A DNA stretch of 64,000 nucleotides, taken from positions 62,001-126,000 of the forward strand of contig CALAOT010000117.1 of NCBI GenBank assembly GCA_937889545.1, in the 5' to 3' direction. This DNA comes from an uncultured Opitutaceae bacterium (lineage in GTDB: Bacteria > Verrucomicrobiota > Verrucomicrobiia > Opitutales > Opitutaceae). The number at the start of each line of letters is the position of its first letter. Position 1 is the stretch's first letter. Shown here in pieces: positions 1-64,000 of the stretch. The notes under the pieces are model-generated. The model was not told the origin of the DNA. It was given only the letters and a program-made list of their open reading frames with translations, and did no database searches. The position numbers were made by a program, and so were the translations under genes.

Positions 1-958
1 CAACGGCGAATGCCAATAACAGGAGAAGCAGGCTGGCTGCCGACCACCTCCGCAGGCGATTAGTGCGCGAGGTACCGAAAAGCGCCGCCCCACACGCCAA
101 GATCATCGGGCCCGCTGTCCAACTGAAGTCCAGGCGCAATGCGGGCAATAGGCGGACGATTTCAGTCCAATACCTCAGTAAGGTGTAATAAATGAAGTTG
201 GGGGTTATGAGCAAGCCTTTCACAGAGAACGCCTCATTTATTCCAAAGCCGCGCCGGGTTACGACAAAGAGCGCGGCCCCCAAGCCAACGACGGCCATTA
301 ATACGCCTATAACGACAAGCGCGCGGCGCAGCCGGGCATCAAGCCGCGATTCGAAACAGAAAAGGAAGTAACCGCAAATGGCAAAGGCCGCCGCAGCAGG
401 AATCTTCGCAAGATAGACGCCGTAAATCAGTGCAGCTAGCACGAGAGCAATTGCCCATCGGATTGACCGTCTCGGTAGCCAAGCCGCTAGCGATTCAAAA
501 GATCCCAGGATAATCGCGAATCCGAGCAGGCCGAATAGGGTCGGGATCGAATTGTAAGTCAGCGCTACGGGCACCCATGTGAGGCCGGACATGGTCGCCA
601 GCCACAGCGGCCACCAACAAATGCCTGCGTTCTCGTAACGCGGCACCAGTCGCTTCCACGCTCGCCAAAAAAGCCAGCTCGCTGCCGACGCCAGTGCGAG
701 AGTGACGATTCTGAAGGCGACAATATTCTGGTCGCACAGCAGCCATATCGGGCGAGCAAGCAAATGAAACCGCGTCTGTGTATCGGAAAAATCCGCGGGG
801 TTTTGAAAAAGCAAAAAGTAATATGCCCCATCAAGCATGTCATAGCTGCGGAACTGGGCCCAAATAAGTGCCGCTACCGTGGTCGCACCGAGGCCCGTGA
901 GGGCGAGCGCCAACGCTCGGCTTGCACGGGCACTTTGAGAAGGGGCGGCGCCGGTCAT
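1..958 (-). CDS. GT-C-like multi-spanning membrane protein, 3' end outside window
   Basis: The minus-strand frame is open from an ATG at 958 to the window edge (319 codons, no stop), so the C-terminus is missing. After a short N-terminus there is a hydrophobic helix near residues 14-30. Then comes an acidic loop (YDMLDGAYYFLLFQNP) like the first periplasmic loop of GT39/ArnT-type GT-C glycosyltransferases, followed by many hydrophobic segments rich in Ala, Leu and Trp. It starts 9 bp after the stop of the truncated methyltransferase and belongs to the same minus-strand run of membrane enzymes. A role in adding sugars from a polyprenol-phosphate donor outside the membrane is inference from the fold type; the substrate is unknown. 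Confidence 0.75.
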   Translation of the reverse strand, partial: MTGAAPSQSARASRALALALTGLGATTVAALIWAQFRSYDMLDGAYYFLLFQNPADFSDTQTRFHLLARPIWLLCDQNIVAFRIVTLALASAASWLFWRAWKRLVPRYENAGICWWPLWLATMSGLTWVPVALTYNSIPTLFGLLGFAIILGSFESLAAWLPRRSIRWAIALVLAALIYGVYLAKIPAAAAFAICGYFLFCFESRLDARLRRALVVIGVLMAVVGLGAALFVVTRRGFGINEAFSVKGLLITPNFIYYTLLRYWTEIVRLLPALRLDFSWTAGPMILACGAALFGTSRTNRLRRWSAASLLLLLLAFAV

Positions 959-966
959 TCCTTAAT

Positions 967-1368
967 TCACTCGGAAACGATTGGCTGCGGATTCGAGCAG
1001 ATTGTCATATCCCTTGCAACTAACCGGTGGTGTTCATTTTGCGGCGATATCGAATAGGCTCCGTCCTCTCGGCTTGAAACAAAGCCTCCGGAGGCAGGTT
1101 CGAGACCGTAGCTTTCCACCCCGTAGTCGCGGCGCAGGACGGCCAGGAAGATCCCAAATCCGCTGCCGACCTCGAGCAGCCGCTCACCGCGCAGATCCTC
1201 GGGTTTCAGGCCAAAGGTGCCGCGAAAGAGCGCGACCTGGTCATGGACCTTTTCCTCATCCAGCACGTCGCGGGCGCATTTCTCCGCGGGAATCCTTGAA
1301 TAGGCCTCATAGGTGGCGCCATAGGTTTCCGTCACGCGCCGCAGAATGGAATCGGGGACACGGATCAT
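967..1368 (-). pseudogene. Truncated class I SAM-dependent methyltransferase
   Basis: The N-terminus is typical of the family: an alpha-helical lead, then the SAM-binding glycine loop LLEVGSGFGIF and the acidic end of the second strand (YGLEPA). After that motif the protein continues for only about 40 residues of unrelated-looking sequence and stops at 133 residues, whereas such enzymes usually have 200-270. The core strands 3-7 are absent. The ATG at 1368 overlaps the TGA of the upstream flippase-like gene (ATGA), so the start is well supported. The next gene starts 9 bp after the stop, so there is no room for the lost half. It is most likely a deletion remnant; a very short functional protein cannot be excluded. 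Confidence 0.65.
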
Positions 1369-2369
1369 GACCCCGCTGCGGGCGGACGAGAACCGGAGAG
1401 GAAGATCACGATTTGCCAAAGGCCGCCCACAACCGCCTGGAGCACGCTCATCGCCAGGCATAGCCAGGCGAACGCCACGCCAGCCTCCCCCGGCAGGTGG
1501 TAGGCAGCAAAGAATCCCACGGCGAACCAGTCCCGCAGGCCGATCCCAGCAAAGGTGATCGGAGCCAGGCCCAGCACCGCTATTATTGAATACAGCGCGA
1601 AAGCCGGGATCAGGCCGAAGTGGATCGCGAGCGCGTGCAAGAGAGCGACATACATCGCAACGCTCAGGCCCTGTGAGAGAGCGCTAAGCGCGGCGGCCTG
1701 CCACAGGCGCCCGGGCTGCTTTGTGTAGGCAAACGTCGCCTCGGCAAACCTTTCGAACACATCCCTTGCCGCGCCCCATGGGAGATTTGCCAGCACGGCC
1801 AGCACGAGCCTTTGGCATGGCCTTGTCCAACCAAGCAGCAAAGCGCAAAAAGCCAGGAGCCCGATGCCGGCGGCCGGCAGAGCAAACCGCGCCAGCTCGG
1901 GTGAAGCGGATGCCTTCATGACCAGCAAGCTGCTCAGGCAAAAGAACAGCAGCATGACCGTTAGGCCGACCAACCGGTCGGCCAGTATGGACGCTGGAAG
2001 GGCGGCCTGCCGCGCATCGGCGTTCTTCCAGGCTAACAGACCACCCTTGGCAATGTCGCCCGACACGGCGCCGGGCAGGATGATAGCGTAGAAGGACCCG
2101 ATCCACGTGAAGGCCAATGCATCGGGCCAGCCGACGACTGGCCGAGCGAGCACCCACCAGCGCAATGCAAGCACAACCGGAATCGCAAGAGAGAGGGCTG
2201 CTGCCGTTATCATGGAGGACGGCAGCGCGTGGGTAAGCCGCTGCGCGGCCTCCCCGATGTTGATCTTGGAGAGGACAAGATAGAGCAGGGCGCCAGCCAG
2301 CAGGATCTTCGCGCCGATCAAGAGCGGCAGAGGGATCTTCCGGCGTGAAGAGGTAGCGGGTGCGGTCAC
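1365..2369 (-). CDS. Flippase-like membrane protein (LPG synthase TM / YbhN / AglD family)
   Basis: A 334-residue polytopic protein with about eight hydrophobic segments. It follows the pattern of the lysylphosphatidylglycerol-synthase transmembrane family (UPF0104): a first helix with LVLSKINIGEA, then the conserved RWWVLARPVVG and FYAIILPGAVSGDIAKG motifs and an ILADRLVGL segment. The soluble synthase domain is absent, as in stand-alone YbhN/AglD proteins, which often accompany glycosyltransferase genes and are thought to act on lipid-linked substrates. Its stop overlaps the next start by ATGA, showing translational coupling. A role in flipping or presenting lipid-linked sugars here is inference. 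Confidence 0.8.
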   Translation of the reverse strand: MTAPATSSRRKIPLPLLIGAKILLAGALLYLVLSKINIGEAAQRLTHALPSSMITAAALSLAIPVVLALRWWVLARPVVGWPDALAFTWIGSFYAIILPGAVSGDIAKGGLLAWKNADARQAALPASILADRLVGLTVMLLFFCLSSLLVMKASASPELARFALPAAGIGLLAFCALLLGWTRPCQRLVLAVLANLPWGAARDVFERFAEATFAYTKQPGRLWQAAALSALSQGLSVAMYVALLHALAIHFGLIPAFALYSIIAVLGLAPITFAGIGLRDWFAVGFFAAYHLPGEAGVAFAWLCLAMSVLQAVVGGLWQIVIFLSGSRPPAAGS

Positions 2370-2565
2370 GGCTAGCGGGAGGCGTCTAGAATTTGGAGGG
2401 GCGCGACAAATTCAACCTTTCAAGAGGAGAGTGTTGAGGCGCTGGGAATAAGGAAGATGGGCCCCCGTACACAGGAGCCGCAGCTTGGCCCGCCTGCGTT
2501 TGCGCCAGGAAAACAACCGCAGCCGACAAACCGAGTTTGAGCCGGGCAACGGCTTTGCTTGCGGG

Positions 2566-4923
2566 TCATTCGTCGTCGGTGCCGGGTGGACGTGCGCTGA
2601 AGGGCAGCGCGCGGTAGATGTTCAGGTAATATGGGCCGCTGATGTACTGGCGTGCAAAAATGAAGCGGCGAGGGTCGCGAAGGGCGACGTTGACAGCATC
2701 AGGGGGCGGGGGGCTGAAAAGATTGCTGACGATGATCCAACGCGCATCCAGTGCGGTGACGCTCGCAGGGCTGAGGCTTGTGACGGCTTCGCGGTAATTT
2801 GCGGCGTAGTACGAATCGCTCCAGTACCATCCAACCGGCAACTGCACATGTGCGAGCGTTGCCAGCCTGAGCCATTCGGGAAAGACCTCCGTGGGCGGAA
2901 TCGCATCTGTGGGCACAATGACGATGGCGCGTTCGCGACCCAGCGTCTGTGGATAAAGGTAACGCCGGGCAAGCTCGGCCAGCTTGGTGATCGCGGCAGC
3001 CCGCTTTTGGGCTGGGGACAATTGGGCTGGAACAACCGCCGCCTGCGGCGACGCTACGCGTATCCCATCCGCGGCAGGTGCCGCTGTTTGGGTGCCGGGT
3101 GCCGTTCCTTTAGCAAGAGGCCCCGCGTTTTCTTCCAGCGATGCTTTCTTCAGCGAACCCGCGCTCTGATTTACGTCCCGTACTGCGGCGAAGGTCGAGC
3201 CATTGAGGCCGATCAGGCCTATGATGAATGGGTTCACAAGCACGCAGCCGCAGATCAGCAGCGCCGCGCCGCGCGCCAATTTCGGGCCGCGTCCCCACAG
3301 ATTGCCCACGAGCCAGCCGAGCAGCAGCGCCGAAAAGGAGAAGGCGCCGGTGAAGAACCTCAGGAAATCCGTCGAGCGGAATCCCCAATCGAGGAATATG
3401 GGCGGCAGCACTGAGAGCAGGGCAACCAGCGCCAAGAGCCGCAGAATGGGCTGCTTTCGCCTGAGCGCGAGCCATAGGCCGAACGGCAGCCCCAGCAAAA
3501 GCACGGGAGTGCATTCGGCGATGAAACGAAAGCTCAGCAAAGGAACAAAGGTCCCTCCACTTGATCCTGCCCCCTCCCAGGACGGGATCAGTCCGAAGTG
3601 GCGTAGGTTCAGCTTAAGTGGGACCAGGCCGGGCGGCGTCCAGGGTAATTCCAGGAGCGGCGAATCTCCGGGGGCTACACCGGGTGGCAGCTTCTTAGGA
3701 GTCGGGAACTTGTGCGTCAGGCTATAATAGATGTGGTGCACCTCGGCGTCCCGCGCCTCTTGGTCGAAGCGCGATTGCTCCATGCGCACGCCGATCGCTG
3801 AAGATTGCTGCATGCTGTGCATCCAGAAATGCCCAAATACCCCTGAAACATAGGTGTTGTTGAAGAAACCCCACCCAATGGCGATCACCAGGGGCGCCAC
3901 GCGCAGCCAGACCATGGTTTTGGAGTGCGCGGCGAAACGCCCGCTGCGGATCTCCGTGAGGGCCCTGGTCAGCAGGATAAGTGCGACGGCGCCGATGAAT
4001 GGGAAAAAATACCATTCGGCGATCAGTGTGAGTGCGCCCGTCCAGAGTCCCAGCAAGGCGGCAAGCGGCCAGAATGGGCGGACGCAGAAACGCCAAAAGA
4101 TAACGATGCCGACCAGCACGGCGGGTATCCCGCAGGCGTGGGACGGTGTGAACATGAGCTTGAGGAGGCCGTCTACGGATCCGCTGTTCAGCCTTTCCAA
4201 GACATGCAGGCCCGCGAAGGAGCCTGCGGTCGCCAGCCGCAAGAACAGCAGATTCCCACCGACGACCAGGAACGCCGCTCCGGCCAGGGCGCCGAGATGG
4301 CTGCGGCTGCCACGCAACACTAGGGCGTAGCCCAGCAAGAACGCACAGGGTGCGAAGATGCAGACGACGGCGGCAAAGCCAGTCTGCACCGGGCAATCGA
4401 GAAGATAGGCCCAGGTGCCGGCGAGGATATCCGGCCCAAAATGATAGTACAGCGGATCATCGGGCGCGAAGACGCTCGGGAGCGGGAAATACTTTAGATC
4501 TTCAACGAGGGTGGCGGCAGGATAATGAAACCACCAGGAGTCGTTCAGGAGGCCTCGCGCGGCCGGCACGCCAAAATAGAGTGCCGTCATCGCAGTGCCG
4601 GTCAGAGCGAGCCCCGCCCACAGTTTTCTCCTGACTCCTCCCGCCAACCGAAGGCCGAAACGTGGCCGGCGTGTGAAGACCAAAATGGCAAATGAGGCCG
4701 CCAGAAGAAGCTTGTAGGCAAACCAAGCGCCTATCGACATCTCCAGCCAGTACCGCAGCTCGTTCATGGTCGCCATCAGGGCGACGCAGCCGATGACAAC
4801 GGAACCTGGCAGCAGCACCAGCCAGTCATGCTCGCGGACCACGCGGCGCAGGACAACCCAACCAAAGAAGGCCGGGCAAAGAAATACGACGGAGGCCTGG
4901 AAAAGATAGAGCAGCGAAGTCAT
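2566..4923 (-). CDS. Large GT-C-like membrane protein of unknown specificity
   Basis: A 785-residue protein with about 14 hydrophobic segments in the first 560 residues and a soluble C-terminal part of about 220 residues. After the first helices lies a loop with LNDSWWFHYPAA and, further on, LYYHFGPDILAGTW. This D...H plus YHFG arrangement resembles the catalytic-loop region of GT39/GT83-like GT-C glycosyltransferases and large bacterial membrane proteins related to them. The C-terminal part has an Ala/Pro-rich stretch and ends with a beta-type segment. ATG start at 4923; the gene follows the paralogue pair upstream with a 28-bp gap, so it is probably in the same operon. The donor and acceptor cannot be read from sequence. 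Confidence 0.75.
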   Translation of the reverse strand: MTSLLYLFQASVVFLCPAFFGWVVLRRVVREHDWLVLLPGSVVIGCVALMATMNELRYWLEMSIGAWFAYKLLLAASFAILVFTRRPRFGLRLAGGVRRKLWAGLALTGTAMTALYFGVPAARGLLNDSWWFHYPAATLVEDLKYFPLPSVFAPDDPLYYHFGPDILAGTWAYLLDCPVQTGFAAVVCIFAPCAFLLGYALVLRGSRSHLGALAGAAFLVVGGNLLFLRLATAGSFAGLHVLERLNSGSVDGLLKLMFTPSHACGIPAVLVGIVIFWRFCVRPFWPLAALLGLWTGALTLIAEWYFFPFIGAVALILLTRALTEIRSGRFAAHSKTMVWLRVAPLVIAIGWGFFNNTYVSGVFGHFWMHSMQQSSAIGVRMEQSRFDQEARDAEVHHIYYSLTHKFPTPKKLPPGVAPGDSPLLELPWTPPGLVPLKLNLRHFGLIPSWEGAGSSGGTFVPLLSFRFIAECTPVLLLGLPFGLWLALRRKQPILRLLALVALLSVLPPIFLDWGFRSTDFLRFFTGAFSFSALLLGWLVGNLWGRGPKLARGAALLICGCVLVNPFIIGLIGLNGSTFAAVRDVNQSAGSLKKASLEENAGPLAKGTAPGTQTAAPAADGIRVASPQAAVVPAQLSPAQKRAAAITKLAELARRYLYPQTLGRERAIVIVPTDAIPPTEVFPEWLRLATLAHVQLPVGWYWSDSYYAANYREAVTSLSPASVTALDARWIIVSNLFSPPPPDAVNVALRDPRRFIFARQYISGPYYLNIYRALPFSARPPGTDDE

Positions 4924-4951
4924 TTATGGGCTCGAACTGGAACGCGGAAAA

Positions 4952-6997
4952 TCAGGGCGCGCGTTGCCTTAGGATGGCAGGGTTCTCAAGTGAATTCTCC
5001 AAGAAGGTCGGGTCGTAGTTGGCATCGGCGGCGTGTGACCGCCCCAGAACTACAACCTTGCGGCCCTTCTCTTTCAAGTGCCTCGCATCGATGATCAGGA
5101 ATGCGGTCTCTGTGCTGCCCGGGCACACGAGGGCGACTCCAGGGCGAGAGAGCGACTCAAGAAATCCTGCCTGCTTGGGATAAAATGCGTGAAACGACCC
5201 AAATATGTTTCGTTTGAACAGGTCGGCCGGGACGTATCGCGTGTTGGACCTGCGCGAATCACTGGATGACGTCAGTTCGATCCATGTGGCCCGATTGACA
5301 TCGAGTGTCAGTTCGGTATCCGGGCCCCTTTCCCTCAGGCTGACAGCAGGGCCGCTTGGGGCAACAAAGCGGGCGAACAGCGGCACCAGCAGCATGACGG
5401 CGAGATAGGGAAGGACGCAGTAAAGCAAGCCGGGGGAATCGTCAGCGGCGTCATTGAGAACATTGGGCTCGGATCGACTTAAAATGGGAATGCTGGGCGC
5501 AAAGCGTCCCATCCAAGCCCGCCAACCCGCCAAGGAGAAGGCTGGAATCAGGAACATGACTGGCATGGTCGCAGCGTATATGCGCATCCTGTCCGCATCG
5601 GATGTCGGAAGAAATGGCACGGAAAGCACGATGCCGACGCCCGCGGCAAGAATCAAGGGAGACAGGCGATGCGAAACAGCCAGTGACCATAGCAAACCAA
5701 GTCCAGAGAGCGCCAGAAGCACGTATTCCGTGTTGGGATGCATGAAGAACGAAAACGGCCCGAGCGCGGCTTTGCTCCGGGTGAAAAAGTCCGACCAATT
5801 GCGCGCGGCGCCGCGCCATATCAAGGATGGATTCGCCCGTACTGCAGCGGCAATCCGACGGTCTATCTCAGTAACCCGCTCGGATCGGTCCATCTGGTTG
5901 TAATTCGGGATGTCGGCGGCCGGCTTCTCCCAGTTGCCGCCAAACACGATGCCGTACGCGATGTCATGGTAATTTGCCATCAGCTGGCCCCGCGGCGCTC
6001 CGAGCAATTTTAGGAAGCCAAAGCTCAAGATGAAGGCGGCGGCCACGCTCATGGTGGCTAGGACTAGCACACGGACGCGGCCCGGATGTTGCCAGCGCCA
6101 GGCCGCGGCGGCGACCAGCACGGGCAATATCAACATCGCACCCGCTCTGGCATTGAGCGCCAGGCTCAAAAGAAAAAGGCCCGGCCATAGACAGCGAACG
6201 GCGTTTGCGGCAAACGCACGCATGAGAAGAGCAACCCCCAAGGCGCCGAACGCCACCCCCGCTTGCTCGCTCAGCATTTGACCGAGATAGCGGCGGCAAT
6301 AAACCAACAACATCCAAGTCCAGAGCGTTGCGGCAAGAAGACCCATGGTCCTTCGCACCTCTACGGCGGCCAGGCCTATCGCTGCTGCGCTGAATATGCC
6401 GGCAAGGGCGAGCGCGAGGGCGACGTTACCTCCAGCGATGCAAAGATGCCCGGCCAGATACGTGTCAGAGAGCGGGCGAGAGGCCCAAGCAGTCAGGTTT
6501 TGCCCCTCAACCAGCCGAGAGGCTTCCCGCAGGAAATTGTTCGCGTCGGAGTAGGGAATTATCCCGCCGACAACTATTCCGTCGGTAAGAAAGCTGCCTC
6601 GCAACTCCGCCAGGCCGGTAGTGAACCAGATGCATAGCCAACCGATGAGGAGGCAGTGGCGGAGTTGCGGCGTTGCGGCCAGCGCCAGGAAAACGCCAAC
6701 AACCCCAACCGCGACGCCCCAGGGCCCGTGCAGCAAACTGAAGGCTGCTGGCATGCTGAGGCCGTGAGAGTAGAGAAAACAGCACCCTGCAGCTGAAGCA
6801 AGAAGCACCAACGCATTCAGGATCGTCGCATTGCGGCCGAATGCAGCGGCGCATCTCGCAGCGAACGACCCTGGGGCGGCAGTGGCGGATTTCACGTTTC
6901 GCGGGAACTGGTTTCGTGGGACGAGGGCCAACGCGCCTGGCTGTGCGAACCGCGGTTCAGCGGGAAGTGGCAAACGGGGGACCGCCTGGGGGTGCAC
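4952..6997 (-). CDS. GT-C-like membrane protein, paralogue 1 of 3
   Basis: A 681-residue polytopic protein. It shares an ordered set of motifs with the proteins at 7049-9439 and 15914-17818: GGIIPYSDANNF (about residues 144-155), an RRYLGQMLSE segment, ARAGAMLILPVL, a YGIVFGGNWE loop, and DADRMRIYAATMP near the last helices. After the membrane part there is an extracytoplasmic C-terminal domain ending in a GST...FLIID strand, also shared. The acidic SDA in the first loop is a candidate for the GT-C catalytic aspartate. The start is a GTG at 6997; a downstream GTG at 6895 would fit the paralogues' N-terminal length better. Substrate unknown. Confidence 0.75.
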   Translation of the reverse strand: MHPQAVPRLPLPAEPRFAQPGALALVPRNQFPRNVKSATAAPGSFAARCAAAFGRNATILNALVLLASAAGCCFLYSHGLSMPAAFSLLHGPWGVAVGVVGVFLALAATPQLRHCLLIGWLCIWFTTGLAELRGSFLTDGIVVGGIIPYSDANNFLREASRLVEGQNLTAWASRPLSDTYLAGHLCIAGGNVALALALAGIFSAAAIGLAAVEVRRTMGLLAATLWTWMLLVYCRRYLGQMLSEQAGVAFGALGVALLMRAFAANAVRCLWPGLFLLSLALNARAGAMLILPVLVAAAAWRWQHPGRVRVLVLATMSVAAAFILSFGFLKLLGAPRGQLMANYHDIAYGIVFGGNWEKPAADIPNYNQMDRSERVTEIDRRIAAAVRANPSLIWRGAARNWSDFFTRSKAALGPFSFFMHPNTEYVLLALSGLGLLWSLAVSHRLSPLILAAGVGIVLSVPFLPTSDADRMRIYAATMPVMFLIPAFSLAGWRAWMGRFAPSIPILSRSEPNVLNDAADDSPGLLYCVLPYLAVMLLVPLFARFVAPSGPAVSLRERGPDTELTLDVNRATWIELTSSSDSRRSNTRYVPADLFKRNIFGSFHAFYPKQAGFLESLSRPGVALVCPGSTETAFLIIDARHLKEKGRKVVVLGRSHAADANYDPTFLENSLENPAILRQRAP

Positions 6998-7048
6998 TTA
7001 AGATATTTGATGCCGAAGGTTCTCATCTCAGGCTCCCATTGTTGACGA

Positions 7049-9439
7049 TCACTTGGTGGTGGGATGATTCGCGCAAGTCTCCAAAAGAGCAATGAGCTGG
7101 AGCATCGAATCGCGCCTAAGCGGGGTGGGTGGCTCGGATTCAAAGAAGCGAACCGGGTCGAGGGCCGTTTGCTTGCCTGTCACCTTGCCGCCATCGCTGG
7201 TATCCACGATGCAGTTGGACGCCACAAAACCTCTGATCGCCGTGTTGACGTCGGCGGTCGTGGAGTCTCGGTCTATGACCAACAATTTGAGAGGGAAACG
7301 TTGGTTCACCCGCAGATAATATTCCCCGGAAACGGGAAAATGGAGGCGACGGGATCCCATTACGAAGGGCTTGATCGAATTGATATTCGGGCCGCTGCGG
7401 GTGGGTTGGAAGAAATCTATCGAGCTGACGTTATCTACGAGAGTCACGGTATCCCCGGCGCGGATCACGGGGAATCGGTTGATCCCAAAGGAATATGCGC
7501 CAGTCGCGCCCGAGTCGTAGGCCGCCAATGCCGGGCTGCGCGCAAGCAGGGTTTCGTCAACGGCTAGAAGCAGCCAACCGTCTGCGATGAACCGAAACCG
7601 CAAATCAACTGTTTGCGCGCGGCCCGGGTTTGATACGTGACTCCCGTCAACTGCATAAAAATGGAACTCGTGGGAGCCTGGGAGCAGTACGCAGTCGGCA
7701 GGCAGACTCGCGAGCAACGCGGCCTCTCCGGGATAGAGCCTGCCGAAGCCGCTCAGTCCGGCCCTGAAATCAGTCGCTCGCAACGTCAGCACGCCGCGCG
7801 GCGTCGAGTCCGGAACGAGTTTCAGCGCAATTCCTGGCAAATAGACAATTGAGCCATCGGTTCTGTTTTCCCGGTACGTGTCCTCCAGGGACCGAGTGGG
7901 CGGCAATACGCTGGGGCGAAACAGCAGCGGCAGGAGTGCGCACAGGATGACCACGGCCGACAGCAAACCCATTGATGCGCGGCCAAGGCCGGGACTTTCG
8001 CCCTTGGCCTGCAGACTCGGTTGGCCTCCGGCTAAAGCGGTGGGGGGAGAACTTGGGCCGATGCCCCGGGTGCGTATGGCCGACGCCGCGGCAAAAACTC
8101 CGAACGCGGCGGTGAAGGCGACCAGTGGCATCGTTGCGGCGTACGACCTCATATTGTCGGTGTCCCACGGAGGCAGCAGCGGCATGGATGCGAGCAAGCC
8201 GGCAAGCAGGGCGAAAAGCCACCATGCGCGCCGGTCGCGCCAGAGACTTAGCACGACCGCAATGGCGCCCGTTGCAAAGGCCAGGTGAAGGCTGATATTG
8301 AGCAATCTGGCGTTCACGAAGCCGAAGAGATAACCTTGACGGGCAAAGGCCATCAGCGAGCGCTCGCCGCCCATGAGAAGCGAAAACGGGTGTGCGCGCA
8401 GCTGAACCTCGACGGCGTGCCATACGGCAACGCGGTCATTGCCATAGCGATTCATGGCATCAGTCCAGGTGCCTCCGTAAACGAGGCTGTGGAGAACGTA
8501 GGCCGCGTTGCTGACAGCAGCTTCGGGGCTTGGATTGCCAACGACCTTCGCCGACAGCTTGTTAAGCAGGAAGGCTGCAAGGGCGGCGCCGGCCATGGCG
8601 CTCGGGAGGGCCCAGCGCCGGCGTTCCTTTTGCGGCCAAGCCAAGAATGCGCCGCCAATTAGGGCTGGTATTGTCAACATCGCGCCTGGCCTGGCGAAGA
8701 GAGCCAGCGTCAACGCAAAAGACGCCAGGATCCAGCAATGATCTCGGCCGATGCGCACGGCGCGACAACCCAACGCCAGCCCCAGATTGCCGAGAACCAT
8801 GCCCAAGTGCTCGGATAGCGGCACCCCGATGAACCGCCGGAGGAAAAGAATGTCCACCAACAGCCAGACGGCACCGGCGCTCACTCCAAGAAGCAGCGAC
8901 ACTTCGGCCATGGCAAGCCATGCGGATGCGGCGCCTAAGAGCGTGATCAAAGCAAGGATCAGCCGATAATCGCCCTGCGTAGCTTTCCACAATACGGCCA
9001 ACATCGAGGTCGCGAGCGCATGTTCATTGGCGCCATTTTGACCTTGGAAGCGTTCTCCGCCGGCCAGCAGTTGGGCGTTGAATAGGTAATCGGAGGCGTC
9101 CGAGAAGGGCAATAACCCCCCGACAAGCATCGTGTCAGAGGCGCCGGAGAACCAAAGCCACCACAATTGCAGGAGGAAGAACCCCGCGACGACGGTGAAG
9201 GACCATGCCGGATATTCGACGCCCCGAAGCCTAAGCGCGACGGCAGCCAGCACGCAAAACGCCAGAGGCAGGAGGATCCCGTAGTGCAGCTCCCTCCCCA
9301 ACCGGGATGCAGAATCGGGAAACAGGCAGATCCAGCCGATGGCCGCCAATGCCACAAGAAGTCCCGCGATGTGCTCGAGCCAGAATGCAGGAGCGTGTTT
9401 ATTCGCGGGCGAAGGGAATTCCGGGCGTTTCTGAGCCAT
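7049..9439 (-). CDS. GT-C-like membrane protein, paralogue 2 of 3, with extended C-terminus
   Basis: A 796-residue polytopic protein starting at an ATG. It carries the paralogue motifs: VGGLLPFSDASDY (about residues 106-118), RRFIGVPLSE, ARPGAMLTIPAL, VYGGTWTDAM, and PPWDTDNMRSYAATMPL near residue 415. The soluble C-terminal half (about 500-796) contains the shared GFGRLYPGEAALL and LLPGSHEF strands and then roughly 150 extra residues that the other two lack. The gene ends 51 bp before paralogue 1, so this is a tandem duplication. A membrane glycosyltransferase using a lipid-linked sugar is the best inference. Confidence 0.75.
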   Translation of the reverse strand: MAQKRPEFPSPANKHAPAFWLEHIAGLLVALAAIGWICLFPDSASRLGRELHYGILLPLAFCVLAAVALRLRGVEYPAWSFTVVAGFFLLQLWWLWFSGASDTMLVGGLLPFSDASDYLFNAQLLAGGERFQGQNGANEHALATSMLAVLWKATQGDYRLILALITLLGAASAWLAMAEVSLLLGVSAGAVWLLVDILFLRRFIGVPLSEHLGMVLGNLGLALGCRAVRIGRDHCWILASFALTLALFARPGAMLTIPALIGGAFLAWPQKERRRWALPSAMAGAALAAFLLNKLSAKVVGNPSPEAAVSNAAYVLHSLVYGGTWTDAMNRYGNDRVAVWHAVEVQLRAHPFSLLMGGERSLMAFARQGYLFGFVNARLLNISLHLAFATGAIAVVLSLWRDRRAWWLFALLAGLLASMPLLPPWDTDNMRSYAATMPLVAFTAAFGVFAAASAIRTRGIGPSSPPTALAGGQPSLQAKGESPGLGRASMGLLSAVVILCALLPLLFRPSVLPPTRSLEDTYRENRTDGSIVYLPGIALKLVPDSTPRGVLTLRATDFRAGLSGFGRLYPGEAALLASLPADCVLLPGSHEFHFYAVDGSHVSNPGRAQTVDLRFRFIADGWLLLAVDETLLARSPALAAYDSGATGAYSFGINRFPVIRAGDTVTLVDNVSSIDFFQPTRSGPNINSIKPFVMGSRRLHFPVSGEYYLRVNQRFPLKLLVIDRDSTTADVNTAIRGFVASNCIVDTSDGGKVTGKQTALDPVRFFESEPPTPLRRDSMLQLIALLETCANHPTTK

Positions 9440-9731
9440 TGCAGGACCAGTCTTGCTTCACCTAAAACCGGGCCACGGTCAATGGCAGGCCGCGCATTGA
9501 ATGGTTGCCATGCAAGGATATCGGATTCAGGTGCAGCGCGGCCTGGTCCGGAGGAAAGGAGTCGGTCGCGCGCCGCAGACAAACAGACATGAATCAAGGT
9601 TCCTTCATGTCCCAAACGAAGCTTCGAGCATCTAAGCGGCAGACGGCATTTCTTATTAGAACACCGCCCCCAAATTGCGTCTGTGATGAACACAGGCAGA
9701 TTGCGCCGGGTCGCAGCGCGTGATTGGGCGT

Positions 9732-10535
9732 TCAGCGCACCCCGTAGAGGTCGGCATACTTGAGGCCCGTCAGGCTCTGGACCAAGGCGGCCAAGCCATT
9801 GTGATCAAGCAACGTGTGACGAGATCTATCGGTTAGATAGAGCTGGAAATTCTGGTTAATCAGAAGGTCAAGGAGCTCGACCGGAGAGCGGCCGGCATGG
9901 CGGAGCCCCGCCGGAAAGAATTCGAGATAGATGGCGATGTGTGGACTTGCCGCGAGCGTCCGTTGCATCCCGCTAAGCACGTCCACCTCCCAACCCTGGA
10001 CATCTATCTTCACCAGGTCGGGCCGAAGCATGGGCAGAAACTCATCGAGGCTGACCACGTCCACCGCCACCTCGGTGGGGAATTGTTTGCGGTCGGCGTT
10101 TCCAAGGGTGTTGGCTCCCGAGTTGAAGAACCTCCTGCGAAGGGCAAGGCGGCCGCTGCCGCTGCCGAGCGCCACGTTGTGCGCCTCGACATTGGCGCAT
10201 CCATTTAGGGCGCAGTTCTTGGTCAGCAAGGCGACATGATGCGGGTCGGGTTCAAAGGCGATTACGCGGCCGGTGGGCCCGACCAGGCGGGAAAGCAGTA
10301 CCGTGTAGAGGCCAAGATTCGCGCCGACATCAAGGACGGTCATCCCCGGGCGAACGATCCGCTGCAGCGAGTTCCGCTCCGAAGATCCAATCCAGCCTGC
10401 GCGGTGCAGGCGCAGGTAAAGCCATCTATCGAATGAGGCGGAAGCCATGAGCTGGCCCCAAACGCGATGCTCGCAATGCCATAGGGAGGAGCGGTTGAGC
10501 AGCTCGGCCACGCGTGCGAGTGATCTCCAAAGCAT
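9732..10535 (-). CDS. FkbM family SAM-dependent methyltransferase
   Basis: A 267-residue protein with the FkbM layout: SAM loop VLDVGANLGLYT at residues 67-78, acidic FEPDP at 94-98, and the hallmark LVKIDVQGWEVDVLSGM at about 174-190. FkbM proteins O-methylate sugars or other small acceptors in polysaccharide and antibiotic clusters. The chosen ATG at 10535 lies 2 bp after the stop of the second FkbM gene and has GGGAAG a few bases upstream. A TTG 33 bp earlier is open but less likely. Methylation of a glycan residue is inferred from context; position and sugar are unknown. Confidence 0.88.
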   Translation of the reverse strand: MLWRSLARVAELLNRSSLWHCEHRVWGQLMASASFDRWLYLRLHRAGWIGSSERNSLQRIVRPGMTVLDVGANLGLYTVLLSRLVGPTGRVIAFEPDPHHVALLTKNCALNGCANVEAHNVALGSGSGRLALRRRFFNSGANTLGNADRKQFPTEVAVDVVSLDEFLPMLRPDLVKIDVQGWEVDVLSGMQRTLAASPHIAIYLEFFPAGLRHAGRSPVELLDLLINQNFQLYLTDRSRHTLLDHNGLAALVQSLTGLKYADLYGVR

Positions 10536-10537
10536 CT

Positions 10538-11398
10538 TCACGTCTTCCCGGAGGGAAGGGCTAGGCAATTCATGGCGCGGCCGGGCCCGATATAGCGGCG
10601 CAATGCTGCCGGATCGCTCGAGAGCGGACGGCCCGTTCGGGCCGCGATGAAGCTGTATCCAAGGTCGGCGATGAAGCGCACGTAATCGTCAAATTCCGAA
10701 CGCCGGTCATCCTTGTAAAGGAACGGTGCCATCTCGATCAGGATGCGCGGCCGAAATCGCTCAATGCCGCGGCGAAATCCACGCAAGACCGGATATTCGT
10801 GGCCATCGACATCGATCTTCACGAAATCGAGGCTGCGCAGGTTCTCGGCCGCACAGAAATCGTCGGCGGTAATGGCGAGGGCATGGGCGAGTGTTTCCGG
10901 CTTCCCGAGATGATCCTGATCGAGGTCATCGTGGTCATGGGCAACCGGCCACCGAGCGGCCACTGAGGCAGGCAATACCTCGGTGCTGTCTGAAACAAGG
11001 AACCGCTGCTGGAAATTCACCCGGCATGCCAGTTCCGGATTGATCGACAGATTCAGGCGAATTTTAGCCGCCGCATAATCGGTGGGTTCAAAGGCAAATA
11101 CGCGTCCCAAAGGGCCGACAAGTCTGGCGAAATGCAGCGTATGAGCGCCAATATTAGCCCCAATATCGAATACTACGTCTCCAGAGTGTATCATCGAGGA
11201 ATAGGCCCGGAGCATGCTCCGTTCGTAAGCGCCTAGCAAATAGATGGATAGGTCTATGCCTTCATCAAGGTCGAGGTCCCAGTTGACGCCCATGCGATTG
11301 CAACGGGTGCGCATTGGCTGGCCGACGAGGCCTCGTGCCAGGCGCAGGGAGCCGTTCATCATCCGGGCAATGAACATCTTTTGCCTAATGCTAAGCAT
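10538..11398 (-). CDS. FkbM family SAM-dependent methyltransferase
   Basis: A 286-residue FkbM protein: SAM loop VVFDIGANIGAHT at residues 75-87, FEPTDYA near 103, and the family's FVKIDVDGHEYPVLRGF at about 192-208. It precedes the other FkbM gene in the operon by 2 bp, but the two differ strongly outside the motifs, so they probably modify different positions rather than being a recent duplicate. The start is an ATG. The 146-bp gap upstream, towards the epimerase, shows no clear feature. Confidence 0.88.
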   Translation of the reverse strand: MLSIRQKMFIARMMNGSLRLARGLVGQPMRTRCNRMGVNWDLDLDEGIDLSIYLLGAYERSMLRAYSSMIHSGDVVFDIGANIGAHTLHFARLVGPLGRVFAFEPTDYAAAKIRLNLSINPELACRVNFQQRFLVSDSTEVLPASVAARWPVAHDHDDLDQDHLGKPETLAHALAITADDFCAAENLRSLDFVKIDVDGHEYPVLRGFRRGIERFRPRILIEMAPFLYKDDRRSEFDDYVRFIADLGYSFIAARTGRPLSSDPAALRRYIGPGRAMNCLALPSGKT

Positions 11399-11544
11399 GA
11401 AATCGAAAGACGGTTGGATTAGCCTTGGGGGTACAGTCGTGTCGGTCCGTCGGCTTCAGCGAGGGCTGATGGCATTCCTTGGCCCAAGCAATGGGTCAAG
11501 GGCTGTTTGTTGGGCTGGGCCCTTTGAGGCGATCGTCGAGGGAT

Positions 11545-12549
11545 TCATGCTCGATAGTAGGCGCGATACCAGTCGATGAAACGGCGAAGGCCGGTCTCGA
11601 TGGGAGTATTGGGCTCGAAGCCGACATCACGGGTGAGGTCGGAGACATCTGCGGCGGTGGCAACGACGTCACTGGGCTGGACGGGCAACATGCGTTTCAC
11701 CGCCTTCTTGCCCAAACACTCCTCGATCACCTCGATAAAACGGAGGAGTTCGACGGACGAATGGTTGCCAATGTTATAGAGGCGGTAGGGCGCGGGGCTG
11801 GTGGCCGAGTCGGGAGCCTCGCCTCGCCATTGCGGATTGGGGATTGCGGGCCTGGCCATTGCGCGCACCACGCCTTCAACGATGTCGTCGATGTACGTGA
11901 AATCGCGCTTCATATTGCCCTCGTTGTAAACGTCGATTGGTTTGCCCTCGAGAATCGATTTGGTGAAAAGAAAATACGCCATGTCCGGCCGGCCCCACGG
12001 ACCATAGACCGTGAAAAAGCGCAGGCCCGTCGTTGGAAGCCTGTAGAGGTGGCTGTAGCTGTGCGCCATCAGCTCGTTGGCCTTCTTGGTCGCGCCGTAA
12101 AGGCTGACGGGATGGTCGACGTTCTGGTGGACGGAGAACGGCATGGCGCTGTTCAAGCCGTACACGGAGCTGGAGGAGGCGTAGACCAGGTGCTTCACGC
12201 CGCAATGGCGGCAGCCCTCGAGAATGTTGAGGAAGCCCAAGACATTGCTTTCGACGTAGAGGCGGGGGTGCGTAAGCGAATGGCGCACACCGGCCTGGGC
12301 GGCGAGGTGGATGACGTATTCGGGGCGCTCTTTTTCAAAAACGCCGGTTACGGCGCCCTGATCAGCGACATTTGCCCGGTGAAATGTGAAGCCGGGCTGT
12401 GCGGCAAGCAGGCGAAGGCGGGCCTCCTTGAGTGCCGGGTCATAATAGTCGTTGAGGTTGTCAAGGCCGTGCACGGTCTGGCCATCGCGCAAAAGGCGCT
12501 GTGCAACGTGAAAGCCGATGAAACCGGCGGCTCCGGTAACTAGAATCAT
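11545..12549 (-). CDS. UDP-glucuronate 4-epimerase-like NAD-dependent epimerase
   Basis: A 334-residue extended short-chain dehydrogenase. The Rossmann glycine motif GAAGFIG lies at residues 6-12, the catalytic SSSSVYG segment at 125-131 and YGATKKA at 151-157 (Tyr151, Lys155). The run [16 protein letters not shown] and the [17 protein letters not shown] segment are typical of the UDP-glucuronate 4-epimerase subgroup (Cap1J/LspL type), which converts UDP-GlcA to UDP-GalA. Its ATG overlaps the TGA of the upstream GT4 gene (ATGA), indicating coupled translation. Cytoplasmic sugar-nucleotide supply for this polysaccharide is the likely role; the exact substrate needs assay. Confidence 0.88.
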
Positions 12550-13703
12550 GCGATTTGAGAATGTGGAGAGGGCGAAGCCAACAGTTCAAGATAACTTTGG
12601 GCGGTGCGCGCCCATGGATACTCGCGTTCCGCCCGCGCACGGGCTGATATCCCGAGTTCATCCCCAATATCCGGCCGGGTAAGGAGCGTTCGGACGCAAT
12701 CGGAGAATCCAGCGGCATCGTCTAGCGGGAATAGCCATCCAGTGACCCGGTCGACGACGGCGGAGTCATTTCCCGGCACCCGGCTGGCGAGAACCGGGCG
12801 GCCGCAGGCCATCGCCTCCAGGACAACGTTTGGCATTCCCTCGTATAGGGAGGGATTGATGACAAGGTCAGCCGCTTGGTAATAGGCGCGGAGCTCGGCA
12901 CGGTCCTTCCAGCCTTGAAATTGCACAACGTCGGTGAGCTGCAGCTCGTGGACCCTGGTGGAAAGGGCAGGGCGGAGCGGACCATCACCGACCAGGTCGA
13001 GCACAAACGACAGCCCGGCGGCACGGCGGATCTCAGCGAGCTGCTCGAGCAGCCAGAGCAGGTTCTTCTGCGCCTGAAACCGCCCGACGAAAAGCAGGCG
13101 TGGCTGCGGGTTCTTTGGGCGGGGCGGCGCGGCTGGCACGAAGAATGCCGTGTCGACGCCGTTGGGAATCATGTGCACAGCCACCGGATCGGCCTTCTCG
13201 GACATATCCATAAGACCTGGCGAGTTGGCGACCACGGCCCGGGCCGACCGCAGGATCTGGCGCCGAAATGGACTAAGGAAGCGATGAACCAAGGCCAGAC
13301 CGGGTTCCGCGCCGGGTACATCGCCCCCGCGGAGCGAAACGACATAGGGGACGCCCGTCTTCCGGTGCGCCCACCAGGCCGCGGGGCCCGACGGGAATGA
13401 AAAAAAGGCGATTATGCCCTCGATGCGCTCCGAGCGGACAATTCGGCGCACGGCGCTCCCAGCGTGCACCATGAATGAAACCATTTCAGAGATCGTTGCG
13501 GATTCGCGTCGTCTCCGTCGTGAGGCCATGCGAATCACGCGAATGCCCCCGTCATCGCTTGTCCCGACGAGGTCGCCAAGGCCTGTGGTGAGGACGGTGG
13601 AGGGATGCCCCGCGGCGACAAGCGAGCGGGCGATAGCCTGCGCGGCGGTGGCAGCCCCAGCGCCCACGGGAGGGTATTCGTAGTTGATGAGCAGGGTTCT
13701 CAA
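12546..13703 (-). CDS. GT4 family glycosyltransferase
   Basis: A GT-B retaining glycosyltransferase of about 386 residues. The N-terminal Rossmann start is [19 protein letters not shown]. The C-terminal nucleotide-sugar domain begins [12 protein letters not shown] and carries the E-x7-E motif in [21 protein letters not shown]. The frame is open upstream to 13931, but the residues before the first strand are low-complexity and overlap the asparagine-synthase gene. I place the start at the TTG at 13703, just before the conserved strand; no strong ribosome site is visible, so the start is uncertain. It sits between the amidotransferase and the epimerase in one minus-strand operon. Confidence 0.85.
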
Positions 13704-13824
13704 GCGAAATCGGCTGCGGACTCGAGGGGCGCCTCTGTGCGCACTTGCAGGTGCGCGGCGATCAAGGTGCCGAACCGGCACAGCAAGGGAACAAAAATAT
13801 GACTGGCGCTTCGGGAGACATCGG

Positions 13825-15690
13825 TCAGGCGCGCGACCACTGGCCGAGGAGCCAGGTGTTCCAGAGAAAGGCGCGCTGGTCGGTGCGGTTGGAGCGGTGC
13901 TCGGCGAGCCGTGCCTTGACGAAGGCGCCATTCAGGCATGGCAGGGGCGCATCATCCAGGCCGAGCTGGCCATTCTTGAACCAGGCGCCGATGGGCACGC
14001 CAAATCCCTGCTTCTTCCGATAAAGCACGTCCGTGGGAAGGACGGTCTCCAGCGCCTTTTTCAATATATACTTTGTCTGGCCATGCCGGTATTTCCATGC
14101 GGAAGGGATTCGGCGTGCGAAATTGACAAAATCAATATCGAGGAAAGGAGCGCGTACCTCCAAGCCATGCATCATGCTCGCCCGGTCGACTTTGACGAGG
14201 ATGTCATCCTGGAGGTAGAGCTTGGTGAAGTATTGCAGCGTCCGGTCGACGACATCGGTTTGCGCGCAGCCTTCCCAGATTGCGATGGCCTCCGAGAAGA
14301 TCTCCTCCAGGTCGGCGGGCTCGCTGAAAAGATCGCCAAGCTCCGAGGCGTCGAGTGACGCCGTCCAGACCGGAAGCCAGAGTCTAGGAGGATAGCTTAA
14401 GCCGCGGAGCGTGCGCTTCAACCGGAAATCGAAACTCATGTAGCTGTGCGAGACGGGCATCCTTGCCGCCAGCATGCAGATAGCTCGATGAACAGGCCGG
14501 GGGACAATCTTGGAGTAGAGCTCGGCCTTGCGCAGCGCGACAAAAGGGTCGTAACCAGCGAACAGCTCGTCGCCGGCATCGCCACCGAGCGCGACCTTCA
14601 CTTGCGAGCGTGTGAACTGGCTTAGGAGATAGGTTGGCAACAGCGAACTGTCGCCCATCGGCTCGTCGAGCCTCCGCGCGATTGTCGGGAGCAATGAATG
14701 GGCCTTCGAAATCGAAAGCGTCTCGAGATGGTGGTCCGTTTTGAATAGCTGCGCGACCCGGCGCGAATAAACGGACTCGTCAAAGCTCGCCTCCTCGAAA
14801 CCGATGCAGAACGTCTTCAGCCGGCCTGCGGGTACATGTCGCGACGCAAACGCGGTGACCGCGGACGAATCGATGCCCCCGCTAAGGAACACGCCGACCG
14901 GCACGTCTGCCACCAGACGGCGCCGCACGGCATCATCCAAGCGCGTTCGAAGCTCCTCGCCCCATGTGCCCTCGGGATCCGCAGGAATCTCGCTCCCGGT
15001 GAACGGCTCGAGGACAAAGTCCCAGTACTTCTCGACACGCGGCGCCAGCTCGGGCGACTCGATGTCGAGAATGAACGAGTGGCCCCCCGGCAGCTTGTAG
15101 ACGTTCTCCAGGATCGTGTGTGGGGCGGGGATGTAGCCGTAGCCGAAATATTTCTTGAGCGCCCGGCGCGACAGCGCGGAACCGACGGCAGGGTGGGCGC
15201 GGAGGGCCGTCAGCTCGGAACCAAAAACGAATGCGCCATTCTGCGTGGAGTAGAAAAGGGGCTTCTTTCCGAAGCGGTCGCGGCTTCCGAAGAGGCAGCG
15301 GCGGACGCGGTCGTAGATGACGAAAGCCCACATGCCGTTGCACCGGCCGGGCAGTCCGGCACCCCATTCGCGATAGCCGTGGAGCAGCACCTCGGTGTCG
15401 GAGTGGTCCGTCTGAAACCTGTGGCCGCGGGCGACGAGCTGGGCGCGAAGCTCGGCAAAATTGTAAATCTCCCCGTTGAAAATGATGACAAGGTCGCCGT
15501 CGGCAGTGACCATCGGCTGGTGACCTCCGGCGATATCAAGGATGGAAAGGCGGCGGTGGCCGAGTTGAACGCCTCGGACGGGGTCGCCCCAATAGCCGCT
15601 GTCGTCTGGCCCGCGATGGGCGAGCGCATCGGTCATGCGCCTTAAGTCGGTTTCGTTCCCCGCGCCGACAAAGCCCGTTATGCCGCACAT
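13825..15690 (-). CDS. asnB: Asparagine synthase (glutamine-hydrolysing) family amidotransferase
   Basis: A 621-residue protein with both AsnB domains. The N-terminal glutaminase starts MCGITGF, so Cys2 is the nucleophile after Met removal, which fixes the start at 15690 rather than further upstream. It also has RRLSILD and FNGEIYN. The C-terminal ATP-pyrophosphatase domain has SGGIDSS at residues 270-276. Family members make asparagine, but in polysaccharide clusters they often amidate sugar carboxylates. With a UDP-glucuronate 4-epimerase two genes away, amidation of a uronic acid is a reasonable inference, not shown. A gap of about 220 bp separates it from the upstream membrane gene. Confidence 0.9.
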   Translation of the reverse strand: MCGITGFVGAGNETDLRRMTDALAHRGPDDSGYWGDPVRGVQLGHRRLSILDIAGGHQPMVTADGDLVIIFNGEIYNFAELRAQLVARGHRFQTDHSDTEVLLHGYREWGAGLPGRCNGMWAFVIYDRVRRCLFGSRDRFGKKPLFYSTQNGAFVFGSELTALRAHPAVGSALSRRALKKYFGYGYIPAPHTILENVYKLPGGHSFILDIESPELAPRVEKYWDFVLEPFTGSEIPADPEGTWGEELRTRLDDAVRRRLVADVPVGVFLSGGIDSSAVTAFASRHVPAGRLKTFCIGFEEASFDESVYSRRVAQLFKTDHHLETLSISKAHSLLPTIARRLDEPMGDSSLLPTYLLSQFTRSQVKVALGGDAGDELFAGYDPFVALRKAELYSKIVPRPVHRAICMLAARMPVSHSYMSFDFRLKRTLRGLSYPPRLWLPVWTASLDASELGDLFSEPADLEEIFSEAIAIWEGCAQTDVVDRTLQYFTKLYLQDDILVKVDRASMMHGLEVRAPFLDIDFVNFARRIPSAWKYRHGQTKYILKKALETVLPTDVLYRKKQGFGVPIGAWFKNGQLGLDDAPLPCLNGAFVKARLAEHRSNRTDQRAFLWNTWLLGQWSRA

Positions 15691-15913
15691 GGTAAGTCGG
15701 CCCACGCCATCGACGCCACGGCAACGCCCACTGCCAATGGTGCCGTGCAGGGCAATGGCTCGGACCGGTTTACGCGACTATTCACGCTCGGAAGAGATGC
15801 CCATTTCGGCGAGCAGACAAAGCAAAAAGGAAGGGTGGGCGGCCGAGGAGTGCCATGATCTATGAGGGGAAGCGGGTATCGCGCGACGGAAAGCTGCCGG
15901 TTGGCGCCAAGAT

Positions 15914-17818
15914 TCAGGGGAGGCCGTCTTCAACGAAAAAATCGCCGTCTACCACGTTGTGCACTTGGCCGCGCAGGTGTATGCGCTCTCCGGGCGAAAC
16001 TTCCCTTTGGCGGACGACGATGAAGCCCAAGCGCGTGCTTCCAGGAATGATGAACATGGGATTATGCGGCACCAGCCTGCGCAGGTAATCGGCCTGTTCG
16101 TGCCACATTATGCCATAGTATCCGAACCTCTGAAGAAAATCGCTTTGGCGGACGTCGGGCAGGTAAGTGCGGGCTGCGGTGTCCGGGACGATGCGGAGCA
16201 GGTTTCCCGGCTTTATCGTGATGGTCAGCTCCGCATGACCGTCAGTGCGGCGCAGTACCGGCGGATCCTGATGTGCAAACGCAAAACGCACGAGAACGGG
16301 CAGAAGATAGAGGCACAGTAGCATTGTTGCGGCCATGGACATCAAAAGGCCGGATGAAGTGGCGGGCGTTAGCCCCATCGTTGCGGCTTGCGGCCGAAGG
16401 CTATGCCAGAATCGGCCGATCACGGCGCAAAGCGCGGTTGCCCCGGAGCCGCTTACAATTGCAAAGAGCGGAATCGTTACGGCATAGGCGCGCATGTTAT
16501 CCGAATCCCATGCCGGGGCGAACGGCAGTGACATGGCCACACCGACGGTAGCGCACAGGACCAAGCAGGAATCGCTGCGCCCGCGCACCCCATGTATCGC
16601 GAATGCAATGCCAAGCACGGCCAGGAATAGCAGGGCCCTCTCCAAGGCCTGATTCGGCACATAGCTGAAGGGCCCGTGGCGGTTCATGGAGAAATCCCCC
16701 CACGCGCGGATGGCCCCTGTCCAAGCAAGCGAGGGCTCCTTCCGAACATCCTCCCATACCATCTTGTAGGCCGCCACGGCCCGCCTTCCTTCCGGCATTT
16801 TCAACAACTCCGGATGCTGCTCGTAGGCCAATGTCCAGTTGCCGCCGTGGATCGTCCCGTACAGGACAATCCCGAGATTGGAAAACAAGACGCCTTCCTT
16901 TGTGCCCAGCACCCTGAAGACGCCGACATTCGCTTCCGCGGCGATCGCCATGCAGCAAACGGCCACGGCGGCAACGCGCAGCGAGCGCCACCCGTCGCCT
17001 CGCCAGTGCCAGATTATTGCGAGCACCAGGCACGGCAGGACAAAAAAGGCCCCGGGCCTAGCATTGAACGCGCTCACCAGGCAGATGCTCCCTAAACCCA
17101 CCTCGAGGGTCCCGCGCCGCTCGAAACCGTCCAGGAGCAGGGCTAGCCCAAGCGCGCCAAATGTGATGCCGCAGCTTTCGCAGGCTGTGGAACCGAGAAA
17201 CCGGCGATAGAACAGGAACAGCACGAAGAACGCTATCGCCGCCGCCCCTCCTCCGAATTGCCTTCGCGACTGGATCAAAAGCAGCGCAAAGGATGCTCCA
17301 GTAAAAAGACCAAGCAGCGAAACAGCGACCTGCAGATTGCCGCCGGAAAGCCACAACATAGCGGCCATATACGCGCCGGTCAGTGGTCGGCTGGAGCCCA
17401 ACTGGGTAAGGTCCTTCCCCTCCGTCAGGCGCGCGCCCTCGATGACGTAATCGCGAGCATCCGAATTCGGCAAAAGACCGCCCACGACCGAGACTGTGGA
17501 TGCGCCGCCGCCCCAAAGTTCGGCCAGTGCCAGCGAAAAGCCCACGAGCACCACGCACAGGGTTGTGACGCGCCGAAGACGCTGCGGACAGGAAAGCGCT
17601 CCGAAGGCGGCCATTGAGAATGCGAGGGGCCCAGCCAGGCCGCCGACCAAGGTTCCTCCGGCCTCAGTCAGCGCATTGCGGCCCGGCAGTGACAGGAGTC
17701 TGAAGGCCTCAGGCAGCTTGGCTCCCATTCTAAGAATCGAGACGCAGCCGAGAATGATTATCACGCCCGCCCCAAGTTCGAGCAGCCAAGCCTGTCGCTT
17801 TAAATCTCGGAAGGACAT
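15914..17818 (-). CDS. GT-C-like membrane protein, paralogue 3 of 3
   Basis: A 634-residue polytopic protein from the ATG at 17818 (a TTG at 17857 is also open). It has the paralogue motifs: VGGLLPNSDARDY (about residues 112-124), RRFLGSTACES, NARPGAFFVLPCL, YGTIHGGNWTLAY, and WDSDNMRAYAVTIPL near the end of the membrane part. The C-terminal domain of about 130 residues repeats the shared strands (RFGYYGIMWHEQADYL, FIIPGST). It is separated from the other two paralogues by the FkbM-epimerase-GT4-asnB block, so either the family arose by two events or that block was inserted. Function is inferred as membrane glycosyl transfer. Confidence 0.75.
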   Translation of the reverse strand: MSFRDLKRQAWLLELGAGVIIILGCVSILRMGAKLPEAFRLLSLPGRNALTEAGGTLVGGLAGPLAFSMAAFGALSCPQRLRRVTTLCVVLVGFSLALAELWGGGASTVSVVGGLLPNSDARDYVIEGARLTEGKDLTQLGSSRPLTGAYMAAMLWLSGGNLQVAVSLLGLFTGASFALLLIQSRRQFGGGAAAIAFFVLFLFYRRFLGSTACESCGITFGALGLALLLDGFERRGTLEVGLGSICLVSAFNARPGAFFVLPCLVLAIIWHWRGDGWRSLRVAAVAVCCMAIAAEANVGVFRVLGTKEGVLFSNLGIVLYGTIHGGNWTLAYEQHPELLKMPEGRRAVAAYKMVWEDVRKEPSLAWTGAIRAWGDFSMNRHGPFSYVPNQALERALLFLAVLGIAFAIHGVRGRSDSCLVLCATVGVAMSLPFAPAWDSDNMRAYAVTIPLFAIVSGSGATALCAVIGRFWHSLRPQAATMGLTPATSSGLLMSMAATMLLCLYLLPVLVRFAFAHQDPPVLRRTDGHAELTITIKPGNLLRIVPDTAARTYLPDVRQSDFLQRFGYYGIMWHEQADYLRRLVPHNPMFIIPGSTRLGFIVVRQREVSPGERIHLRGQVHNVVDGDFFVEDGLP

Positions 17819-17954
17819 TACCTGGTCAAATTTGGGTTTGCTGCCGAAGAATATCAATAGTCGGTCTTGTCCGTAAAATGGGCCCGGTTGACAAGTCGGG
17901 CGGAGCGCACGGCAGTCTAATCAGAAACCATCGGGCTCCCGGTGGAAGGGTCTA

Positions 17955-20900
17955 CTAAGCTGCGCCGCCATTGGATGATGCTTCACGAGCGCTTCCCTTG
18001 TCAGCAGCATCGGCGTTGCCTAATCGCGGCGGCGGCGAGAGCCGGAAAATATGATCAGGCCGTGTGTTGATGTTGCTCCAAAGGAGCGGCACAAGGGCAA
18101 CCGACAGATAGAAAACGAATTGCGTCGGACAGCTGTAGCGATCGATGGCTGGCTCCAACAACGCGACGACAATACCGGCACCCAGTGCGACTAGTGAAAG
18201 CGCGAACAGCAAGAATGCGCCCAGGTGCCGTCCATGAGACTGAAACAGCAGCAGCCCGCTCATGGCAAAAATCGCGAAATAGCCCCAAACCCAGAGGCCG
18301 TTCAGAAAATATTTCCAGTGCTTCGCCTGCCAAGCGATATGGGGCCGAGTCAAATAATGCTGCGCGAGGACCACTTCATGGGCCCCGCCGGCGGCCACGA
18401 TTTGAATCGCTGGCGGAAGGGGAGGGATGACGGGTCCCAATTCCCCCGGTATATTCTGATATTCGGGCTTCCCGGTGATGAACTCGTCCGTGACCCTTTC
18501 CTTGAGGGCAGAGTAAAACTCATATCGGGAATGGATATTCCTGAAGAAGAAGCACACAAAATTCGTCCAGACATACTTGGCATAGAAGACCGGGTGCTTC
18601 CGGATGGCCATCAGCGACACCTCCCTGATGTACGGCCGATAGAAAAGGTAGCCCCGGCTGCCAAAGGCGCTTCCGGACCCCCAGCCTGAGACCCAAACGA
18701 GGCTATTGTACTGCTTCTGAAACAAGGGGGCCAACGAGTATGGGTCCCAGGAGGTCCGCAAAGTGGCGAAGTCAACTCTCGTTACGCCTGCCTTCTCGTA
18801 TGAAGCTGGGAGATCCCCCAGCGCCTTGTTTATGTATTCGGGGAAACTGGGATCGGGCTCCCAGTACAAGGCGGTCGCGCCCGCCAGATTTGCTTCGACA
18901 AACGGGCTGACGACGAAGTGCCCCAGCGTGGCAAAGTTATACGAGCAGACGACCAGAAGGATCGCCGGAAAGGGAGTGAGGAAGCGGAGAATGTCTCCGG
19001 TGGAATAGCGGTTCCAAAGGAGGAATGCCAAGACGATGACATATATGACAGCGAAGTATATCCCCGCGGGCCGGACCAGGATCGTGAGCGCCATGAATAC
19101 CGACGCGAGCGTGAAGCAAACTTTTCTGGATCCGGCGAACGCGAGAAAGAGGAAAGCTACCGCGAGGATAATGGTGTTCGAGTAAAGGCTCTCACTTACT
19201 ATGCCCGTGTCGTATACCAGGTTCTGTGAGCCGCCGACGACGGCGGCCATGGCAACCGCAGCGGGCAGCGCGAGGAGGCGCCGAAGCCGGTAGACGGCGT
19301 AGACGAGACATAGGGCCGAGGCGAGGGACAGAATGTTCTGGAAGACGACGGCGGCCAGCCAAGGGTCGGGCAGAAAAGTGAAAGGCCAGAGGAATAGCGG
19401 ATAGCCTGGCATCCGCATTATAAACTGCGTCCACCCGGGGCTCTTGAGCGCGGCTACCAGACTCAGGTAGGAGACCGAGTCTACCGAGATGCCGACCACG
19501 GGGTAATACAGAAAAAACGGAAGGCGCGTGATCAGGAAGATAAAGACCACGAACGCCGCGGGAAGGCAGAATGGAGGATCAGGGAACTTGCCGCGGCGCC
19601 AAACAAACGCTCCAAGAACCAGGAGCGCGCCGGCATAGACGGCAAATGCGACGGTACTCCCCACCGTTACGGGATAGCGAATCGCGTAGGTTTTTCCGTT
19701 GCGGTCGGGTGCGCTGTTGTCGGAGGCGGAAAAATAGACGAGGTCGCTCCAGAACGAAAAACGGCCGGCGCCCAGTTTGCGAATGTCCTCGTGGCTTGCG
19801 CCGGGCTCACCGTGCAGCGGCACGCCATTCTCCAGGACGGTCGCGGGGGGAAACTCGGCTTCGCTGATTTCCGGATGGAAAGTGTGGGCTTTGAACGCAA
19901 ATCCGCTTTCATTATGAATGTCTGCCAGCAGGTCCGTCTTCCATCCGAGCGGAAGGAGCCCCTCGCGGTTTGCGTAGACCGCGCAGGAGAGGAAGAATAG
20001 GAAGGCCGGAAACGCCGGTATGCCGTGGAGGCGGGAGTTGAGAAGAAAGGCGGCCAGACGTCCGATTGCCTGCCGCAGGCTGGGTGCCTTGCTGGCATAC
20101 CAGGCGGACGAACCAAGAAGGACGAGCGTGTCTGCATAGATCACGAGGGCGACGGCAGCGGGTACTGTCCTCGGATAGCGGATCGCGTAGGATCGCCCGT
20201 TGGTGTCGGGCGCGCTGTTGTCGGAGGCGGAAAAGTAGACAAGGCGGCCCCAGAACGAATAGGAGCCGCTGCCCTGGTTGCGAATCTCCTCATGGCTCGC
20301 GTCTCCGGCAGTCAGTGGACGGCCATTCTCCAAGACGACGCCAGGGGAGGGCCTTTCCTCTGCGCTTAGTTCCGGGTGGCGGGTAGAAGCTCTAAACGCG
20401 AATCCGGTTTCATGCGAAATGGATGTCAGGGCGTCTGTCCTCCAGCCGAGCGAAGGCGTCCCTTGCCGGTTTGAGCTGGCGGCATACGACAGCGCGAGGA
20501 AGAATGCCGAGAGGCCTAGAAGAGCAGAGAAGACGGGCCCAGGCGTTGTGGCCAACGCGCGCCCAATCGGCTCCCGTAACTCAGGCGCCCTGATGGCAAG
20601 CCGAATGGCCCATCCAAGAAGGAGAATCGTGCCGGCGTAGAGCGCGAACGCAAAGGGGTCGGTTACATATCGGGGATACCGAATCTCGTAGGTTCGCCCG
20701 TTTGTGGCTGGGGAGCTGTTGTCGGAGGTGGAAAAATGGATGTATCTTCCCCAAAAAGAGGTGCGGCCTTTCCCGATCTTGCGGATGTCGGCATGCTTGG
20801 CCCCGGCCAGCCTCGAGAGGGGCACGCCGTTCTCCAGAACCACCCCCAGGGAAGGATCCAATTCCTCGCTCAACTCCGGATGATGCGTGGGGGCAATGTA

Positions 20901-21071
20901 TGCGAATCCGCCGTCGGAGCGGATATGTCCCAGTTTGGCCGTCGTCCAGCCGAGCGAAAACATTCCCTCGCGGCTCCCATATACGAAGCAGGACAGGACG
21001 AACAAGGTGGCCGAAAGCGCAATCAGGACCGAAAAGGTCCTTCTTGGCTGTTTACGCGGGAACACGGTCAC
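17955..21071 (-). CDS. 1038-residue membrane protein with three tandem ectodomain repeats and a GT-C-like core
   Basis: The N-terminal half holds three repeats of about 145 residues (about 12-155, 180-320 and 350-490). Each is a TM helix, an ectodomain of about 105 residues and another TM helix. Conserved positions are GW(T/R/K)T, GFA(Y/F), HPE(L/I)SE, VLENG, an IR..G.G..SFW segment and SDNS(A/S)P..NG. The second half (from about 510) is polytopic, with TRLPFFLYYPVVGISVDSVSY and MRMPGYPLFLWPF, which resembles the first loops of GT39/PMT-type GT-C enzymes with Asp in the catalytic loop. Start is a GTG at 21071. The repeats are not known to me as a named domain; glycan binding or positioning is speculation. 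Confidence 0.8.
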   Translation of the reverse strand: MTVFPRKQPRRTFSVLIALSATLFVLSCFVYGSREGMFSLGWTTAKLGHIRSDGGFAYIAPTHHPELSEELDPSLGVVLENGVPLSRLAGAKHADIRKIGKGRTSFWGRYIHFSTSDNSSPATNGRTYEIRYPRYVTDPFAFALYAGTILLLGWAIRLAIRAPELREPIGRALATTPGPVFSALLGLSAFFLALSYAASSNRQGTPSLGWRTDALTSISHETGFAFRASTRHPELSAEERPSPGVVLENGRPLTAGDASHEEIRNQGSGSYSFWGRLVYFSASDNSAPDTNGRSYAIRYPRTVPAAVALVIYADTLVLLGSSAWYASKAPSLRQAIGRLAAFLLNSRLHGIPAFPAFLFFLSCAVYANREGLLPLGWKTDLLADIHNESGFAFKAHTFHPEISEAEFPPATVLENGVPLHGEPGASHEDIRKLGAGRFSFWSDLVYFSASDNSAPDRNGKTYAIRYPVTVGSTVAFAVYAGALLVLGAFVWRRGKFPDPPFCLPAAFVVFIFLITRLPFFLYYPVVGISVDSVSYLSLVAALKSPGWTQFIMRMPGYPLFLWPFTFLPDPWLAAVVFQNILSLASALCLVYAVYRLRRLLALPAAVAMAAVVGGSQNLVYDTGIVSESLYSNTIILAVAFLFLAFAGSRKVCFTLASVFMALTILVRPAGIYFAVIYVIVLAFLLWNRYSTGDILRFLTPFPAILLVVCSYNFATLGHFVVSPFVEANLAGATALYWEPDPSFPEYINKALGDLPASYEKAGVTRVDFATLRTSWDPYSLAPLFQKQYNSLVWVSGWGSGSAFGSRGYLFYRPYIREVSLMAIRKHPVFYAKYVWTNFVCFFFRNIHSRYEFYSALKERVTDEFITGKPEYQNIPGELGPVIPPLPPAIQIVAAGGAHEVVLAQHYLTRPHIAWQAKHWKYFLNGLWVWGYFAIFAMSGLLLFQSHGRHLGAFLLFALSLVALGAGIVVALLEPAIDRYSCPTQFVFYLSVALVPLLWSNINTRPDHIFRLSPPPRLGNADAADKGSAREASSNGGAA
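19602..21038 (-). repeat. Threefold coding tandem repeat
   Basis: Three copies of a unit of about 430-510 bp lie at roughly 20606-21038, 20112-20534 and 19602-20024, read on the minus strand. DNA similarity is visible without translation: the plus-strand string gctgttgtcggaggcgg occurs near 19,710 and 20,215, with a close variant near 20,715. The copies diverge outside the ectodomain core, so the duplication is not recent. Confidence 0.8.
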
Positions 21072-21372
21072 AGAAGCCTTTCGTGGGCCCTGGAGCAGCG
21101 GGAGGCTTCAGCATGCGGCAAGAAGGTATGGGGAAGCGCGCGGCCGGCTGCCGTGCCCGACCACCGCAATTCACGGCGGATGCGATGCCCGTAGTGGCGG
21201 CAAATCGGAGGAGATGCGATCGGGAAAAGATTGCGCCATGAAAACGGCCAGCTTTCGCGATGCGAGAAAATTGAGCGAGCGAGCCTGGCAACGTGGAGAC
21301 AGCCCGGGATTTCGCGGGATGCGGTTGACGGTTCGGGTGTTTTCCATTCGGGTACGACTGCCTTTCGCGCAC
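21072..21372. other. Divergent intergenic region
   Basis: About 300 bp between the repeat protein (minus) and the GT2 gene (plus). Promoters for both directions should lie here, since both transcription units start at its edges. I see no convincing paired -35/-10 boxes, inverted repeats or small gene. An in-frame ATG at 21319 could extend the GT2 N-terminus by 18 residues. Confidence 0.4.
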
Positions 21373-22260
21373 ATGGCCCTCAACAACCCAGACCGCCAGG
21401 ATGCCGGCAACGGTAGCCGCGGTGTCACATTCATCGTGCCGTGCTTCAACGAGGAGCCCGGGGTGCTTTTGAGGACGGCGGCCCGCCTGCGGGACGCCGC
21501 TTCCGCGGCCAAGTGGGCGCACGAAATCATTGTCGTGGACGATGGCTCGACCCGCTTTGCCTATGACGAGGCGGCCCTCGGCGGTGCCCGGTTGGTCCGG
21601 CACAAGGAGAACCACGGGTATGGCACTTCGCTGTCGACGGGCCTGCGCTACGCGAAGTTCCCGTGGATTGGGATCATTGACGCGGATGGCACCTATCCGG
21701 CCGAGAAATTCGCCGATATGCTTCACCTCACGCACGAATACCAGATGGTCATCGGTGCGCGTGGCTGGGACGACATACCCTGGCTGCGGCGCCTTCCGAA
21801 ACGATGCCTGACACGGCTCGCGAGCTTCCTGGCCGACCATCCAATCCCGGACCTCAACTCGGGCATGCGGGTTTTCCACCGCGAGATTTACGATGACCAC
21901 CGGCGCCTCTATCCGGACCGCTTTTCGTTCAGCTCCACGCTGACGATGGTGAGCCTGACGAGCGGATATGAGACGTGCTTCGTCAAAATCGACTATCTCG
22001 AGCGGGTCGGCCGATCGACTATCCATCCGCTGAAGGATCCGGTCCGTTTCGCCTATCAGTTGATGCGGCTTTCGCTGTATTTCCGGCCGCTGCGCTTCTT
22101 CATCCCGCTTAGCGGGATGATCGGGGTGCTGGCGGTGGCGCGCGGGCTTAGGGATCTCGTGCTTAACAACCATTTCGGTGGGCTTACCTTGGTCCTGTTC
22201 TTCATGGCGTTTCAGGTGTTTTTCTTCGGCCTCATTGCTGAGATCATCAACAAGAAGTGA
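21373..22260 (+). CDS. Polyprenol-phosphate glycosyltransferase-like GT2 protein
   Basis: A 296-residue GT-A enzyme: VTFIVPCFNEEPG at the N-terminus, IIVVDDGST, then IGIIDADGTYP with the metal-binding DxD. The C-terminus has two hydrophobic helices and ends IAEIINKK. This is the layout of dolichyl/undecaprenyl-phosphate mannose or glucose synthases, which load a sugar onto polyprenol phosphate at the cytoplasmic face. That donor type is what GT-C membrane enzymes use, and several such enzymes lie in the neighbouring minus-strand operon. The ATG at 21373 sits about 15 residues before the first strand and is preferred, although the frame is open far upstream. Confidence 0.85.
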   Translation: MALNNPDRQDAGNGSRGVTFIVPCFNEEPGVLLRTAARLRDAASAAKWAHEIIVVDDGSTRFAYDEAALGGARLVRHKENHGYGTSLSTGLRYAKFPWIGIIDADGTYPAEKFADMLHLTHEYQMVIGARGWDDIPWLRRLPKRCLTRLASFLADHPIPDLNSGMRVFHREIYDDHRRLYPDRFSFSSTLTMVSLTSGYETCFVKIDYLERVGRSTIHPLKDPVRFAYQLMRLSLYFRPLRFFIPLSGMIGVLAVARGLRDLVLNNHFGGLTLVLFFMAFQVFFFGLIAEIINKK

Positions 22261-22353
22261 GGCGCATCAGGGGCGCGGCTTGGTCCCTGCTATCCGCCGG
22301 ACCGATGCTCGGCTGTCTGCGCCGGCCGTGCGCGCGGAGAAAGTTCTCTGCCG

Positions 22354-23121
22354 ATGAGCGCGAAAGGAGAGCCACCTTCGCAGGCCAGTGCCAGTGAGCT
22401 CCCGCTGACGATGAGCTCGGCGATGGCCTCCCTCGGCCGGTATCACGAGTACCTCTGGTCATTCGTGCAACCGTGGTTGGGGCAGCGCGTGTTGGAAGTC
22501 GGCGTCGGCTTTGGCCAGTACACCAGGCGAATGCTGGCAGAGAAGCGCCGCGTGCTCGGCTGCGACCTCGACACCGGACACCTGGAGACGCTCAGGATGT
22601 CGAGCCCGTCACCATCGTTGGAAACACAACACCTCGACCTCGAGGAGCCCGAGACGTCCCGGGCGGCTAGCGCGGCTTTTCTGCCCGACACGGTTATCCT
22701 GCTCAACGTGCTTGAGCACATCCGCGCAGATGAGAAGGCTCTCACCTTCCTGCGCGAGGTCGCCGCCCCAGGCGGGCGCATCGTCGTCATCGTGCCTGCC
22801 CTCGCTGTGCTGTACAACGGCCTGGATCGCGAGGCCGGCCACCAGCGGCGCTATTCCCACGCGTCCCTCTCGCGGGCATTGGGGGCGGCCGGATGGGCCG
22901 TGGTGACGGCGCGCTACATCAACCTGCCGGGCATCCCGGGATGGCTAGTCGCGGGCTGGCTGAGCCGGGCGAGCCGGTCGGCGACCGAACTCAACGCGCC
23001 GTCCACGAATTGGCTGCTCCGGTTCTACGACCGCTTCTTCGTGGGCCTTTCGCGTCTGACGGATCCGCTGGCGGCAAGGGTCGCCGGGTTGAGCGTGCTG
23101 GCCGTTGCGCGAAAGGCGTGA
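22354..23121 (+). CDS. Class I SAM-dependent methyltransferase
   Basis: A 255-residue protein with SAM loop VLEVGVGFGQYT near residue 46, acidic LGCDLDTGHLETL, and the motif-IV/post-I region VILLNVLEHI followed by FLREVAAPGGRIVVIVPA. These are typical of the Methyltransf_11/23 group seen beside polyprenol-phosphate GT2 genes in polysaccharide clusters. It lies about 90 bp after the GT2 gene on the same strand, so co-transcription is likely. The acceptor is unknown. ATG start at 22354. Confidence 0.88.
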   Translation: MSAKGEPPSQASASELPLTMSSAMASLGRYHEYLWSFVQPWLGQRVLEVGVGFGQYTRRMLAEKRRVLGCDLDTGHLETLRMSSPSPSLETQHLDLEEPETSRAASAAFLPDTVILLNVLEHIRADEKALTFLREVAAPGGRIVVIVPALAVLYNGLDREAGHQRRYSHASLSRALGAAGWAVVTARYINLPGIPGWLVAGWLSRASRSATELNAPSTNWLLRFYDRFFVGLSRLTDPLAARVAGLSVLAVARKA

Positions 23122-23188
23122 CCGCTTCGCAGCGGACGCCGCACGGGGGGGGCTTGGGGGGAATGGCCGCGAGCGGATGTCGGCGGGC

Positions 23189-24163
23189 TCAGGCGACGCG
23201 GTCCGTGGAGCGGCGTGCAGGACCTGCGACATTGTCACGCGCGGCGATGACGTAGGTCGGCTTGCCCTGTGACTCGTGGTAGGTGCGGATGCTGAGCTCG
23301 GCAAGAAGGCCGAGGAGGAAGCATATGACTCCCGTGAAGAACATCGTGACGGCAATCAGCGGCAGCGGCGTCTCGATGAATGACTTGTGGCCAAAGAACT
23401 TGTAAATAACCGCCGCGAGGCCGGCCACCCCGCTTATGAACCAGCTGAAGAGCCCGCAGGTGCCGAAGACATACATGGGCCTCTGGGCGAAACGGTGAAG
23501 GAAAAGGACAACGCTCAGGTCGAGGATGACTTTGACAACCCGCTCGAGGCCATATTTCGAGACTCCGTGCACGCGCGGGTGGTGCAGCACGGGAACCTCG
23601 GCGATTCGGGCGCCATTCCAGTAGGCGTAGACGGGGATGAAGCGGTGCATCTCGCCGTAGAGCGCGATGCCCTCGAGCACGTCGCGGCGGTAGGCCTTGA
23701 GCGAGCAGCCGTAGTCATGCAGGTGCACGCCGCTGGCGTGTGAAATGAGGCCGTTGGCAACTCGGCTCATGAAGTTGCGCCGGATCGGGTGGTCCTGGCG
23801 GTCCTTGCGCCATCCGGAGACGAGGTCGAATCCCTCGCCGAGCTTGGCGACCACCTTTCCGATGTCGGCCGGGTCGTTCTGCAGGTCCCCGTCCATCGCG
23901 ACGATGATCTCGCCGCGGGCGTGGGTGAACCCGGCCTGCATGGCGGCCGTCTGGCCGTAGTTGCGGCGGAAATGGATGGCTTTGAGGTGGCGGTCGGCGG
24001 CGCAGGCCTCGTGCAGGCGCGCAGCCGTCGCGTCGGTGCTCCCGTCATTGATGAACAGCACCTCATACTCTCTCCCGAGGGTTCCCAGGGCTTCGGTGAG
24101 TTTGCTGACGAGGATGGGGACGTTCGACTCCTCGTTGCGCAGCGGAATGACGACGGAAATCAT
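23189..24163 (-). CDS. Polyprenol-phosphate GT2 glycosyltransferase (GtrB/ArnC-like)
   Basis: A 324-residue enzyme: ISVVIPLRNEESNV at the start, LFINDGSTD, then VAMDGDLQNDP with the DxD-type motif and the family-typical GWRKDRQDHPIRRNFMSR. Two TM helices lie in the C-terminal third (about 230-255 and 265-295). This is the GtrB/ArnC/DPM1 pattern, transferring a sugar or amino sugar to undecaprenyl phosphate. It converges with the methyltransferase gene; the 67-bp gap is G-rich with no clear terminator. With the GT2 at 21373 this gives two polyprenol-phosphate loaders in one locus. Confidence 0.9.
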   Translation of the reverse strand: MISVVIPLRNEESNVPILVSKLTEALGTLGREYEVLFINDGSTDATAARLHEACAADRHLKAIHFRRNYGQTAAMQAGFTHARGEIIVAMDGDLQNDPADIGKVVAKLGEGFDLVSGWRKDRQDHPIRRNFMSRVANGLISHASGVHLHDYGCSLKAYRRDVLEGIALYGEMHRFIPVYAYWNGARIAEVPVLHHPRVHGVSKYGLERVVKVILDLSVVLFLHRFAQRPMYVFGTCGLFSWFISGVAGLAAVIYKFFGHKSFIETPLPLIAVTMFFTGVICFLLGLLAELSIRTYHESQGKPTYVIAARDNVAGPARRSTDRVA

Positions 24164-24345
24164 TTGGTCAGGGATAAATCGTTGATAAAGAATGAGACGC
24201 CGGGACCGGCAAGCAAATCTTCATCGCGACGCTTTCTTTCCAATGCTAATGAGCATCTTACCACTTCGCATGCTGAGGCATCCGTGCTTGACTGGGCGTG
24301 GGAGGGGCAATCGAGCCCTTGGAAACCGAGCGGCCGGAACGGGCG

Positions 24346-27312
24346 TCACCAGTCGAGTCGTTCAGCCGAGAGAAGTTGTCCAAGGAACCGGGGACCGGTG
24401 CTGGAGCCGCCGATCAGGTTGATGCCAGCGGTAATGGAGGTTGGGGAAGCGTCGTTGGCGTATGCTCCATCTTCCAGCACGACAACGCCGTCCAACTTGA
24501 TGCGCAGTTCCGACTTATGGCTGTTGCGCTGGCTCTGGGAGGCATTCGCCCATTGCGGATCATTTAGCGGCGGATAAAGACCGCCGTGTTCAATTTCAAC
24601 CTGATGTTCGAGGTTGAGGTCTATGGTCACCATAGGCGACGTCTGGCCGCCAAAGCCCCAGCAATCATGGCTGAATGCCACCTTGCCTTGGCTGGGATAG
24701 AACGCGTATATAAAGTCTCCCTTGCCGGCCACGCCGCTGACGAGCAGCGGGTCGTGGTACCCATGGGGAGCTTCGGCAGGGAAGGTGACTCTCAAACGCC
24801 ACGGCCCGTAATGGAGGCGGTTGCGCGCACTCGAAGTCAGCGTAGCCGCCGAGGCGGGCACTGGAATGGCCTCGGTGATGAAGCCGTTAAACGGCATCAG
24901 CGTGGGGCCCGCCTCGCCAGCCGGGCGGCCGGCGCGGGCAATGGACGGAGAGTTTATAATACCGGCGGTCGAACCGGAGAGAACCAAGTCGTCGTCCAGG
25001 CGAACCTCAAAACGCGATCGTTGGTCGGCCCGGGCGTTCACCAACCAGGATCCGATGGTGAGCAGGAGTCGATGTGGACCGTTGGACGGGGATGGTAACG
25101 GCGAACCCACTCGGTCCGGCTGGCCGCTTGTCTTGAGGACAAAGGCGATCCTCGACTCCGGAAGGTGTCTGATGACCAGCATGGTGCTTCGGCGTTCTGG
25201 GTCCGAAGCCGAGAAGAAAACCTCTTCGCTCCCGGGAGCCCGCGCGCGCATCGCATAGAACGAGAAGTCGATCGGGTTTGTCATCCAGCTCCTGTGCAGG
25301 GGGGGCGCCGGCGGGAGAAGAGGAAGGCTCTGGGTTGAAAGGATCCTTCCCGAGAAGGCGGGACCACTGACTCCAGGCGAGAGGGTGTTGCGGCCGGGCA
25401 GGGCCTTCACCCCATGGGAAGAGCCGAAATCAAGCATGGTGTGGTAGACAGGTTCATCATCGAAGTGGACGTCGACCTGTCCCAAGGTTTCCTGCACGGC
25501 GGCTTCGGGCCACCGATCATAGGCTGGGTGCGATTCGGGAGGCGCCAGGGCCCCAAGCCGGATTTCAATCACGTGGGCCGCGGAATAGTCCGTTGGAATC
25601 GCTTCAGACAGCCAGTGGGTGGTTCCGGTCTGGAAAACCCCCAGGCGGATATGCTTTGCATCAGCGTAGTGCACAAAAACCAACTCACCGCCGAGGGGTT
25701 TGGATGGAACGCTCAGGATTGGTTCATAGGCACCGGCCCGGTCCTTGGGGAATTGCACGACGACGCGCTGCCCGCCCGACGGTGGCGCGTGCAGGGCGTC
25801 CCAGGCGAAAACAGGGCTGTTCATGAAGCGAGCAAGCGGCCTTAGCAGGTGAATCCGGGTTGGTCGGCTGACGCTCCACGATTGAATCTGGAGCAGGCTG
25901 CCGACGAGTGCGCTCACGACGAGCAGCACCGCAAGGATCGATCGGCAGGCCAGGCGCCTGCCATATCGATGATCAAGCGCGAGGGCGCACACCCCACCGG
26001 CCAGAACGATTCCTGGCAGGAAATCGATCATGTAACGAAGAACGGCGACGGAGAAAAGGCACGCTGCGACGAAGCTGAGCACGCAGCCGAGCGCGAGTCC
26101 CCGAAGCCAGCCCTGCAGCTCCCTGCCAACTTTTACGAAGACGAGCCCGAATGCGAGCCAGGCAACCGGAAGCGCACTAATGATGCCGAACGTGTCTTCC
26201 GGGCCCAGTGTCGAAAAAGGGAAGTACCTGTTTAGCGGGATTGGATTCCACCCGTAAACCTTCCAGTTGATCGCGAGATTCTTGACCCCCCAATAGATCC
26301 CCCCCGGCCCGGAGCCCATCAATGCATACTTTATGCCGAATTCGAGAGGGTTATCAAAACGCTTGAAATTCAACCACAGGAGGCAGATGGCCGCCAAGAG
26401 GATCGGTGCGATCGCAGCCGAAGCGATCTTCCAGCCTTCGCCGGGCCGCGATTTGATCGCTGCCGGCAGCACAAGAAGGAAGGCCGGTGCCCACAGCCAA
26501 TAATTCGGGCGGGCTCCCAAGGCGAACGCTACCGCGAATCCGCACGCGAGACCCCACTGGACGGCTCGCCTTGGATTAAGTGCACCAAGCAGCGCGGCCC
26601 ACCAGGCGATGCCGTAACAGGCCGCTGCACAGGAAATAGGGACACCGTATACATGGTTGTTGGCGGCTACGGTCGGAAGCAGAGAACAGGTTTCCAGGCA
26701 TAGCACGGCAAGGACTGCCGTGGAATATCCGGCCAGCGGGAAATATAAGCGGCGGATCGCGAGGATGATCCAAGCGAGGGCCGCGATGCAGATGACCCCA
26801 AAGAAGGCCACCGCGAGCGATTCGCTGGGCCACCAGCCAGTGGCCACCTTAAACGGCGCAAAGAAGAGAACGCACGGCGACAGCCCCCAATAGAGATAAT
26901 ACTTCCCCCGATACAGGCTGATGTCATGCCAACGGTAGGGTTGATTAAGAGCGGGATCGTAGGGATCGGAGAGTGATAATAGCTCAGGCTGCGGCAGGAT
27001 CTTTAAGGACAACTGGCCCGATAACAGGGCATCGGTCGCATAGGTGTAGTAATTCTGCGGAATCCTTGTGAAAAGACGGCCGTTTGCCGCTTCCCTCGCC
27101 AAGGAGAACTGGAAGATTGCGAAGAGGACAACGGCAACCATCCAGATCATCCAGTCGCGCCTAGCCGGCGGTTGGGTCAAAAGGTTGGCCTCAGTAAATG
27201 GCATCAGGGGTGATGAATCTCGACGGACGCGGGCGAATCCTCGTTTTGGACCGGCCTCAGGTTCGGTCTGGATTGGTGGGTGAAGCTGATACGACTGCCG
27301 CTGGTTGTCCAT
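24346..27312 (-). CDS. GT-C-like membrane protein with three beta-rich C-terminal repeats
   Basis: About 988 residues from the ATG at 27312; a later ATG at 27204 and an upstream TTG at 27453 are alternatives. The N-terminal 470 residues are polytopic, with a long first loop containing PYRWHDISLYRGKYYLYWG. The C-terminal half has three similar units of about 145 residues (about 513-663, 678-823 and 838-988). Each has a strand pattern ending in a V-(D/E)-(V/I)-x-(F/L)-D-(D/G) element followed by a V-(Y/L) strand, for example FEVRLDDDLVLSG and LRIKLDGVVVLED. They look like concanavalin/LamG-type beta sandwiches, possibly glycan-binding. The fold assignment is inference. Confidence 0.75.
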   Translation of the reverse strand: MDNQRQSYQLHPPIQTEPEAGPKRGFARVRRDSSPLMPFTEANLLTQPPARRDWMIWMVAVVLFAIFQFSLAREAANGRLFTRIPQNYYTYATDALLSGQLSLKILPQPELLSLSDPYDPALNQPYRWHDISLYRGKYYLYWGLSPCVLFFAPFKVATGWWPSESLAVAFFGVICIAALAWIILAIRRLYFPLAGYSTAVLAVLCLETCSLLPTVAANNHVYGVPISCAAACYGIAWWAALLGALNPRRAVQWGLACGFAVAFALGARPNYWLWAPAFLLVLPAAIKSRPGEGWKIASAAIAPILLAAICLLWLNFKRFDNPLEFGIKYALMGSGPGGIYWGVKNLAINWKVYGWNPIPLNRYFPFSTLGPEDTFGIISALPVAWLAFGLVFVKVGRELQGWLRGLALGCVLSFVAACLFSVAVLRYMIDFLPGIVLAGGVCALALDHRYGRRLACRSILAVLLVVSALVGSLLQIQSWSVSRPTRIHLLRPLARFMNSPVFAWDALHAPPSGGQRVVVQFPKDRAGAYEPILSVPSKPLGGELVFVHYADAKHIRLGVFQTGTTHWLSEAIPTDYSAAHVIEIRLGALAPPESHPAYDRWPEAAVQETLGQVDVHFDDEPVYHTMLDFGSSHGVKALPGRNTLSPGVSGPAFSGRILSTQSLPLLPPAPPLHRSWMTNPIDFSFYAMRARAPGSEEVFFSASDPERRSTMLVIRHLPESRIAFVLKTSGQPDRVGSPLPSPSNGPHRLLLTIGSWLVNARADQRSRFEVRLDDDLVLSGSTAGIINSPSIARAGRPAGEAGPTLMPFNGFITEAIPVPASAATLTSSARNRLHYGPWRLRVTFPAEAPHGYHDPLLVSGVAGKGDFIYAFYPSQGKVAFSHDCWGFGGQTSPMVTIDLNLEHQVEIEHGGLYPPLNDPQWANASQSQRNSHKSELRIKLDGVVVLEDGAYANDASPTSITAGINLIGGSSTGPRFLGQLLSAERLDW

Positions 27313-27967
27313 CCCTGGCGAAGTAAGGGACACGGTTCGGCCCGATGGGCCGCGGCCGGGATGTCCCGATACTTTCCGGTGCTGGGAGCCTCGCGCCAAA
27401 AGCAGCGATAAAGATCGCGAAACCTGCCTAAGTCTCCCGACGACCGGCCCCATTGACCGACAGCCATCCGGAAGTTGGTGCCAATAATGTTTTGGGCACG
27501 AGCTTGCAGTGCACGGCCATCGTTCATTTCAATTGATGCCCGCTTTCGCCTACCATGCCTCTTACCACGTTTGTGATGTCGGTCCATCAAGCCGCGTGCC
27601 CCCCTCAGTACGCAATGGCGAGCGTGAAGACGGATGTTATTCGCAACATGTGGCTTATGGTGGCGAGTGGTGGGCCGACCAACGCGACCGGACACGTGGC
27701 CGAGGAAGGAGGGCGATGCGATCCGCGCATGCGTTCTTCGGACCTCGAGCGAAATGCCGGCCGGGCAATTACGAGTGACCGGGGGGGGGGTGACCCACAA
27801 TCGCCGCTACCGGGCATTTTGAGCGCGGATGATCCGGCGCTGCCGGACCATCTCAAGGCCCAGGTTGAGAGTCTTCCGAGGGAAGTGGATGTCGGCGTCC
27901 CGGGCTCGGTGGCATATTTCGCAAATCCAGGGAAACGGTCTTTGCCCGCGTTCGGGGAGTTGCCGAC
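27313..27967. other. Gene-free region with a G10 tract
   Basis: About 650 bp between the minus-strand GT-C gene and the plus-strand GT4 gene. The short open frames on both strands look like high-GC noise and match nothing I recognise. A run of ten G lies at 27781-27790, between gtgacc and tgaccc. Promoters for both flanking genes are expected here but I cannot point to them. Confidence 0.45.
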
Positions 27968-29077
27968 ATGACGGGAGGGAACTCACGAAGATTGGTGCTG
28001 GTGACCTCGTGCCTTGGCGGTGGCGGAGCCGAGCGGATCGTGGCGACAATGGCGGCATATTGGGCGCATGCCGGCCACGAGGTTCATGTGGTGGCCCTGC
28101 GCGCCGACGAGAAGGGGCCGGCCTACACCTTTCCGGCGACAGTGCGGATTCACCGCCTGCGGTTGATCGTGGAGCACAACGCCGTCTTTGATATCCGCCA
28201 CATCGGACGCCTGTGGCGGTTGCGCCGCCTGCTGGTCGGCATTCGCCCCGCGCTCGTCCTGTCGTTCATTGACAAGCTCAACGTGGCGGTGCTCCTGTCT
28301 CTGGCGGGCACCCGTATCCCGGTCGTGGCGACCGAGCACCTGGTCCCGTGGATGAATCCGCTTGGCCCGGTGTGGGAACGCCTGCGTGCGGCGGTTTATC
28401 CGCGGGCACGGGCCGTGGTCAGCCCGACCCAGGCCATGAGCGACTGGTTCAAGGCGCACTATGCCGGGAATTTTTTGACGATGCCCTCTCCCGGGCACTA
28501 CGAAATTGCTCCGGTGACGACGGAGAATCACTTGCCGGTGATCTTCTCGGCCGGCCGGCTGGCGCGCGAAAAGGGATATGATCTCCTGCTTTCCGCCTTC
28601 GCCGATGTTTCGGCGAAAAGGAAGGGGTGGCGGCTGGAGATAGCAGGGGAGGGCCCCGAGATGAGTGCGCTTACCGAGCAGATCGAGGCGTTGGGCCTTC
28701 AGTCGCAGGTTAGCCTGCTCGGCCATGTGTCCGACGTAGCGGCGCGAATGAGGTCGGCGGAACTCTTCGTGCTGTCGTCGCGCCAGGAGGCCTATCCGAT
28801 GGTGCTGTGCGAGGCCATGGCCGCGGGGATGGCGATCATCGCAACGGACTGCCCGGCGGGGCCGAGGGAAATCATCGAAGACGGGAAAGATGGGCTGCTG
28901 GTGCCTCCGGAGGTCCCTGCCGCGCTCGGTTCCGCGATCATCCAGCTCATCGACGACGCGCCCCGGAGGCGGCGCCTCGGGGCCGCTGCCCGGATGAAGG
29001 CGCCGCAGCTGGCCGCCGCGCATGCGATGCTTGCCTGGGATCAATTGCTGACGAGCATGGACGGCAGGCGCGCATGA
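27968..29077 (+). CDS. GT4 family glycosyltransferase
   Basis: A 369-residue GT-B enzyme: LVLVTSCLGGGGAERIV at the N-terminus (glycine-rich acceptor-domain loop), FSAGRLAREKGYDLLL opening the donor domain, and the E-x7-E motif in SSRQEAYPMVLCEAMAAGM. It resembles GalNAc/Gal-type transferases of O-antigen loci. The stop overlaps the ATG of the next GT4 gene (ATGA at 29074), so the two are translated together. First gene of the plus-strand ABC-transporter module. The sugar specificity cannot be read. Confidence 0.9.
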   Translation: MTGGNSRRLVLVTSCLGGGGAERIVATMAAYWAHAGHEVHVVALRADEKGPAYTFPATVRIHRLRLIVEHNAVFDIRHIGRLWRLRRLLVGIRPALVLSFIDKLNVAVLLSLAGTRIPVVATEHLVPWMNPLGPVWERLRAAVYPRARAVVSPTQAMSDWFKAHYAGNFLTMPSPGHYEIAPVTTENHLPVIFSAGRLAREKGYDLLLSAFADVSAKRKGWRLEIAGEGPEMSALTEQIEALGLQSQVSLLGHVSDVAARMRSAELFVLSSRQEAYPMVLCEAMAAGMAIIATDCPAGPREIIEDGKDGLLVPPEVPAALGSAIIQLIDDAPRRRRLGAAARMKAPQLAAAHAMLAWDQLLTSMDGRRA

Positions 29078-30180
29078 AAATCGCCTACGTGATCGACAGC
29101 CTTGCGCTCAGCGGCGCGCAAAAGCACCTCGTGCAGCTGGTGCAGGGAATGCGGACGCGGGGGCACGAGGCCGTCGTCTATTGCCTGAACGACAAGGTGC
29201 ATCCGACGCGTCGCGCCGGGCTCATTGCGGCCGACGCGCGTGTGCGCGTGATCGGAAAGGCCCGGGTGGCATGCGGCGCTGCGGTCGTCCAGCTGGCCGC
29301 CGCAATGCGTCGCGAACAGACGGCCGTCGTCGTCACGGTCTTGTTTGTCAGCGACGTCGTGGGGCGGCTCGCAGGGCGGCTGGCCGGCGTGCCGGTGGTC
29401 ACATGCCTGCAAGCGCGCAACGTCAACTTCCAAGGCTGGCGCAAGGCGCTGCTGCGGGTGACCGCGGGGCTCAATTCATATACGATCTCAAACAGCCGCG
29501 CGGCCATAGCCTTCGCTGCGGAGCACGAAGGTGCCGACCCGGCGCGCTGCTATTATGTGCCCAATGCCATCCAGGTTCCTGCCGGTCTCCTCCCGGCTCC
29601 CGACTGGGGAAGCTGTGGCTGGCCCGAGCTCGTCGGCCAGCGCGTCATCGGCTCGGTCGGGCGCCTTGTCTCGCAGAAGGGCTACGATATCCTGCTGGCT
29701 GCATTTGCCCGCCTTGCCGCTTCGCACGGTGATGTGTCGTTATTGGTGGTGGGTTCAGGGCCGGCGGCGGCCCTAAACGCCGAGGCGAAGGTGCTGGGGC
29801 TCAACGGCCGGGTCGTCTTTGCGGGCGAGCGGGCCGACGTGCCGGCCTTGCTGCCCGGCCTGACGCTTTACGTTCAGCCTTCACGTTTCGAAGGCATGCC
29901 CAACGCCCTCATGGAGGCAATGGCCGCCGGGCTTCCGGTGGTGGCCTCGGCGGTGGATGGGATCACCGAACTGATCAACGACGGGGTTGATGGCTGGCTC
30001 GTGCCCCCGGGAGACGCAGCCACGCTTGCAGCGGTACTTACGAGGATACTCGACGATGCCCCTGGCAGCGGGAAAATGGGGATGCAGGCGCGGCGGACGG
30101 CAATCGAGAGGTTTTCGCTGGAGCGAATGATCGAGGCCTACGAGGAGATCCTTGGCCGGGCGTGCTCCAGGCGTTCGTGA
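29074..30180 (+). CDS. GT4 family glycosyltransferase
   Basis: A 368-residue GT-B enzyme starting MKIAYVIDSLALSGAQKHL, with GSVGRLVSQKGYDILL and the E-x7-E motif in PSRFEGMPNALMEAMAAGLPVV. The frame is open much further upstream inside the previous gene, but the ATGA overlap at 29074 and the family N-terminus fix the start. It probably acts directly before or after the preceding GT4 in assembling the repeat unit. Confidence 0.9.
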   Translation: MKIAYVIDSLALSGAQKHLVQLVQGMRTRGHEAVVYCLNDKVHPTRRAGLIAADARVRVIGKARVACGAAVVQLAAAMRREQTAVVVTVLFVSDVVGRLAGRLAGVPVVTCLQARNVNFQGWRKALLRVTAGLNSYTISNSRAAIAFAAEHEGADPARCYYVPNAIQVPAGLLPAPDWGSCGWPELVGQRVIGSVGRLVSQKGYDILLAAFARLAASHGDVSLLVVGSGPAAALNAEAKVLGLNGRVVFAGERADVPALLPGLTLYVQPSRFEGMPNALMEAMAAGLPVVASAVDGITELINDGVDGWLVPPGDAATLAAVLTRILDDAPGSGKMGMQARRTAIERFSLERMIEAYEEILGRACSRRS

Positions 30181-30199
30181 GCCCCTAGCGCTCCTTCCC

Positions 30200-31144
30200 A
30201 TGGCCAGAGTCCTTCTCACCGGCGGCGCTGGTTTTGTGGGCAGCCACACGGCGGAAGCCCTGCTCGCCGCGGGCCATGAGGTCGCCGGGATCGACAACCT
30301 GCGCACCGGTTGCGTGGAGAACCTGAGCTCATTCGCCGGGCACCCCGGCTGGCGGTTCTTCCGGCAGGACATCCTCGATGCCGAGAACTTCAATCGGGTA
30401 GTGCGCGAAGTGGCCCCGGATGTCGTCCTTCATTTCGCAGGTCTAGTGAGCGTGCCGGAAAGCATCGCGAACCCCGGGCTCAATTCCGAAATGAACGTGC
30501 GGGCGGTGCATGTCATGATCGACGCCGCGGTCATGGCCGGAGTGCGCCGAGTCATTTTCGCCTCATCGGCGGCGGTGTATGGTGATTCAACCGCCGTGCC
30601 ACTGGACGAGCATTCGCCGACCCGGCCGGTAAGTCCTTATGGCGAGGCGAAGCTGGCGGGTGAGGCCCTGGTTCTTGGACGGGGCAGGACCCTGGGATTT
30701 GAGCCGGTGTGCCTGCGCTACTTCAACATCTATGGCCCGCGCCAGCACCGAGACTCGCCCTACAGTGGCGTCGTCTCACGCTTCCTCGATCGGTTGCGGG
30801 CAGGCCAGCCGCTGGTGATATTCGGCGACGGCCGGCAGACCCGCGATTTCATCCATGTCCGCGACGTGGCGCGCGCCAATGTGGTCGCAGCTTGCGACCC
30901 GGGGCCGCTGGCCGGGATTTTCAATATCTGTTCGGGCAGCGAGGTCGCGGTAAACGACCTTGCCGCGGCCTTGCAGCGGCAGTTCCTGTCGCGCCTCGAT
31001 CCTATCTTTGAGCCCGGGCGGTCGGGAGACGTCAAGAGGTCCGCTGGAAATCCGACCCGGGCCCGAGAGATATTGGGGTTCTCCGCCCGCATCGCATTGG
31101 CAGCCGGGTTGAGCGAATTTGAAGGAAATTCGGTTGCGCCGTGA
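30200..31144 (+). CDS. UDP-glucose 4-epimerase-like NAD-dependent epimerase
   Basis: A 314-residue extended SDR. It has MARVLLTGGAGFVGSH with the GxxGxxG motif, LHFAGLVSVPES, ASSAAVYGDS with the catalytic Ser segment, SPYGEAKLAGE with the Tyr-Lys pair, and RYFNIYGPRQ. This is the GalE/WbpP-like group (UDP-Glc, UDP-GlcNAc or UDP-GlcA 4-epimerases). The start is the ATG at 30200, 19 bp after the GT4 stop, although the frame is open from 30152. Cytoplasmic nucleotide-sugar supply; the exact substrate is undetermined. Confidence 0.88.
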   Translation: MARVLLTGGAGFVGSHTAEALLAAGHEVAGIDNLRTGCVENLSSFAGHPGWRFFRQDILDAENFNRVVREVAPDVVLHFAGLVSVPESIANPGLNSEMNVRAVHVMIDAAVMAGVRRVIFASSAAVYGDSTAVPLDEHSPTRPVSPYGEAKLAGEALVLGRGRTLGFEPVCLRYFNIYGPRQHRDSPYSGVVSRFLDRLRAGQPLVIFGDGRQTRDFIHVRDVARANVVAACDPGPLAGIFNICSGSEVAVNDLAAALQRQFLSRLDPIFEPGRSGDVKRSAGNPTRAREILGFSARIALAAGLSEFEGNSVAP

Positions 31145-31325
31145 GTCACGGCGGCGAGTCCAGCTGCGCACTTGTCCCCACGAAAAAACAGCAGCGGACG
31201 AATGATTCGGATTCACGAAACTTGGGATGATCCGCTTGTGCTGCGCCAGGGCGTCGAGCCGGCGGCCCTCATGGATGCAGGTTAACTGGTGCATTGGCCG
31301 CGGGCCTCGTCGAAATCGGCAAATT

Positions 31326-31418
31326 ATGCTACTCCATTGGAAGGAATCATGGTGGACGCTCATCAATCCCATCGCGAGCAGGCGCCGGTTGCATCGCCAG
31401 CGCCCAGTGTTTCGATAG
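31326..31418 (+). pseudogene. Relict 5' end of a second wzm gene
   Basis: A 30-codon frame starting ATG at 31326 encodes MLLHWKESWW... ending LHRQRPVFR. It aligns without gaps to the first 30 residues of the intact Wzm at 32275 (MLLYQKESWW... LYRQRNLLR), with 16 of 30 identical, and DNA similarity is visible too. It then stops. The GT2 gene at 31349 starts inside it in another frame, so the N-terminal 20-odd residues of that GT2 are written over a former wzm start. A chance match at this length and register is unlikely. Confidence 0.75.
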
Positions 31419-32185
31419 TAATGCCCGCATATCAGGCCGCCGGCACGATCGCCCGTGCGGTGGCCAGCGTGCTCGCCCAGACTTTGGCGGACTGGGAGCT
31501 CATTGTGGTGGATGACGGTTCAAGCGATGCCACAACCGCCGCGGTGCATGCGGCCGCCAAGGGTGACCCCCGTGTTTTCGTGAGGCGATTGAGCAAGAAC
31601 ATCGGCGCGGCGGCAGCTTTGAATATCGGATGGCGCAGCAGCCGGGCGGAATTGGTCGCCATACTTGACGCTGATGACATCGCCTTACCCGAGAGGCTGG
31701 CGCAGCAGCGGAAGTCTCTGGAGGGGCAACCGAACATCAGTGCGTTGGGCGCAGCCGCCCATTTTGTGGATTCGCGCGGGAAACTTTTGCGGACGGTCAT
31801 ACAGCCACCCGATCACTCGGCCTTGCAGCGGCGGCGCTGGTATCGAAACCCGTTCATTCATTCCACGGTGATGATGCGGAGGACATTCTTGAAAGCGACG
31901 GGCGGCTATGCAGATGGATTGCCACTGATCTATGATTATGACCTATGGATGCGCGGCTTTTTTCTTGGCGGTTTTGAGTATGCGAACCTGCCAGAGCCTC
32001 TGGTCCTTTACACGACGCAGCCCATTCAGCGTTGGGCAATGGTTCGAGCGGGTGCCCGGGTGCGGCTGCGCGCGGGCGCCCGGGAAGGACGGCTGCTAAG
32101 GGCGTGCTGGGCCGCCACGCGCGTCCTAACGGAAGGCGCGGTCGAGCAGACCGGAATCTTCTCCTGGCTGCATCGCCGGCCTTGA
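31349..32185 (+). CDS. GT2 family glycosyltransferase
   Basis: A 278-residue GT-A enzyme: SIVMPAYQAAGTIARAV, LIVVDDGSSD, and VAILDADDIALPERL with the metal-binding DxDD; then FIHSTVMMRR and a YDYDLWMRGF segment typical of this subgroup. The C-terminus is basic and short. The start ATG at 31349 has AAGGA five bases upstream. Its first 23 codons overlap, in another frame, the wzm relict, so its N-terminal residues before SIVMPAYQ are probably not ancestral. The next gene (Wzm) follows after 89 bp. Confidence 0.88.
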   Translation: MVDAHQSHREQAPVASPAPSVSIVMPAYQAAGTIARAVASVLAQTLADWELIVVDDGSSDATTAAVHAAAKGDPRVFVRRLSKNIGAAAALNIGWRSSRAELVAILDADDIALPERLAQQRKSLEGQPNISALGAAAHFVDSRGKLLRTVIQPPDHSALQRRRWYRNPFIHSTVMMRRTFLKATGGYADGLPLIYDYDLWMRGFFLGGFEYANLPEPLVLYTTQPIQRWAMVRAGARVRLRAGAREGRLLRACWAATRVLTEGAVEQTGIFSWLHRRP

Positions 32186-32274
32186 AGCACGGCGGCAATT
32201 GCTGTACCACTCGAACGTGCTTGTATTGAGAAAGTTGAGCCGCACTTCCTGACCACGATAATTGATTCTCCCTC

Positions 32275-33114
32275 ATGCTGCTCTATCAGAAAGAATCGTG
32301 GTGGTCACTCGTGAGCCCACTCAACCTGGTGCGCAAGCTATACCGCCAAAGAAACCTCCTGCGGCAGTTTACCTGGAGGAATATCGAGATCCAGCACAAG
32401 GGCAGCACGCTGGGGCTGTTCTGGTCGGTGTTGAGCCCGCTGCTCCTGTTCGCCGTCTACGCCTTTGTCTTTGTCGTGATCTTTAACGGCCGTTTTGGTG
32501 TCGTGCCGACGGAAACGCGGGTGGACTACGCCATCGGGCTGTTTCTCGGACTGGCACTGCTCCAGCTTTTCCAGGAGGCGCTGACGGTCTCACCGCTGTC
32601 GGTCGTGCAAAACCCGAACTATGTTAAAAAGGTGGTTTTCCCGGTCGAGATCCTGCCGGTCGCCGCTTTCGGGGCCGCCCTTTTCCGCTGCCTCGTTTCG
32701 CTGGGACTGGTCATGGTCGCCTGCGTGTTCTGGGGGCCGGGCTTGAGTTCAACCGCGTGGTGGCTGCCATTCATTGTGGTAATGCTCGGTCTTCTGTCCC
32801 TGGGCATTGGCTGGATCCTGGCTGCCCTGGGGGTATTCGTGCGCGACCTGGTGCCGTTGATGCAGTTCTTCTCGATATTGCTGATGTTCATTAGCGCGGT
32901 CTTCTACTCTGGGGACCAGATCCCACATGCCTTTGCGTTCCTCCGGTTGAGCCCCCTGCTTATAGTGATCGAGTCGGGCAGGGCCGCGCTGCTCTGGCAT
33001 ATCCAGCCCGCCGCCGGCAACCTCGTCTATCTCGGGATAGTTAGCGTGGCGACCTGCATTCTTGGCCACGCGTTCTTCTGTGCCGTCAAGCCGGCGTTTG
33101 CCGATGTGGTATGA
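32275..33114 (+). CDS. wzm: Polysaccharide ABC transporter permease Wzm
   Basis: A 279-residue ABC-2 permease with six hydrophobic segments. The start is RQFTWRNIEIQHKGSTLGLFWSVL-like, the standard Wzm/TagG N-terminal amphipathic segment, with PVEILPVAAF mid-protein and FYSGDQIP in the last third. It forms the membrane channel that exports a lipid-linked polysaccharide made in the cytoplasm. The stop overlaps the Wzt start (ATGA at 33111), as is usual for the pair. Confidence 0.94.
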   Translation: MLLYQKESWWSLVSPLNLVRKLYRQRNLLRQFTWRNIEIQHKGSTLGLFWSVLSPLLLFAVYAFVFVVIFNGRFGVVPTETRVDYAIGLFLGLALLQLFQEALTVSPLSVVQNPNYVKKVVFPVEILPVAAFGAALFRCLVSLGLVMVACVFWGPGLSSTAWWLPFIVVMLGLLSLGIGWILAALGVFVRDLVPLMQFFSILLMFISAVFYSGDQIPHAFAFLRLSPLLIVIESGRAALLWHIQPAAGNLVYLGIVSVATCILGHAFFCAVKPAFADVV

Positions 33115-34640
33115 CGCAGGAGCCGGTCATCAAGGTCCGTGGCGTCAGCAAGGCCTACCGAATCTGCCATAGCCCGGCGGCGCGGCTAAAGGCGATCGGC
33201 CTGCATGCGGCGAAGCATTTGGTTCCGCCCCTCTGGGAACGCTTTACGGCCGCGCAGGAACAATGCTACCGGAACTTTTACGCGCTCAGCGATATCTCGC
33301 TCGATATTTGCCGCGGCGAGGCGGTGGGCATCATCGGACGCAACGGCTCGGGCAAATCGACGCTGCTTCAGATCATCGCGGGGACGCTGACACCCACTTC
33401 GGGAACGGTTGAGATTTTCGGGCGCGTCGCCGCGCTGTTGGAATTGGGTTCCGGCTTCAACTCGGAGTTCACGGGGCGCGAAAACGTGTTCATCAATGCC
33501 TCAATCCTGGGCCTGAGCGACGGCCAGGTGAGGGAGCGTTTTCCGAGCATCGCCGCGTTTGCCGACATCGGGGAATTCATGGATGAACCGGTGAAAATCT
33601 ATTCGAACGGCATGGTAATGCGCCTGGCCTTCGCGGTGTGCGCCCATGTGGATGCCGACGTGCTGATCATCGACGAGGCGCTTGCCGTCGGTGACGCCCA
33701 ATTCCAGCTCAAGTGCGCCCGCGCTATCGACCGTTTTCTTGAGGAGAACAGGACTCTGCTTTTCGTCTCGCATGACGCTTCGATGGTGAAGCGTCTGTGC
33801 AGGCGAGCGATCCTGCTGAATCAGGGGCATCAACTCTATGTGGGTGTGCCCAACGATGTTGTGAATCTTTACTCAAAGCTCACCGCTGCCGGAGGTTTGG
33901 CCGAATCCATCGCCCCTGACATCGCGGCCCTTAGGAAGAACGCGACCGCGAAACCCGTCGGCCCGGCAACGGGCCCGGACGCTCCCAAGGAGCCGCGAGA
34001 AACGGCAGCCCACAGGAATCCGGAGCCGGAAGCGGCCGATTCCGCGCAACTGCACCGCAAATTGAAGGCATTGGAGATTGCGCTCGCCGCCCACCCACGA
34101 AGGACCGAGGTGGAGGAGAAGATGCGGGCATTGCTGTCCGAGGAGTGCAGGCCGACGCAGGGCATCGGGCAGGAGTTCGCTTACGGAGGAGCTCTGGGAC
34201 GCATCCATGAGGTGGCTGCGCTGGACGCGGACGGCCAGCCCCGCACATGGTTTCAAACGGGGGAACCGGTTGTCGTTCGCATGCTGGTGGAGTCGTTTGC
34301 CGACTACCCTGATCCGATCTTGGCCCTGACGATCAAGAACACGACGGGAATGGAGATATACGGAACCAATACCTTTGCCAGCAACCAGCCCAGTGGCCCG
34401 ATAGCAAAGGGCGAGCGGCGCGAGGCCCTGTTCCGCTTCAACCTGAGCCTCATGCCCGGGCACTACTTCCTGTCCTTCGGGTTCACCCACTTCATCGGCG
34501 ATGAACTCGTGATCCTGCACCGCCGGTACGATGCGATCAAAATCGAGGTTCATGGCCGAGACAGAACGTTCGGGATAGCCAACCTGGACGCCGTCATCGA
34601 AACGCGGTCCCCCGCCGCCGCGGAGCCCGATCATTCATGA
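33111..34640 (+). CDS. wzt: Polysaccharide ABC transporter ATPase Wzt with C-terminal sugar-recognition domain
   Basis: A 509-residue protein. ATPase domain: Walker A GRNGSGKST at 76-84, signature YSNGM near 164-168 (usual form YSSGM, so one substitution), Walker B VLIIDE at 184-189 and switch His in VSHDAS near 221. A linker rich in Ala/Pro/Glu (about 270-340) leads to a beta-sandwich domain (about 355-505, AYGGALGRIHEVAALD to the end) of the Wzt C-terminal type. In the E. coli O8/O9a transporters that domain binds the modified end of the chain, which makes the transporter specific. The next gene starts at ATGA 34637. Confidence 0.94.
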   Translation: MTQEPVIKVRGVSKAYRICHSPAARLKAIGLHAAKHLVPPLWERFTAAQEQCYRNFYALSDISLDICRGEAVGIIGRNGSGKSTLLQIIAGTLTPTSGTVEIFGRVAALLELGSGFNSEFTGRENVFINASILGLSDGQVRERFPSIAAFADIGEFMDEPVKIYSNGMVMRLAFAVCAHVDADVLIIDEALAVGDAQFQLKCARAIDRFLEENRTLLFVSHDASMVKRLCRRAILLNQGHQLYVGVPNDVVNLYSKLTAAGGLAESIAPDIAALRKNATAKPVGPATGPDAPKEPRETAAHRNPEPEAADSAQLHRKLKALEIALAAHPRRTEVEEKMRALLSEECRPTQGIGQEFAYGGALGRIHEVAALDADGQPRTWFQTGEPVVVRMLVESFADYPDPILALTIKNTTGMEIYGTNTFASNQPSGPIAKGERREALFRFNLSLMPGHYFLSFGFTHFIGDELVILHRRYDAIKIEVHGRDRTFGIANLDAVIETRSPAAAEPDHS

Positions 34641-35641
34641 CCACGTTTCGGCACAAGGGCAGAACGGTGACGCTGAACCCCGGGGCAACGTGGTGCGATG
34701 AGAAGATCGGAGACCGATACCGCGACACCCCCTCGGATGAAATGGCCGCATTGCTTCGGCAAATCGAAACGGGCACCCCATGGCGGAAGGCCGTCGCCCA
34801 GGAATATGAGGCGCGGTTCCCCTGGCTATATCAGATAGTGACCTCGCCCAAGAGGAGCCTGTTCTTTCGCCAGCATCCCCCTTCGCCCGGATCGCGCATA
34901 CTCGACATCGGCTCGGGGTGGGGGCAGGTGGCGCTTCCACTGGCAAAGTCAGCCAAGGTCACCGCCCTGGAACCCACTCCCGAAAGGCTCGCGTTCATTC
35001 GAGCCGCGGCCAGGCAAGATGGCGTCGAGGGGAACCTATGCTTCATGCAGGCGGACTTCCTCGATGTTGAATTCGATACAAAGTTTGACCTGACCTGCTG
35101 CATCGGGGTGCTGGAGTGGGTGCCCAAATTCAGGGAAGGAGATCCCTATGAGCTGCAGGTCCAGTTCCTCAGAAAAGCCCGCCAAGCACTTACGCCAGAC
35201 GGCAGCCTGATTCTGGGGATCGAGAACCGCCTCGGGCTAAAATACATCCTCGGGGCGGTGGACGATCATATCGGGACACCGCTGATTGCGGTCTACGATC
35301 GGCTGCTTGCCGGGCGCAAGTGGCGCGAGAAGACCGGTCAGCTCCTGCGAAGCTACACCTATACGCGGGCTGAACTCGGGGCGATGCTGGCGAAGGCCGG
35401 CTTTGGGCGTGTGAGGTTCCATGCCGCCTTTCCCGACTACAAGCTGCCTGAGGTTATCCTGCCGGCGGGAGATTCGGTAAACGCCTTCTTCATGCAGGGG
35501 AGATTCATAGAGGAACATGATGGCACCACCGGGCAGAAGCTCGGCCTGCAGGGCGAGCTAAAATCCCACTACCGCTCACTTGCCGAGCTCAATGTCGCGC
35601 ATGAGTTCGTCCCGAGCTTTTTTGCCGTGGCGCAGAGCTAA
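34637..35641 (+). CDS. Class I SAM-dependent methyltransferase, possible chain-end methylase
   Basis: A 334-residue protein with SAM loop ILDIGSGWGQVAL at 88-100, acidic TALEPTPERL and LTCCIGVLEWVPKF in the motif-IV region, followed by a C-terminal helical and beta part of about 150 residues. The start overlaps the Wzt stop. In E. coli O9a and similar systems the chain terminator WbdD joins a methyltransferase and a kinase in one protein. Here a methyltransferase gene and a kinase-like coiled-coil gene follow Wzt directly, so a chain-capping role is a good inference. A simple sugar O-methylase is the alternative. Confidence 0.85.
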   Translation: MTTFRHKGRTVTLNPGATWCDEKIGDRYRDTPSDEMAALLRQIETGTPWRKAVAQEYEARFPWLYQIVTSPKRSLFFRQHPPSPGSRILDIGSGWGQVALPLAKSAKVTALEPTPERLAFIRAAARQDGVEGNLCFMQADFLDVEFDTKFDLTCCIGVLEWVPKFREGDPYELQVQFLRKARQALTPDGSLILGIENRLGLKYILGAVDDHIGTPLIAVYDRLLAGRKWREKTGQLLRSYTYTRAELGAMLAKAGFGRVRFHAAFPDYKLPEVILPAGDSVNAFFMQGRFIEEHDGTTGQKLGLQGELKSHYRSLAELNVAHEFVPSFFAVAQS

Positions 35642-35661
35642 TCGAGGAAGGCCAACGGACC

Positions 35662-37503
35662 TTGAAAGAACCAACATCAAATCGGATCGAGGCTTTAGGC
35701 GGCTCCTTGACCCCGGAGATCGTCGGCCGGGAGCTTGTGAAGGCCGGGATCGTTTCCGACCCGGGCGCCCTTCGCCTTGAGCCAATTCCGCGGAACCCGG
35801 AGCGGCGCGACTATCTGGCCCGCGCCTCGTTCCGGGTCCTTGGCGGGAGCCGCATCGTGTGCCATCTGACGGTCGGCGCGAACCTTGAGGACCTCTGGAT
35901 GAGATCGCGGGATTTCGCGGCCGCCTGCCCGGATATCGCGGCCCACCCGCTCTTCCTGCACCGTGCCGGAGACACCGATTACCTTGGCGTCGAATACATC
36001 GAGGGCACGGACTTTGAAACACTCGCGTTGCAGGGTCGGGTGAAGGCGGCAAAGGCAAGCGAGCTCATGAAGAGCGTCGTGTCCTGCTTGGAGGGCACGT
36101 TTCAGGATTCCACGGTTTCCGCCGCGCTGGAGGAGATGGAGGCCCTGTTTGCCTCGCTCAGCGAATCGCCGGTGTTCGGCGGCCTCGACCGGCGTTTCCT
36201 TGAGGAATTCGTGTTTCCGCTTATCCGCCAGGGCGTGCGCGCATCGCCTGCGCAGGCGCGCTGGACCAATGGCGATTTCATCCCATGCAACGTCCGCATC
36301 GATCTGCAGGGGCGCTCCCGCCTGGTGGACTATGAGTTTGCCCGCCGCACTCATTTCCACGGGGAAGATGCATTGCGCTGGTCGTTCTTCAGCAAAGGAC
36401 TGCCGAAGGAATTCCGCAGCATCGCGCCTTTTGACGATAGTTCGTGCGTGGGAAGCGCGTGGTTGGAAGCCTATTTCCTGCTCCGGCAGATGCACCTTAG
36501 CGCGGAGACAAGCGGAAGCGCACTGGCCGTGGGCAACACAGCTTCATATATCCGCGACCGGTTGCTTCACCTGGTCTCAGCGTATCATAACGGCTTCCAG
36601 TCCAGCCTGTTCTACAAGGCGATATTCGCCCAGCTTTCCAAGGGCTCCGGGGATTCACCCAGCGGCATGGCTCAGCTTTTCTGGAGCGCAGACGGGACGT
36701 TTAGCGAAGACCGGTCTTCGCGGCTTCAACTTCCCTACGACAGGAAAACTATTCTGCGTTTTAAACTGCCGCCACTTTCGGGCCCTCTGCACCTGCGCTT
36801 CGACCCCGTCGACGCGGCGGCCCTTGTTCACATCTCGGCTTTGCGCGTGCATTTGCCACGGACCGATCAAACGCTGCTCGCGATCGACGGCCAGACTGGC
36901 TGGCAAGGATTGGGAGTTTGCCCCGGCATGCACCGCCTGTCGGATACGCAGGAATTCAATTCGCTTAGCTGGAGCACGGATCCCTTCCTATTGCTGCCCG
37001 TCCTGGATTTGGGTCCGGCCGAACAGGAGGTCGCCGTCGATATCGGTATACGCTTTACTCCCAAACTGGAAGGTCTTCCGTCTCTGCTTGCGCCGCCTGC
37101 ACCGGCTGAACCCGCCCAAACCCGCCAGCAGCCCGAATCCCCTGAGGCGGGCGCCGGCCCCCTCAAGGCCATCGAGGTCCTTCAGGGCGATTTGATGACC
37201 ACCGCCATCCGGGCAGCCGAGCTGCGCAAGTCCCTTGCCCGACTTGAGGAAGGCGGACGGAACCTGGCGGCGCTGGAGGCGGCCGTGGCTGAACTGGCGA
37301 CGAACAACCGCACTTATGTGGAGTCTCTACTTGCTCAGAACGATGAGATTCGGCGGCTGGAGGCGGTCAACCGGGTCGTCGGCGAGGCTTTGGTCGAATT
37401 GCGAGATCAGCTAACCGCTTCCCAGCGATGGCTGGGTGAATTGAGAAACCGCGCATTGGTGCGCCTTTCATTGGCGATACACCGGGAAAAATGGCCGTTA
37501 TGA
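35662..37503 (+). CDS. Kinase-like (APH/WbdD-type) protein with beta domain and C-terminal coiled coil
   Basis: A 613-residue protein from a TTG at 35662 with GGAAGG about ten bases upstream. Residues 50-330 look like an aminoglycoside-phosphotransferase/choline-kinase fold: the catalytic loop is TNGDFIPCN at 202-210 (Asp205, Asn210; Asn in place of the usual His) and LVDYEFA at 221-227 supplies the metal-binding Asp223. Residues 350-490 are beta-rich. Residues about 500-600 have heptad-like Leu/Ala/Glu spacing and should form a coiled coil. Kinase plus coiled coil after Wzt and a methyltransferase matches WbdD, where the coiled coil sets chain length. Catalytic activity is not shown. Confidence 0.75.
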   Translation: MKEPTSNRIEALGGSLTPEIVGRELVKAGIVSDPGALRLEPIPRNPERRDYLARASFRVLGGSRIVCHLTVGANLEDLWMRSRDFAAACPDIAAHPLFLHRAGDTDYLGVEYIEGTDFETLALQGRVKAAKASELMKSVVSCLEGTFQDSTVSAALEEMEALFASLSESPVFGGLDRRFLEEFVFPLIRQGVRASPAQARWTNGDFIPCNVRIDLQGRSRLVDYEFARRTHFHGEDALRWSFFSKGLPKEFRSIAPFDDSSCVGSAWLEAYFLLRQMHLSAETSGSALAVGNTASYIRDRLLHLVSAYHNGFQSSLFYKAIFAQLSKGSGDSPSGMAQLFWSADGTFSEDRSSRLQLPYDRKTILRFKLPPLSGPLHLRFDPVDAAALVHISALRVHLPRTDQTLLAIDGQTGWQGLGVCPGMHRLSDTQEFNSLSWSTDPFLLLPVLDLGPAEQEVAVDIGIRFTPKLEGLPSLLAPPAPAEPAQTRQQPESPEAGAGPLKAIEVLQGDLMTTAIRAAELRKSLARLEEGGRNLAALEAAVAELATNNRTYVESLLAQNDEIRRLEAVNRVVGEALVELRDQLTASQRWLGELRNRALVRLSLAIHREKWPL

Positions 37504-37570
37504 AGGCACGCATTGCCCCCGGGACTCGATTTCGGCGTTACGACACAGGACCAGTCCATTCCCTTTCTCC

Positions 37571-39034
37571 ATGTTGCCCTCCAAGCTGACCCAACTGTTG
37601 GCGTTCTACCTGCCACAGTATCACCCCATTCCGGAAAATGACGAATGGTGGGGCAAGGGGTTTACCGAATGGCGCAACGTCACAAGAGGACGCCCGCTGT
37701 TTCGCGGTCACTACCAACCCCATGTTCCCGCCAGCCTCGGCTACTATGATCTCCGGCTGCCGGAGGTGCGCGAGCAACAGGCGGCACTCGCCCTGCAGGC
37801 GGGCCTGAATGGCTTTGTGTTCTTCCATTACTGGTTTGGCGGGCGTCGCCTGCTGGAGCGGCCGGTCGACGACATGCTGAGGCTCGGGAAACCCGACTTC
37901 CCCTTCTGCCTCTGCTGGGTGAACGAGGCATGGAGTCGAAACTGGGACGGCGACAGCAGGGATGTGCTGATGCCTCAGGCATACTCAGTGGCTGATGATA
38001 TCGAGCACATCAAGTGGCTCTGCGCGGCGTTCAAAGATGATCGGTATCTCAAGATCGATGGCTGCCCGCTTCTTTTCGTTTACCGCCCGTCCGACCTCCC
38101 CAGCATGCGGGAAACCGCCGAGCGTTGGCGCAAGGAGGCCGCCGGGCGCGGCTTTCCGGGGCTTTTTCTCTGCGGAGTGCAGTCGCTGGCCGGGGATCTG
38201 CGCGACCCGGCGGAGTTCGGACTCGATGCCGCCGTGGAGTTCGAGCCCACCTCCACGGATCCCGGACCCCCGCTTCGCTCGAGCGACCCGCTGCAGATCG
38301 GCTATCAACTGCACCGGGTGTGGTCGTACGATTCCTTGGTCCGGAAATGCCTGGAGCGCGATCTGCCCCCGTATCGGTTTTTCCCGGGGCTTTGCCCGTC
38401 GTGGGACAACTCGGTGCGGCGGCGGGAGGGAGGCGTGATCCTCAAGGACTCGACGCCGGCCAAGTACCAGGCGTGGCTTCGCGAGCTTCTTTACCGGGAA
38501 TGGTTTCGCCCGCAAAAGGAGAGCATTGTCCTCGTGAACGCCTGGAACGAGTGGGCCGAGGGCAATCACCTGGAGCCATGTGAGCGTTGGGACAACGGCT
38601 ATATCGATGCGACGCGGCAGGCGATCGACGACTCGCGTGGCACAATCGCAAGCATCGGTTCCTTCCAATCAGGGATGAAGGTCGTCTTGACGCCCCAATA
38701 CGAGGTCACCGGGAAGATCGATTCCCGGCGCTCCGGCCCCGGCGAGGCACATCTGGAAGGCTGGTCCGTGGAGGCAATGGCGAAGGGGGCACCGGACATG
38801 CTCGCGTTGGCCGAGCGCCTCAAGGATGGAGGCTTTGGCCTGATCGGCCCAGTGCAGGCCCAGCGGATCCCCCGCGCCGACGTGGCGGCGATTCATGGGC
38901 AGGCATCGATGCTCAGTGGATGGAAGGCAAGCTACCGGCAGCAGGCCGGCCAGCCCGCGCCCAGGGAAGTGGTCGTCCTCGCCCTGCGTGGCCACGATCG
39001 CTCGGTCGCGCTCGTTGCGCCATTGATTCTCTGA
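37571..39034 (+). CDS. WbsX-family (GH99-like) glycan enzyme
   Basis: A 487-residue protein whose first 350 residues follow the Glyco_tran_WbsX/GH99-like family: LLAFYLPQYHPIPENDEWWGKGFTEW-type opening (positions 9-34), FFHYWFGGRRLLERP, CWVNEAWSRNWDG, LFVYRP, and the closing VNAWNEWAEGNHLEP. These conserved Trp, Asn, Glu and His residues form the barrel's active site. The family occurs in O-antigen and rhamnan loci and is annotated as lipopolysaccharide biosynthesis glycosyltransferase or glycosidase. The last 110 residues are an extra soluble extension. ATG start at 37571. Confidence 0.9.
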   Translation: MLPSKLTQLLAFYLPQYHPIPENDEWWGKGFTEWRNVTRGRPLFRGHYQPHVPASLGYYDLRLPEVREQQAALALQAGLNGFVFFHYWFGGRRLLERPVDDMLRLGKPDFPFCLCWVNEAWSRNWDGDSRDVLMPQAYSVADDIEHIKWLCAAFKDDRYLKIDGCPLLFVYRPSDLPSMRETAERWRKEAAGRGFPGLFLCGVQSLAGDLRDPAEFGLDAAVEFEPTSTDPGPPLRSSDPLQIGYQLHRVWSYDSLVRKCLERDLPPYRFFPGLCPSWDNSVRRREGGVILKDSTPAKYQAWLRELLYREWFRPQKESIVLVNAWNEWAEGNHLEPCERWDNGYIDATRQAIDDSRGTIASIGSFQSGMKVVLTPQYEVTGKIDSRRSGPGEAHLEGWSVEAMAKGAPDMLALAERLKDGGFGLIGPVQAQRIPRADVAAIHGQASMLSGWKASYRQQAGQPAPREVVVLALRGHDRSVALVAPLIL

Positions 39035-39118
39035 GAAAGTGCGGCTGTATCCTTGACCGATGATAAGGTTCCCTCTTTGACGCACCCGAGGCATCAGAGG
39101 GTGGACCATCCGGAACCA

Positions 39119-41149
39119 ATGCCCAAAGCCATAGCCAATCTGTGCCGGAGGATTCTTGGGCGCTGGAACTCATCGACGCCTGCTGAGAAGAGGCATCAGG
39201 TGCTCGTCGTCAGTCATGACGCCGCACTTGCGGGTGCGCAGCAGCTGCTCCTGTACCTGCTGGCGGAATGGAAGCGTCGAGCCCCGTTCCCCGTGAAAGT
39301 CATTTGCGTCGATGACGGCGTGCTGCGTCCACAGTTTGAAAGTCTCTTCCCCACGCTTTTTCTCTCCGATTTTAGGACGAATGACGACCAGGAAGCGGCC
39401 TTGCGGGATTTCACCCGCGGATCCTTCCGGGTCATCTACTCAAGCACGGTGGTAAACGGGCCGTTGTTGGAAAGGCTGCGCTGCCTTGGTGCGCCGGCCG
39501 TCACCCACTGCCACGAACTGCAGAAGTCGATCGAGCGGTGGGCCCCGGGGGAAATCATGGAAGCCACTCTCCGCAACAGCGATTTCTTCCTGGCGGGAAG
39601 CAGCGCGGTCGCGGCCAACCTTCTGGATCGTCACGGGGTTCCGGAAGACCGCGTGGCCGTGGTTTATGAGTTCACCGAGCTATGGGATGCTGCGCGGACC
39701 CCGTCCCGCCCCGAACTCCTAGCCATGAGACGGGAATTGGAGATCTCGGAAGCAGATGTCATCGTTTACGGATGTGGCACGACCGACTGGCGCAAGGGTC
39801 CGGACCTGTTCTTGGAAATCGCCATTCAGGCCTGCGCGCAGGAGCCAACGCTCAAATTCGTCTGGATTGGCGGGGAATCGCGCTATGGGTACGACGGACT
39901 TGCCAGGAAAGGGCTCGCCGGCCGCGTGCGGTTCATCGGAAATCGGCCGCAGTCCCGGCGTTTTTACTACACCGGTCATATCTTTGCGCTTACTTCGCGC
40001 GAAGATCCCTGTCCTCTAGTCGCCCTTGAAGCCGCCGATGCCGGGCTTCCCGTAGTCTGTTTCGACAAAGCGGGGGACATCCCCCTTGTCCTGGGAAACG
40101 AGTGCGGCGTTGTCGTTCCGCTGGAGGATGTCGGCGCGGCGGCGACGGCGATTGTCACGCTGGCGAGAAATCCGGCCAGGCGTGAGAATTTGGGCCGCGT
40201 TGCGCGCCAGCGTGTTCAACTGGGACACAATGTCCAGGCGGCCGCGGTTGCCATTGAAAAGGTCTTCGACCGGGTTCTGGCCCGGGCGCCTGCGTCGGAT
40301 GTGAGCTCCGGAGCGCCGCTGGTCAGTGTCATCATTCCCAGCTACAATCACGAGAAACACCTGCCCGAGCGCCTTCGAACCGTTGCCGATCAGGCCTTGC
40401 GAGACATCGAGATTATCCTGCTAGATGACGCCTCGAGCGATGGCAGTTTGGGCATTCTTTGGGAATTCGCCGCGAACGACAAGCGGGCGCGGCTGCTCCG
40501 GAACGAGCGGAACAGTGGTTCAACCTTCAAGCAGTGGCGCAAGGGCATACGCGAAGCCCGGGGTAAGTACATCTGGATCGCTGAATCCGACGACATGGCG
40601 GAGGTCTCCCTGCTCGAGACCTTGGTTGAGCGGCTCGAAAAAGACTCCGCCGTCGCGCTCGCCTATTGCCAATTGCGCATGATGGATGCCGAGGGAAAGT
40701 TGGGCGGGACCCCAGACGAATGGCTCGACGAGCTTCATCCCAGGCGTTGGAAGGCGGATTTTACCAATGACGGGCTAGATGAGATTCGTCACTTCCTATG
40801 CAAGAAGAACACCTTCCTGAATGCCAGCGGAGTTGTCTTCCGTAATTTCGAGGGAGTGGACAAACTCGTGCCAGACTCCATGCGGCTTTGCGGCGACTGG
40901 CTGTTTTGGATCCGGCTCTGCGCCCGGGGCAAGATCGCCTACGTTGCGAAGCCCCTCAATTACTGGCGACTCAACACCTCAAATGCCCGTTCCCGGGTGG
41001 GCGGGGACCTCGAATGGAGTGAGGGGCAGCAGATTCTCCATGAAGCAGCCGATCTGCTTGGCCTGGATGCCGGGACACGTGCGGCGATTGTCGATGCTTT
41101 CCGGGTCCGGTGCCTTGCGTGGGCGGACTCCAACGCGGTTAAAAAGTGA
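39119..41149 (+). CDS. Two-domain glycosyltransferase: GT4 fused to GT2
   Basis: About 676 residues. The first 370 are a GT-B domain: VLVVSHDAALAGAQQLLLYL, YGCGTTDWRKGPDLFL opening the donor domain, and the E-x7-E region in SREDPCPLVALEAADAGLPVV. From about residue 395 a GT-A domain follows: LVSVIIPSYNHEKHL, IILLDDASSDGS and IWIAESDDMAE with the DD metal motif. One protein could thus add two sugars in sequence. The ATG at 39119 is chosen; the frame is open from a TTG at 39053. It ends in a GTGA overlap with the next epimerase. Confidence 0.88.
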   Translation: MPKAIANLCRRILGRWNSSTPAEKRHQVLVVSHDAALAGAQQLLLYLLAEWKRRAPFPVKVICVDDGVLRPQFESLFPTLFLSDFRTNDDQEAALRDFTRGSFRVIYSSTVVNGPLLERLRCLGAPAVTHCHELQKSIERWAPGEIMEATLRNSDFFLAGSSAVAANLLDRHGVPEDRVAVVYEFTELWDAARTPSRPELLAMRRELEISEADVIVYGCGTTDWRKGPDLFLEIAIQACAQEPTLKFVWIGGESRYGYDGLARKGLAGRVRFIGNRPQSRRFYYTGHIFALTSREDPCPLVALEAADAGLPVVCFDKAGDIPLVLGNECGVVVPLEDVGAAATAIVTLARNPARRENLGRVARQRVQLGHNVQAAAVAIEKVFDRVLARAPASDVSSGAPLVSVIIPSYNHEKHLPERLRTVADQALRDIEIILLDDASSDGSLGILWEFAANDKRARLLRNERNSGSTFKQWRKGIREARGKYIWIAESDDMAEVSLLETLVERLEKDSAVALAYCQLRMMDAEGKLGGTPDEWLDELHPRRWKADFTNDGLDEIRHFLCKKNTFLNASGVVFRNFEGVDKLVPDSMRLCGDWLFWIRLCARGKIAYVAKPLNYWRLNTSNARSRVGGDLEWSEGQQILHEAADLLGLDAGTRAAIVDAFRVRCLAWADSNAVKK

Positions 41150-42090
41150 GCGTTCACAGAATCTTTGTAGCCGGTGGCAGTGGTTTTATTGGCCGCAACA
41201 CCATCCCGGCGCTGCTCCGCAGATCCTGTCAGGTCGTCGCGCTGGAACACATTCATCCCATCCTTCCGCAAGAACATGATGGTCTGAAGATTGTGCGCGG
41301 CGCGATCGATCGCCGAAACCGCAAACTACGCGAAGGAATCGACAGTTGCGATACGCTCCTTCATCTCGCGGGAGCTTCGACCCCGGCTAGTACAGTAATG
41401 GATCCTTCGCTTGACGTCCGGGTCAACTTACTGCCGATACTCGCGCTGCTTCAGGCGGCCAGCGGTACCCGTATTAAGCGCATCGTGAGCATCTCCTCTG
41501 GGGGAACGATTTATGGCGTACCCGCCTATACGCCCATCGACGAGAGTCACCCGACTATGCCGACGTCACCCTATGGCGTCGTTAAGCTTGCGATCGAACA
41601 CATGATCCGCCTGTGGGCAATCCAGCAAGGGGTGGAATACATCATCCTTCGTGTTGGCAATCCTTACGGCCCGCACCAGCGTGGGCATGGCCATCAAGGG
41701 GTCGTGGGTTCGTGGTTGCCCCGGGTATTGAACGACCGGCCGCTGGTTGTCTGGGGCGACGGCAGTATCGTTCGAGATTATATCTATGTCGGTGATGTTG
41801 CCGAAGCACTGGCAATAGGCTGCATCCAAGACAATCTGGCATCGGGCCCATACAACATCGGCACCGGGACGGGCGTTAGCTTGCTGGAGGTCGCCCAAAC
41901 GCTCGCCGAGGTTACTGGCCGGCGTGTCAAGCTGAAGTTCGAGCCGGGACGGCCCTTCGACCCTCCTGTTAACATATTGTCGCCCAATCGTTATGCCGCG
42001 GCAACCGGTTGGCGAGCAACTACCCGCCTGCGGGAAGGAATCGTTCAGACTCTTTCCTTTGCAGTTTATCATGGCATTACCTCAGACTAG
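41146..42090 (+). CDS. NAD-dependent epimerase/dehydratase
   Basis: A 314-residue extended SDR: RIFVAGGSGFIGRN with the nucleotide-binding glycines, LLHLAGASTPAS, SISSGGTIYGVP with the catalytic Ser region, SPYGVVKLAIEHM with the Tyr-Lys pair, and RVGNPYGPHQ. The GTG start at 41146 overlaps the preceding TGA (GTGA). The subgroup resembles GalE/GDP-sugar epimerases but is divergent in the nucleotide-sugar end, so the substrate is open. Last gene clearly coupled to the ABC-transporter module. Confidence 0.87.
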   Translation: MSVHRIFVAGGSGFIGRNTIPALLRRSCQVVALEHIHPILPQEHDGLKIVRGAIDRRNRKLREGIDSCDTLLHLAGASTPASTVMDPSLDVRVNLLPILALLQAASGTRIKRIVSISSGGTIYGVPAYTPIDESHPTMPTSPYGVVKLAIEHMIRLWAIQQGVEYIILRVGNPYGPHQRGHGHQGVVGSWLPRVLNDRPLVVWGDGSIVRDYIYVGDVAEALAIGCIQDNLASGPYNIGTGTGVSLLEVAQTLAEVTGRRVKLKFEPGRPFDPPVNILSPNRYAAATGWRATTRLREGIVQTLSFAVYHGITSD

Positions 42091-42219
42091 TACCGTGCTG
42101 GGGTAAGGGTCGTGTGCGGGAAACGCGCGTAAAATTGAATGCGCCCGGCTTTGCTCACCATTAGGAGTGGTCGCTTGCAGACCCAGTTCATACCTCGCCA
42201 GTGCTTACGCTCTTGTTAA

Positions 42220-42963
42220 ATGATCTTCACCAATAGTGGAATCTGCCCCTATTGTTCCAAAGCTGTTGTTTTCGAGGCACGTCAGGCCTGGCTTCGCGAT
42301 CACTACGTCTGTCCAAGTTGCGGATCCATTCCGCGCGAGCGAGCGTTGATATGGACAATCGAACATTTCTTCCCTTCATGGCGAAACCTAGCCATCCACG
42401 AATGCTCGGCGGTGTTTCGCGGAGCCAGTTCACGGCTAAGGGCCGAGTGCCGAAACTACACACCGACTCAATACTTCACGAACGTCAGTCCGGGAAAGGA
42501 GTACAAGAGTTTCCGTTGTGAGAATATCGAAAGGCTCACCTTCCCAGATGAAAGCATCGACCTACACGTGACCAAGGATGTGATGGAGCACGTCTTCGAC
42601 CCGGCGTCCGCATTCCGCGAGATCGCCAGGACGCTCCGGCCGGGTGGCGCCCATGTTTTCACTACGCCCTTGGTCAACAAGGAAAGGAACAGCGAACGAA
42701 GGGCCCAACTCGGGCCTGATGGCGCGGTCGATCACCTTCACCCGGCCGAGTACCACGGCAATCCGGTCTCGGACAAGGGCTCCTTGGTCACGATGCACTG
42801 GGGGTACGATATCACCGACTTCATCGCCTCAAGCTCCGGATTATTTACGACAGTTGTCTATATTGACCAGCTCGATGCTGGTATCCGGGCGGAATACATC
42901 GAGGTGCTAGTCACGCGAAAGCCCGCACTAGCAGGGGCACTAGGGCCTGATAAATCCGCCTAG
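42220..42963 (+). CDS. Methyltransferase with N-terminal zinc-ribbon
   Basis: A 247-residue protein. The first 40 residues contain CPYC (9-12) and CPSC (31-34), a four-cysteine zinc-ribbon pattern. Then follows a class I methyltransferase core in which the SAM loop is degenerate (IHECSAVFRGASSRL) but the later motifs are clear: LTFPDESIDLHVTKDVMEHV and FREIARTLRPGGAHVFTTPL. Proteins with this layout occur in O-antigen and rhamnose-rich loci. ATG at 42220, 129 bp after the epimerase. No in-frame partner is seen downstream; the strand switches after it. Confidence 0.82.
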   Translation: MIFTNSGICPYCSKAVVFEARQAWLRDHYVCPSCGSIPRERALIWTIEHFFPSWRNLAIHECSAVFRGASSRLRAECRNYTPTQYFTNVSPGKEYKSFRCENIERLTFPDESIDLHVTKDVMEHVFDPASAFREIARTLRPGGAHVFTTPLVNKERNSERRAQLGPDGAVDHLHPAEYHGNPVSDKGSLVTMHWGYDITDFIASSSGLFTTVVYIDQLDAGIRAEYIEVLVTRKPALAGALGPDKSA

Positions 42964-43281
42964 GAGGCACCCTCGGCATTCTGCGAAGGGGCCGCAAGGC
43001 GGAAGCGATCTTCTAGAAAAGAGGCCGAAACAGTCGAGTGCCTGATCACACGCGCAGGCGCAGTCCCGCCGGCTGGCATACAAAGGCGAAAGATCTAAGT
43101 TATGAAACTGCGCGGCGACCATTACGAACCAGGCTCCTCAAGGCGGCCCGGGCGAAGGAATCGCTTGCACGGAAGTTATATCGCGGGTCGTGCGAAAAAA
43201 CGCCGTCGTGAATATCTGCGTCAGTTGTCAAAAAATTTTCAGTCCGCAGAACCTGCTACAGCAATCCGTTTTCAAACCCTC
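42964..43281. other. Convergent intergenic region
   Basis: About 320 bp between the ends of the methyltransferase (plus) and wzz (minus). It contains no gene I can support. The part next to wzz (from 43227) is one copy of the 105-bp repeat found again at 49318. There is an A6T4 tract near 43230 but no good GC-rich stem beside it, so I do not call a terminator. Confidence 0.45.
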
Positions 43282-43329
43282 TCATCCCTTTCTCCCGCCA
43301 CCATAGATTCCCAGAAAGCTCAGTCCCAT
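43227..43329. repeat. Direct repeat copy 1 (3' end of wzz plus downstream flank)
   Basis: About 103 bp aligning almost end to end with 49318-49422. Both begin gtcaaaaa, share gcaatcc and the segment around tcccttt(c/t)(t/c)cccg, and end agtcccat. It covers the last 15 codons of wzz and about 55 bp beyond its stop. Confidence 0.8.
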
Positions 43330-44742
43330 TCCCAGCGCGAGTCCGATAAACCCGCCAATGGCGCCAGCCACAACCAGCGGCCTGTACTTGCTGCTCGTCT
43401 GGGGTTGCATGCTGATCCGGATTGCATCGGCAAACTGCTGTTTGGCGAAATCCGCATGGGTCTTGCGAATGCTCGAGACCAATTCCTTGTAGGACGCCTC
43501 CATGTCAGAGAGCGATTTCTGCACCTGCGCGATAAGGATCGACTGATCTTTGCCCGCGTTCGCGACAAACTTCTCCATGCTTTTGAGGCGCTCGAGCAGT
43601 TGAGCCTTCTCCGCCTGGATGCGTTTGACCTCCATGCCGGCGTCGAGCGCCCGGCGGACGAGAAAGTTATAGGCATCGTTTGCCAGCAGTGAGTCGATGA
43701 GCCCCTGATCGACGAGTGGTGTCTCGGAGCGCTGCTGGGTCGCCTGGGATTTGATTCCCAGCACGTAGTTTTGGGATCGCTCCTGCGTCTTGCCCAGCAG
43801 GTCGACGACGACCTTTTCCTCTTCGATGGCCTTCTGCTCCTGGTCCTCGAGCGTGCGCAGGTAGTAGTCCATTTTCACCATGGCGAGGGCGCGATCTCTG
43901 GACAGGCCGTTCTGTCGGATAATTCCTAGAGTCTCGTCTAATTGGAGCTGTGCAAATCGCCCCGTTTGGTTGAGAAGATCGCTGAAGGAAAGATTGGTGG
44001 TAGGGGAGCGGTACGTCTTGGCCTGATCGAGCTGTTGATTGAGAAAGGCGGTAATGTTCTGGACCTCGTCGTTGAGAATCAGCTCATATTCGAAATAGTC
44101 GGCCTTGCGCAGGGACTCGAAAGCGCTTCCGAACGCCACGGGCACGTCGGCATAGGTGCGCTGGAATTTCTCCTCGTATAAGCTGACAATCTTATTCAAC
44201 AGCAGCTCGCGCTGCCGGCTATTGAGCGGGGATTTGCGCGGCAGCGTCAGCGTTACGAGGTATTCGTCGGGGAGGTAGGGAGCTGGTGCCTGCCCGGCGG
44301 CTCGCAGTCGGTCGCGCTCCTTGGTTACGTTGGGCGGGATGATACCCTCGATGGTCAGCGCCGCTCGCACTTTGCCTTGAAAGTCATCGGTGGTCTCCAG
44401 CCCCTGTTGCTTCAGGGCCTCGACGATAATATCCGGTGCGCGGACGTCGTCCGGCTGAAACTTGGAGTGGTCTGGATATTCCCCTCTCCCATAACCACTG
44501 AAGGCGAAGGTCACTCGCATTGAGGTCGTGGCGGACGCAAATGGACTGGCCACGAGATAAATGCCAGCGGCCATTGCAAGACCTAACGCAGCAAAACCGA
44601 GAGTGGGTGCTAATCCGCGGCATAGCCGTGCAAACACCTCGCGCAGGTCAATACCCTCGTATGGATCGTAGTCTGTATCTATGGTATGATGCGATTCGCT
44701 ATGGATTGGGGCATCAGATGAAGGAGTGGGGGAGGAAGTCAT
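43282..44742 (-). CDS. wzz: Polysaccharide chain-length regulator (Wzz-type)
   Basis: A 486-residue protein with the Wzz/PCP plan. A cytoplasmic N-terminus containing IDLREVFARLCRG is followed by TM1 at about 47-70. A long periplasmic part contains extended helices (EEKFQRTYADVPVAF, a KAIEEEKVV coiled region and a long Lys/Glu/Gln-rich helix at 370-440). TM2 at about 455-478 has the Pro/Gly-rich GAIGGFIGLALGMGLSFLGIYGGG end. There is no kinase domain. It sets O-antigen or capsule modal length with Wzy and Wzx, which are encoded in the plus-strand module at 50-53 kb. ATG at 44742 overlaps the end of the upstream gene by 29 bp. Confidence 0.88.
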   Translation of the reverse strand: MTSSPTPSSDAPIHSESHHTIDTDYDPYEGIDLREVFARLCRGLAPTLGFAALGLAMAAGIYLVASPFASATTSMRVTFAFSGYGRGEYPDHSKFQPDDVRAPDIIVEALKQQGLETTDDFQGKVRAALTIEGIIPPNVTKERDRLRAAGQAPAPYLPDEYLVTLTLPRKSPLNSRQRELLLNKIVSLYEEKFQRTYADVPVAFGSAFESLRKADYFEYELILNDEVQNITAFLNQQLDQAKTYRSPTTNLSFSDLLNQTGRFAQLQLDETLGIIRQNGLSRDRALAMVKMDYYLRTLEDQEQKAIEEEKVVVDLLGKTQERSQNYVLGIKSQATQQRSETPLVDQGLIDSLLANDAYNFLVRRALDAGMEVKRIQAEKAQLLERLKSMEKFVANAGKDQSILIAQVQKSLSDMEASYKELVSSIRKTHADFAKQQFADAIRISMQPQTSSKYRPLVVAGAIGGFIGLALGMGLSFLGIYGGGRKG

Positions 44743-45727
44743 GGATTCGCCTATGAAACGGCGTCGTGGTAAAGGAGCAAGTTTGAATCAAGTAAGATTC
44801 CGCTAAATCTAACGTTTCTTGTCTCGAAATAATTTCGGCCGAATAAGGCGGAGGCACATGGTCGGCCTCAACTCGTTCCTGCAGCGTATGCCGTGAGCTC
44901 GACGGCGTACGGCTCACTAGCCGGCATCGCGTTTGTACTTTAAGCCATGTAAATCCCGAGGCGACCTGCCGCGCTGGTGGAACATAGAGGGCGAAGTGAA
45001 TCGCATCACGGATCAATCTTCGGTTGCCGACAAGTGAGAACAGCAGGGCGAGGCCGGCCATGAATCCAAGCCGAATGAGCGCTGACTTGGCATTGGCCGG
45101 TCGGTAAAAGGCAAACATCATCGCTAGCAGCAGGATCCACAACATCAAAGCAAGATATCCGGTGGACAGGAGGCATCGTTGCAGGTTGCGATTATTCATG
45201 CCCACAGAAAGGATCGGCGTGACGACGGCGATGCTTGCCTTGGGTTCAATCCCGTCTAAGGTGGAAGTGATGTTCCAGCCGTTGGCTGCCGGTGCGATGG
45301 CGGCAATTTGGTAAAGGGGACCGAACATATCCCTGGTGAACCGCCGAATCTCGTGACCCTTCCGGTCGACGATCCGCATCTGCGTGACGGTAAGGGTACC
45401 TCCGTGGGCGGGCGGATCGAGCCGCAGCGCCACGATTGGTGCATCCGGCAGGGGAAAAGCATAGGTAAAGCCCTGATGGGTCGACGAGATGGGCCAACGG
45501 AACGAATCGAACTCATTAAGGCCCTCGGTTGTATCATACCATATCTTGACGAAGTCTGCCTTGTCTGAGGCGCAGGTTATTTCGAGATACAGGATATCGT
45601 CACCGGGGTGATTGAGCGGATAAAACTCCAATGGAACTTTCACTTTCTGAGGCATGCAGAACGCCCCGGCGGCCGCCAATACAGCCAGCAGGCCACGCCT
45701 CCAAGTGGGCCGGAAAGGATCGTCCAT
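44714..45727 (-). CDS. Membrane-anchored protein of unknown function, probably C-terminally altered
   Basis: A 337-residue frame. The N-terminus is a membrane segment or signal (GLLAVLAAAGAFCM), then a soluble beta-rich domain (about 30-180), then two or three TM helices (195-265). After NRRLIRDAIHF the sequence becomes Ser/Arg/Thr-rich and unlike a membrane protein for the last 80 residues, and it runs into the wzz start. That pattern suggests a frameshift or truncation of a longer TM-ectodomain-polytopic protein of the kind common in this locus. I recognise no family. ATG start at 45727. Confidence 0.55.
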   Translation of the reverse strand: MDDPFRPTWRRGLLAVLAAAGAFCMPQKVKVPLEFYPLNHPGDDILYLEITCASDKADFVKIWYDTTEGLNEFDSFRWPISSTHQGFTYAFPLPDAPIVALRLDPPAHGGTLTVTQMRIVDRKGHEIRRFTRDMFGPLYQIAAIAPAANGWNITSTLDGIEPKASIAVVTPILSVGMNNRNLQRCLLSTGYLALMLWILLLAMMFAFYRPANAKSALIRLGFMAGLALLFSLVGNRRLIRDAIHFALYVPPARQVASGFTWLKVQTRCRLVSRTPSSSRHTLQERVEADHVPPPYSAEIISRQETLDLAESYLIQTCSFTTTPFHRRIHDFLPHSFI

Positions 45728-46104
45728 GCTCGTCCAATCAATGGGTATTACCGCAGAAGGAAAAGCGAAATCCCTAAATCGGGAATTGCTCGAGCGGTTG
45801 TATTATCGGGGCAACATATGAGTGGCACAAAAAAATGGTAACGAAAGAGATGCGAGATATCGTGAACAATTTTTAGCTTAGAGGACACTTCGGAGTGCGA
45901 CCGCGAGAATCCGGCAATGGGCCCTAATAACAGGCGGCGCCAGTATTCGTGCGCAAACGTTGAGTCCGGGGCGAGCCTCTCGTGCTGAACCGCAATTCTA
46001 TCAAAAGGGCTAAGGCGCTTGCAGGTACTGAAAACGCCCAACCCAGCCGCGGCAGGTTTACTCACAGGAAGTCATTCTATTGCCGATCGACTTGTCCAAT
46101 GGAT
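45728..46104. other. Intergenic region without supported gene
   Basis: About 375 bp between two minus-strand genes, less GC-rich than its surroundings. A 105-codon minus-strand frame (45748-46065) exists, but it has no recognisable domain, no membrane segment and a composition that does not stand out. I leave it unannotated. A promoter for the downstream gene and wzz could lie here. Confidence 0.4.
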
Positions 46105-48216
46105 TCAGTTTGCTTTACGCTGTGGCCGATAAAGATACAGTTTTACGACTGATAGCGGTAACTCTCGATACCCGAAAGAAAGCGCGGTTGCTTCGTACTC
46201 GGGACCGCCTGCGTATTCGAGTGCAACCTCGTTGGACAGCCAGTGCTTCGATAGGAAAGCGGCCATAGACTGAGAGCTGATTAATATCTTCGCTTGTGGT
46301 ACAACTAGCAAGGCTGAGACACCGTCATTTGGCACAACACTGATGGAGTGCACGAGCAATTCAACGCATGCGGGAGGTTGCAACGCGGGATCAATCAGGC
46401 GAGCAGCACCGTAGATATTCGACTCGCCATTTACCAACAGTACAAATCCGGGACCTGGAGGACATAATATCCGTTCAACATGGTTATTCTCACGGTACCT
46501 CTGGTTCCCGCTGATTTTCCCAATTGGCGCCATATTTAGGTCGTCAGCTTGTATCGCTAGGGTATTCCAAAGGCGATTAAAACTAGGTCCATTCGAAGGA
46601 ACGAGAACCAAGGCCCCGACTGCCACCAGCCCGGCGCCGAAGAAAAGCGACTGAAGGTTGGGCGAGGGATGCCCGGAATCAGCCCTTCTCTTTAGCCGAA
46701 TTTTCCACGCATGGGCTGCAGTGGCTGATAAATAGGTCAGCGATAGACCCGGGGGAATAGCGAACAATAACCGATGGAAAACGAAGATTTCTTGTCCGTT
46801 CTTGGCAAGGGCTTCGCAAAAAGGGATCGCCACACAAGGAAGGCCAAGGGCAATTAGCGGGCCAATTGTGAGCCAGCCGATTACGTTGTTTCTTCGAAGC
46901 AGAGCGAGACCCGCTGCGAGATTGATAATTCCGAAGAGTCCGAGGATCTGCATTGCGCGATCGGCGGCAGGCGATGGCCATGCAAATAAATTGAACCCAT
47001 ACCAGACATTCAACCAACCAATCGGTCGATACTCCGAACCGATCAATGGGTGTCTCGGCCACCAAAGAATGGTGGCGGCACTTACCGCTATAGCTCCAAC
47101 AGTCAGGAATAGAATCATCGAGCGTCTCCATTCGATCAGCCGCCATACCACGACTGAGGCGATGCTCAACCCGACGATACCGAGACCCTGGACGTGATTA
47201 AACGCGATCAGGACAAGGAGCGCCGAGCATTGAGGAAGGAGCATCAATGCAGAGCGCATCTTACCCAACGATCGCTCTCGACAATCTGAGCTTCCTGGCG
47301 CTTCACAAAGCATGGCTTTTGAACCGACGCCTATCGTCATTTTTGCAGCTAAAATGGCTACACGAGTCAGCGCCACCGCGCCGATCTGCGCCAATATCGT
47401 GCTCGCTAATCCGTAGTATCGGTAGAATGAAAAGCAGGCATTTCCAAACATAAGGACGTTGACGACGACAGACAGAAACGCCAAGCGATTGCCAAAACCG
47501 ACAGCTTTGGCCAAGAGATAATACTGCCAGGCAAGCAGCAGACAGACGCCAGTGTAATAAAGATTTAGCCAGAAGAGCTGCCTACCCGAGGAAATCCCAC
47601 CCACAAAGCTATAGGCAAAGAAATACAGCGACTTATAACCGGCCGAATGACCGCCAACGAGATCGTGTGTGGCCCATTCGGTAATCCTGCGAAAATGCTC
47701 CCAAGAGTCCGACGGCCACTCGAGATAGACGCCGGGAATGAAGAACACAAACGCGAGGAGGAGCCAAGGCGAAATAGCAGCCGCCGCAGAGTGAAGAGTG
47801 GGATGGAAAGGTGCTGATTGCGAGCGTCGGACCGTGGAATCCGCCGTTGATGGTAAAGAGCCGAGAGCAAGCTGCTCGGAGGCTTCCGGCGAAAACTGAT
47901 CGTCCAGTGTCTTCTGCTTAGAGTATTTCCACCACCCATGAAACGTTATCGCGGCCAACACTGCGTGGATCGTGTGAAGGGTCCAATAAACATGCAGGAG
48001 GGGAATCGGCGTAATGGAAGGAAGGAGGGACGAGAAGCAATGGGCCCCTTTAATTGGCCCGCACGCAATGGCGACTTTATACGCGGCGTTCGCCGGCCAT
48101 TGTCGCCAATAATATATCAAATAGGTGACGAGGTATGGGATGAAGAATGCCCAGCCGGACCGGATGTAGGCGGTGAGTTGACGGTCGAAAAAAGAAGCGG
48201 ATCGGTCAGTGGGCAC
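46105..48216 (-). CDS. Large polytopic membrane protein, GT-C-like
   Basis: A 703-residue protein with about 13 hydrophobic segments. It opens with a helix containing GWAFFIPYLVTYLIYYWRQW. After the third helix comes a loop with YLEWPSDSWEHFRRI, an Asp/Glu-rich first loop like that of GT-C enzymes. Its C-terminal 150 residues are soluble. The GTG at 48216 is the only plausible start in this frame, as an in-frame TGA lies 30 bp upstream. It is unlike the three-member paralogue family elsewhere in the window. Its place next to wzz suggests a role in the same polysaccharide; function not assigned. Confidence 0.7.
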   Translation of the reverse strand: MPTDRSASFFDRQLTAYIRSGWAFFIPYLVTYLIYYWRQWPANAAYKVAIACGPIKGAHCFSSLLPSITPIPLLHVYWTLHTIHAVLAAITFHGWWKYSKQKTLDDQFSPEASEQLALGSLPSTADSTVRRSQSAPFHPTLHSAAAAISPWLLLAFVFFIPGVYLEWPSDSWEHFRRITEWATHDLVGGHSAGYKSLYFFAYSFVGGISSGRQLFWLNLYYTGVCLLLAWQYYLLAKAVGFGNRLAFLSVVVNVLMFGNACFSFYRYYGLASTILAQIGAVALTRVAILAAKMTIGVGSKAMLCEAPGSSDCRERSLGKMRSALMLLPQCSALLVLIAFNHVQGLGIVGLSIASVVVWRLIEWRRSMILFLTVGAIAVSAATILWWPRHPLIGSEYRPIGWLNVWYGFNLFAWPSPAADRAMQILGLFGIINLAAGLALLRRNNVIGWLTIGPLIALGLPCVAIPFCEALAKNGQEIFVFHRLLFAIPPGLSLTYLSATAAHAWKIRLKRRADSGHPSPNLQSLFFGAGLVAVGALVLVPSNGPSFNRLWNTLAIQADDLNMAPIGKISGNQRYRENNHVERILCPPGPGFVLLVNGESNIYGAARLIDPALQPPACVELLVHSISVVPNDGVSALLVVPQAKILISSQSMAAFLSKHWLSNEVALEYAGGPEYEATALSFGYRELPLSVVKLYLYRPQRKAN

Positions 48217-48371
48217 GAGAGACGATATGCGAAGGTCGATGAGTCATATTAAGTCTTTCTCGATGTGCTAGTTGCGTCTATACCTATATAGCAGCAGGGT
48301 TTCGGTTGTTTAAAGCTTCTGAGTTATGTAGCCGCAAGCGAAACTAGGAGAAAAAGCACCGAGAAGCAGGC

Positions 48372-49283
48372 TCAATGCTCCGTTTCTATCTTAAAGCCCT
48401 TGGCTGTCATGGTAACTGTGACATTGCCGCGAAGACCGGCCACATACGCCGGAGCACCCACATTATAAAAGTAATTGCGCGTTCGCATGCAACGTGCAGA
48501 TAGCCAAAGAGCCTTTGACACAGGCACGAGCACCGCGCTGGCGTGAACCTCCCTGTAGAAGACGTCTGGAACGGTACCTTCCGCGCCATGATGCGGTGCC
48601 TTTAACAGATTAGCCTGCAAATCCATGCCGCTCTTAACCAAATAGGCTCCCAATTTTTGATTCAAATCGCCTGTGAATAGCGCGCGTATGGGTCCATGGG
48701 ACAAGCGTAACACGATAGAAGTGTCGTTGACGTCAGTCACCCCAAATGGAGTGTGTACGCCATCATAGGCGCATAACACGTCAAGGCTAACGATGACCCC
48801 ATCCGAAGTCTTGTATTGATAAATCCTATCCCCAGCTTTGGGGGTCGTGTACGGAATTTTTCGTGAACGCAATTCTGCAAGCACTGATTGCACGTCGCTC
48901 CAATCGCAACCCCATGGAATTTCAGCATCAGCGCAGCGTTTATCGGGAACGTTCAAAATCACTTTCTTGACGACGATTCCTGCTTTAATGATTGGAATTA
49001 GCTGGGCGTAGTGGTCTTTGTGAAAATGGCTTATGACCACCAAGGAGATCCGATGAACTCCCAGCTTTTTCAACAGCGTCACGGCCAAATTGGGTGCGTC
49101 CCAGGCTTCGCCTGCATCGATCAAAATGTTGGAACCATCAGGCAACTGCAATAGGTGGCAGTCTGCCTGTGCCTGAGCCGGTGTGACATTCAGCATGATC
49201 CATTTAGTGGAGCTTTGGCTCGCTAGCAAATCGACTGCGGTGACGATAGATAGACTGACTGCTACCAGAAAACGAAGGCACAT
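48372..49283 (-). CDS. Secreted metallo-beta-lactamase-fold protein (ComEC C-terminal-like)
   Basis: A 303-residue protein with a signal peptide (MCLRFLVAVSLSIVTAVDLLASQ). The MBL-fold core has HLLQLPDGSNILIDAGEA, the metal site motif HFHKDH (HxHxDH) and a later ALFTGDLN and KAPHHGAEGT. This is the pattern of ComEC/Rec2 C-terminal domains and stand-alone relatives, without the competence membrane domain. Substrates of such proteins may be nucleotides, phosphodiesters or unknown; a link to the polysaccharide is only by position. ATG at 49283 is preferred over an upstream TTG because it begins the signal peptide. Confidence 0.85.
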   Translation of the reverse strand: MCLRFLVAVSLSIVTAVDLLASQSSTKWIMLNVTPAQAQADCHLLQLPDGSNILIDAGEAWDAPNLAVTLLKKLGVHRISLVVISHFHKDHYAQLIPIIKAGIVVKKVILNVPDKRCADAEIPWGCDWSDVQSVLAELRSRKIPYTTPKAGDRIYQYKTSDGVIVSLDVLCAYDGVHTPFGVTDVNDTSIVLRLSHGPIRALFTGDLNQKLGAYLVKSGMDLQANLLKAPHHGAEGTVPDVFYREVHASAVLVPVSKALWLSARCMRTRNYFYNVGAPAYVAGLRGNVTVTMTAKGFKIETEH

Positions 49284-49317
49284 ATTAGGATTAGCGGAGA
49301 GTGAGGGAAACACGGGA

Positions 49318-49422
49318 GTCAAAAACAGTTTTTGTCAGGCATACTTCATTACCGCAATCCCCTTCCAAAATCCTTTATCCCTTTCCCCCGGCAACGTAGA
49401 TTTCCAGCAGGCTTAGTCCCAT
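49318..49422. repeat. Direct repeat copy 2 (relict 3' end of wzz plus flank)
   Basis: Second copy of the 43227-43329 sequence, in the same orientation, about 6.1 kb away. It lies immediately upstream of the MBL-fold gene. The two copies bracket the whole minus-strand block of wzz and its three neighbours. Confidence 0.8.
49375..49422 (-). pseudogene. Relict C-terminus of a second wzz
   Basis: Read on the minus strand this gives MGLSLLEIYVAGGKG and a stop. The intact Wzz ends MGLSFLGIYGGGRKG and a stop: 11 of 15 residues are identical and the register of the stop is the same. No wzz-like sequence precedes it, so only the end of the gene remains. Confidence 0.78.
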
Positions 49423-49519
49423 GGACGGAATCAAGCTCAATTTTAAACGACGGTCGCTCCGGCCTTTTATGTTCATTTGCTCTTGAACTTGTTGGAGGTC
49501 CCTGTTCCTGTCATCCGCG

Positions 49520-50053
49520 GTGAGTACCGCGAGCAATGCCGTCCAGGCAATAGTCCAACGCTCCCCGGGCGCCGACGAATTCTCCCGCGCGTGCGTGGGA
49601 TTTTTCAGCGAGGCGGTGCAGCTGTTCGGGCTCGTTCCGCCTTCCGTCGGGCAAATCTATGGGCTACTTTATGCCTCTCCGGAGCCGCTCAGTTTTTCTG
49701 ACATTTTTGAGCAGCTCGACATCAGCAAAGGCTCCGCCAGCCAAGGACTCAACCTCCTCCGTTCGGTCGGCGCCGTGTACACGGTGGCCCCGGTCGATGC
49801 GAACGGCCGCCGCGAATATTTTTCCCCCGAACTCAGCCTGCGGAAGCTCTTGCGCGGGGTGTTGGACGAACGGGTGAGTCCGCTGGCCGGAAAATCGGCT
49901 GGGCGGTTGGCGCACCTTCGTGAATTAGCGGACGGGGCGCGAGGTAGGGAACGGAAATTTCGATTGAGCCGGGCGCAACAGCTCGAAATCTGGCGCAGGC
50001 GGCTCAAGACCGTCGTGCCGGTGCTGGGCACGCTCCTCGGATCCAGGGCGTAG
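49520..50053 (+). CDS. GbsR/MarR-like transcriptional regulator
   Basis: A 177-residue protein with a winged-helix core (residues about 30-90): FFSEAVQLFGLVPPSVGQIYGLLYAS, then the helix-turn-helix SFSDIFEQLDISKGSASQGLNLLRSVGAVY and a wing with REYFSP. This is the GbsR-type MarR subgroup. The C-terminal half is helical and may dimerise. It starts at a GTG and is transcribed towards the Wzx/Wzy module, so control of those genes is plausible. No operator could be identified. Confidence 0.85.
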   Translation: MSTASNAVQAIVQRSPGADEFSRACVGFFSEAVQLFGLVPPSVGQIYGLLYASPEPLSFSDIFEQLDISKGSASQGLNLLRSVGAVYTVAPVDANGRREYFSPELSLRKLLRGVLDERVSPLAGKSAGRLAHLRELADGARGRERKFRLSRAQQLEIWRRRLKTVVPVLGTLLGSRA

Positions 50054-50310
50054 AGGGAAATGTCACGCCGGATGCGCGGCGAGAAAAGCTTAGGCAACCA
50101 CCTCCGGTCGCTCTTTCCTCACAGAAGCGACGGAGCGAAGCCATAGGCAAAAAGAACCGTCTTAGTCGATATGGTATGATTGAGAGATCGTCTCGACCGA
50201 GCGTGCAATTGAGGAATCTGCAGTTTTGGAATTTACTAAAAAGAATGCAGGGACGCTTGTCGAGATGCCTGAGATCTAAACCGAATCGCGTGCTTTGAGC
50301 AGATACGGTT

Positions 50311-51837
50311 TTGTTCGAGAAAAATGCCTCTAATTGCGTTTCGGTGAGTCGCCGGAAATCATTCGCTTCCATGTTAGCAGGCAGCGCCATTAATTCGGCG
50401 CTGGCTGCCATCACCGCATTGGTGATTACGCCTATGGCGATAGGCGTAATCGGTCCGAGCATTTATGGAGCCTGGCTCGCGTCAGGCGACCTTATGATTT
50501 GGTTACAATCTTCGGATCTTGGCCTGTGCAACCTCATGATTCAACGAATTGGGGCTGCCCACGGGAAAGATGATGCAAACGCAGTCGCGCGCAATTTCGG
50601 AACAGGCATGGTGCTAATTTTCGGTATCTCATTGCTTGTTGGCGTCGTCGGTGTTGCCCTGTCCTTTGCGTTGCCATGTATACTAAGAATTGAGGGAGGA
50701 TCGGCGCATGTCGTCGCAAGTTGTTTTCGGTGGGGCAGCCTCGCCTGTGCTCTTATGCTGCTGCACTTTGGGTTTCTTGGCTATTTCCGTGCAGTCCAAC
50801 GAACGATTGCAATCAATCTGCTCTCGCTAATCGGAACATTGCTGAATTTGGTGGTCGTAGTCGCTTTGCTCCGCAATGGATGGGGTCTTAACGCCCTAGC
50901 GGCCGGTATGGTGGTTCGTTCTATGTGGATGCTCTCAAGCAGCGCCATATTGTTTATTGTCGCGGAGTGGAAACATTTCTCAAGGCGGACTCTTTACGAC
51001 ACAGCGACCCGCCGCGATATGATCAATGCTGTTCCGGCGACGGCCCTTGGCGTGCTCGCATTCGCAGTCATGAATTCATCCGATTCATTGGTAGTAAGCC
51101 TAATTCTGGGAAACGCTACCGTCCCCGCCTACACTTTTACAAAGAAAGCTGCAGATGTCTTAAGATCAATGTTAGACATGGTGGCTTATGCAGCCTATCC
51201 TGGTTTTGCCCATCTCGTGGGATCTGAGCAACGCGCAAAGGCGCCCGCAGTCTACCGAAACATAATGGCGTTTTTTGTCCTTATCTCAGTATGCGCTGCA
51301 GTAGGGTACATGACGACGAACCATGTTTTTGTAAACTTATGGGTTGGTAATACGTTTTACCTTGGGGGAACACTCACAACCCTTTTTGCTCTGCAAATGA
51401 TAATCTCTAGTGCCTCGCTTTTAGTGAATTATCTTTATCGAAGTATAGATCGTGTCGTACACGGCTCCCTTGTCTTTTCGCTAGAGGCACTGGCAAAACT
51501 TTCCGCCGTGTGCGTTGGATGTTATCTGCTGGGCGTTGTTGGAATTCCAGTGGGATCGATAATGATTTCGCTTGTCTTTATAGTCGCTAATTATCGCCTA
51601 ACGTTTACTGCGATGGGCGAGGCCATTCGGAAGGAATCATTCTCGAAGTCAATATGGATTGTGCCTGTAATCTGTTTAACACTCGGCGCGACGTATGAGT
51701 ATACGACTAGAGACGTCGGCTCATTGTATCAAGGAGCAGGAGGTGTGCTGATGGCTGTGTTCGCGGCGATTACAATGTTGTTGTTTATGCGAGAGGCTCG
51801 GGTATTGAAACAGTATGTAAATTATAAGCTTTGGTAA
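50311..51837 (+). CDS. wzx: Wzx-type polysaccharide flippase
   Basis: About 508 residues with 12-14 hydrophobic segments, starting with KSFASMLAGSAINSALAAI and MAIGVIGPSIYGAWL, typical of the oligosaccharide flippase (MVF/MOP) family. It moves undecaprenyl-diphosphate-linked repeat units across the inner membrane. The start is a TTG at 50311 or, equally possible, a GTG at 50341 or the ATG at 50371. It is the first gene of the low-GC plus-strand module; the polymerase candidate follows with about 20 bp between the stop and its ATG. Confidence 0.88.
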   Translation: MFEKNASNCVSVSRRKSFASMLAGSAINSALAAITALVITPMAIGVIGPSIYGAWLASGDLMIWLQSSDLGLCNLMIQRIGAAHGKDDANAVARNFGTGMVLIFGISLLVGVVGVALSFALPCILRIEGGSAHVVASCFRWGSLACALMLLHFGFLGYFRAVQRTIAINLLSLIGTLLNLVVVVALLRNGWGLNALAAGMVVRSMWMLSSSAILFIVAEWKHFSRRTLYDTATRRDMINAVPATALGVLAFAVMNSSDSLVVSLILGNATVPAYTFTKKAADVLRSMLDMVAYAAYPGFAHLVGSEQRAKAPAVYRNIMAFFVLISVCAAVGYMTTNHVFVNLWVGNTFYLGGTLTTLFALQMIISSASLLVNYLYRSIDRVVHGSLVFSLEALAKLSAVCVGCYLLGVVGIPVGSIMISLVFIVANYRLTFTAMGEAIRKESFSKSIWIVPVICLTLGATYEYTTRDVGSLYQGAGGVLMAVFAAITMLLFMREARVLKQYVNYKLW

Positions 51838-51860
51838 ATATTGGCGATAATTTCGACGTT

Positions 51861-53219
51861 ATGGGCTCAAAAGTGAAGACGACTAGCGGGCGGGATAAAC
51901 AGCCCGAGAATCGGACAGATAGGGCATCGGCATCATTCTTGTTTATAGGTCCAATGTTTGCCGTGCAAGCATACCTGACAGCTGTATTGATCGCATTCAT
52001 TTGGGGTCCATGGCCATGGCCGGTAGTAAACGCGTATAAATTGTATGGGTTCTTGATTTTGGCGCAAGGCATGCTCTTATTTGGATATCTTTCTTCAGGG
52101 AGGAAACGACCATGCCATGACTGTTGGCGGTTGAGCTGGAAGCACTTGCTCTATATCTCTCTCGTCCTTAATGGATTGTGGCTCTACAACAATTTGGTAG
52201 AAAGGACTGGTCACGAGTATTCTAGCTATACGGAAATCGTGGCCTCCGTACGTTCCGGGTTCGTTGAGCCAGGCGTTGTCTATAAAGCGAGTCACGAAGC
52301 GATGAGAGAACGCGGTGGGGCATCACTAGGATATCTGCTTACCTTGGCCGTCAGTCCACTGCTTTCTTTTATGTTCCCGCTTACGGTCCTTTACTGGAAT
52401 CTGCTGGGATTTGGCGCAAAGTGTCTGGTGGCAGTTCTTATGCTATTGGATGCTTTAACTTGGGTCGCAAGCGGTGCAAATAAGGGATTAGCTGATATAG
52501 TTATCTTACTTCCATTCTTGCTGTTTGCTCGGACGGCGATGGTTAAACGCAAAGTTCCTTGGCGGAAGATACTCGTTGCCGTGGTTGCGTTCGCATGCCT
52601 TGGAATTGGATTCTTCGTATCTTTCGAAAGAGGACAGATTGGACGAGCTAATAATGTAGTCCACAATTTATACGACGACTCAGCCGGAATCGAGGCCGAC
52701 CAAAATAACGTTATGCTTAGACATCTAGCTCCAAACGAACGATACGGAGTCGCAGCACTGCTTATTTATATCACTCAGGGATATTATGGATTGTCTCTCT
52801 GCATGGAATTGCCGTATGTGCCGACATACGGGCTGGGGAACGCTTATTATACAGCGTCATGGGCAGGTAAGTTTCTGGCGCTTAGGGACGTGAGCAATAA
52901 TACATACCCGGGGCGCGCGAACGAAGCATTCGGATGGGATGATTTTGCCCGCTGGGACAGCATATATCCATGGTTGGCATCAGATCTGACGTTTCCAGGA
53001 ACTATTCTTGCAATGGCTTTGATTGGGCGCCTGTTTGCGTTAGCTTGGCGGGACATGGTGTGGGGAGGGCATCCAGTGGCTGCGATTGTGTGCTGCCATT
53101 TAATTATCTTGTGCATTTATATACCGGCAAATAATCAGGTCTTGGGTTTCCCAAGATCGGGTGCCAGCTTTATCGTTACATTGTTGTGGTGGCTAATGTC
53201 GCGAAGGAGATTAATATGA
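51861..53219 (+). CDS. wzy: O-antigen polymerase candidate (Wzy-type)
   Basis: About 452 residues with ten or more hydrophobic segments and a large central hydrophilic loop (NNVVHNLYDDSAGIEADQNN to GYYGLSLCMELPYVP region). This topology, with little sequence conservation and a position between Wzx and glycosyltransferases, fits Wzy. The residues GLGNAY and the loop arginines are in a plausible place. The ATG at 51861 is chosen; a TTG at 51831 overlaps the wzx stop. Assignment is by topology and context rather than by strict motif. Confidence 0.78.
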   Translation: MGSKVKTTSGRDKQPENRTDRASASFLFIGPMFAVQAYLTAVLIAFIWGPWPWPVVNAYKLYGFLILAQGMLLFGYLSSGRKRPCHDCWRLSWKHLLYISLVLNGLWLYNNLVERTGHEYSSYTEIVASVRSGFVEPGVVYKASHEAMRERGGASLGYLLTLAVSPLLSFMFPLTVLYWNLLGFGAKCLVAVLMLLDALTWVASGANKGLADIVILLPFLLFARTAMVKRKVPWRKILVAVVAFACLGIGFFVSFERGQIGRANNVVHNLYDDSAGIEADQNNVMLRHLAPNERYGVAALLIYITQGYYGLSLCMELPYVPTYGLGNAYYTASWAGKFLALRDVSNNTYPGRANEAFGWDDFARWDSIYPWLASDLTFPGTILAMALIGRLFALAWRDMVWGGHPVAAIVCCHLIILCIYIPANNQVLGFPRSGASFIVTLLWWLMSRRRLI

Positions 53220-53263
53220 AAGGCGTTACTTAAGTTTCGGCCATTATTTGGCGAGTCTTTAAT

Positions 53264-54451
53264 ATGCGAATCTTAATCGTTGCTTTTGCAGATATTGTTG
53301 CGTCCGCATTGGGGAAACGAATACACGAGCTTAGCAAGGGGTTGGTGAGAAATGGTTGTGATGTTTCGGTAGTGGCGCCGATGAATTTTCATGGACATGA
53401 GCACGAGGAGTCTATCGAAGGCGTTCGGGTGTTATGGGCGACATCGGCGATTCCATCTGATGTGCATAGCAACCTTAAGCGGATTCGCGCCAGGGTGAAA
53501 TTCTATAGGCTGCTGATTCGGTTACTCAACAGCGGTGTTGATGCGGTCGTTTTTTCGAATCCGAGCAGTGAGATGGTCCCTGCAATATATCTCGCAAGAC
53601 TGAAGAAGGCAATCACCATTGCTACATATGATGATGCTCGGAGACTGAATATGCCGGCAACATTTACCGATTATGTAACGTTTTCTGCAGGCTCTGTGGC
53701 CGATCGAATCATTCCGCGAATCGTGTCGGGGAACGCCGCAACGAGTACGATGCTGCGTAAGAGAATTCTCGAGATTGCGCCGGAGAAACGGGCCTTTATT
53801 TTTCCGCCAGTTGTTGACACAGAGCAATTTCAAGAATGCAGCGCTGGGCGAGCAGCATATCGACGGGAGTTCGGGGTGAAGGAAGAGATGCTTGTTGGCT
53901 ATCTAGGCACATTTTGGATAGTGGAAGGGGTAAAGGTGTTGCTGTCTGCTGCTAAGGAGCTTCGGAACAAACAATTAGGGTTTAAAATGGTAGTTTGTGG
54001 AGAGGCGCACGAGGGGCTTCCTTGTGACTGTGTAAGCGAATTAGTTGATGAGTTTGGACTACGTGATATAGTAAGACAGACAGGCTGGCTCGAGAAAAAG
54101 GATGTTATCAATGTGATGAGTGCCTGCGATGTGTTGGTAGTCCCTAAACTGTTAAATGAGGCGAATAAAGCGGGCATGCCGGCAAAGCTTGCGGAGTATA
54201 TGTCGATGGGGAAGGCGGTGGTTGTCAGTCGGATTGGGGACATCCCGCTGTATGCAAAGGATGGGCAAGATTGCTTGATGTGTGAACCTGGAAATGCATC
54301 AAATATTGCGTCGGCGCTGTATCGGCTGGGCTATGACGAACCATTAAGAAGAAGCCTCGGAGCTGCCGCCCGAATTAGTGCTCAAAAGCATTTCGATAGC
54401 AGGGGGGTGGCTTTGAGTTTTCTCACGGAGATGACGTATCTCACGCGTTAA
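53264..54451 (+). CDS. GT4 family glycosyltransferase
   Basis: A 395-residue GT-B enzyme: MRILIVAFADIVASALGKRIHEL at the start, VGYLGTFWIVEGVKVLL opening the donor domain, and a late E-rich nucleotide-sugar motif around KAGMPAKLAEYMSMGKAVV. ATG at 53264. Codons are AT-rich compared with the GT4 genes at 28-30 kb, so it came with this module. Sugar unknown. Confidence 0.87.
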   Translation: MRILIVAFADIVASALGKRIHELSKGLVRNGCDVSVVAPMNFHGHEHEESIEGVRVLWATSAIPSDVHSNLKRIRARVKFYRLLIRLLNSGVDAVVFSNPSSEMVPAIYLARLKKAITIATYDDARRLNMPATFTDYVTFSAGSVADRIIPRIVSGNAATSTMLRKRILEIAPEKRAFIFPPVVDTEQFQECSAGRAAYRREFGVKEEMLVGYLGTFWIVEGVKVLLSAAKELRNKQLGFKMVVCGEAHEGLPCDCVSELVDEFGLRDIVRQTGWLEKKDVINVMSACDVLVVPKLLNEANKAGMPAKLAEYMSMGKAVVVSRIGDIPLYAKDGQDCLMCEPGNASNIASALYRLGYDEPLRRSLGAAARISAQKHFDSRGVALSFLTEMTYLTR

Positions 54452-54454
54452 ACG

Positions 54455-55468
54455 ATGTGGCCTATGTGTGTCTCTTTAAGTGTTGTTGTTCCGACATATA
54501 ATCGGTCTGGTAGATTGCGGCAATGCCTTGCGAGCCTGCTCGCACAAAAGGTCGGATGCAAATGGGAGATTATCGTTATAGATGACTTTTCAGAAGACGA
54601 AACGGCCGTTGTGGCGGCGGAGTTCGCGGCTCGGTACCCGAACGTGCAATATATCCGAAACCTTGAAAACCTAGGAAGATGTAAGACCCGAAATAAAGGA
54701 ATCGAAATTGCCGCAGGGGAATTGATTGTGATGATCGACGATGACGTAACGGTCGACGCTGGGTGTCTGGAGGCACATCTTTCAATTCACCGGGATTTCG
54801 ATTTTGCAAGGGTAGCAGTCATGGGGAATGTGAGATATGCACCGGAGTGTATACGTGGCTCGAATTTCGGACGGTACTTACAATCGAGGTACTTGGGATT
54901 TCGAATCGGCAGGGTTAGGGATCGAGATGACTTGCCCGCCAAGCATTTTGGAACGTTGAACTGCTCATTTCGTAGAGAGGATGCAATTAAGGTAGGAATG
55001 TTGGACGAGAGGTTTCGCTATTATGGAGGTGAAGACGTCGATTTTGCGTTTCGGCTAAAGCGAAGGGGGGTGCGGATAGTCTTTTGTGAGAGGGCGAAAG
55101 GTGAGCATGTTGATATCGTTACGCTGAGTAGGTATAAGGAAAAAATCCTGCAAACGGCGCGTAATGCTTTAAAGATAATGGCGACAGAGGCACCTGAACT
55201 TGTAGAGTCTTCTGGCTATAGATATCTCGTTCCGTATAATAGATGTAGAGATTCCGTGACTATGCGTTTGTTGAAGTGTTTTGTGCCTTTCCTGATGAGC
55301 CGAAGGATTGTGAGATGTGCCGAGCGGTTTGTGGGATGGAGTGACTCGATGCCGATGCTATACTGGGCGTGGGTTTATCATTATCTGATTGCGGGATGGA
55401 CTATTGCTGGAATGGCTGAGCCCGCTTCTGATCGCGAAACGGTTCGTTATGGAAAGTCGGGGCAATAA
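54455..55468 (+). CDS. GT2 family glycosyltransferase
   Basis: A 337-residue GT-A enzyme: LSVVVPTYNRSGRLRQCL, IIVIDDFSEDET, LIVMIDDDVTVDAGC with the metal-binding DDD, and the GGEDVDFAFRLKRRG acceptor-side motif known from galactosyl- and GalNAc-transferases of this fold. A hydrophobic stretch near the C-terminus (LYWAWVYHYLIAGWTIAG) may attach it to the membrane. Three bases separate it from the GT4 stop. Confidence 0.87.
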   Translation: MWPMCVSLSVVVPTYNRSGRLRQCLASLLAQKVGCKWEIIVIDDFSEDETAVVAAEFAARYPNVQYIRNLENLGRCKTRNKGIEIAAGELIVMIDDDVTVDAGCLEAHLSIHRDFDFARVAVMGNVRYAPECIRGSNFGRYLQSRYLGFRIGRVRDRDDLPAKHFGTLNCSFRREDAIKVGMLDERFRYYGGEDVDFAFRLKRRGVRIVFCERAKGEHVDIVTLSRYKEKILQTARNALKIMATEAPELVESSGYRYLVPYNRCRDSVTMRLLKCFVPFLMSRRIVRCAERFVGWSDSMPMLYWAWVYHYLIAGWTIAGMAEPASDRETVRYGKSGQ

Positions 55469-56011
55469 TGCCTCAGTAATGTTTTAGGTATTTGCGGGCA
55501 GTGATACCGGAAGAGGCGATGCGAAGTTAATGCAACGATAGGCCTGATGCAGGTATCTGGAGATTGCTGAGCGATTAAGCGCGAAGCATGAAACAGTTAT
55601 ATTAACCTAAATCCCGCAGTTGACGCGAAGAGTTTCAACTGCGGCGCAGTTGAAGGCAAATGACGCTTTCACCATATAGACAATCACTTAAACCTGCCTT
55701 ACCATCCTCCATTCATCACTAATTTTGATACCAAGAGCAACTCACCCATCGGGTGAACCCGATATCTCGAAATCGACCTCTGTAGTGCGAGTTCCAACTG
55801 CGGGATTAAGGATTAATGGAATACCCGGGTTCGTGCATGAATGATTGCGCCGTGTGGTGTTACGCAATATGTGTTTGCGCAACTGCAGCATGACGGTAGT
55901 CGAGGGAGGTTTAAATTGCTTGTGATGTCGGTACGGATAGATATCTGGGTAAGAGGATAATCAGAAAAGTGTTACTGCCGGTTAAACTAATGTACTATTA
56001 AGCTACTGCCG
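55469..56011. other. Long intergenic region containing a MITE-like element
   Basis: About 540 bp between the GT2 and the epimerase gene. The central 206 bp (55606-55811) is a MITE-like element, listed separately. The remainder shows no gene. The leader before the epimerase at 56012 is AT-rich and may hold a promoter, but I cannot define it. Confidence 0.5.
55606..55811. mobile_element. MITE-like non-autonomous element with 17-bp inverted ends and 5-bp flanking repeat
   Basis: The left end CCTAAATCCCGCAGTTG (55606-55622) and the right end CAACTGCGGGATTAAGG (55795-55811) are inverted repeats, 16 of 17 matching. The element is flanked by ATTAA on both sides (55601-55605 and 55812-55816), as expected for a target-site duplication. 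Inside the left end lies a hairpin, CCGCAGTTGA (55614-55623) with TCAACTGCGG (55635-55644) and an 11-nt loop, and a further CGCAGTTGA copy at 55645-55653. No open reading frame is present, so it would need a transposase elsewhere in the genome. Confidence 0.8.
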
Positions 56012-56953
56012 ATGAAATCGCTTGTTACTGGGGGCGCTGGTTTTATCGGCTCCCATGTTGTTGGTCTGCTTCTTAGCGAAGGGCACGACGTCACGGTGCT
56101 CGATAGCCTCGCTTCGGGATATCGCGAGAATCTAGGTCGTTTCCCGGAGGCCCGACTAATAGTTGGCGATGTGCGAGACCTATCGCTATTGCGAGTTGCG
56201 GCCCGTGGGGCGGAGGTGATTTTTCACTTAGCGGCGTCTGTAGGCAACAAGCGTTCGATAGAGCACCCTCGATTAGATGCTGAGATCAACGTATTAGGCA
56301 CATTGAATGTGCTGGAAACTGCGCGGGACATTGGAGTACGGAAAGTAGTTTTTTCGTCGTCCGCAGGAGTCTTCGGAGAGCTGAAAACAATCCCGATTTC
56401 GGAGAACCACCCCGCTGAGCCTACGTCACCATACGGCGCAACAAAGCTATGTGGAGAAAAGCTATGTCTTGCCTACGCAAACATCTATACGCCGATTGAA
56501 GCGGTTTGCCTACGTTATTTCAACGTTTATGGCGTAAATCAACGCTATGACGCCTACGGCAACGTCATACCGATATTTGCGTATAGGCTACTTCGTCGAG
56601 AATGTATTACGGTTTTTGGTGATGGAGAACAGACTCGCGATTTTATTAATGTTGCCGATGTCGCTCGCGCCAATTTACTTGCCGCAAAAAGCCGTGGGCT
56701 AAGTGGGGCATTCAATGTCGGCAGCGGTTCACGAGTGTCAATCAACGCGCTAGTGACTATAATGCGCGAGACCTCTGGACTCGATGCTAAGGTCCTACAT
56801 GCGCCGCTCCGTGCCGGCGATGTGCGGGATAGCTTAGCCGACATCAGCGCGATTCGTTCGACACTTGGTTTCGAAGCAAGAGTCGATTTGCGCTCAGGGC
56901 TACGGGAATACATAGATTGGGCGAAGACCTCCCTGAGTGGATGGGCTATTTAG
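56012..56953 (+). CDS. NAD-dependent epimerase (GalE/WbpP-like)
   Basis: A 313-residue extended SDR: MKSLVTGGAGFIGSH, IFHLAASVGNKRSIEHP, FSSSAGVFGE in the catalytic Ser region (Phe where Tyr is common), SPYGATKLCGEK with the catalytic Tyr and Lys, RYFNVYGVNQ and GSGSRVSINAL. It probably interconverts UDP-GlcNAc/GalNAc or UDP-Glc/Gal to supply the repeat unit. ATG at 56012 after the MITE-containing gap; 57 bp before fnlA. Confidence 0.87.
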   Translation: MKSLVTGGAGFIGSHVVGLLLSEGHDVTVLDSLASGYRENLGRFPEARLIVGDVRDLSLLRVAARGAEVIFHLAASVGNKRSIEHPRLDAEINVLGTLNVLETARDIGVRKVVFSSSAGVFGELKTIPISENHPAEPTSPYGATKLCGEKLCLAYANIYTPIEAVCLRYFNVYGVNQRYDAYGNVIPIFAYRLLRRECITVFGDGEQTRDFINVADVARANLLAAKSRGLSGAFNVGSGSRVSINALVTIMRETSGLDAKVLHAPLRAGDVRDSLADISAIRSTLGFEARVDLRSGLREYIDWAKTSLSGWAI

Positions 56954-57010
56954 ATAAAAGATTTCAGTCAGCTGTTGACATCTCGGTGGCAGATGCACAT
57001 TTGAGCGCCT

Positions 57011-58033
57011 ATGTTTGAGGGGAAAATACTTTTAATCACTGGTGGCACAGGTAGCTTTGGGAATGCGGTGCTGCGGCGGCTCATCAAGAGTGACATATCT
57101 CAGATCCGAATCTTCTCAAGAGATGAGAAGAAGCAAGACGACATGCGCCATGAATACGAGGATCTGAAGTTGAAATTCTATATAGGGGACGTGCGGAATA
57201 AGAGCAGCATCGCCGAGGCGATGAACGGTGTGGATTTCGTGTTCCATGCAGCGGCGCTCAAACAGGTACCCTCCTGCGAGTTTTATCCTATGGAGGCGAT
57301 TCGGACCAATATACTCGGCGCAGAAAACGTTCTTGACGCAGCCTTAGAAGCCAGAGTCAAACGTGTCGTGGTGTTAAGCACAGATAAGGCGGCGTACCCG
57401 ATAAATGTGATGGGAATGTCTAAGGCGTTGATGGAGAAACTTATGATTGCTCGCTCGCGTGTGGCCGCGGAAAGAGGCGTTGTCTTTTGTGGTACACGCT
57501 ATGGCAACGTGATGGGATCGCGAGGTTCGGTTATTCCGCTCTTTATGCAGCAGGCCGATGCGGGCCAGGCATTCACGGTGACGGATCCGAACATGACACG
57601 ATTCATGATGAACATAGATGGCGCGGTAGATTTGGTGCTGTTCGCGTTTAATGAAGCGAAGGCGGGGGATCGATTTGTTCTAAAGGCACCAGCAGCTACC
57701 ATTGGCACGCTGGTCGAGGCGATGAAACGTTTATTGAAGGCGGACAATCCGATAAAAATCATTGGAACGCGTCACGGGGAGAAACTCTATGAGACCTTGC
57801 TAACAAGAGAGGAAATGACTCTCGCAAAAGACCTAGGAGCATACTACAGTGTACCAGCAGACAACCGGGATTTGAACTATAATCTTTATTTTTCGGAGGG
57901 GATGCCCAAGGCGGCAAAGGTAGAGGATTATCATTCTCACAATACAAGGCGCTTGAGCGTCAATGAGATGATGGAGTTATTGGTCGCATTGCCCGAGATG
58001 CGGCATGCGAGGGAACGTCGCGGTGTTGCGTAA
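57011..58033 (+). CDS. fnlA: UDP-GlcNAc 4,6-dehydratase/5-epimerase (FnlA/WbjB/CapE)
   Basis: A 340-residue SDR with ILLITGGTGSFGNAVLRR at the start and FHAAALKQVPSCEFYPMEAI. The STDKAAYPINVMGMSK segment has Met in place of the usual catalytic Tyr, with the Lys kept, as in the FlaA1/CapE group. TRYGNVMGSRGSVIPLF and the late GEKLYETL are also present. It performs the first step of UDP-L-FucNAc synthesis, giving a 4-keto-6-deoxy-hexose intermediate. The FnlB and FnlC homologues follow, which makes the assignment firm. Confidence 0.93.
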   Translation: MFEGKILLITGGTGSFGNAVLRRLIKSDISQIRIFSRDEKKQDDMRHEYEDLKLKFYIGDVRNKSSIAEAMNGVDFVFHAAALKQVPSCEFYPMEAIRTNILGAENVLDAALEARVKRVVVLSTDKAAYPINVMGMSKALMEKLMIARSRVAAERGVVFCGTRYGNVMGSRGSVIPLFMQQADAGQAFTVTDPNMTRFMMNIDGAVDLVLFAFNEAKAGDRFVLKAPAATIGTLVEAMKRLLKADNPIKIIGTRHGEKLYETLLTREEMTLAKDLGAYYSVPADNRDLNYNLYFSEGMPKAAKVEDYHSHNTRRLSVNEMMELLVALPEMRHARERRGVA

Positions 58034-58106
58034 TAGTTATAAGGATTAGGGTTGGATGTCCGAACAAAAAGAATAGAATGCGACTGTTTTGCGGCAAAAA
58101 AATCTA

Positions 58107-59231
58107 ATGAAGACTGTCTTGGTCACGGGTTCGGCTGGGTTTATCGGGAAGCACGTGGCGGAGGCTTTGCGGCGAAGGGCTGACACGAATATCATTGAGT
58201 TTGATCTCATTACACCCGCCGAAAGACTCGACCGCGGCTTAAGAGAGGCAGATTTCATATTCCACTTTGCGGGTATCAATCGGCCGGAAATTGATGCGGA
58301 GTTCCATATCGGAAATACAGGCTTTACCCAGGAGATCTGCACGAAACTTGCGCAATATGGACGGAAGCCGATGATCGCGATTTCATCGTCGATTCAGGCC
58401 GAGCTCGACAATCCCTATGGCTTGAGCAAGCGAGGGGCGGAGGCTTCTTTGCTGGATTGGTCAAAGAATAGCGGGGGAAGGGTCATCATCTTTCGGCTGA
58501 AAAATGTGTTTGGGAAATGGTGCCGCCCAAATTATAATTCGGTGACGGCTACGTTTTGCTACAACATAGCCCACGATATTCCGATCAACATCTCAGACCC
58601 AAGCCGCGAGCTAGAATTGGTTTACATCGACGATGTCGTATCGGCGTTTTTAGAATGTTTGGATTGCTCGGCCTCTCCCGGCTCCGAGATGCGCGAAGTT
58701 AAGACCTTTTATCGAGTGACCTTGAGAGAGTTGGCGGCGAAAGTTCGATCATTCCGCGAGTCGCGGCGTTCGTTGGTTTTGCCGTCGTTGGACGACGAAT
58801 TCACACGTCGGCTATATGCCACCTACTTGAGCTATCTTGAGGAAGCTGACTTCAGCTACCTATTAGAACAAAGAACGGATTCACGTGGGAGCTTGGCCGA
58901 ATTCATTAAACAAACGCATTTTGGGCAGTTGTTTGTTTCACGGACTAATCCTGGTATCACGCGTGGTAACCACTATCATCATACAAAGACGGAAAAGTTT
59001 TTCGTTTTGGAGGGCGAGGCAATTATTCGTTTTCGTCATATTTTGAATGGTGGGATAATTGAACATCGGGTGAGCGGCAAAGATTTCAAGGTGGTGGATA
59101 TTCCACCGGGCTATGCGCATTCGATAGAAAACGTTGGGGAGAGCGAGTTGGTCACTCTCTTTTGGGCTAGTGAGATCTTTGATTCGGAGAAGGCAGATGT
59201 ATATCCGATGACGGTGAGGGGTAGAAGCTAA
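58107..59231 (+). CDS. fnlB: UDP-sugar reductase/epimerase with cupin domain (FnlB/WbjC/CapF)
   Basis: A 374-residue two-domain protein. The N-terminal SDR domain has VLVTGSAGFIGKHV, FHFAGINRPE and NPYGLSKRGAE. The C-terminal cupin has GNHYHHTKTEKFFVLEGEAII with the metal-binding His residues and PPGYAHSIENVGESELV. In the L-FucNAc pathway it converts the FnlA product by 3-epimerisation in the cupin and reduction in the SDR domain. ATG at 58107 (a TTG 18 bp upstream is open). Confidence 0.93.
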   Translation: MKTVLVTGSAGFIGKHVAEALRRRADTNIIEFDLITPAERLDRGLREADFIFHFAGINRPEIDAEFHIGNTGFTQEICTKLAQYGRKPMIAISSSIQAELDNPYGLSKRGAEASLLDWSKNSGGRVIIFRLKNVFGKWCRPNYNSVTATFCYNIAHDIPINISDPSRELELVYIDDVVSAFLECLDCSASPGSEMREVKTFYRVTLRELAAKVRSFRESRRSLVLPSLDDEFTRRLYATYLSYLEEADFSYLLEQRTDSRGSLAEFIKQTHFGQLFVSRTNPGITRGNHYHHTKTEKFFVLEGEAIIRFRHILNGGIIEHRVSGKDFKVVDIPPGYAHSIENVGESELVTLFWASEIFDSEKADVYPMTVRGRS

Positions 59232-59265
59232 GTGACCGGACGCAACGCTCATAGAAAATGAAACA

Positions 59266-60387
59266 ATGAAAGTAATGACCATTATTGGCACGCGGCCGGA
59301 AATCATTCGCCTTTCCCGCATTATTACAGTACTCGATCGGTATGTGGACCACGTGCTAGTTCACACTGGGCAGAATTACGACTATGAGCTCAACCAGGTT
59401 TTCTTTGACGATCTCGAGTTGCGGAAACCGGATCACTTCCTGGACGCGGTTGGTAAGACCGCGATGGAGACTATTGGTTGTATCATTGCTCGGACGGGTG
59501 CGCTGTTAGAAGTAGTGAGACCCGACGCATTTCTGGTGCTAGGCGACACCAACAGTTGCCTCGCGGCTTATGCCGCGAAGCGTTGCAAGATCCCCGTGTT
59601 TCACATGGAAGCGGGGAATCGCTGCTTCGACGAGCGAGTGCCAGAAGAGATTAATCGAATGATCGTTGATCACATTGCGGATATCAATCTTCCATACAGC
59701 GACCTCTCGCGGGAATATCTGCTTCGGGAAGGGTTGCCGGCAGATCGAATCATTAAGACTGGCAGCCCGATGAAGGAGGTATTGAATCATTACCTTCCCA
59801 AAATCCGCGCTTCGAATGTGCTCAAGCGATTAAGCCTGACCGAACAGCAGTATTTTTTGGTCAGTTTCCATCGTGAGGAGAACGTGGATGCACCGGTCCA
59901 GTTTCAGCGATTTGTCGGTATGATTAATGGACTCGCAGGGGCATATGATCAGCGTGTGATCGTTTCGACCCATCCGCGCACTCGAAAGCGTATTAAGACG
60001 GAAGGGGCTCGCTTCGATCGACGGGTTGAGTTGTTCAAGCCCTTCGGTTTCTCTGATTATGTGAAATTGCAGCTGCACGCGCGCTGCGTGCTCTCTGACA
60101 GTGGGACTATAACAGAAGAATCTTCTATCTTGAATTTTCCTGCGCTAAATATTCGCGACACTCACGAGCGACCAGAAGGTATGGAGGAAGCTGTCGTCAT
60201 GCTTACGGGCGTTGGCTGGGACAACGTGCGGCTGGCGCTTTCCGTTCTCGAGAAACAGGGGCGAGGTGATCAGCGAACCTTGCTGCCTGTGCATGACTAT
60301 GACGTGCCGAATGTTTCTGAAAAGATTGCTCGTATTATCCTAAGCTACACCCATTACGTGAACCGAGTTGTTTGGCAGAAAGGATAA
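59266..60387 (+). CDS. fnlC: UDP-N-acetyl-sugar 2-epimerase (FnlC/WbjD/CapG)
   Basis: A 373-residue WecB-type non-hydrolysing epimerase: [42 protein letters not shown] and [21 protein letters not shown]. It is the last enzyme of UDP-N-acetyl-L-fucosamine synthesis, inverting C2. It follows fnlB by 34 bp, so the three genes form one unit. Cytoplasmic. Confidence 0.93.
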
Positions 60388-60429
60388 CAACTATAGACGG
60401 GTGACATCATGCCTATTTCGTAATAGCGT

Positions 60430-61653
60430 GTGAGGATTCTTTTGCTCTGCCAGCTATGCACACCGGAACCAGCTTTTAAGAGCGTTCCGTTTGCGCGTGA
60501 GCTGTGCCGTCGGGGGCATGAAGTACGAATTCTCACAGGTTTTCCGAATTATCCTGGCGGGAAGCTTTATTCCGGATATCGACTGCGCTGGTACCAGCGC
60601 GAAGTGATCGACGGTGTACCCATTCTCCGGGTTCCTTTATTTCCAAGTCATGACGCTTCTTCCCTTCGACGTTCGCTGTGCTACCTTAGCTTCGCCCTTA
60701 GCGCTGCTTGGCCGTTGTGGACTGGATGGAAGCCGGATGTAATTTACGTCTATAATTTGGTCACTTTGGGCACACTAGCAGCGATAAATCAGAAATTGCG
60801 TGGCGTGCCCTATGTACTGGATGTTCAGGACTTGTGGCCCGATTCAATCCTTAACGCTAGAATGGGAGGATCCTGGATGCGTCCGCTTTTGGAGTTTCTA
60901 TGCAGGGTCGCATATAAAGGAGCGTCAAAAATCATAGTGCTTTCCCCGGGCTTCAAAACAATCCTTATAAATCGCGGCGTGTGTTCCGAGAAAATCGAAG
61001 TAATCTATAACTGGTGCGATGAGGATAATCTTCAAGGAGCGCCGGTCACGTCTAGCGCATGCCCTGAACTTAAGGGTGGATGGTTCAATATCGTATTTGC
61101 AGGGAATCTTGGACAAGTCCAGGGGCTTGAGGCTGTTGTTGAGGCCGCTGCTTTGGTACGCGCGTCACCACATCGAATTTGCTTCGTCTTCATGGGGCAA
61201 GGAGTCATGCTGGAGCATCTTCGGGAATTGGCGAAGCAGCGGGCTCCAGAAAACACCCTCTTCCTTCCGGCACGATCATTCCAAGATGCCTCCAGGATTC
61301 TCCGAATGGCTGATGGATTGCTGATCCACTTGCAAGACTCGCCAGTGTTCGGCGCGACGATTCCATCTAAGACACAAACATATCTGGCGTTAGGGCGGCC
61401 CATTTTAGTGGGAGTCAGGGGAGATGCGAGCGAGCTCGTACGGCGAGCAGGCGCTGGCTTGGCCTGTGAACCCGGCAATCCATCAGGTATCGCGAAGGCT
61501 GCTATCCAGTTAGCCGAAACCTCGACTGATCGATTGGCTGAGATGGGATGGCGCGGTGCCGAGTTCTATCGAAAAGAGATCTCGATTGCTGCTGGAGTGG
61601 CCCGCTTCGAGCGGGCATTTAAGTGCATTGTCAGCAAGAGTGTTTTAGAATGA
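60430..61653 (+). CDS. WbuB-like GT4 glycosyltransferase
   Basis: A 407-residue GT-B enzyme with the WbuB-type start RILLLCQLCTPEPAFKSVPFARELCRRGHEV, TGFPNYPGGKLYSGYRLR, VLDVQDLWPDSI and IVFAGNLGQVQGLEAVVEAA. WbuB of E. coli O26 and WbjE-like enzymes act on L-FucNAc, and the gene stands directly after the three UDP-L-FucNAc enzymes, so transfer of L-FucNAc is a reasonable inference. Start is the GTG at 60430. Confidence 0.85.
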   Translation: MRILLLCQLCTPEPAFKSVPFARELCRRGHEVRILTGFPNYPGGKLYSGYRLRWYQREVIDGVPILRVPLFPSHDASSLRRSLCYLSFALSAAWPLWTGWKPDVIYVYNLVTLGTLAAINQKLRGVPYVLDVQDLWPDSILNARMGGSWMRPLLEFLCRVAYKGASKIIVLSPGFKTILINRGVCSEKIEVIYNWCDEDNLQGAPVTSSACPELKGGWFNIVFAGNLGQVQGLEAVVEAAALVRASPHRICFVFMGQGVMLEHLRELAKQRAPENTLFLPARSFQDASRILRMADGLLIHLQDSPVFGATIPSKTQTYLALGRPILVGVRGDASELVRRAGAGLACEPGNPSGIAKAAIQLAETSTDRLAEMGWRGAEFYRKEISIAAGVARFERAFKCIVSKSVLE

Positions 61654-61726
61654 TCTCGACCAAGCCGAAAGTCACCTTAATGGATCAAAATGCCGAACTG
61701 CAGGCCCTACACCGAAATTCTGAGGA

Positions 61727-62356
61727 ATGAACAAACCTGATTTAATTATATACGGTGCTGGAGGACACGGCCGGGTAGTTGTTGATGCGGCGCTGGCAGC
61801 CGGCTGGACGATTCAATCTTGGATCGACGATCATCCACCTAGTTTAACGCAATGGGACATATCTATAGTTGCGTCGAAAGACGTCGTATGGGGTACATTG
61901 ACCTCGCGCAAGTTTATCGTAGCTATCGGCGACAATCGGATCCGGGCAGATGTTTATAGACGGCTATGCGAGCTCGGATTAATCCCGGCATTGGTGATTC
62001 ATCCTTCTGCAGTGATTTCCCATTTTGCGCGAATTGGGGAGGGCACAATGGTAGCGGCTGACGTTGTGGTAAATCCGGTAGCTAGTATCGGCGAAAACTG
62101 CATCCTCAATACGGGATGTTCGGTCGATCATGATTGCCGCATGGGTCCGCATGCCCATCTTTGTCCCGGGGTGCGATTGGCGGGCATGGTGGTTGTCGGA
62201 GCAGGTACGACGATCGGCACCGGAGCCGTGGTGATACCAAGCATAAACATTGGAGAAGGATGCGTGATAGGAGCTGGAGCCGTGGTGACGACGAATCTAC
62301 CGCCGAAGGCTGTGGCTTATGGCAATCCAGCGCGGATCGTCCGGTCGATCGAGTAA
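61727..62356 (+). CDS. NeuD/PglD-like sugar O- or N-acetyltransferase
   Basis: A 209-residue protein with an N-terminal Rossmann-like part (IIYGAGGHGRVVVDAAL) and a left-handed parallel beta-helix of hexapeptide repeats (from about 95). The catalytic His lies in GCSVDHDCRMGPHAHL. PglD acetylates the 4-amino group of UDP-4-amino sugars in bacillosamine synthesis; NeuD-type enzymes are close relatives. The aminotransferase gene follows and a PglC-like transferase after it, which favours the PglD role. Confidence 0.87.
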   Translation: MNKPDLIIYGAGGHGRVVVDAALAAGWTIQSWIDDHPPSLTQWDISIVASKDVVWGTLTSRKFIVAIGDNRIRADVYRRLCELGLIPALVIHPSAVISHFARIGEGTMVAADVVVNPVASIGENCILNTGCSVDHDCRMGPHAHLCPGVRLAGMVVVGAGTTIGTGAVVIPSINIGEGCVIGAGAVVTTNLPPKAVAYGNPARIVRSIE

Positions 62357-62491
62357 CCTTGGTTGCATCTTGACTCAGTGCAGGAAAGGTTTGGATTAAG
62401 GACGCGGGCGAGATTGCATTTGAATTAACTTACCACGATGGTAAAGAATTGACGCAACTGGGCGACGCATTTGCCCTATATTCTTTTCCCC

Positions 62492-63628
62492 ATGAGCAAA
62501 CCACGTATTTTCCTTTCCCCACCACATATTGGTGGTGATGAACTAAAGCTGGTGCAAGAGACGTTCGCCAGCAACTGGATCGCGCCGCTGGGGCCACAGG
62601 TGGATGCCTTTGAAAAGGAATTCGCGGCCACAGTGGATGTGCCGTACGCCGTAGCGCTATCTTCCGGAACTGCGGCCCTTCACTTAGCGCTACGTTGGCT
62701 TAGACTTAAACCGGGCGATGAAGTGGTGTGTTCGCTACTAACTTTCGTGGCAAGTGTGAATCCCGTGCTATACGAAAGCGCTACGCCTGTGTTCGTGGAT
62801 AGCGAAGTGCGTTCATGGAATATGGACCCAGCGTTGCTAGCCGAGGCGGTGGAAAATCGAATCAAACGCGGCAAGAGGCCCAAGGCCGTTGTCTTGGTGC
62901 ATCTTTATGGGCAGAGCGCCGACATTGATGGCGTATCAAAAATCTGTGCGCAGCACGAAATCCCGTTAATAGAAGATGCTGCAGAGGCGCTCGGAGCGAC
63001 TCACATGGGGAAAGCGGTAGGATCAACCGGTCTTTGCGGGATATTTTCATTCAATGGCAACAAGATTATTACTACCTCGGGAGGAGGAATGCTTGTGTCG
63101 CAGGACAAGGCGCTGATCGACAAAGCGCGATTCTGGGCCAGTCAGGCACGCAATCCGGCGCCACATTATGAACACTCCGAAGTGGGTTACAATTACCGCC
63201 TGAGCAATGTGCTCGCGGCCATTGGGCGCGGTCAACTGCGCGTGCTAAAGGAGAGAGTGGAGGCGCGGCGGCGCAACTTTGAGTATTATCAAGACGCGTT
63301 GAGTGACTTGCCGGGACTTGCCTTCATGCCCGAGGCCGACTACGGCCGGAGCACGCGGTGGCTAACGTGTATCACGATAAACCCTACAGAAGCCGGTATA
63401 GATCGTGAAAGGGTTCGCGTGGCCATCACAGAGGAGAATATTGAGGCTCGTCCCGTTTGGAAGCCGATGCATCTCCAGCCACTCTTCCGAAATTGTACTT
63501 GCTTCGGTGGAACGCTAGCAGAGCGGCTGTTCGATCATGGGCTGTGCCTTCCGTCAGGATCGAGTCTGTCGACGGCTGATTTGGATCGTGTGATCGAGGT
63601 CATCCGACGTGTTTATAAAAGTCGCTGA
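62492..63628 (+). CDS. DegT/DnrJ/EryC1-type aminotransferase (PglE-like)
   Basis: A 378-residue PLP enzyme: SPPHIGGDELKLVQETFASNWIAPLGP, VALSSGTAALHLALRWL, EDAAEALGATHMG and FSFNGNKIITTSGGGM with the PLP-binding Lys; the C-terminal end has RPVWKPMHLQPLF. It matches the PglE/LegC subgroup that puts an amino group on C4 of UDP-4-keto-6-deoxy-GlcNAc. ATG at 62492 is preferred because a TTG 21 bp upstream lies outside the family start. It ends one base before the next gene's ATG. Confidence 0.9.
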   Translation: MSKPRIFLSPPHIGGDELKLVQETFASNWIAPLGPQVDAFEKEFAATVDVPYAVALSSGTAALHLALRWLRLKPGDEVVCSLLTFVASVNPVLYESATPVFVDSEVRSWNMDPALLAEAVENRIKRGKRPKAVVLVHLYGQSADIDGVSKICAQHEIPLIEDAAEALGATHMGKAVGSTGLCGIFSFNGNKIITTSGGGMLVSQDKALIDKARFWASQARNPAPHYEHSEVGYNYRLSNVLAAIGRGQLRVLKERVEARRRNFEYYQDALSDLPGLAFMPEADYGRSTRWLTCITINPTEAGIDRERVRVAITEENIEARPVWKPMHLQPLFRNCTCFGGTLAERLFDHGLCLPSGSSLSTADLDRVIEVIRRVYKSR

Positions 63629-63629
63629 C

Positions 63630-64000
63630 ATGCGCAGTCTAGTTCTCAAGCGAGCGTTCGATTTGATAACGGTCATCTTAATGATGCCGCTGTGGTTAGC
63701 CGTTTTGCTTATTATCGCATTGCTAGTGTGGCAACAACTAGGTGTGCCCGTTTTATTTTATCAAAAGCGGCCCGGCTGTCGGGCGAGGATATTTGAAATG
63801 ATCAAGTTTCGCACGATGAGCAATGACCGCGACGTTCAGGGGAAGTGGCTACCTGACGAAGCACGACTTACCCCGATGGGCCGGTGGCTGCGGTCGACTT
63901 CCCTCGATGAACTGCCGGAGCTCATTAACGTGCTGCGTGGCGAAATGAGCTTGGTTGGACCACGGCCACTGCTGGTAGAGTATCTCGGTCGCTACAACCC
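63630..64000 (+). CDS. Initiating phosphoglycosyl transferase, PglC type, 3' end outside window
   Basis: The frame is open from the ATG at 63630 through the edge (about 123 codons). It shows the small monotopic phosphoglycosyl transferase pattern: SLVLKRAFDLI, a single hydrophobic helix (about 12-35), RPGCRARIFEMIKFRTM with the catalytic-loop basic residues, and SLDELPELINVLRGEMSLVGPRP. It transfers a sugar phosphate to undecaprenyl phosphate, starting repeat-unit assembly. With PglD- and PglE-like genes upstream the sugar is probably a di-N-acetylbacillosamine-like residue. The C-terminus is not visible. Confidence 0.92.
   Translation, partial: MRSLVLKRAFDLITVILMMPLWLAVLLIIALLVWQQLGVPVLFYQKRPGCRARIFEMIKFRTMSNDRDVQGKWLPDEARLTPMGRWLRSTSLDELPELINVLRGEMSLVGPRPLLVEYLGRYN

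Follow-up and report, generated by a model that had tools for sequence, protein, structure and literature searches.

A 206-bp element of an Opitutaceae genome shares its ends and two internal palindromes with IS1380-family transposons

Results

A repeat-bounded element without a gene lies between two coding sequences

The window, a 64,000-nucleotide stretch of a contig from an uncultured Opitutaceae bacterium, contains a 206-bp element situated between two plus-strand genes (54455-55468 and 56012-56953). From their translations we take the first to be a glycosyltransferase-like gene and the second a sugar-nucleotide epimerase-like gene, and the neighbourhood presumably is a polysaccharide cluster. 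An earlier, sequence-only reading had described a MITE-like element here, with 17-bp inverted ends, ATTAA on both sides, a core motif repeated three times beside a 10-bp hairpin at the left end, and no gene inside; every one of these features is present in the sequence (Table 1). The terminal inverted repeats are 17 nt long and complementary at 16/17 positions (94%), the two ATTAA pentamers are identical, and the short stop-free stretches leave no coding capacity. There are three occurrences of the core motif, CGCAGTTG: at 55615-55622, at 55645-55652 and, in inverted orientation, at 55636-55643. The 10-nt arms of the hairpin are 55614-55623 and 55635-55644; a tighter alternative pairs 55634-55643 with 55645-55654, with a single base separating the arms.

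Table 1. Positions of the features of the window element and of related elements in genome G245.
Feature	Position	Strand	Evidence or correspondence
Target-site duplication ATTAA, left	55601..55605		Sequence; identical to 55812-55816
MITE, 206 bp, without ORF	55606..55811		Second copy 95% identical; longest stop-free stretch 40 aa
Left terminal inverted repeat CCTAAATCCCGCAGTTG	55606..55622	+	3' (transposase C-terminal) end of parent IS
Subterminal palindrome TTCAACTGCG-G-CGCAGTTGAA	55634..55654		Two inner end-repeat octamers, inverted; parent transposase codons 456-462
Second palindrome TCACCC-ATC-GGGTGA	55742..55756		Counterpart bases in parent transposase codons 10-15
Right terminal inverted repeat, CCTTAATCCCGCAGTTG on minus strand	55795..55811	-	5' end of parent IS
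Target-site duplication ATTAA, right	55812..55816		Sequence
Second group of G245 elements	L269 379-649, L270 262-504, L271 202-470, L272 306-534, L274 333-466

The likelihood that such an arrangement arises by chance was assessed by searching for inverted 17-mers with at least 16 matches that delimit units of 60-500 bp and are bordered by an exact 5-bp direct repeat. The whole window holds one such unit, and in 40 dinucleotide-preserving shuffles the inverted ends never had more than 14 matches. A search of Rfam across window positions 54000-57500 returned nothing at E<=1.

Two copies with separate target duplications in one genome

A second copy of the element is present in the same genome (G000; assembly of 4.33 Mb in 128 contigs, 92% complete) at G000:C92:55461-55666, 95% identical over 206 bp, with 10 differences between the copies. 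The flanking duplication is ATAAA (5/5) at the C92 copy and ATTAA (5/5) at the window copy; a separate exact 5-bp duplication at each site is strong evidence for transposition. These observations also bear on whether the element might be a REP/BIME-like or other intergenic palindromic repeat and not a transposon. It is indeed small, palindromic and intergenic, but it is a defined 206-bp unit with terminal repeats and an exact 5-bp duplication at both copies, its copy number is only two, and transposase-bearing relatives have the same ends (see below), which together leave that alternative highly improbable.

The sequence-only reading had also supposed that the element could be active and numerous, with many copies to be found by a search of the genome. 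That search yielded the one further copy at C92, with its own 5-bp duplication, and not the many expected: four end repeats with at most two mismatches occur in G000, every one of them in the two MITE copies, so the MITE is not numerous there. Nor do the 10 differences in 206 bases suggest recent movement of the two copies. A protein search (E<=1e-20) found no transposase of the matching group in this assembly, which at 92% complete may be missing one. The domain PF13701 gave seven matches in G000, which fall at two places on contig C58 and at one place each on C92 and C77. The genome's own IS1380 elements were rejected as the source of the MITE, as the PF13701 loci that were fetched carry no end repeat at fewer than five mismatches; an automatic search for the own ends of these elements gave no good pair. 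The two IS1380-type transposase genes on C58 (6959-8242 and 10122-11408) are 83% identical, lie in opposite senses about 1.9 kb apart, and have ends unlike those of the window element. The transposase source of G000 thus probably has been lost or is unassembled, and its two MITE copies are probably dormant.

An empty site in relatives, to which the earlier reading had also looked, did not emerge: among 13 genomes of the genus there was no clean one for either copy. The insertion site of the window copy is spanned in none of the 13; at the C92 insertion point, G003, G007 and G009 reach the flank on one side and G010 on the other, and none reads across.

Full-length IS1380-family elements carry the same ends

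In a first sample of relatives, 57 genomes with G000 counted in, a DNA match to the element was found in G000 only, and plasmid and E. coli DNA collections gave no match. A DNA search of 252 genomes of the same family found matches in 13, comprising G000 and 12 others. Six matching loci (L091, L092, L094, L095, L099 and L101) were set aside as likely chance matches, having neither an end-repeat pair nor a palindrome.

A transposase with the same ends, which the earlier reading had sought in the element's own genome, was found not there but in full elements of relatives. The element of G002, from the same genus, is 1528 bp long with duplication ATCAA (5/5); that of G183 is 1524 bp long with duplication GTAAT (5/5), and a single stop breaks its transposase. 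Both ends of both elements are within two mismatches of the window element's left end. Full elements in G117, G271 and G078 have more varied ends and duplications of 5/5. Less complete cases were an element in G003 (same genus), with ends present, flanks matching 1/5 and an altered 3' palindrome (6/8 pairs), one on contig C113 of G030, with flanks matching 3/5, and those of G160 and G067, which run into contig ends.

The G002 transposase is 480 aa long; it matches PF13701 at E 6.8e-30 and the NCBIfam model NF033539 (IS1380) at 180.6 bits, narrowly over the cut-off of 180. This transposase or its relatives occur in 59/252 family genomes (protein search, E<=1e-20), G000 not being among them. The 5-bp duplications seen at elements (ATTAA, ATAAA, CTTAT, TTGAT and others) are variable and AT-rich. 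With an IS1380 transposase, 17-bp ends and a 5-bp duplication, the parent elements fit the IS1380 family.

Two further sets of elements were noted. L244, L245, L249 and L250 (G233 and G130) are IS1380-type elements of 1741 and 1755 bp with ends matching at 16-17/17 positions and exact duplications, and they keep CACCC-N3-GGGTG near the 5' end though their transposase is only 31-33% identical. Among three named plasmid elements, the one from Polaromonas has CCTA...CGGCAGTTA-type ends (13/17) and the duplication TTAAA; the remaining two showed no clear ends.

Related MITEs in other genomes of the family

G245 has 60 end repeats at up to two mismatches, against 0 for the reversed control. It carries 202-bp MITEs built on the plan of the window element, with 7 complete copies among the loci read. 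Duplications at these seven are exact in five, 4/5 in one and 3/5 in one; the 5' palindrome is present in 7/7 and an exact 3' palindrome in 6/7. Pieces of transposase genes in G245 adjoin the same end repeat and are 52-54% identical to the G002 transposase. Two of these pieces (L257 and L258) have CACCC-N3-GGGTG 89 bases in from the end, and the third (L259) has the end repeat and lacks this palindrome. MITE-like elements were also found in G237 (204 bp, duplication ATTAT, five mismatches in one end), G099 (282 bp, duplication ATTAA, four mismatches in one end) and G021 (203 bp, duplication 4/5). The sequence CAACTGCGNCGCAGTTG, the 3'-side palindrome described below, is present in 25/252 family genomes, with 0 among the rows listed for the reversed control, and among 372 sampled genomes from the order, eight have the palindrome pattern, all within this family. 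A locus in G106 (contig C66; L286, 200-376) holds a 177-bp element with variant ends and the exact duplication ATGAA, in whose interior a long inverted repeat is visible by eye.

G245 also harbours shorter forms. Three 46-bp elements (L266 310-355, L267 330-375 and L268 303-348) consist of a pair of 17-bp end repeats separated by 12 bp, and in 2/3 the 5-bp duplication is exact (TTAAT, TTTAT). All three look like the 202-bp MITE internally deleted between 9-bp direct repeats, CAACTGCGG, one in the palindrome and one in the end repeat; the deletion may have come after insertion. A second group with the same ends has palindromes of the GGCGACTGAAGTCGCC type, whole or in part, in its interior (Table 1), with exact 5-bp duplications at L270 (243 bp) and L274 (134 bp), 4/5 at L272 and none at L269 and L271. 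Elements with neither window-type palindrome are therefore found with exact duplications in G245 (two of the three 46-bp elements, together with L270 and L274), which indicates that the palindromes are not indispensable.

The second copy with a different exact duplication, the MITEs of relatives and the full IS1380-family elements with the same ends all lead to the reading of the window element as a MITE, and the identification first made from the sequence is borne out. MITEs are a few hundred base pairs in size. The element is 206 bp long, lacks a transposase, has inverted ends and a duplication at each copy, is repeated (two copies), and shares its ends with transposase-bearing elements in G002 and G183. 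That it is an IS1380-driven MITE we regard as close to certain. For the fuller reading, namely a non-autonomous MITE of an IS1380-family IS that would have inserted by the route, and with the palindrome roles, proposed below, we would put the probability at roughly 0.88.

Two palindromes lie within the transposase gene

When the MITEs were aligned with the end regions of the full elements, four common blocks appeared: a terminal repeat at each end and two palindromes. The palindrome on the 3' side, CAACTGCGNCGCAGTTG, contains the inner octamer of the terminal repeat twice, in inverted orientation. Its distance from the 3' end is 75-88 bp in the five full elements of this group that were delimited; three of them have it exactly, G117 and G271 each have a single changed base, and it occupies the transposase codons for Thr-Thr-Ala-Pro-Gln-Leu-Lys. 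In the close group the 5' palindrome, CACCC-N3-GGGTG, is found within codons 10-15, at 87-89 bases from the 5' end; among the same five elements it is exact in three, has one changed base in G078 and is unmatched by the pattern in G271. Both palindromes are closer to the ends in the window MITE than in the parent IS, and are non-coding there.

Sequences within a gene may be conserved for the sake of the protein, and we compared codon use accordingly. Thirty loci were picked by transposase similarity and not by the palindrome, giving 22 homologs at >=60% identity; L162, chosen by its palindrome, was left out, and the profile alignment omitted L242. The measure was codon identity among sequences having the commonest residue. 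The four top-ranking six-codon windows, out of 419, begin at codons 459, 458, 457 and 456, and the next begins at codon 10; neighbouring windows overlap and represent two places, not five independent ones. Synonymous-codon identity was 1.0 at codons 457-462, compared with an overall per-codon mean of 0.68. The best-kept synonymous codons thus coincide with both palindromes, which points to a function as DNA or RNA beyond the protein code. Base pairing was similarly retained at the 3' site: in 18 covering loci, all 8 arm pairs are kept in 11 and 6 or 7 in the other 7.

Protein constraint alone, acting on Thr-Ala-Pro-Gln-Leu-Lys and on the N-terminal His-Pro-x-Gly-Glu, might be invoked for these codons, given that 14-16 of 16 close homologs agree at residues 457-462. 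Such constraint would not fix degenerate third positions, however, and at the 5' site the residues vary (IHPLGE, LHPAGE, LHLAGE, IQLAGE) while 5-8/8 arm pairs remain in the close group. Moreover, the non-coding MITEs have both sites too. We consider this explanation very unlikely.

The 3' palindrome follows the end motif across IS1380-type elements

Eighteen delimited IS1380-type elements were scored for a palindrome made of their own inner end octamer. Near the 3' end, ten have one at >=14/16, located 62-97 bp from that end and once at 176; three have a weak one (12-13/16), and in five (G185, G233a, G130, G140 and G152) it is absent. Near the 5' end none of the 18 reaches 14/16, and a CACC...GGTG palindrome is found there in 8/18. 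In clades with CGAAGTTG and TGCAGTTG ends, one or both palindrome arms show the corresponding change, the left arm of the TGCAGTTG clade following its end motif incompletely. Sixty base shuffles of each 3' end gave maxima of mostly 12-13 and at most 14/16. Since shuffled ends can reach 14/16, single cases at 14 are weak, and the evidence lies in the pattern over the clades, which are few.

Hairpins near IS ends limit impinging transcription, and the palindromes might accordingly be transcription or RNA signals, attenuators acting against outside transcription or against transposase translation, in place of DNA sites for the transposase. Consistent with this, the whole window element folds better than 200/200 shuffles (z-scores of -3.79 as RNA and -3.87 as DNA), and the 5' palindrome occupies codons 10-15, a position at which a hairpin in the mRNA could reduce translation. 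Resemblance to the ends would be unnecessary for an RNA hairpin, however, and the 3' palindrome both reproduces the terminal repeat's inner motif and largely tracks it in the CGAAGTTG and TGCAGTTG clades. The sole terminator-like site listed in the element has 6 pairs and uses neither palindrome as its stem, and the gene-less MITEs retain both sites. We regard RNA signalling as an unlikely, though not negligible, account of the palindromes.

Discussion

From the comparisons above we suggest that the palindromes most likely serve as sites of the transposase or of a regulator and render the two ends unequal, in the manner of piggyBac. The window element would have been inserted at an ATTAA target by an IS1380-type transposase acting in trans, with CGCAGTTG, the inner motif of the ends, as its recognition sequence. 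At one end alone, the 3'-side palindrome would contribute two further binding sites, giving three sites against one, and such unequal ends could pair in a fixed sense. That the 3' palindrome is an additional site for the transposase, and renders the ends unequal, seems to us slightly the better bet. The 5'-side CACCC-N3-GGGTG could be a second site, for the transposase or for a regulator, acting as DNA or as RNA; the odds that it acts as DNA appear about even. A general form of the proposal is more tentative, and we think it rather less probable than not: IS1380 elements and their MITEs would have piggyBac-like unequal ends, with a transposase dimer on the palindrome in the last codons and a partner or regulatory role for the 5' palindrome, and the MITEs would carry this cis code in reduced form.

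Two palindromes within coding sequence offer testable cis sites for the IS1380 transposases, to whose family ISEcp1 belongs, and for studies of binding the 206- and 202-bp elements provide minimal substrates of natural origin. If one end does have a dimer site, this would tie bacterial IS1380 elements to the unequal ends of piggyBac and would bear on why elements of the ISPme1 type misread one end.

The window element resembles IS1380-family elements in the transposase family of its parents (PF13701, NF033539), in end length and in its 5-bp duplication, and differs in having no transposase of its own. In the portions of the published accounts available, IS1247 is given as 1672 bp with terminal repeats of 16/13 and a 5-bp duplication (PMC3281130); ISPme1 moves DNA adjoining its 3' end, which is ascribed to misrecognition of the end (PMC9330008); and ISEcp1 is a mover of neighbouring genes (PMC9330008). 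The mobilisation by ISPme1 indicates that unequal end use is already known in the IS1380 family. Those same portions contain no mention of paired internal palindromes for IS1247, ISPme1 or ISEcp1 (PMC3281130, PMC9330008).

Among open-literature texts mentioning both IS1380 and MITEs, as far as their accessible parts go, none describes an IS1380-derived MITE (subscription papers and ISfinder lay outside this scope), and a search for MITEs together with Opitutaceae, again outside subscription papers, gave no pairing. The nearest case is MITEPye1 of Paracoccus yeei, which according to the available part of its description is likewise a low-copy (1-3) intergenic MITE with terminal and direct repeats and a long stem-loop, whereas its ends match IS1182-family elements and not IS1380 (PMC11578231).

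PiggyBac and IS1380 have been paired as eukaryotic and prokaryotic counterparts (PMC5718144) and linked through outgroup use (PMC10813416), in the parts of these papers that could be consulted. Searching PDB sequences with profile A1 (hmmsearch, a sequence profile only) listed four sequences at E<=10, none a transposase and none piggyBac. The target of piggyBac is TTAA, in contrast to the variable, AT-rich 5-bp duplication here, and its 19-bp internal repeat is present at both ends, unlike the end-motif palindrome, which is found at one; with target and end layout differing, we do not claim membership of the piggyBac superfamily for the window element. What the two have in common is an internal repeat, palindromic and adjacent to the terminal repeat; in piggyBac, according to the part of the study available, a dimer of the transposase C-terminal domain binds the internal repeat at one end only and so produces an unequal synapse (PMC7351741).
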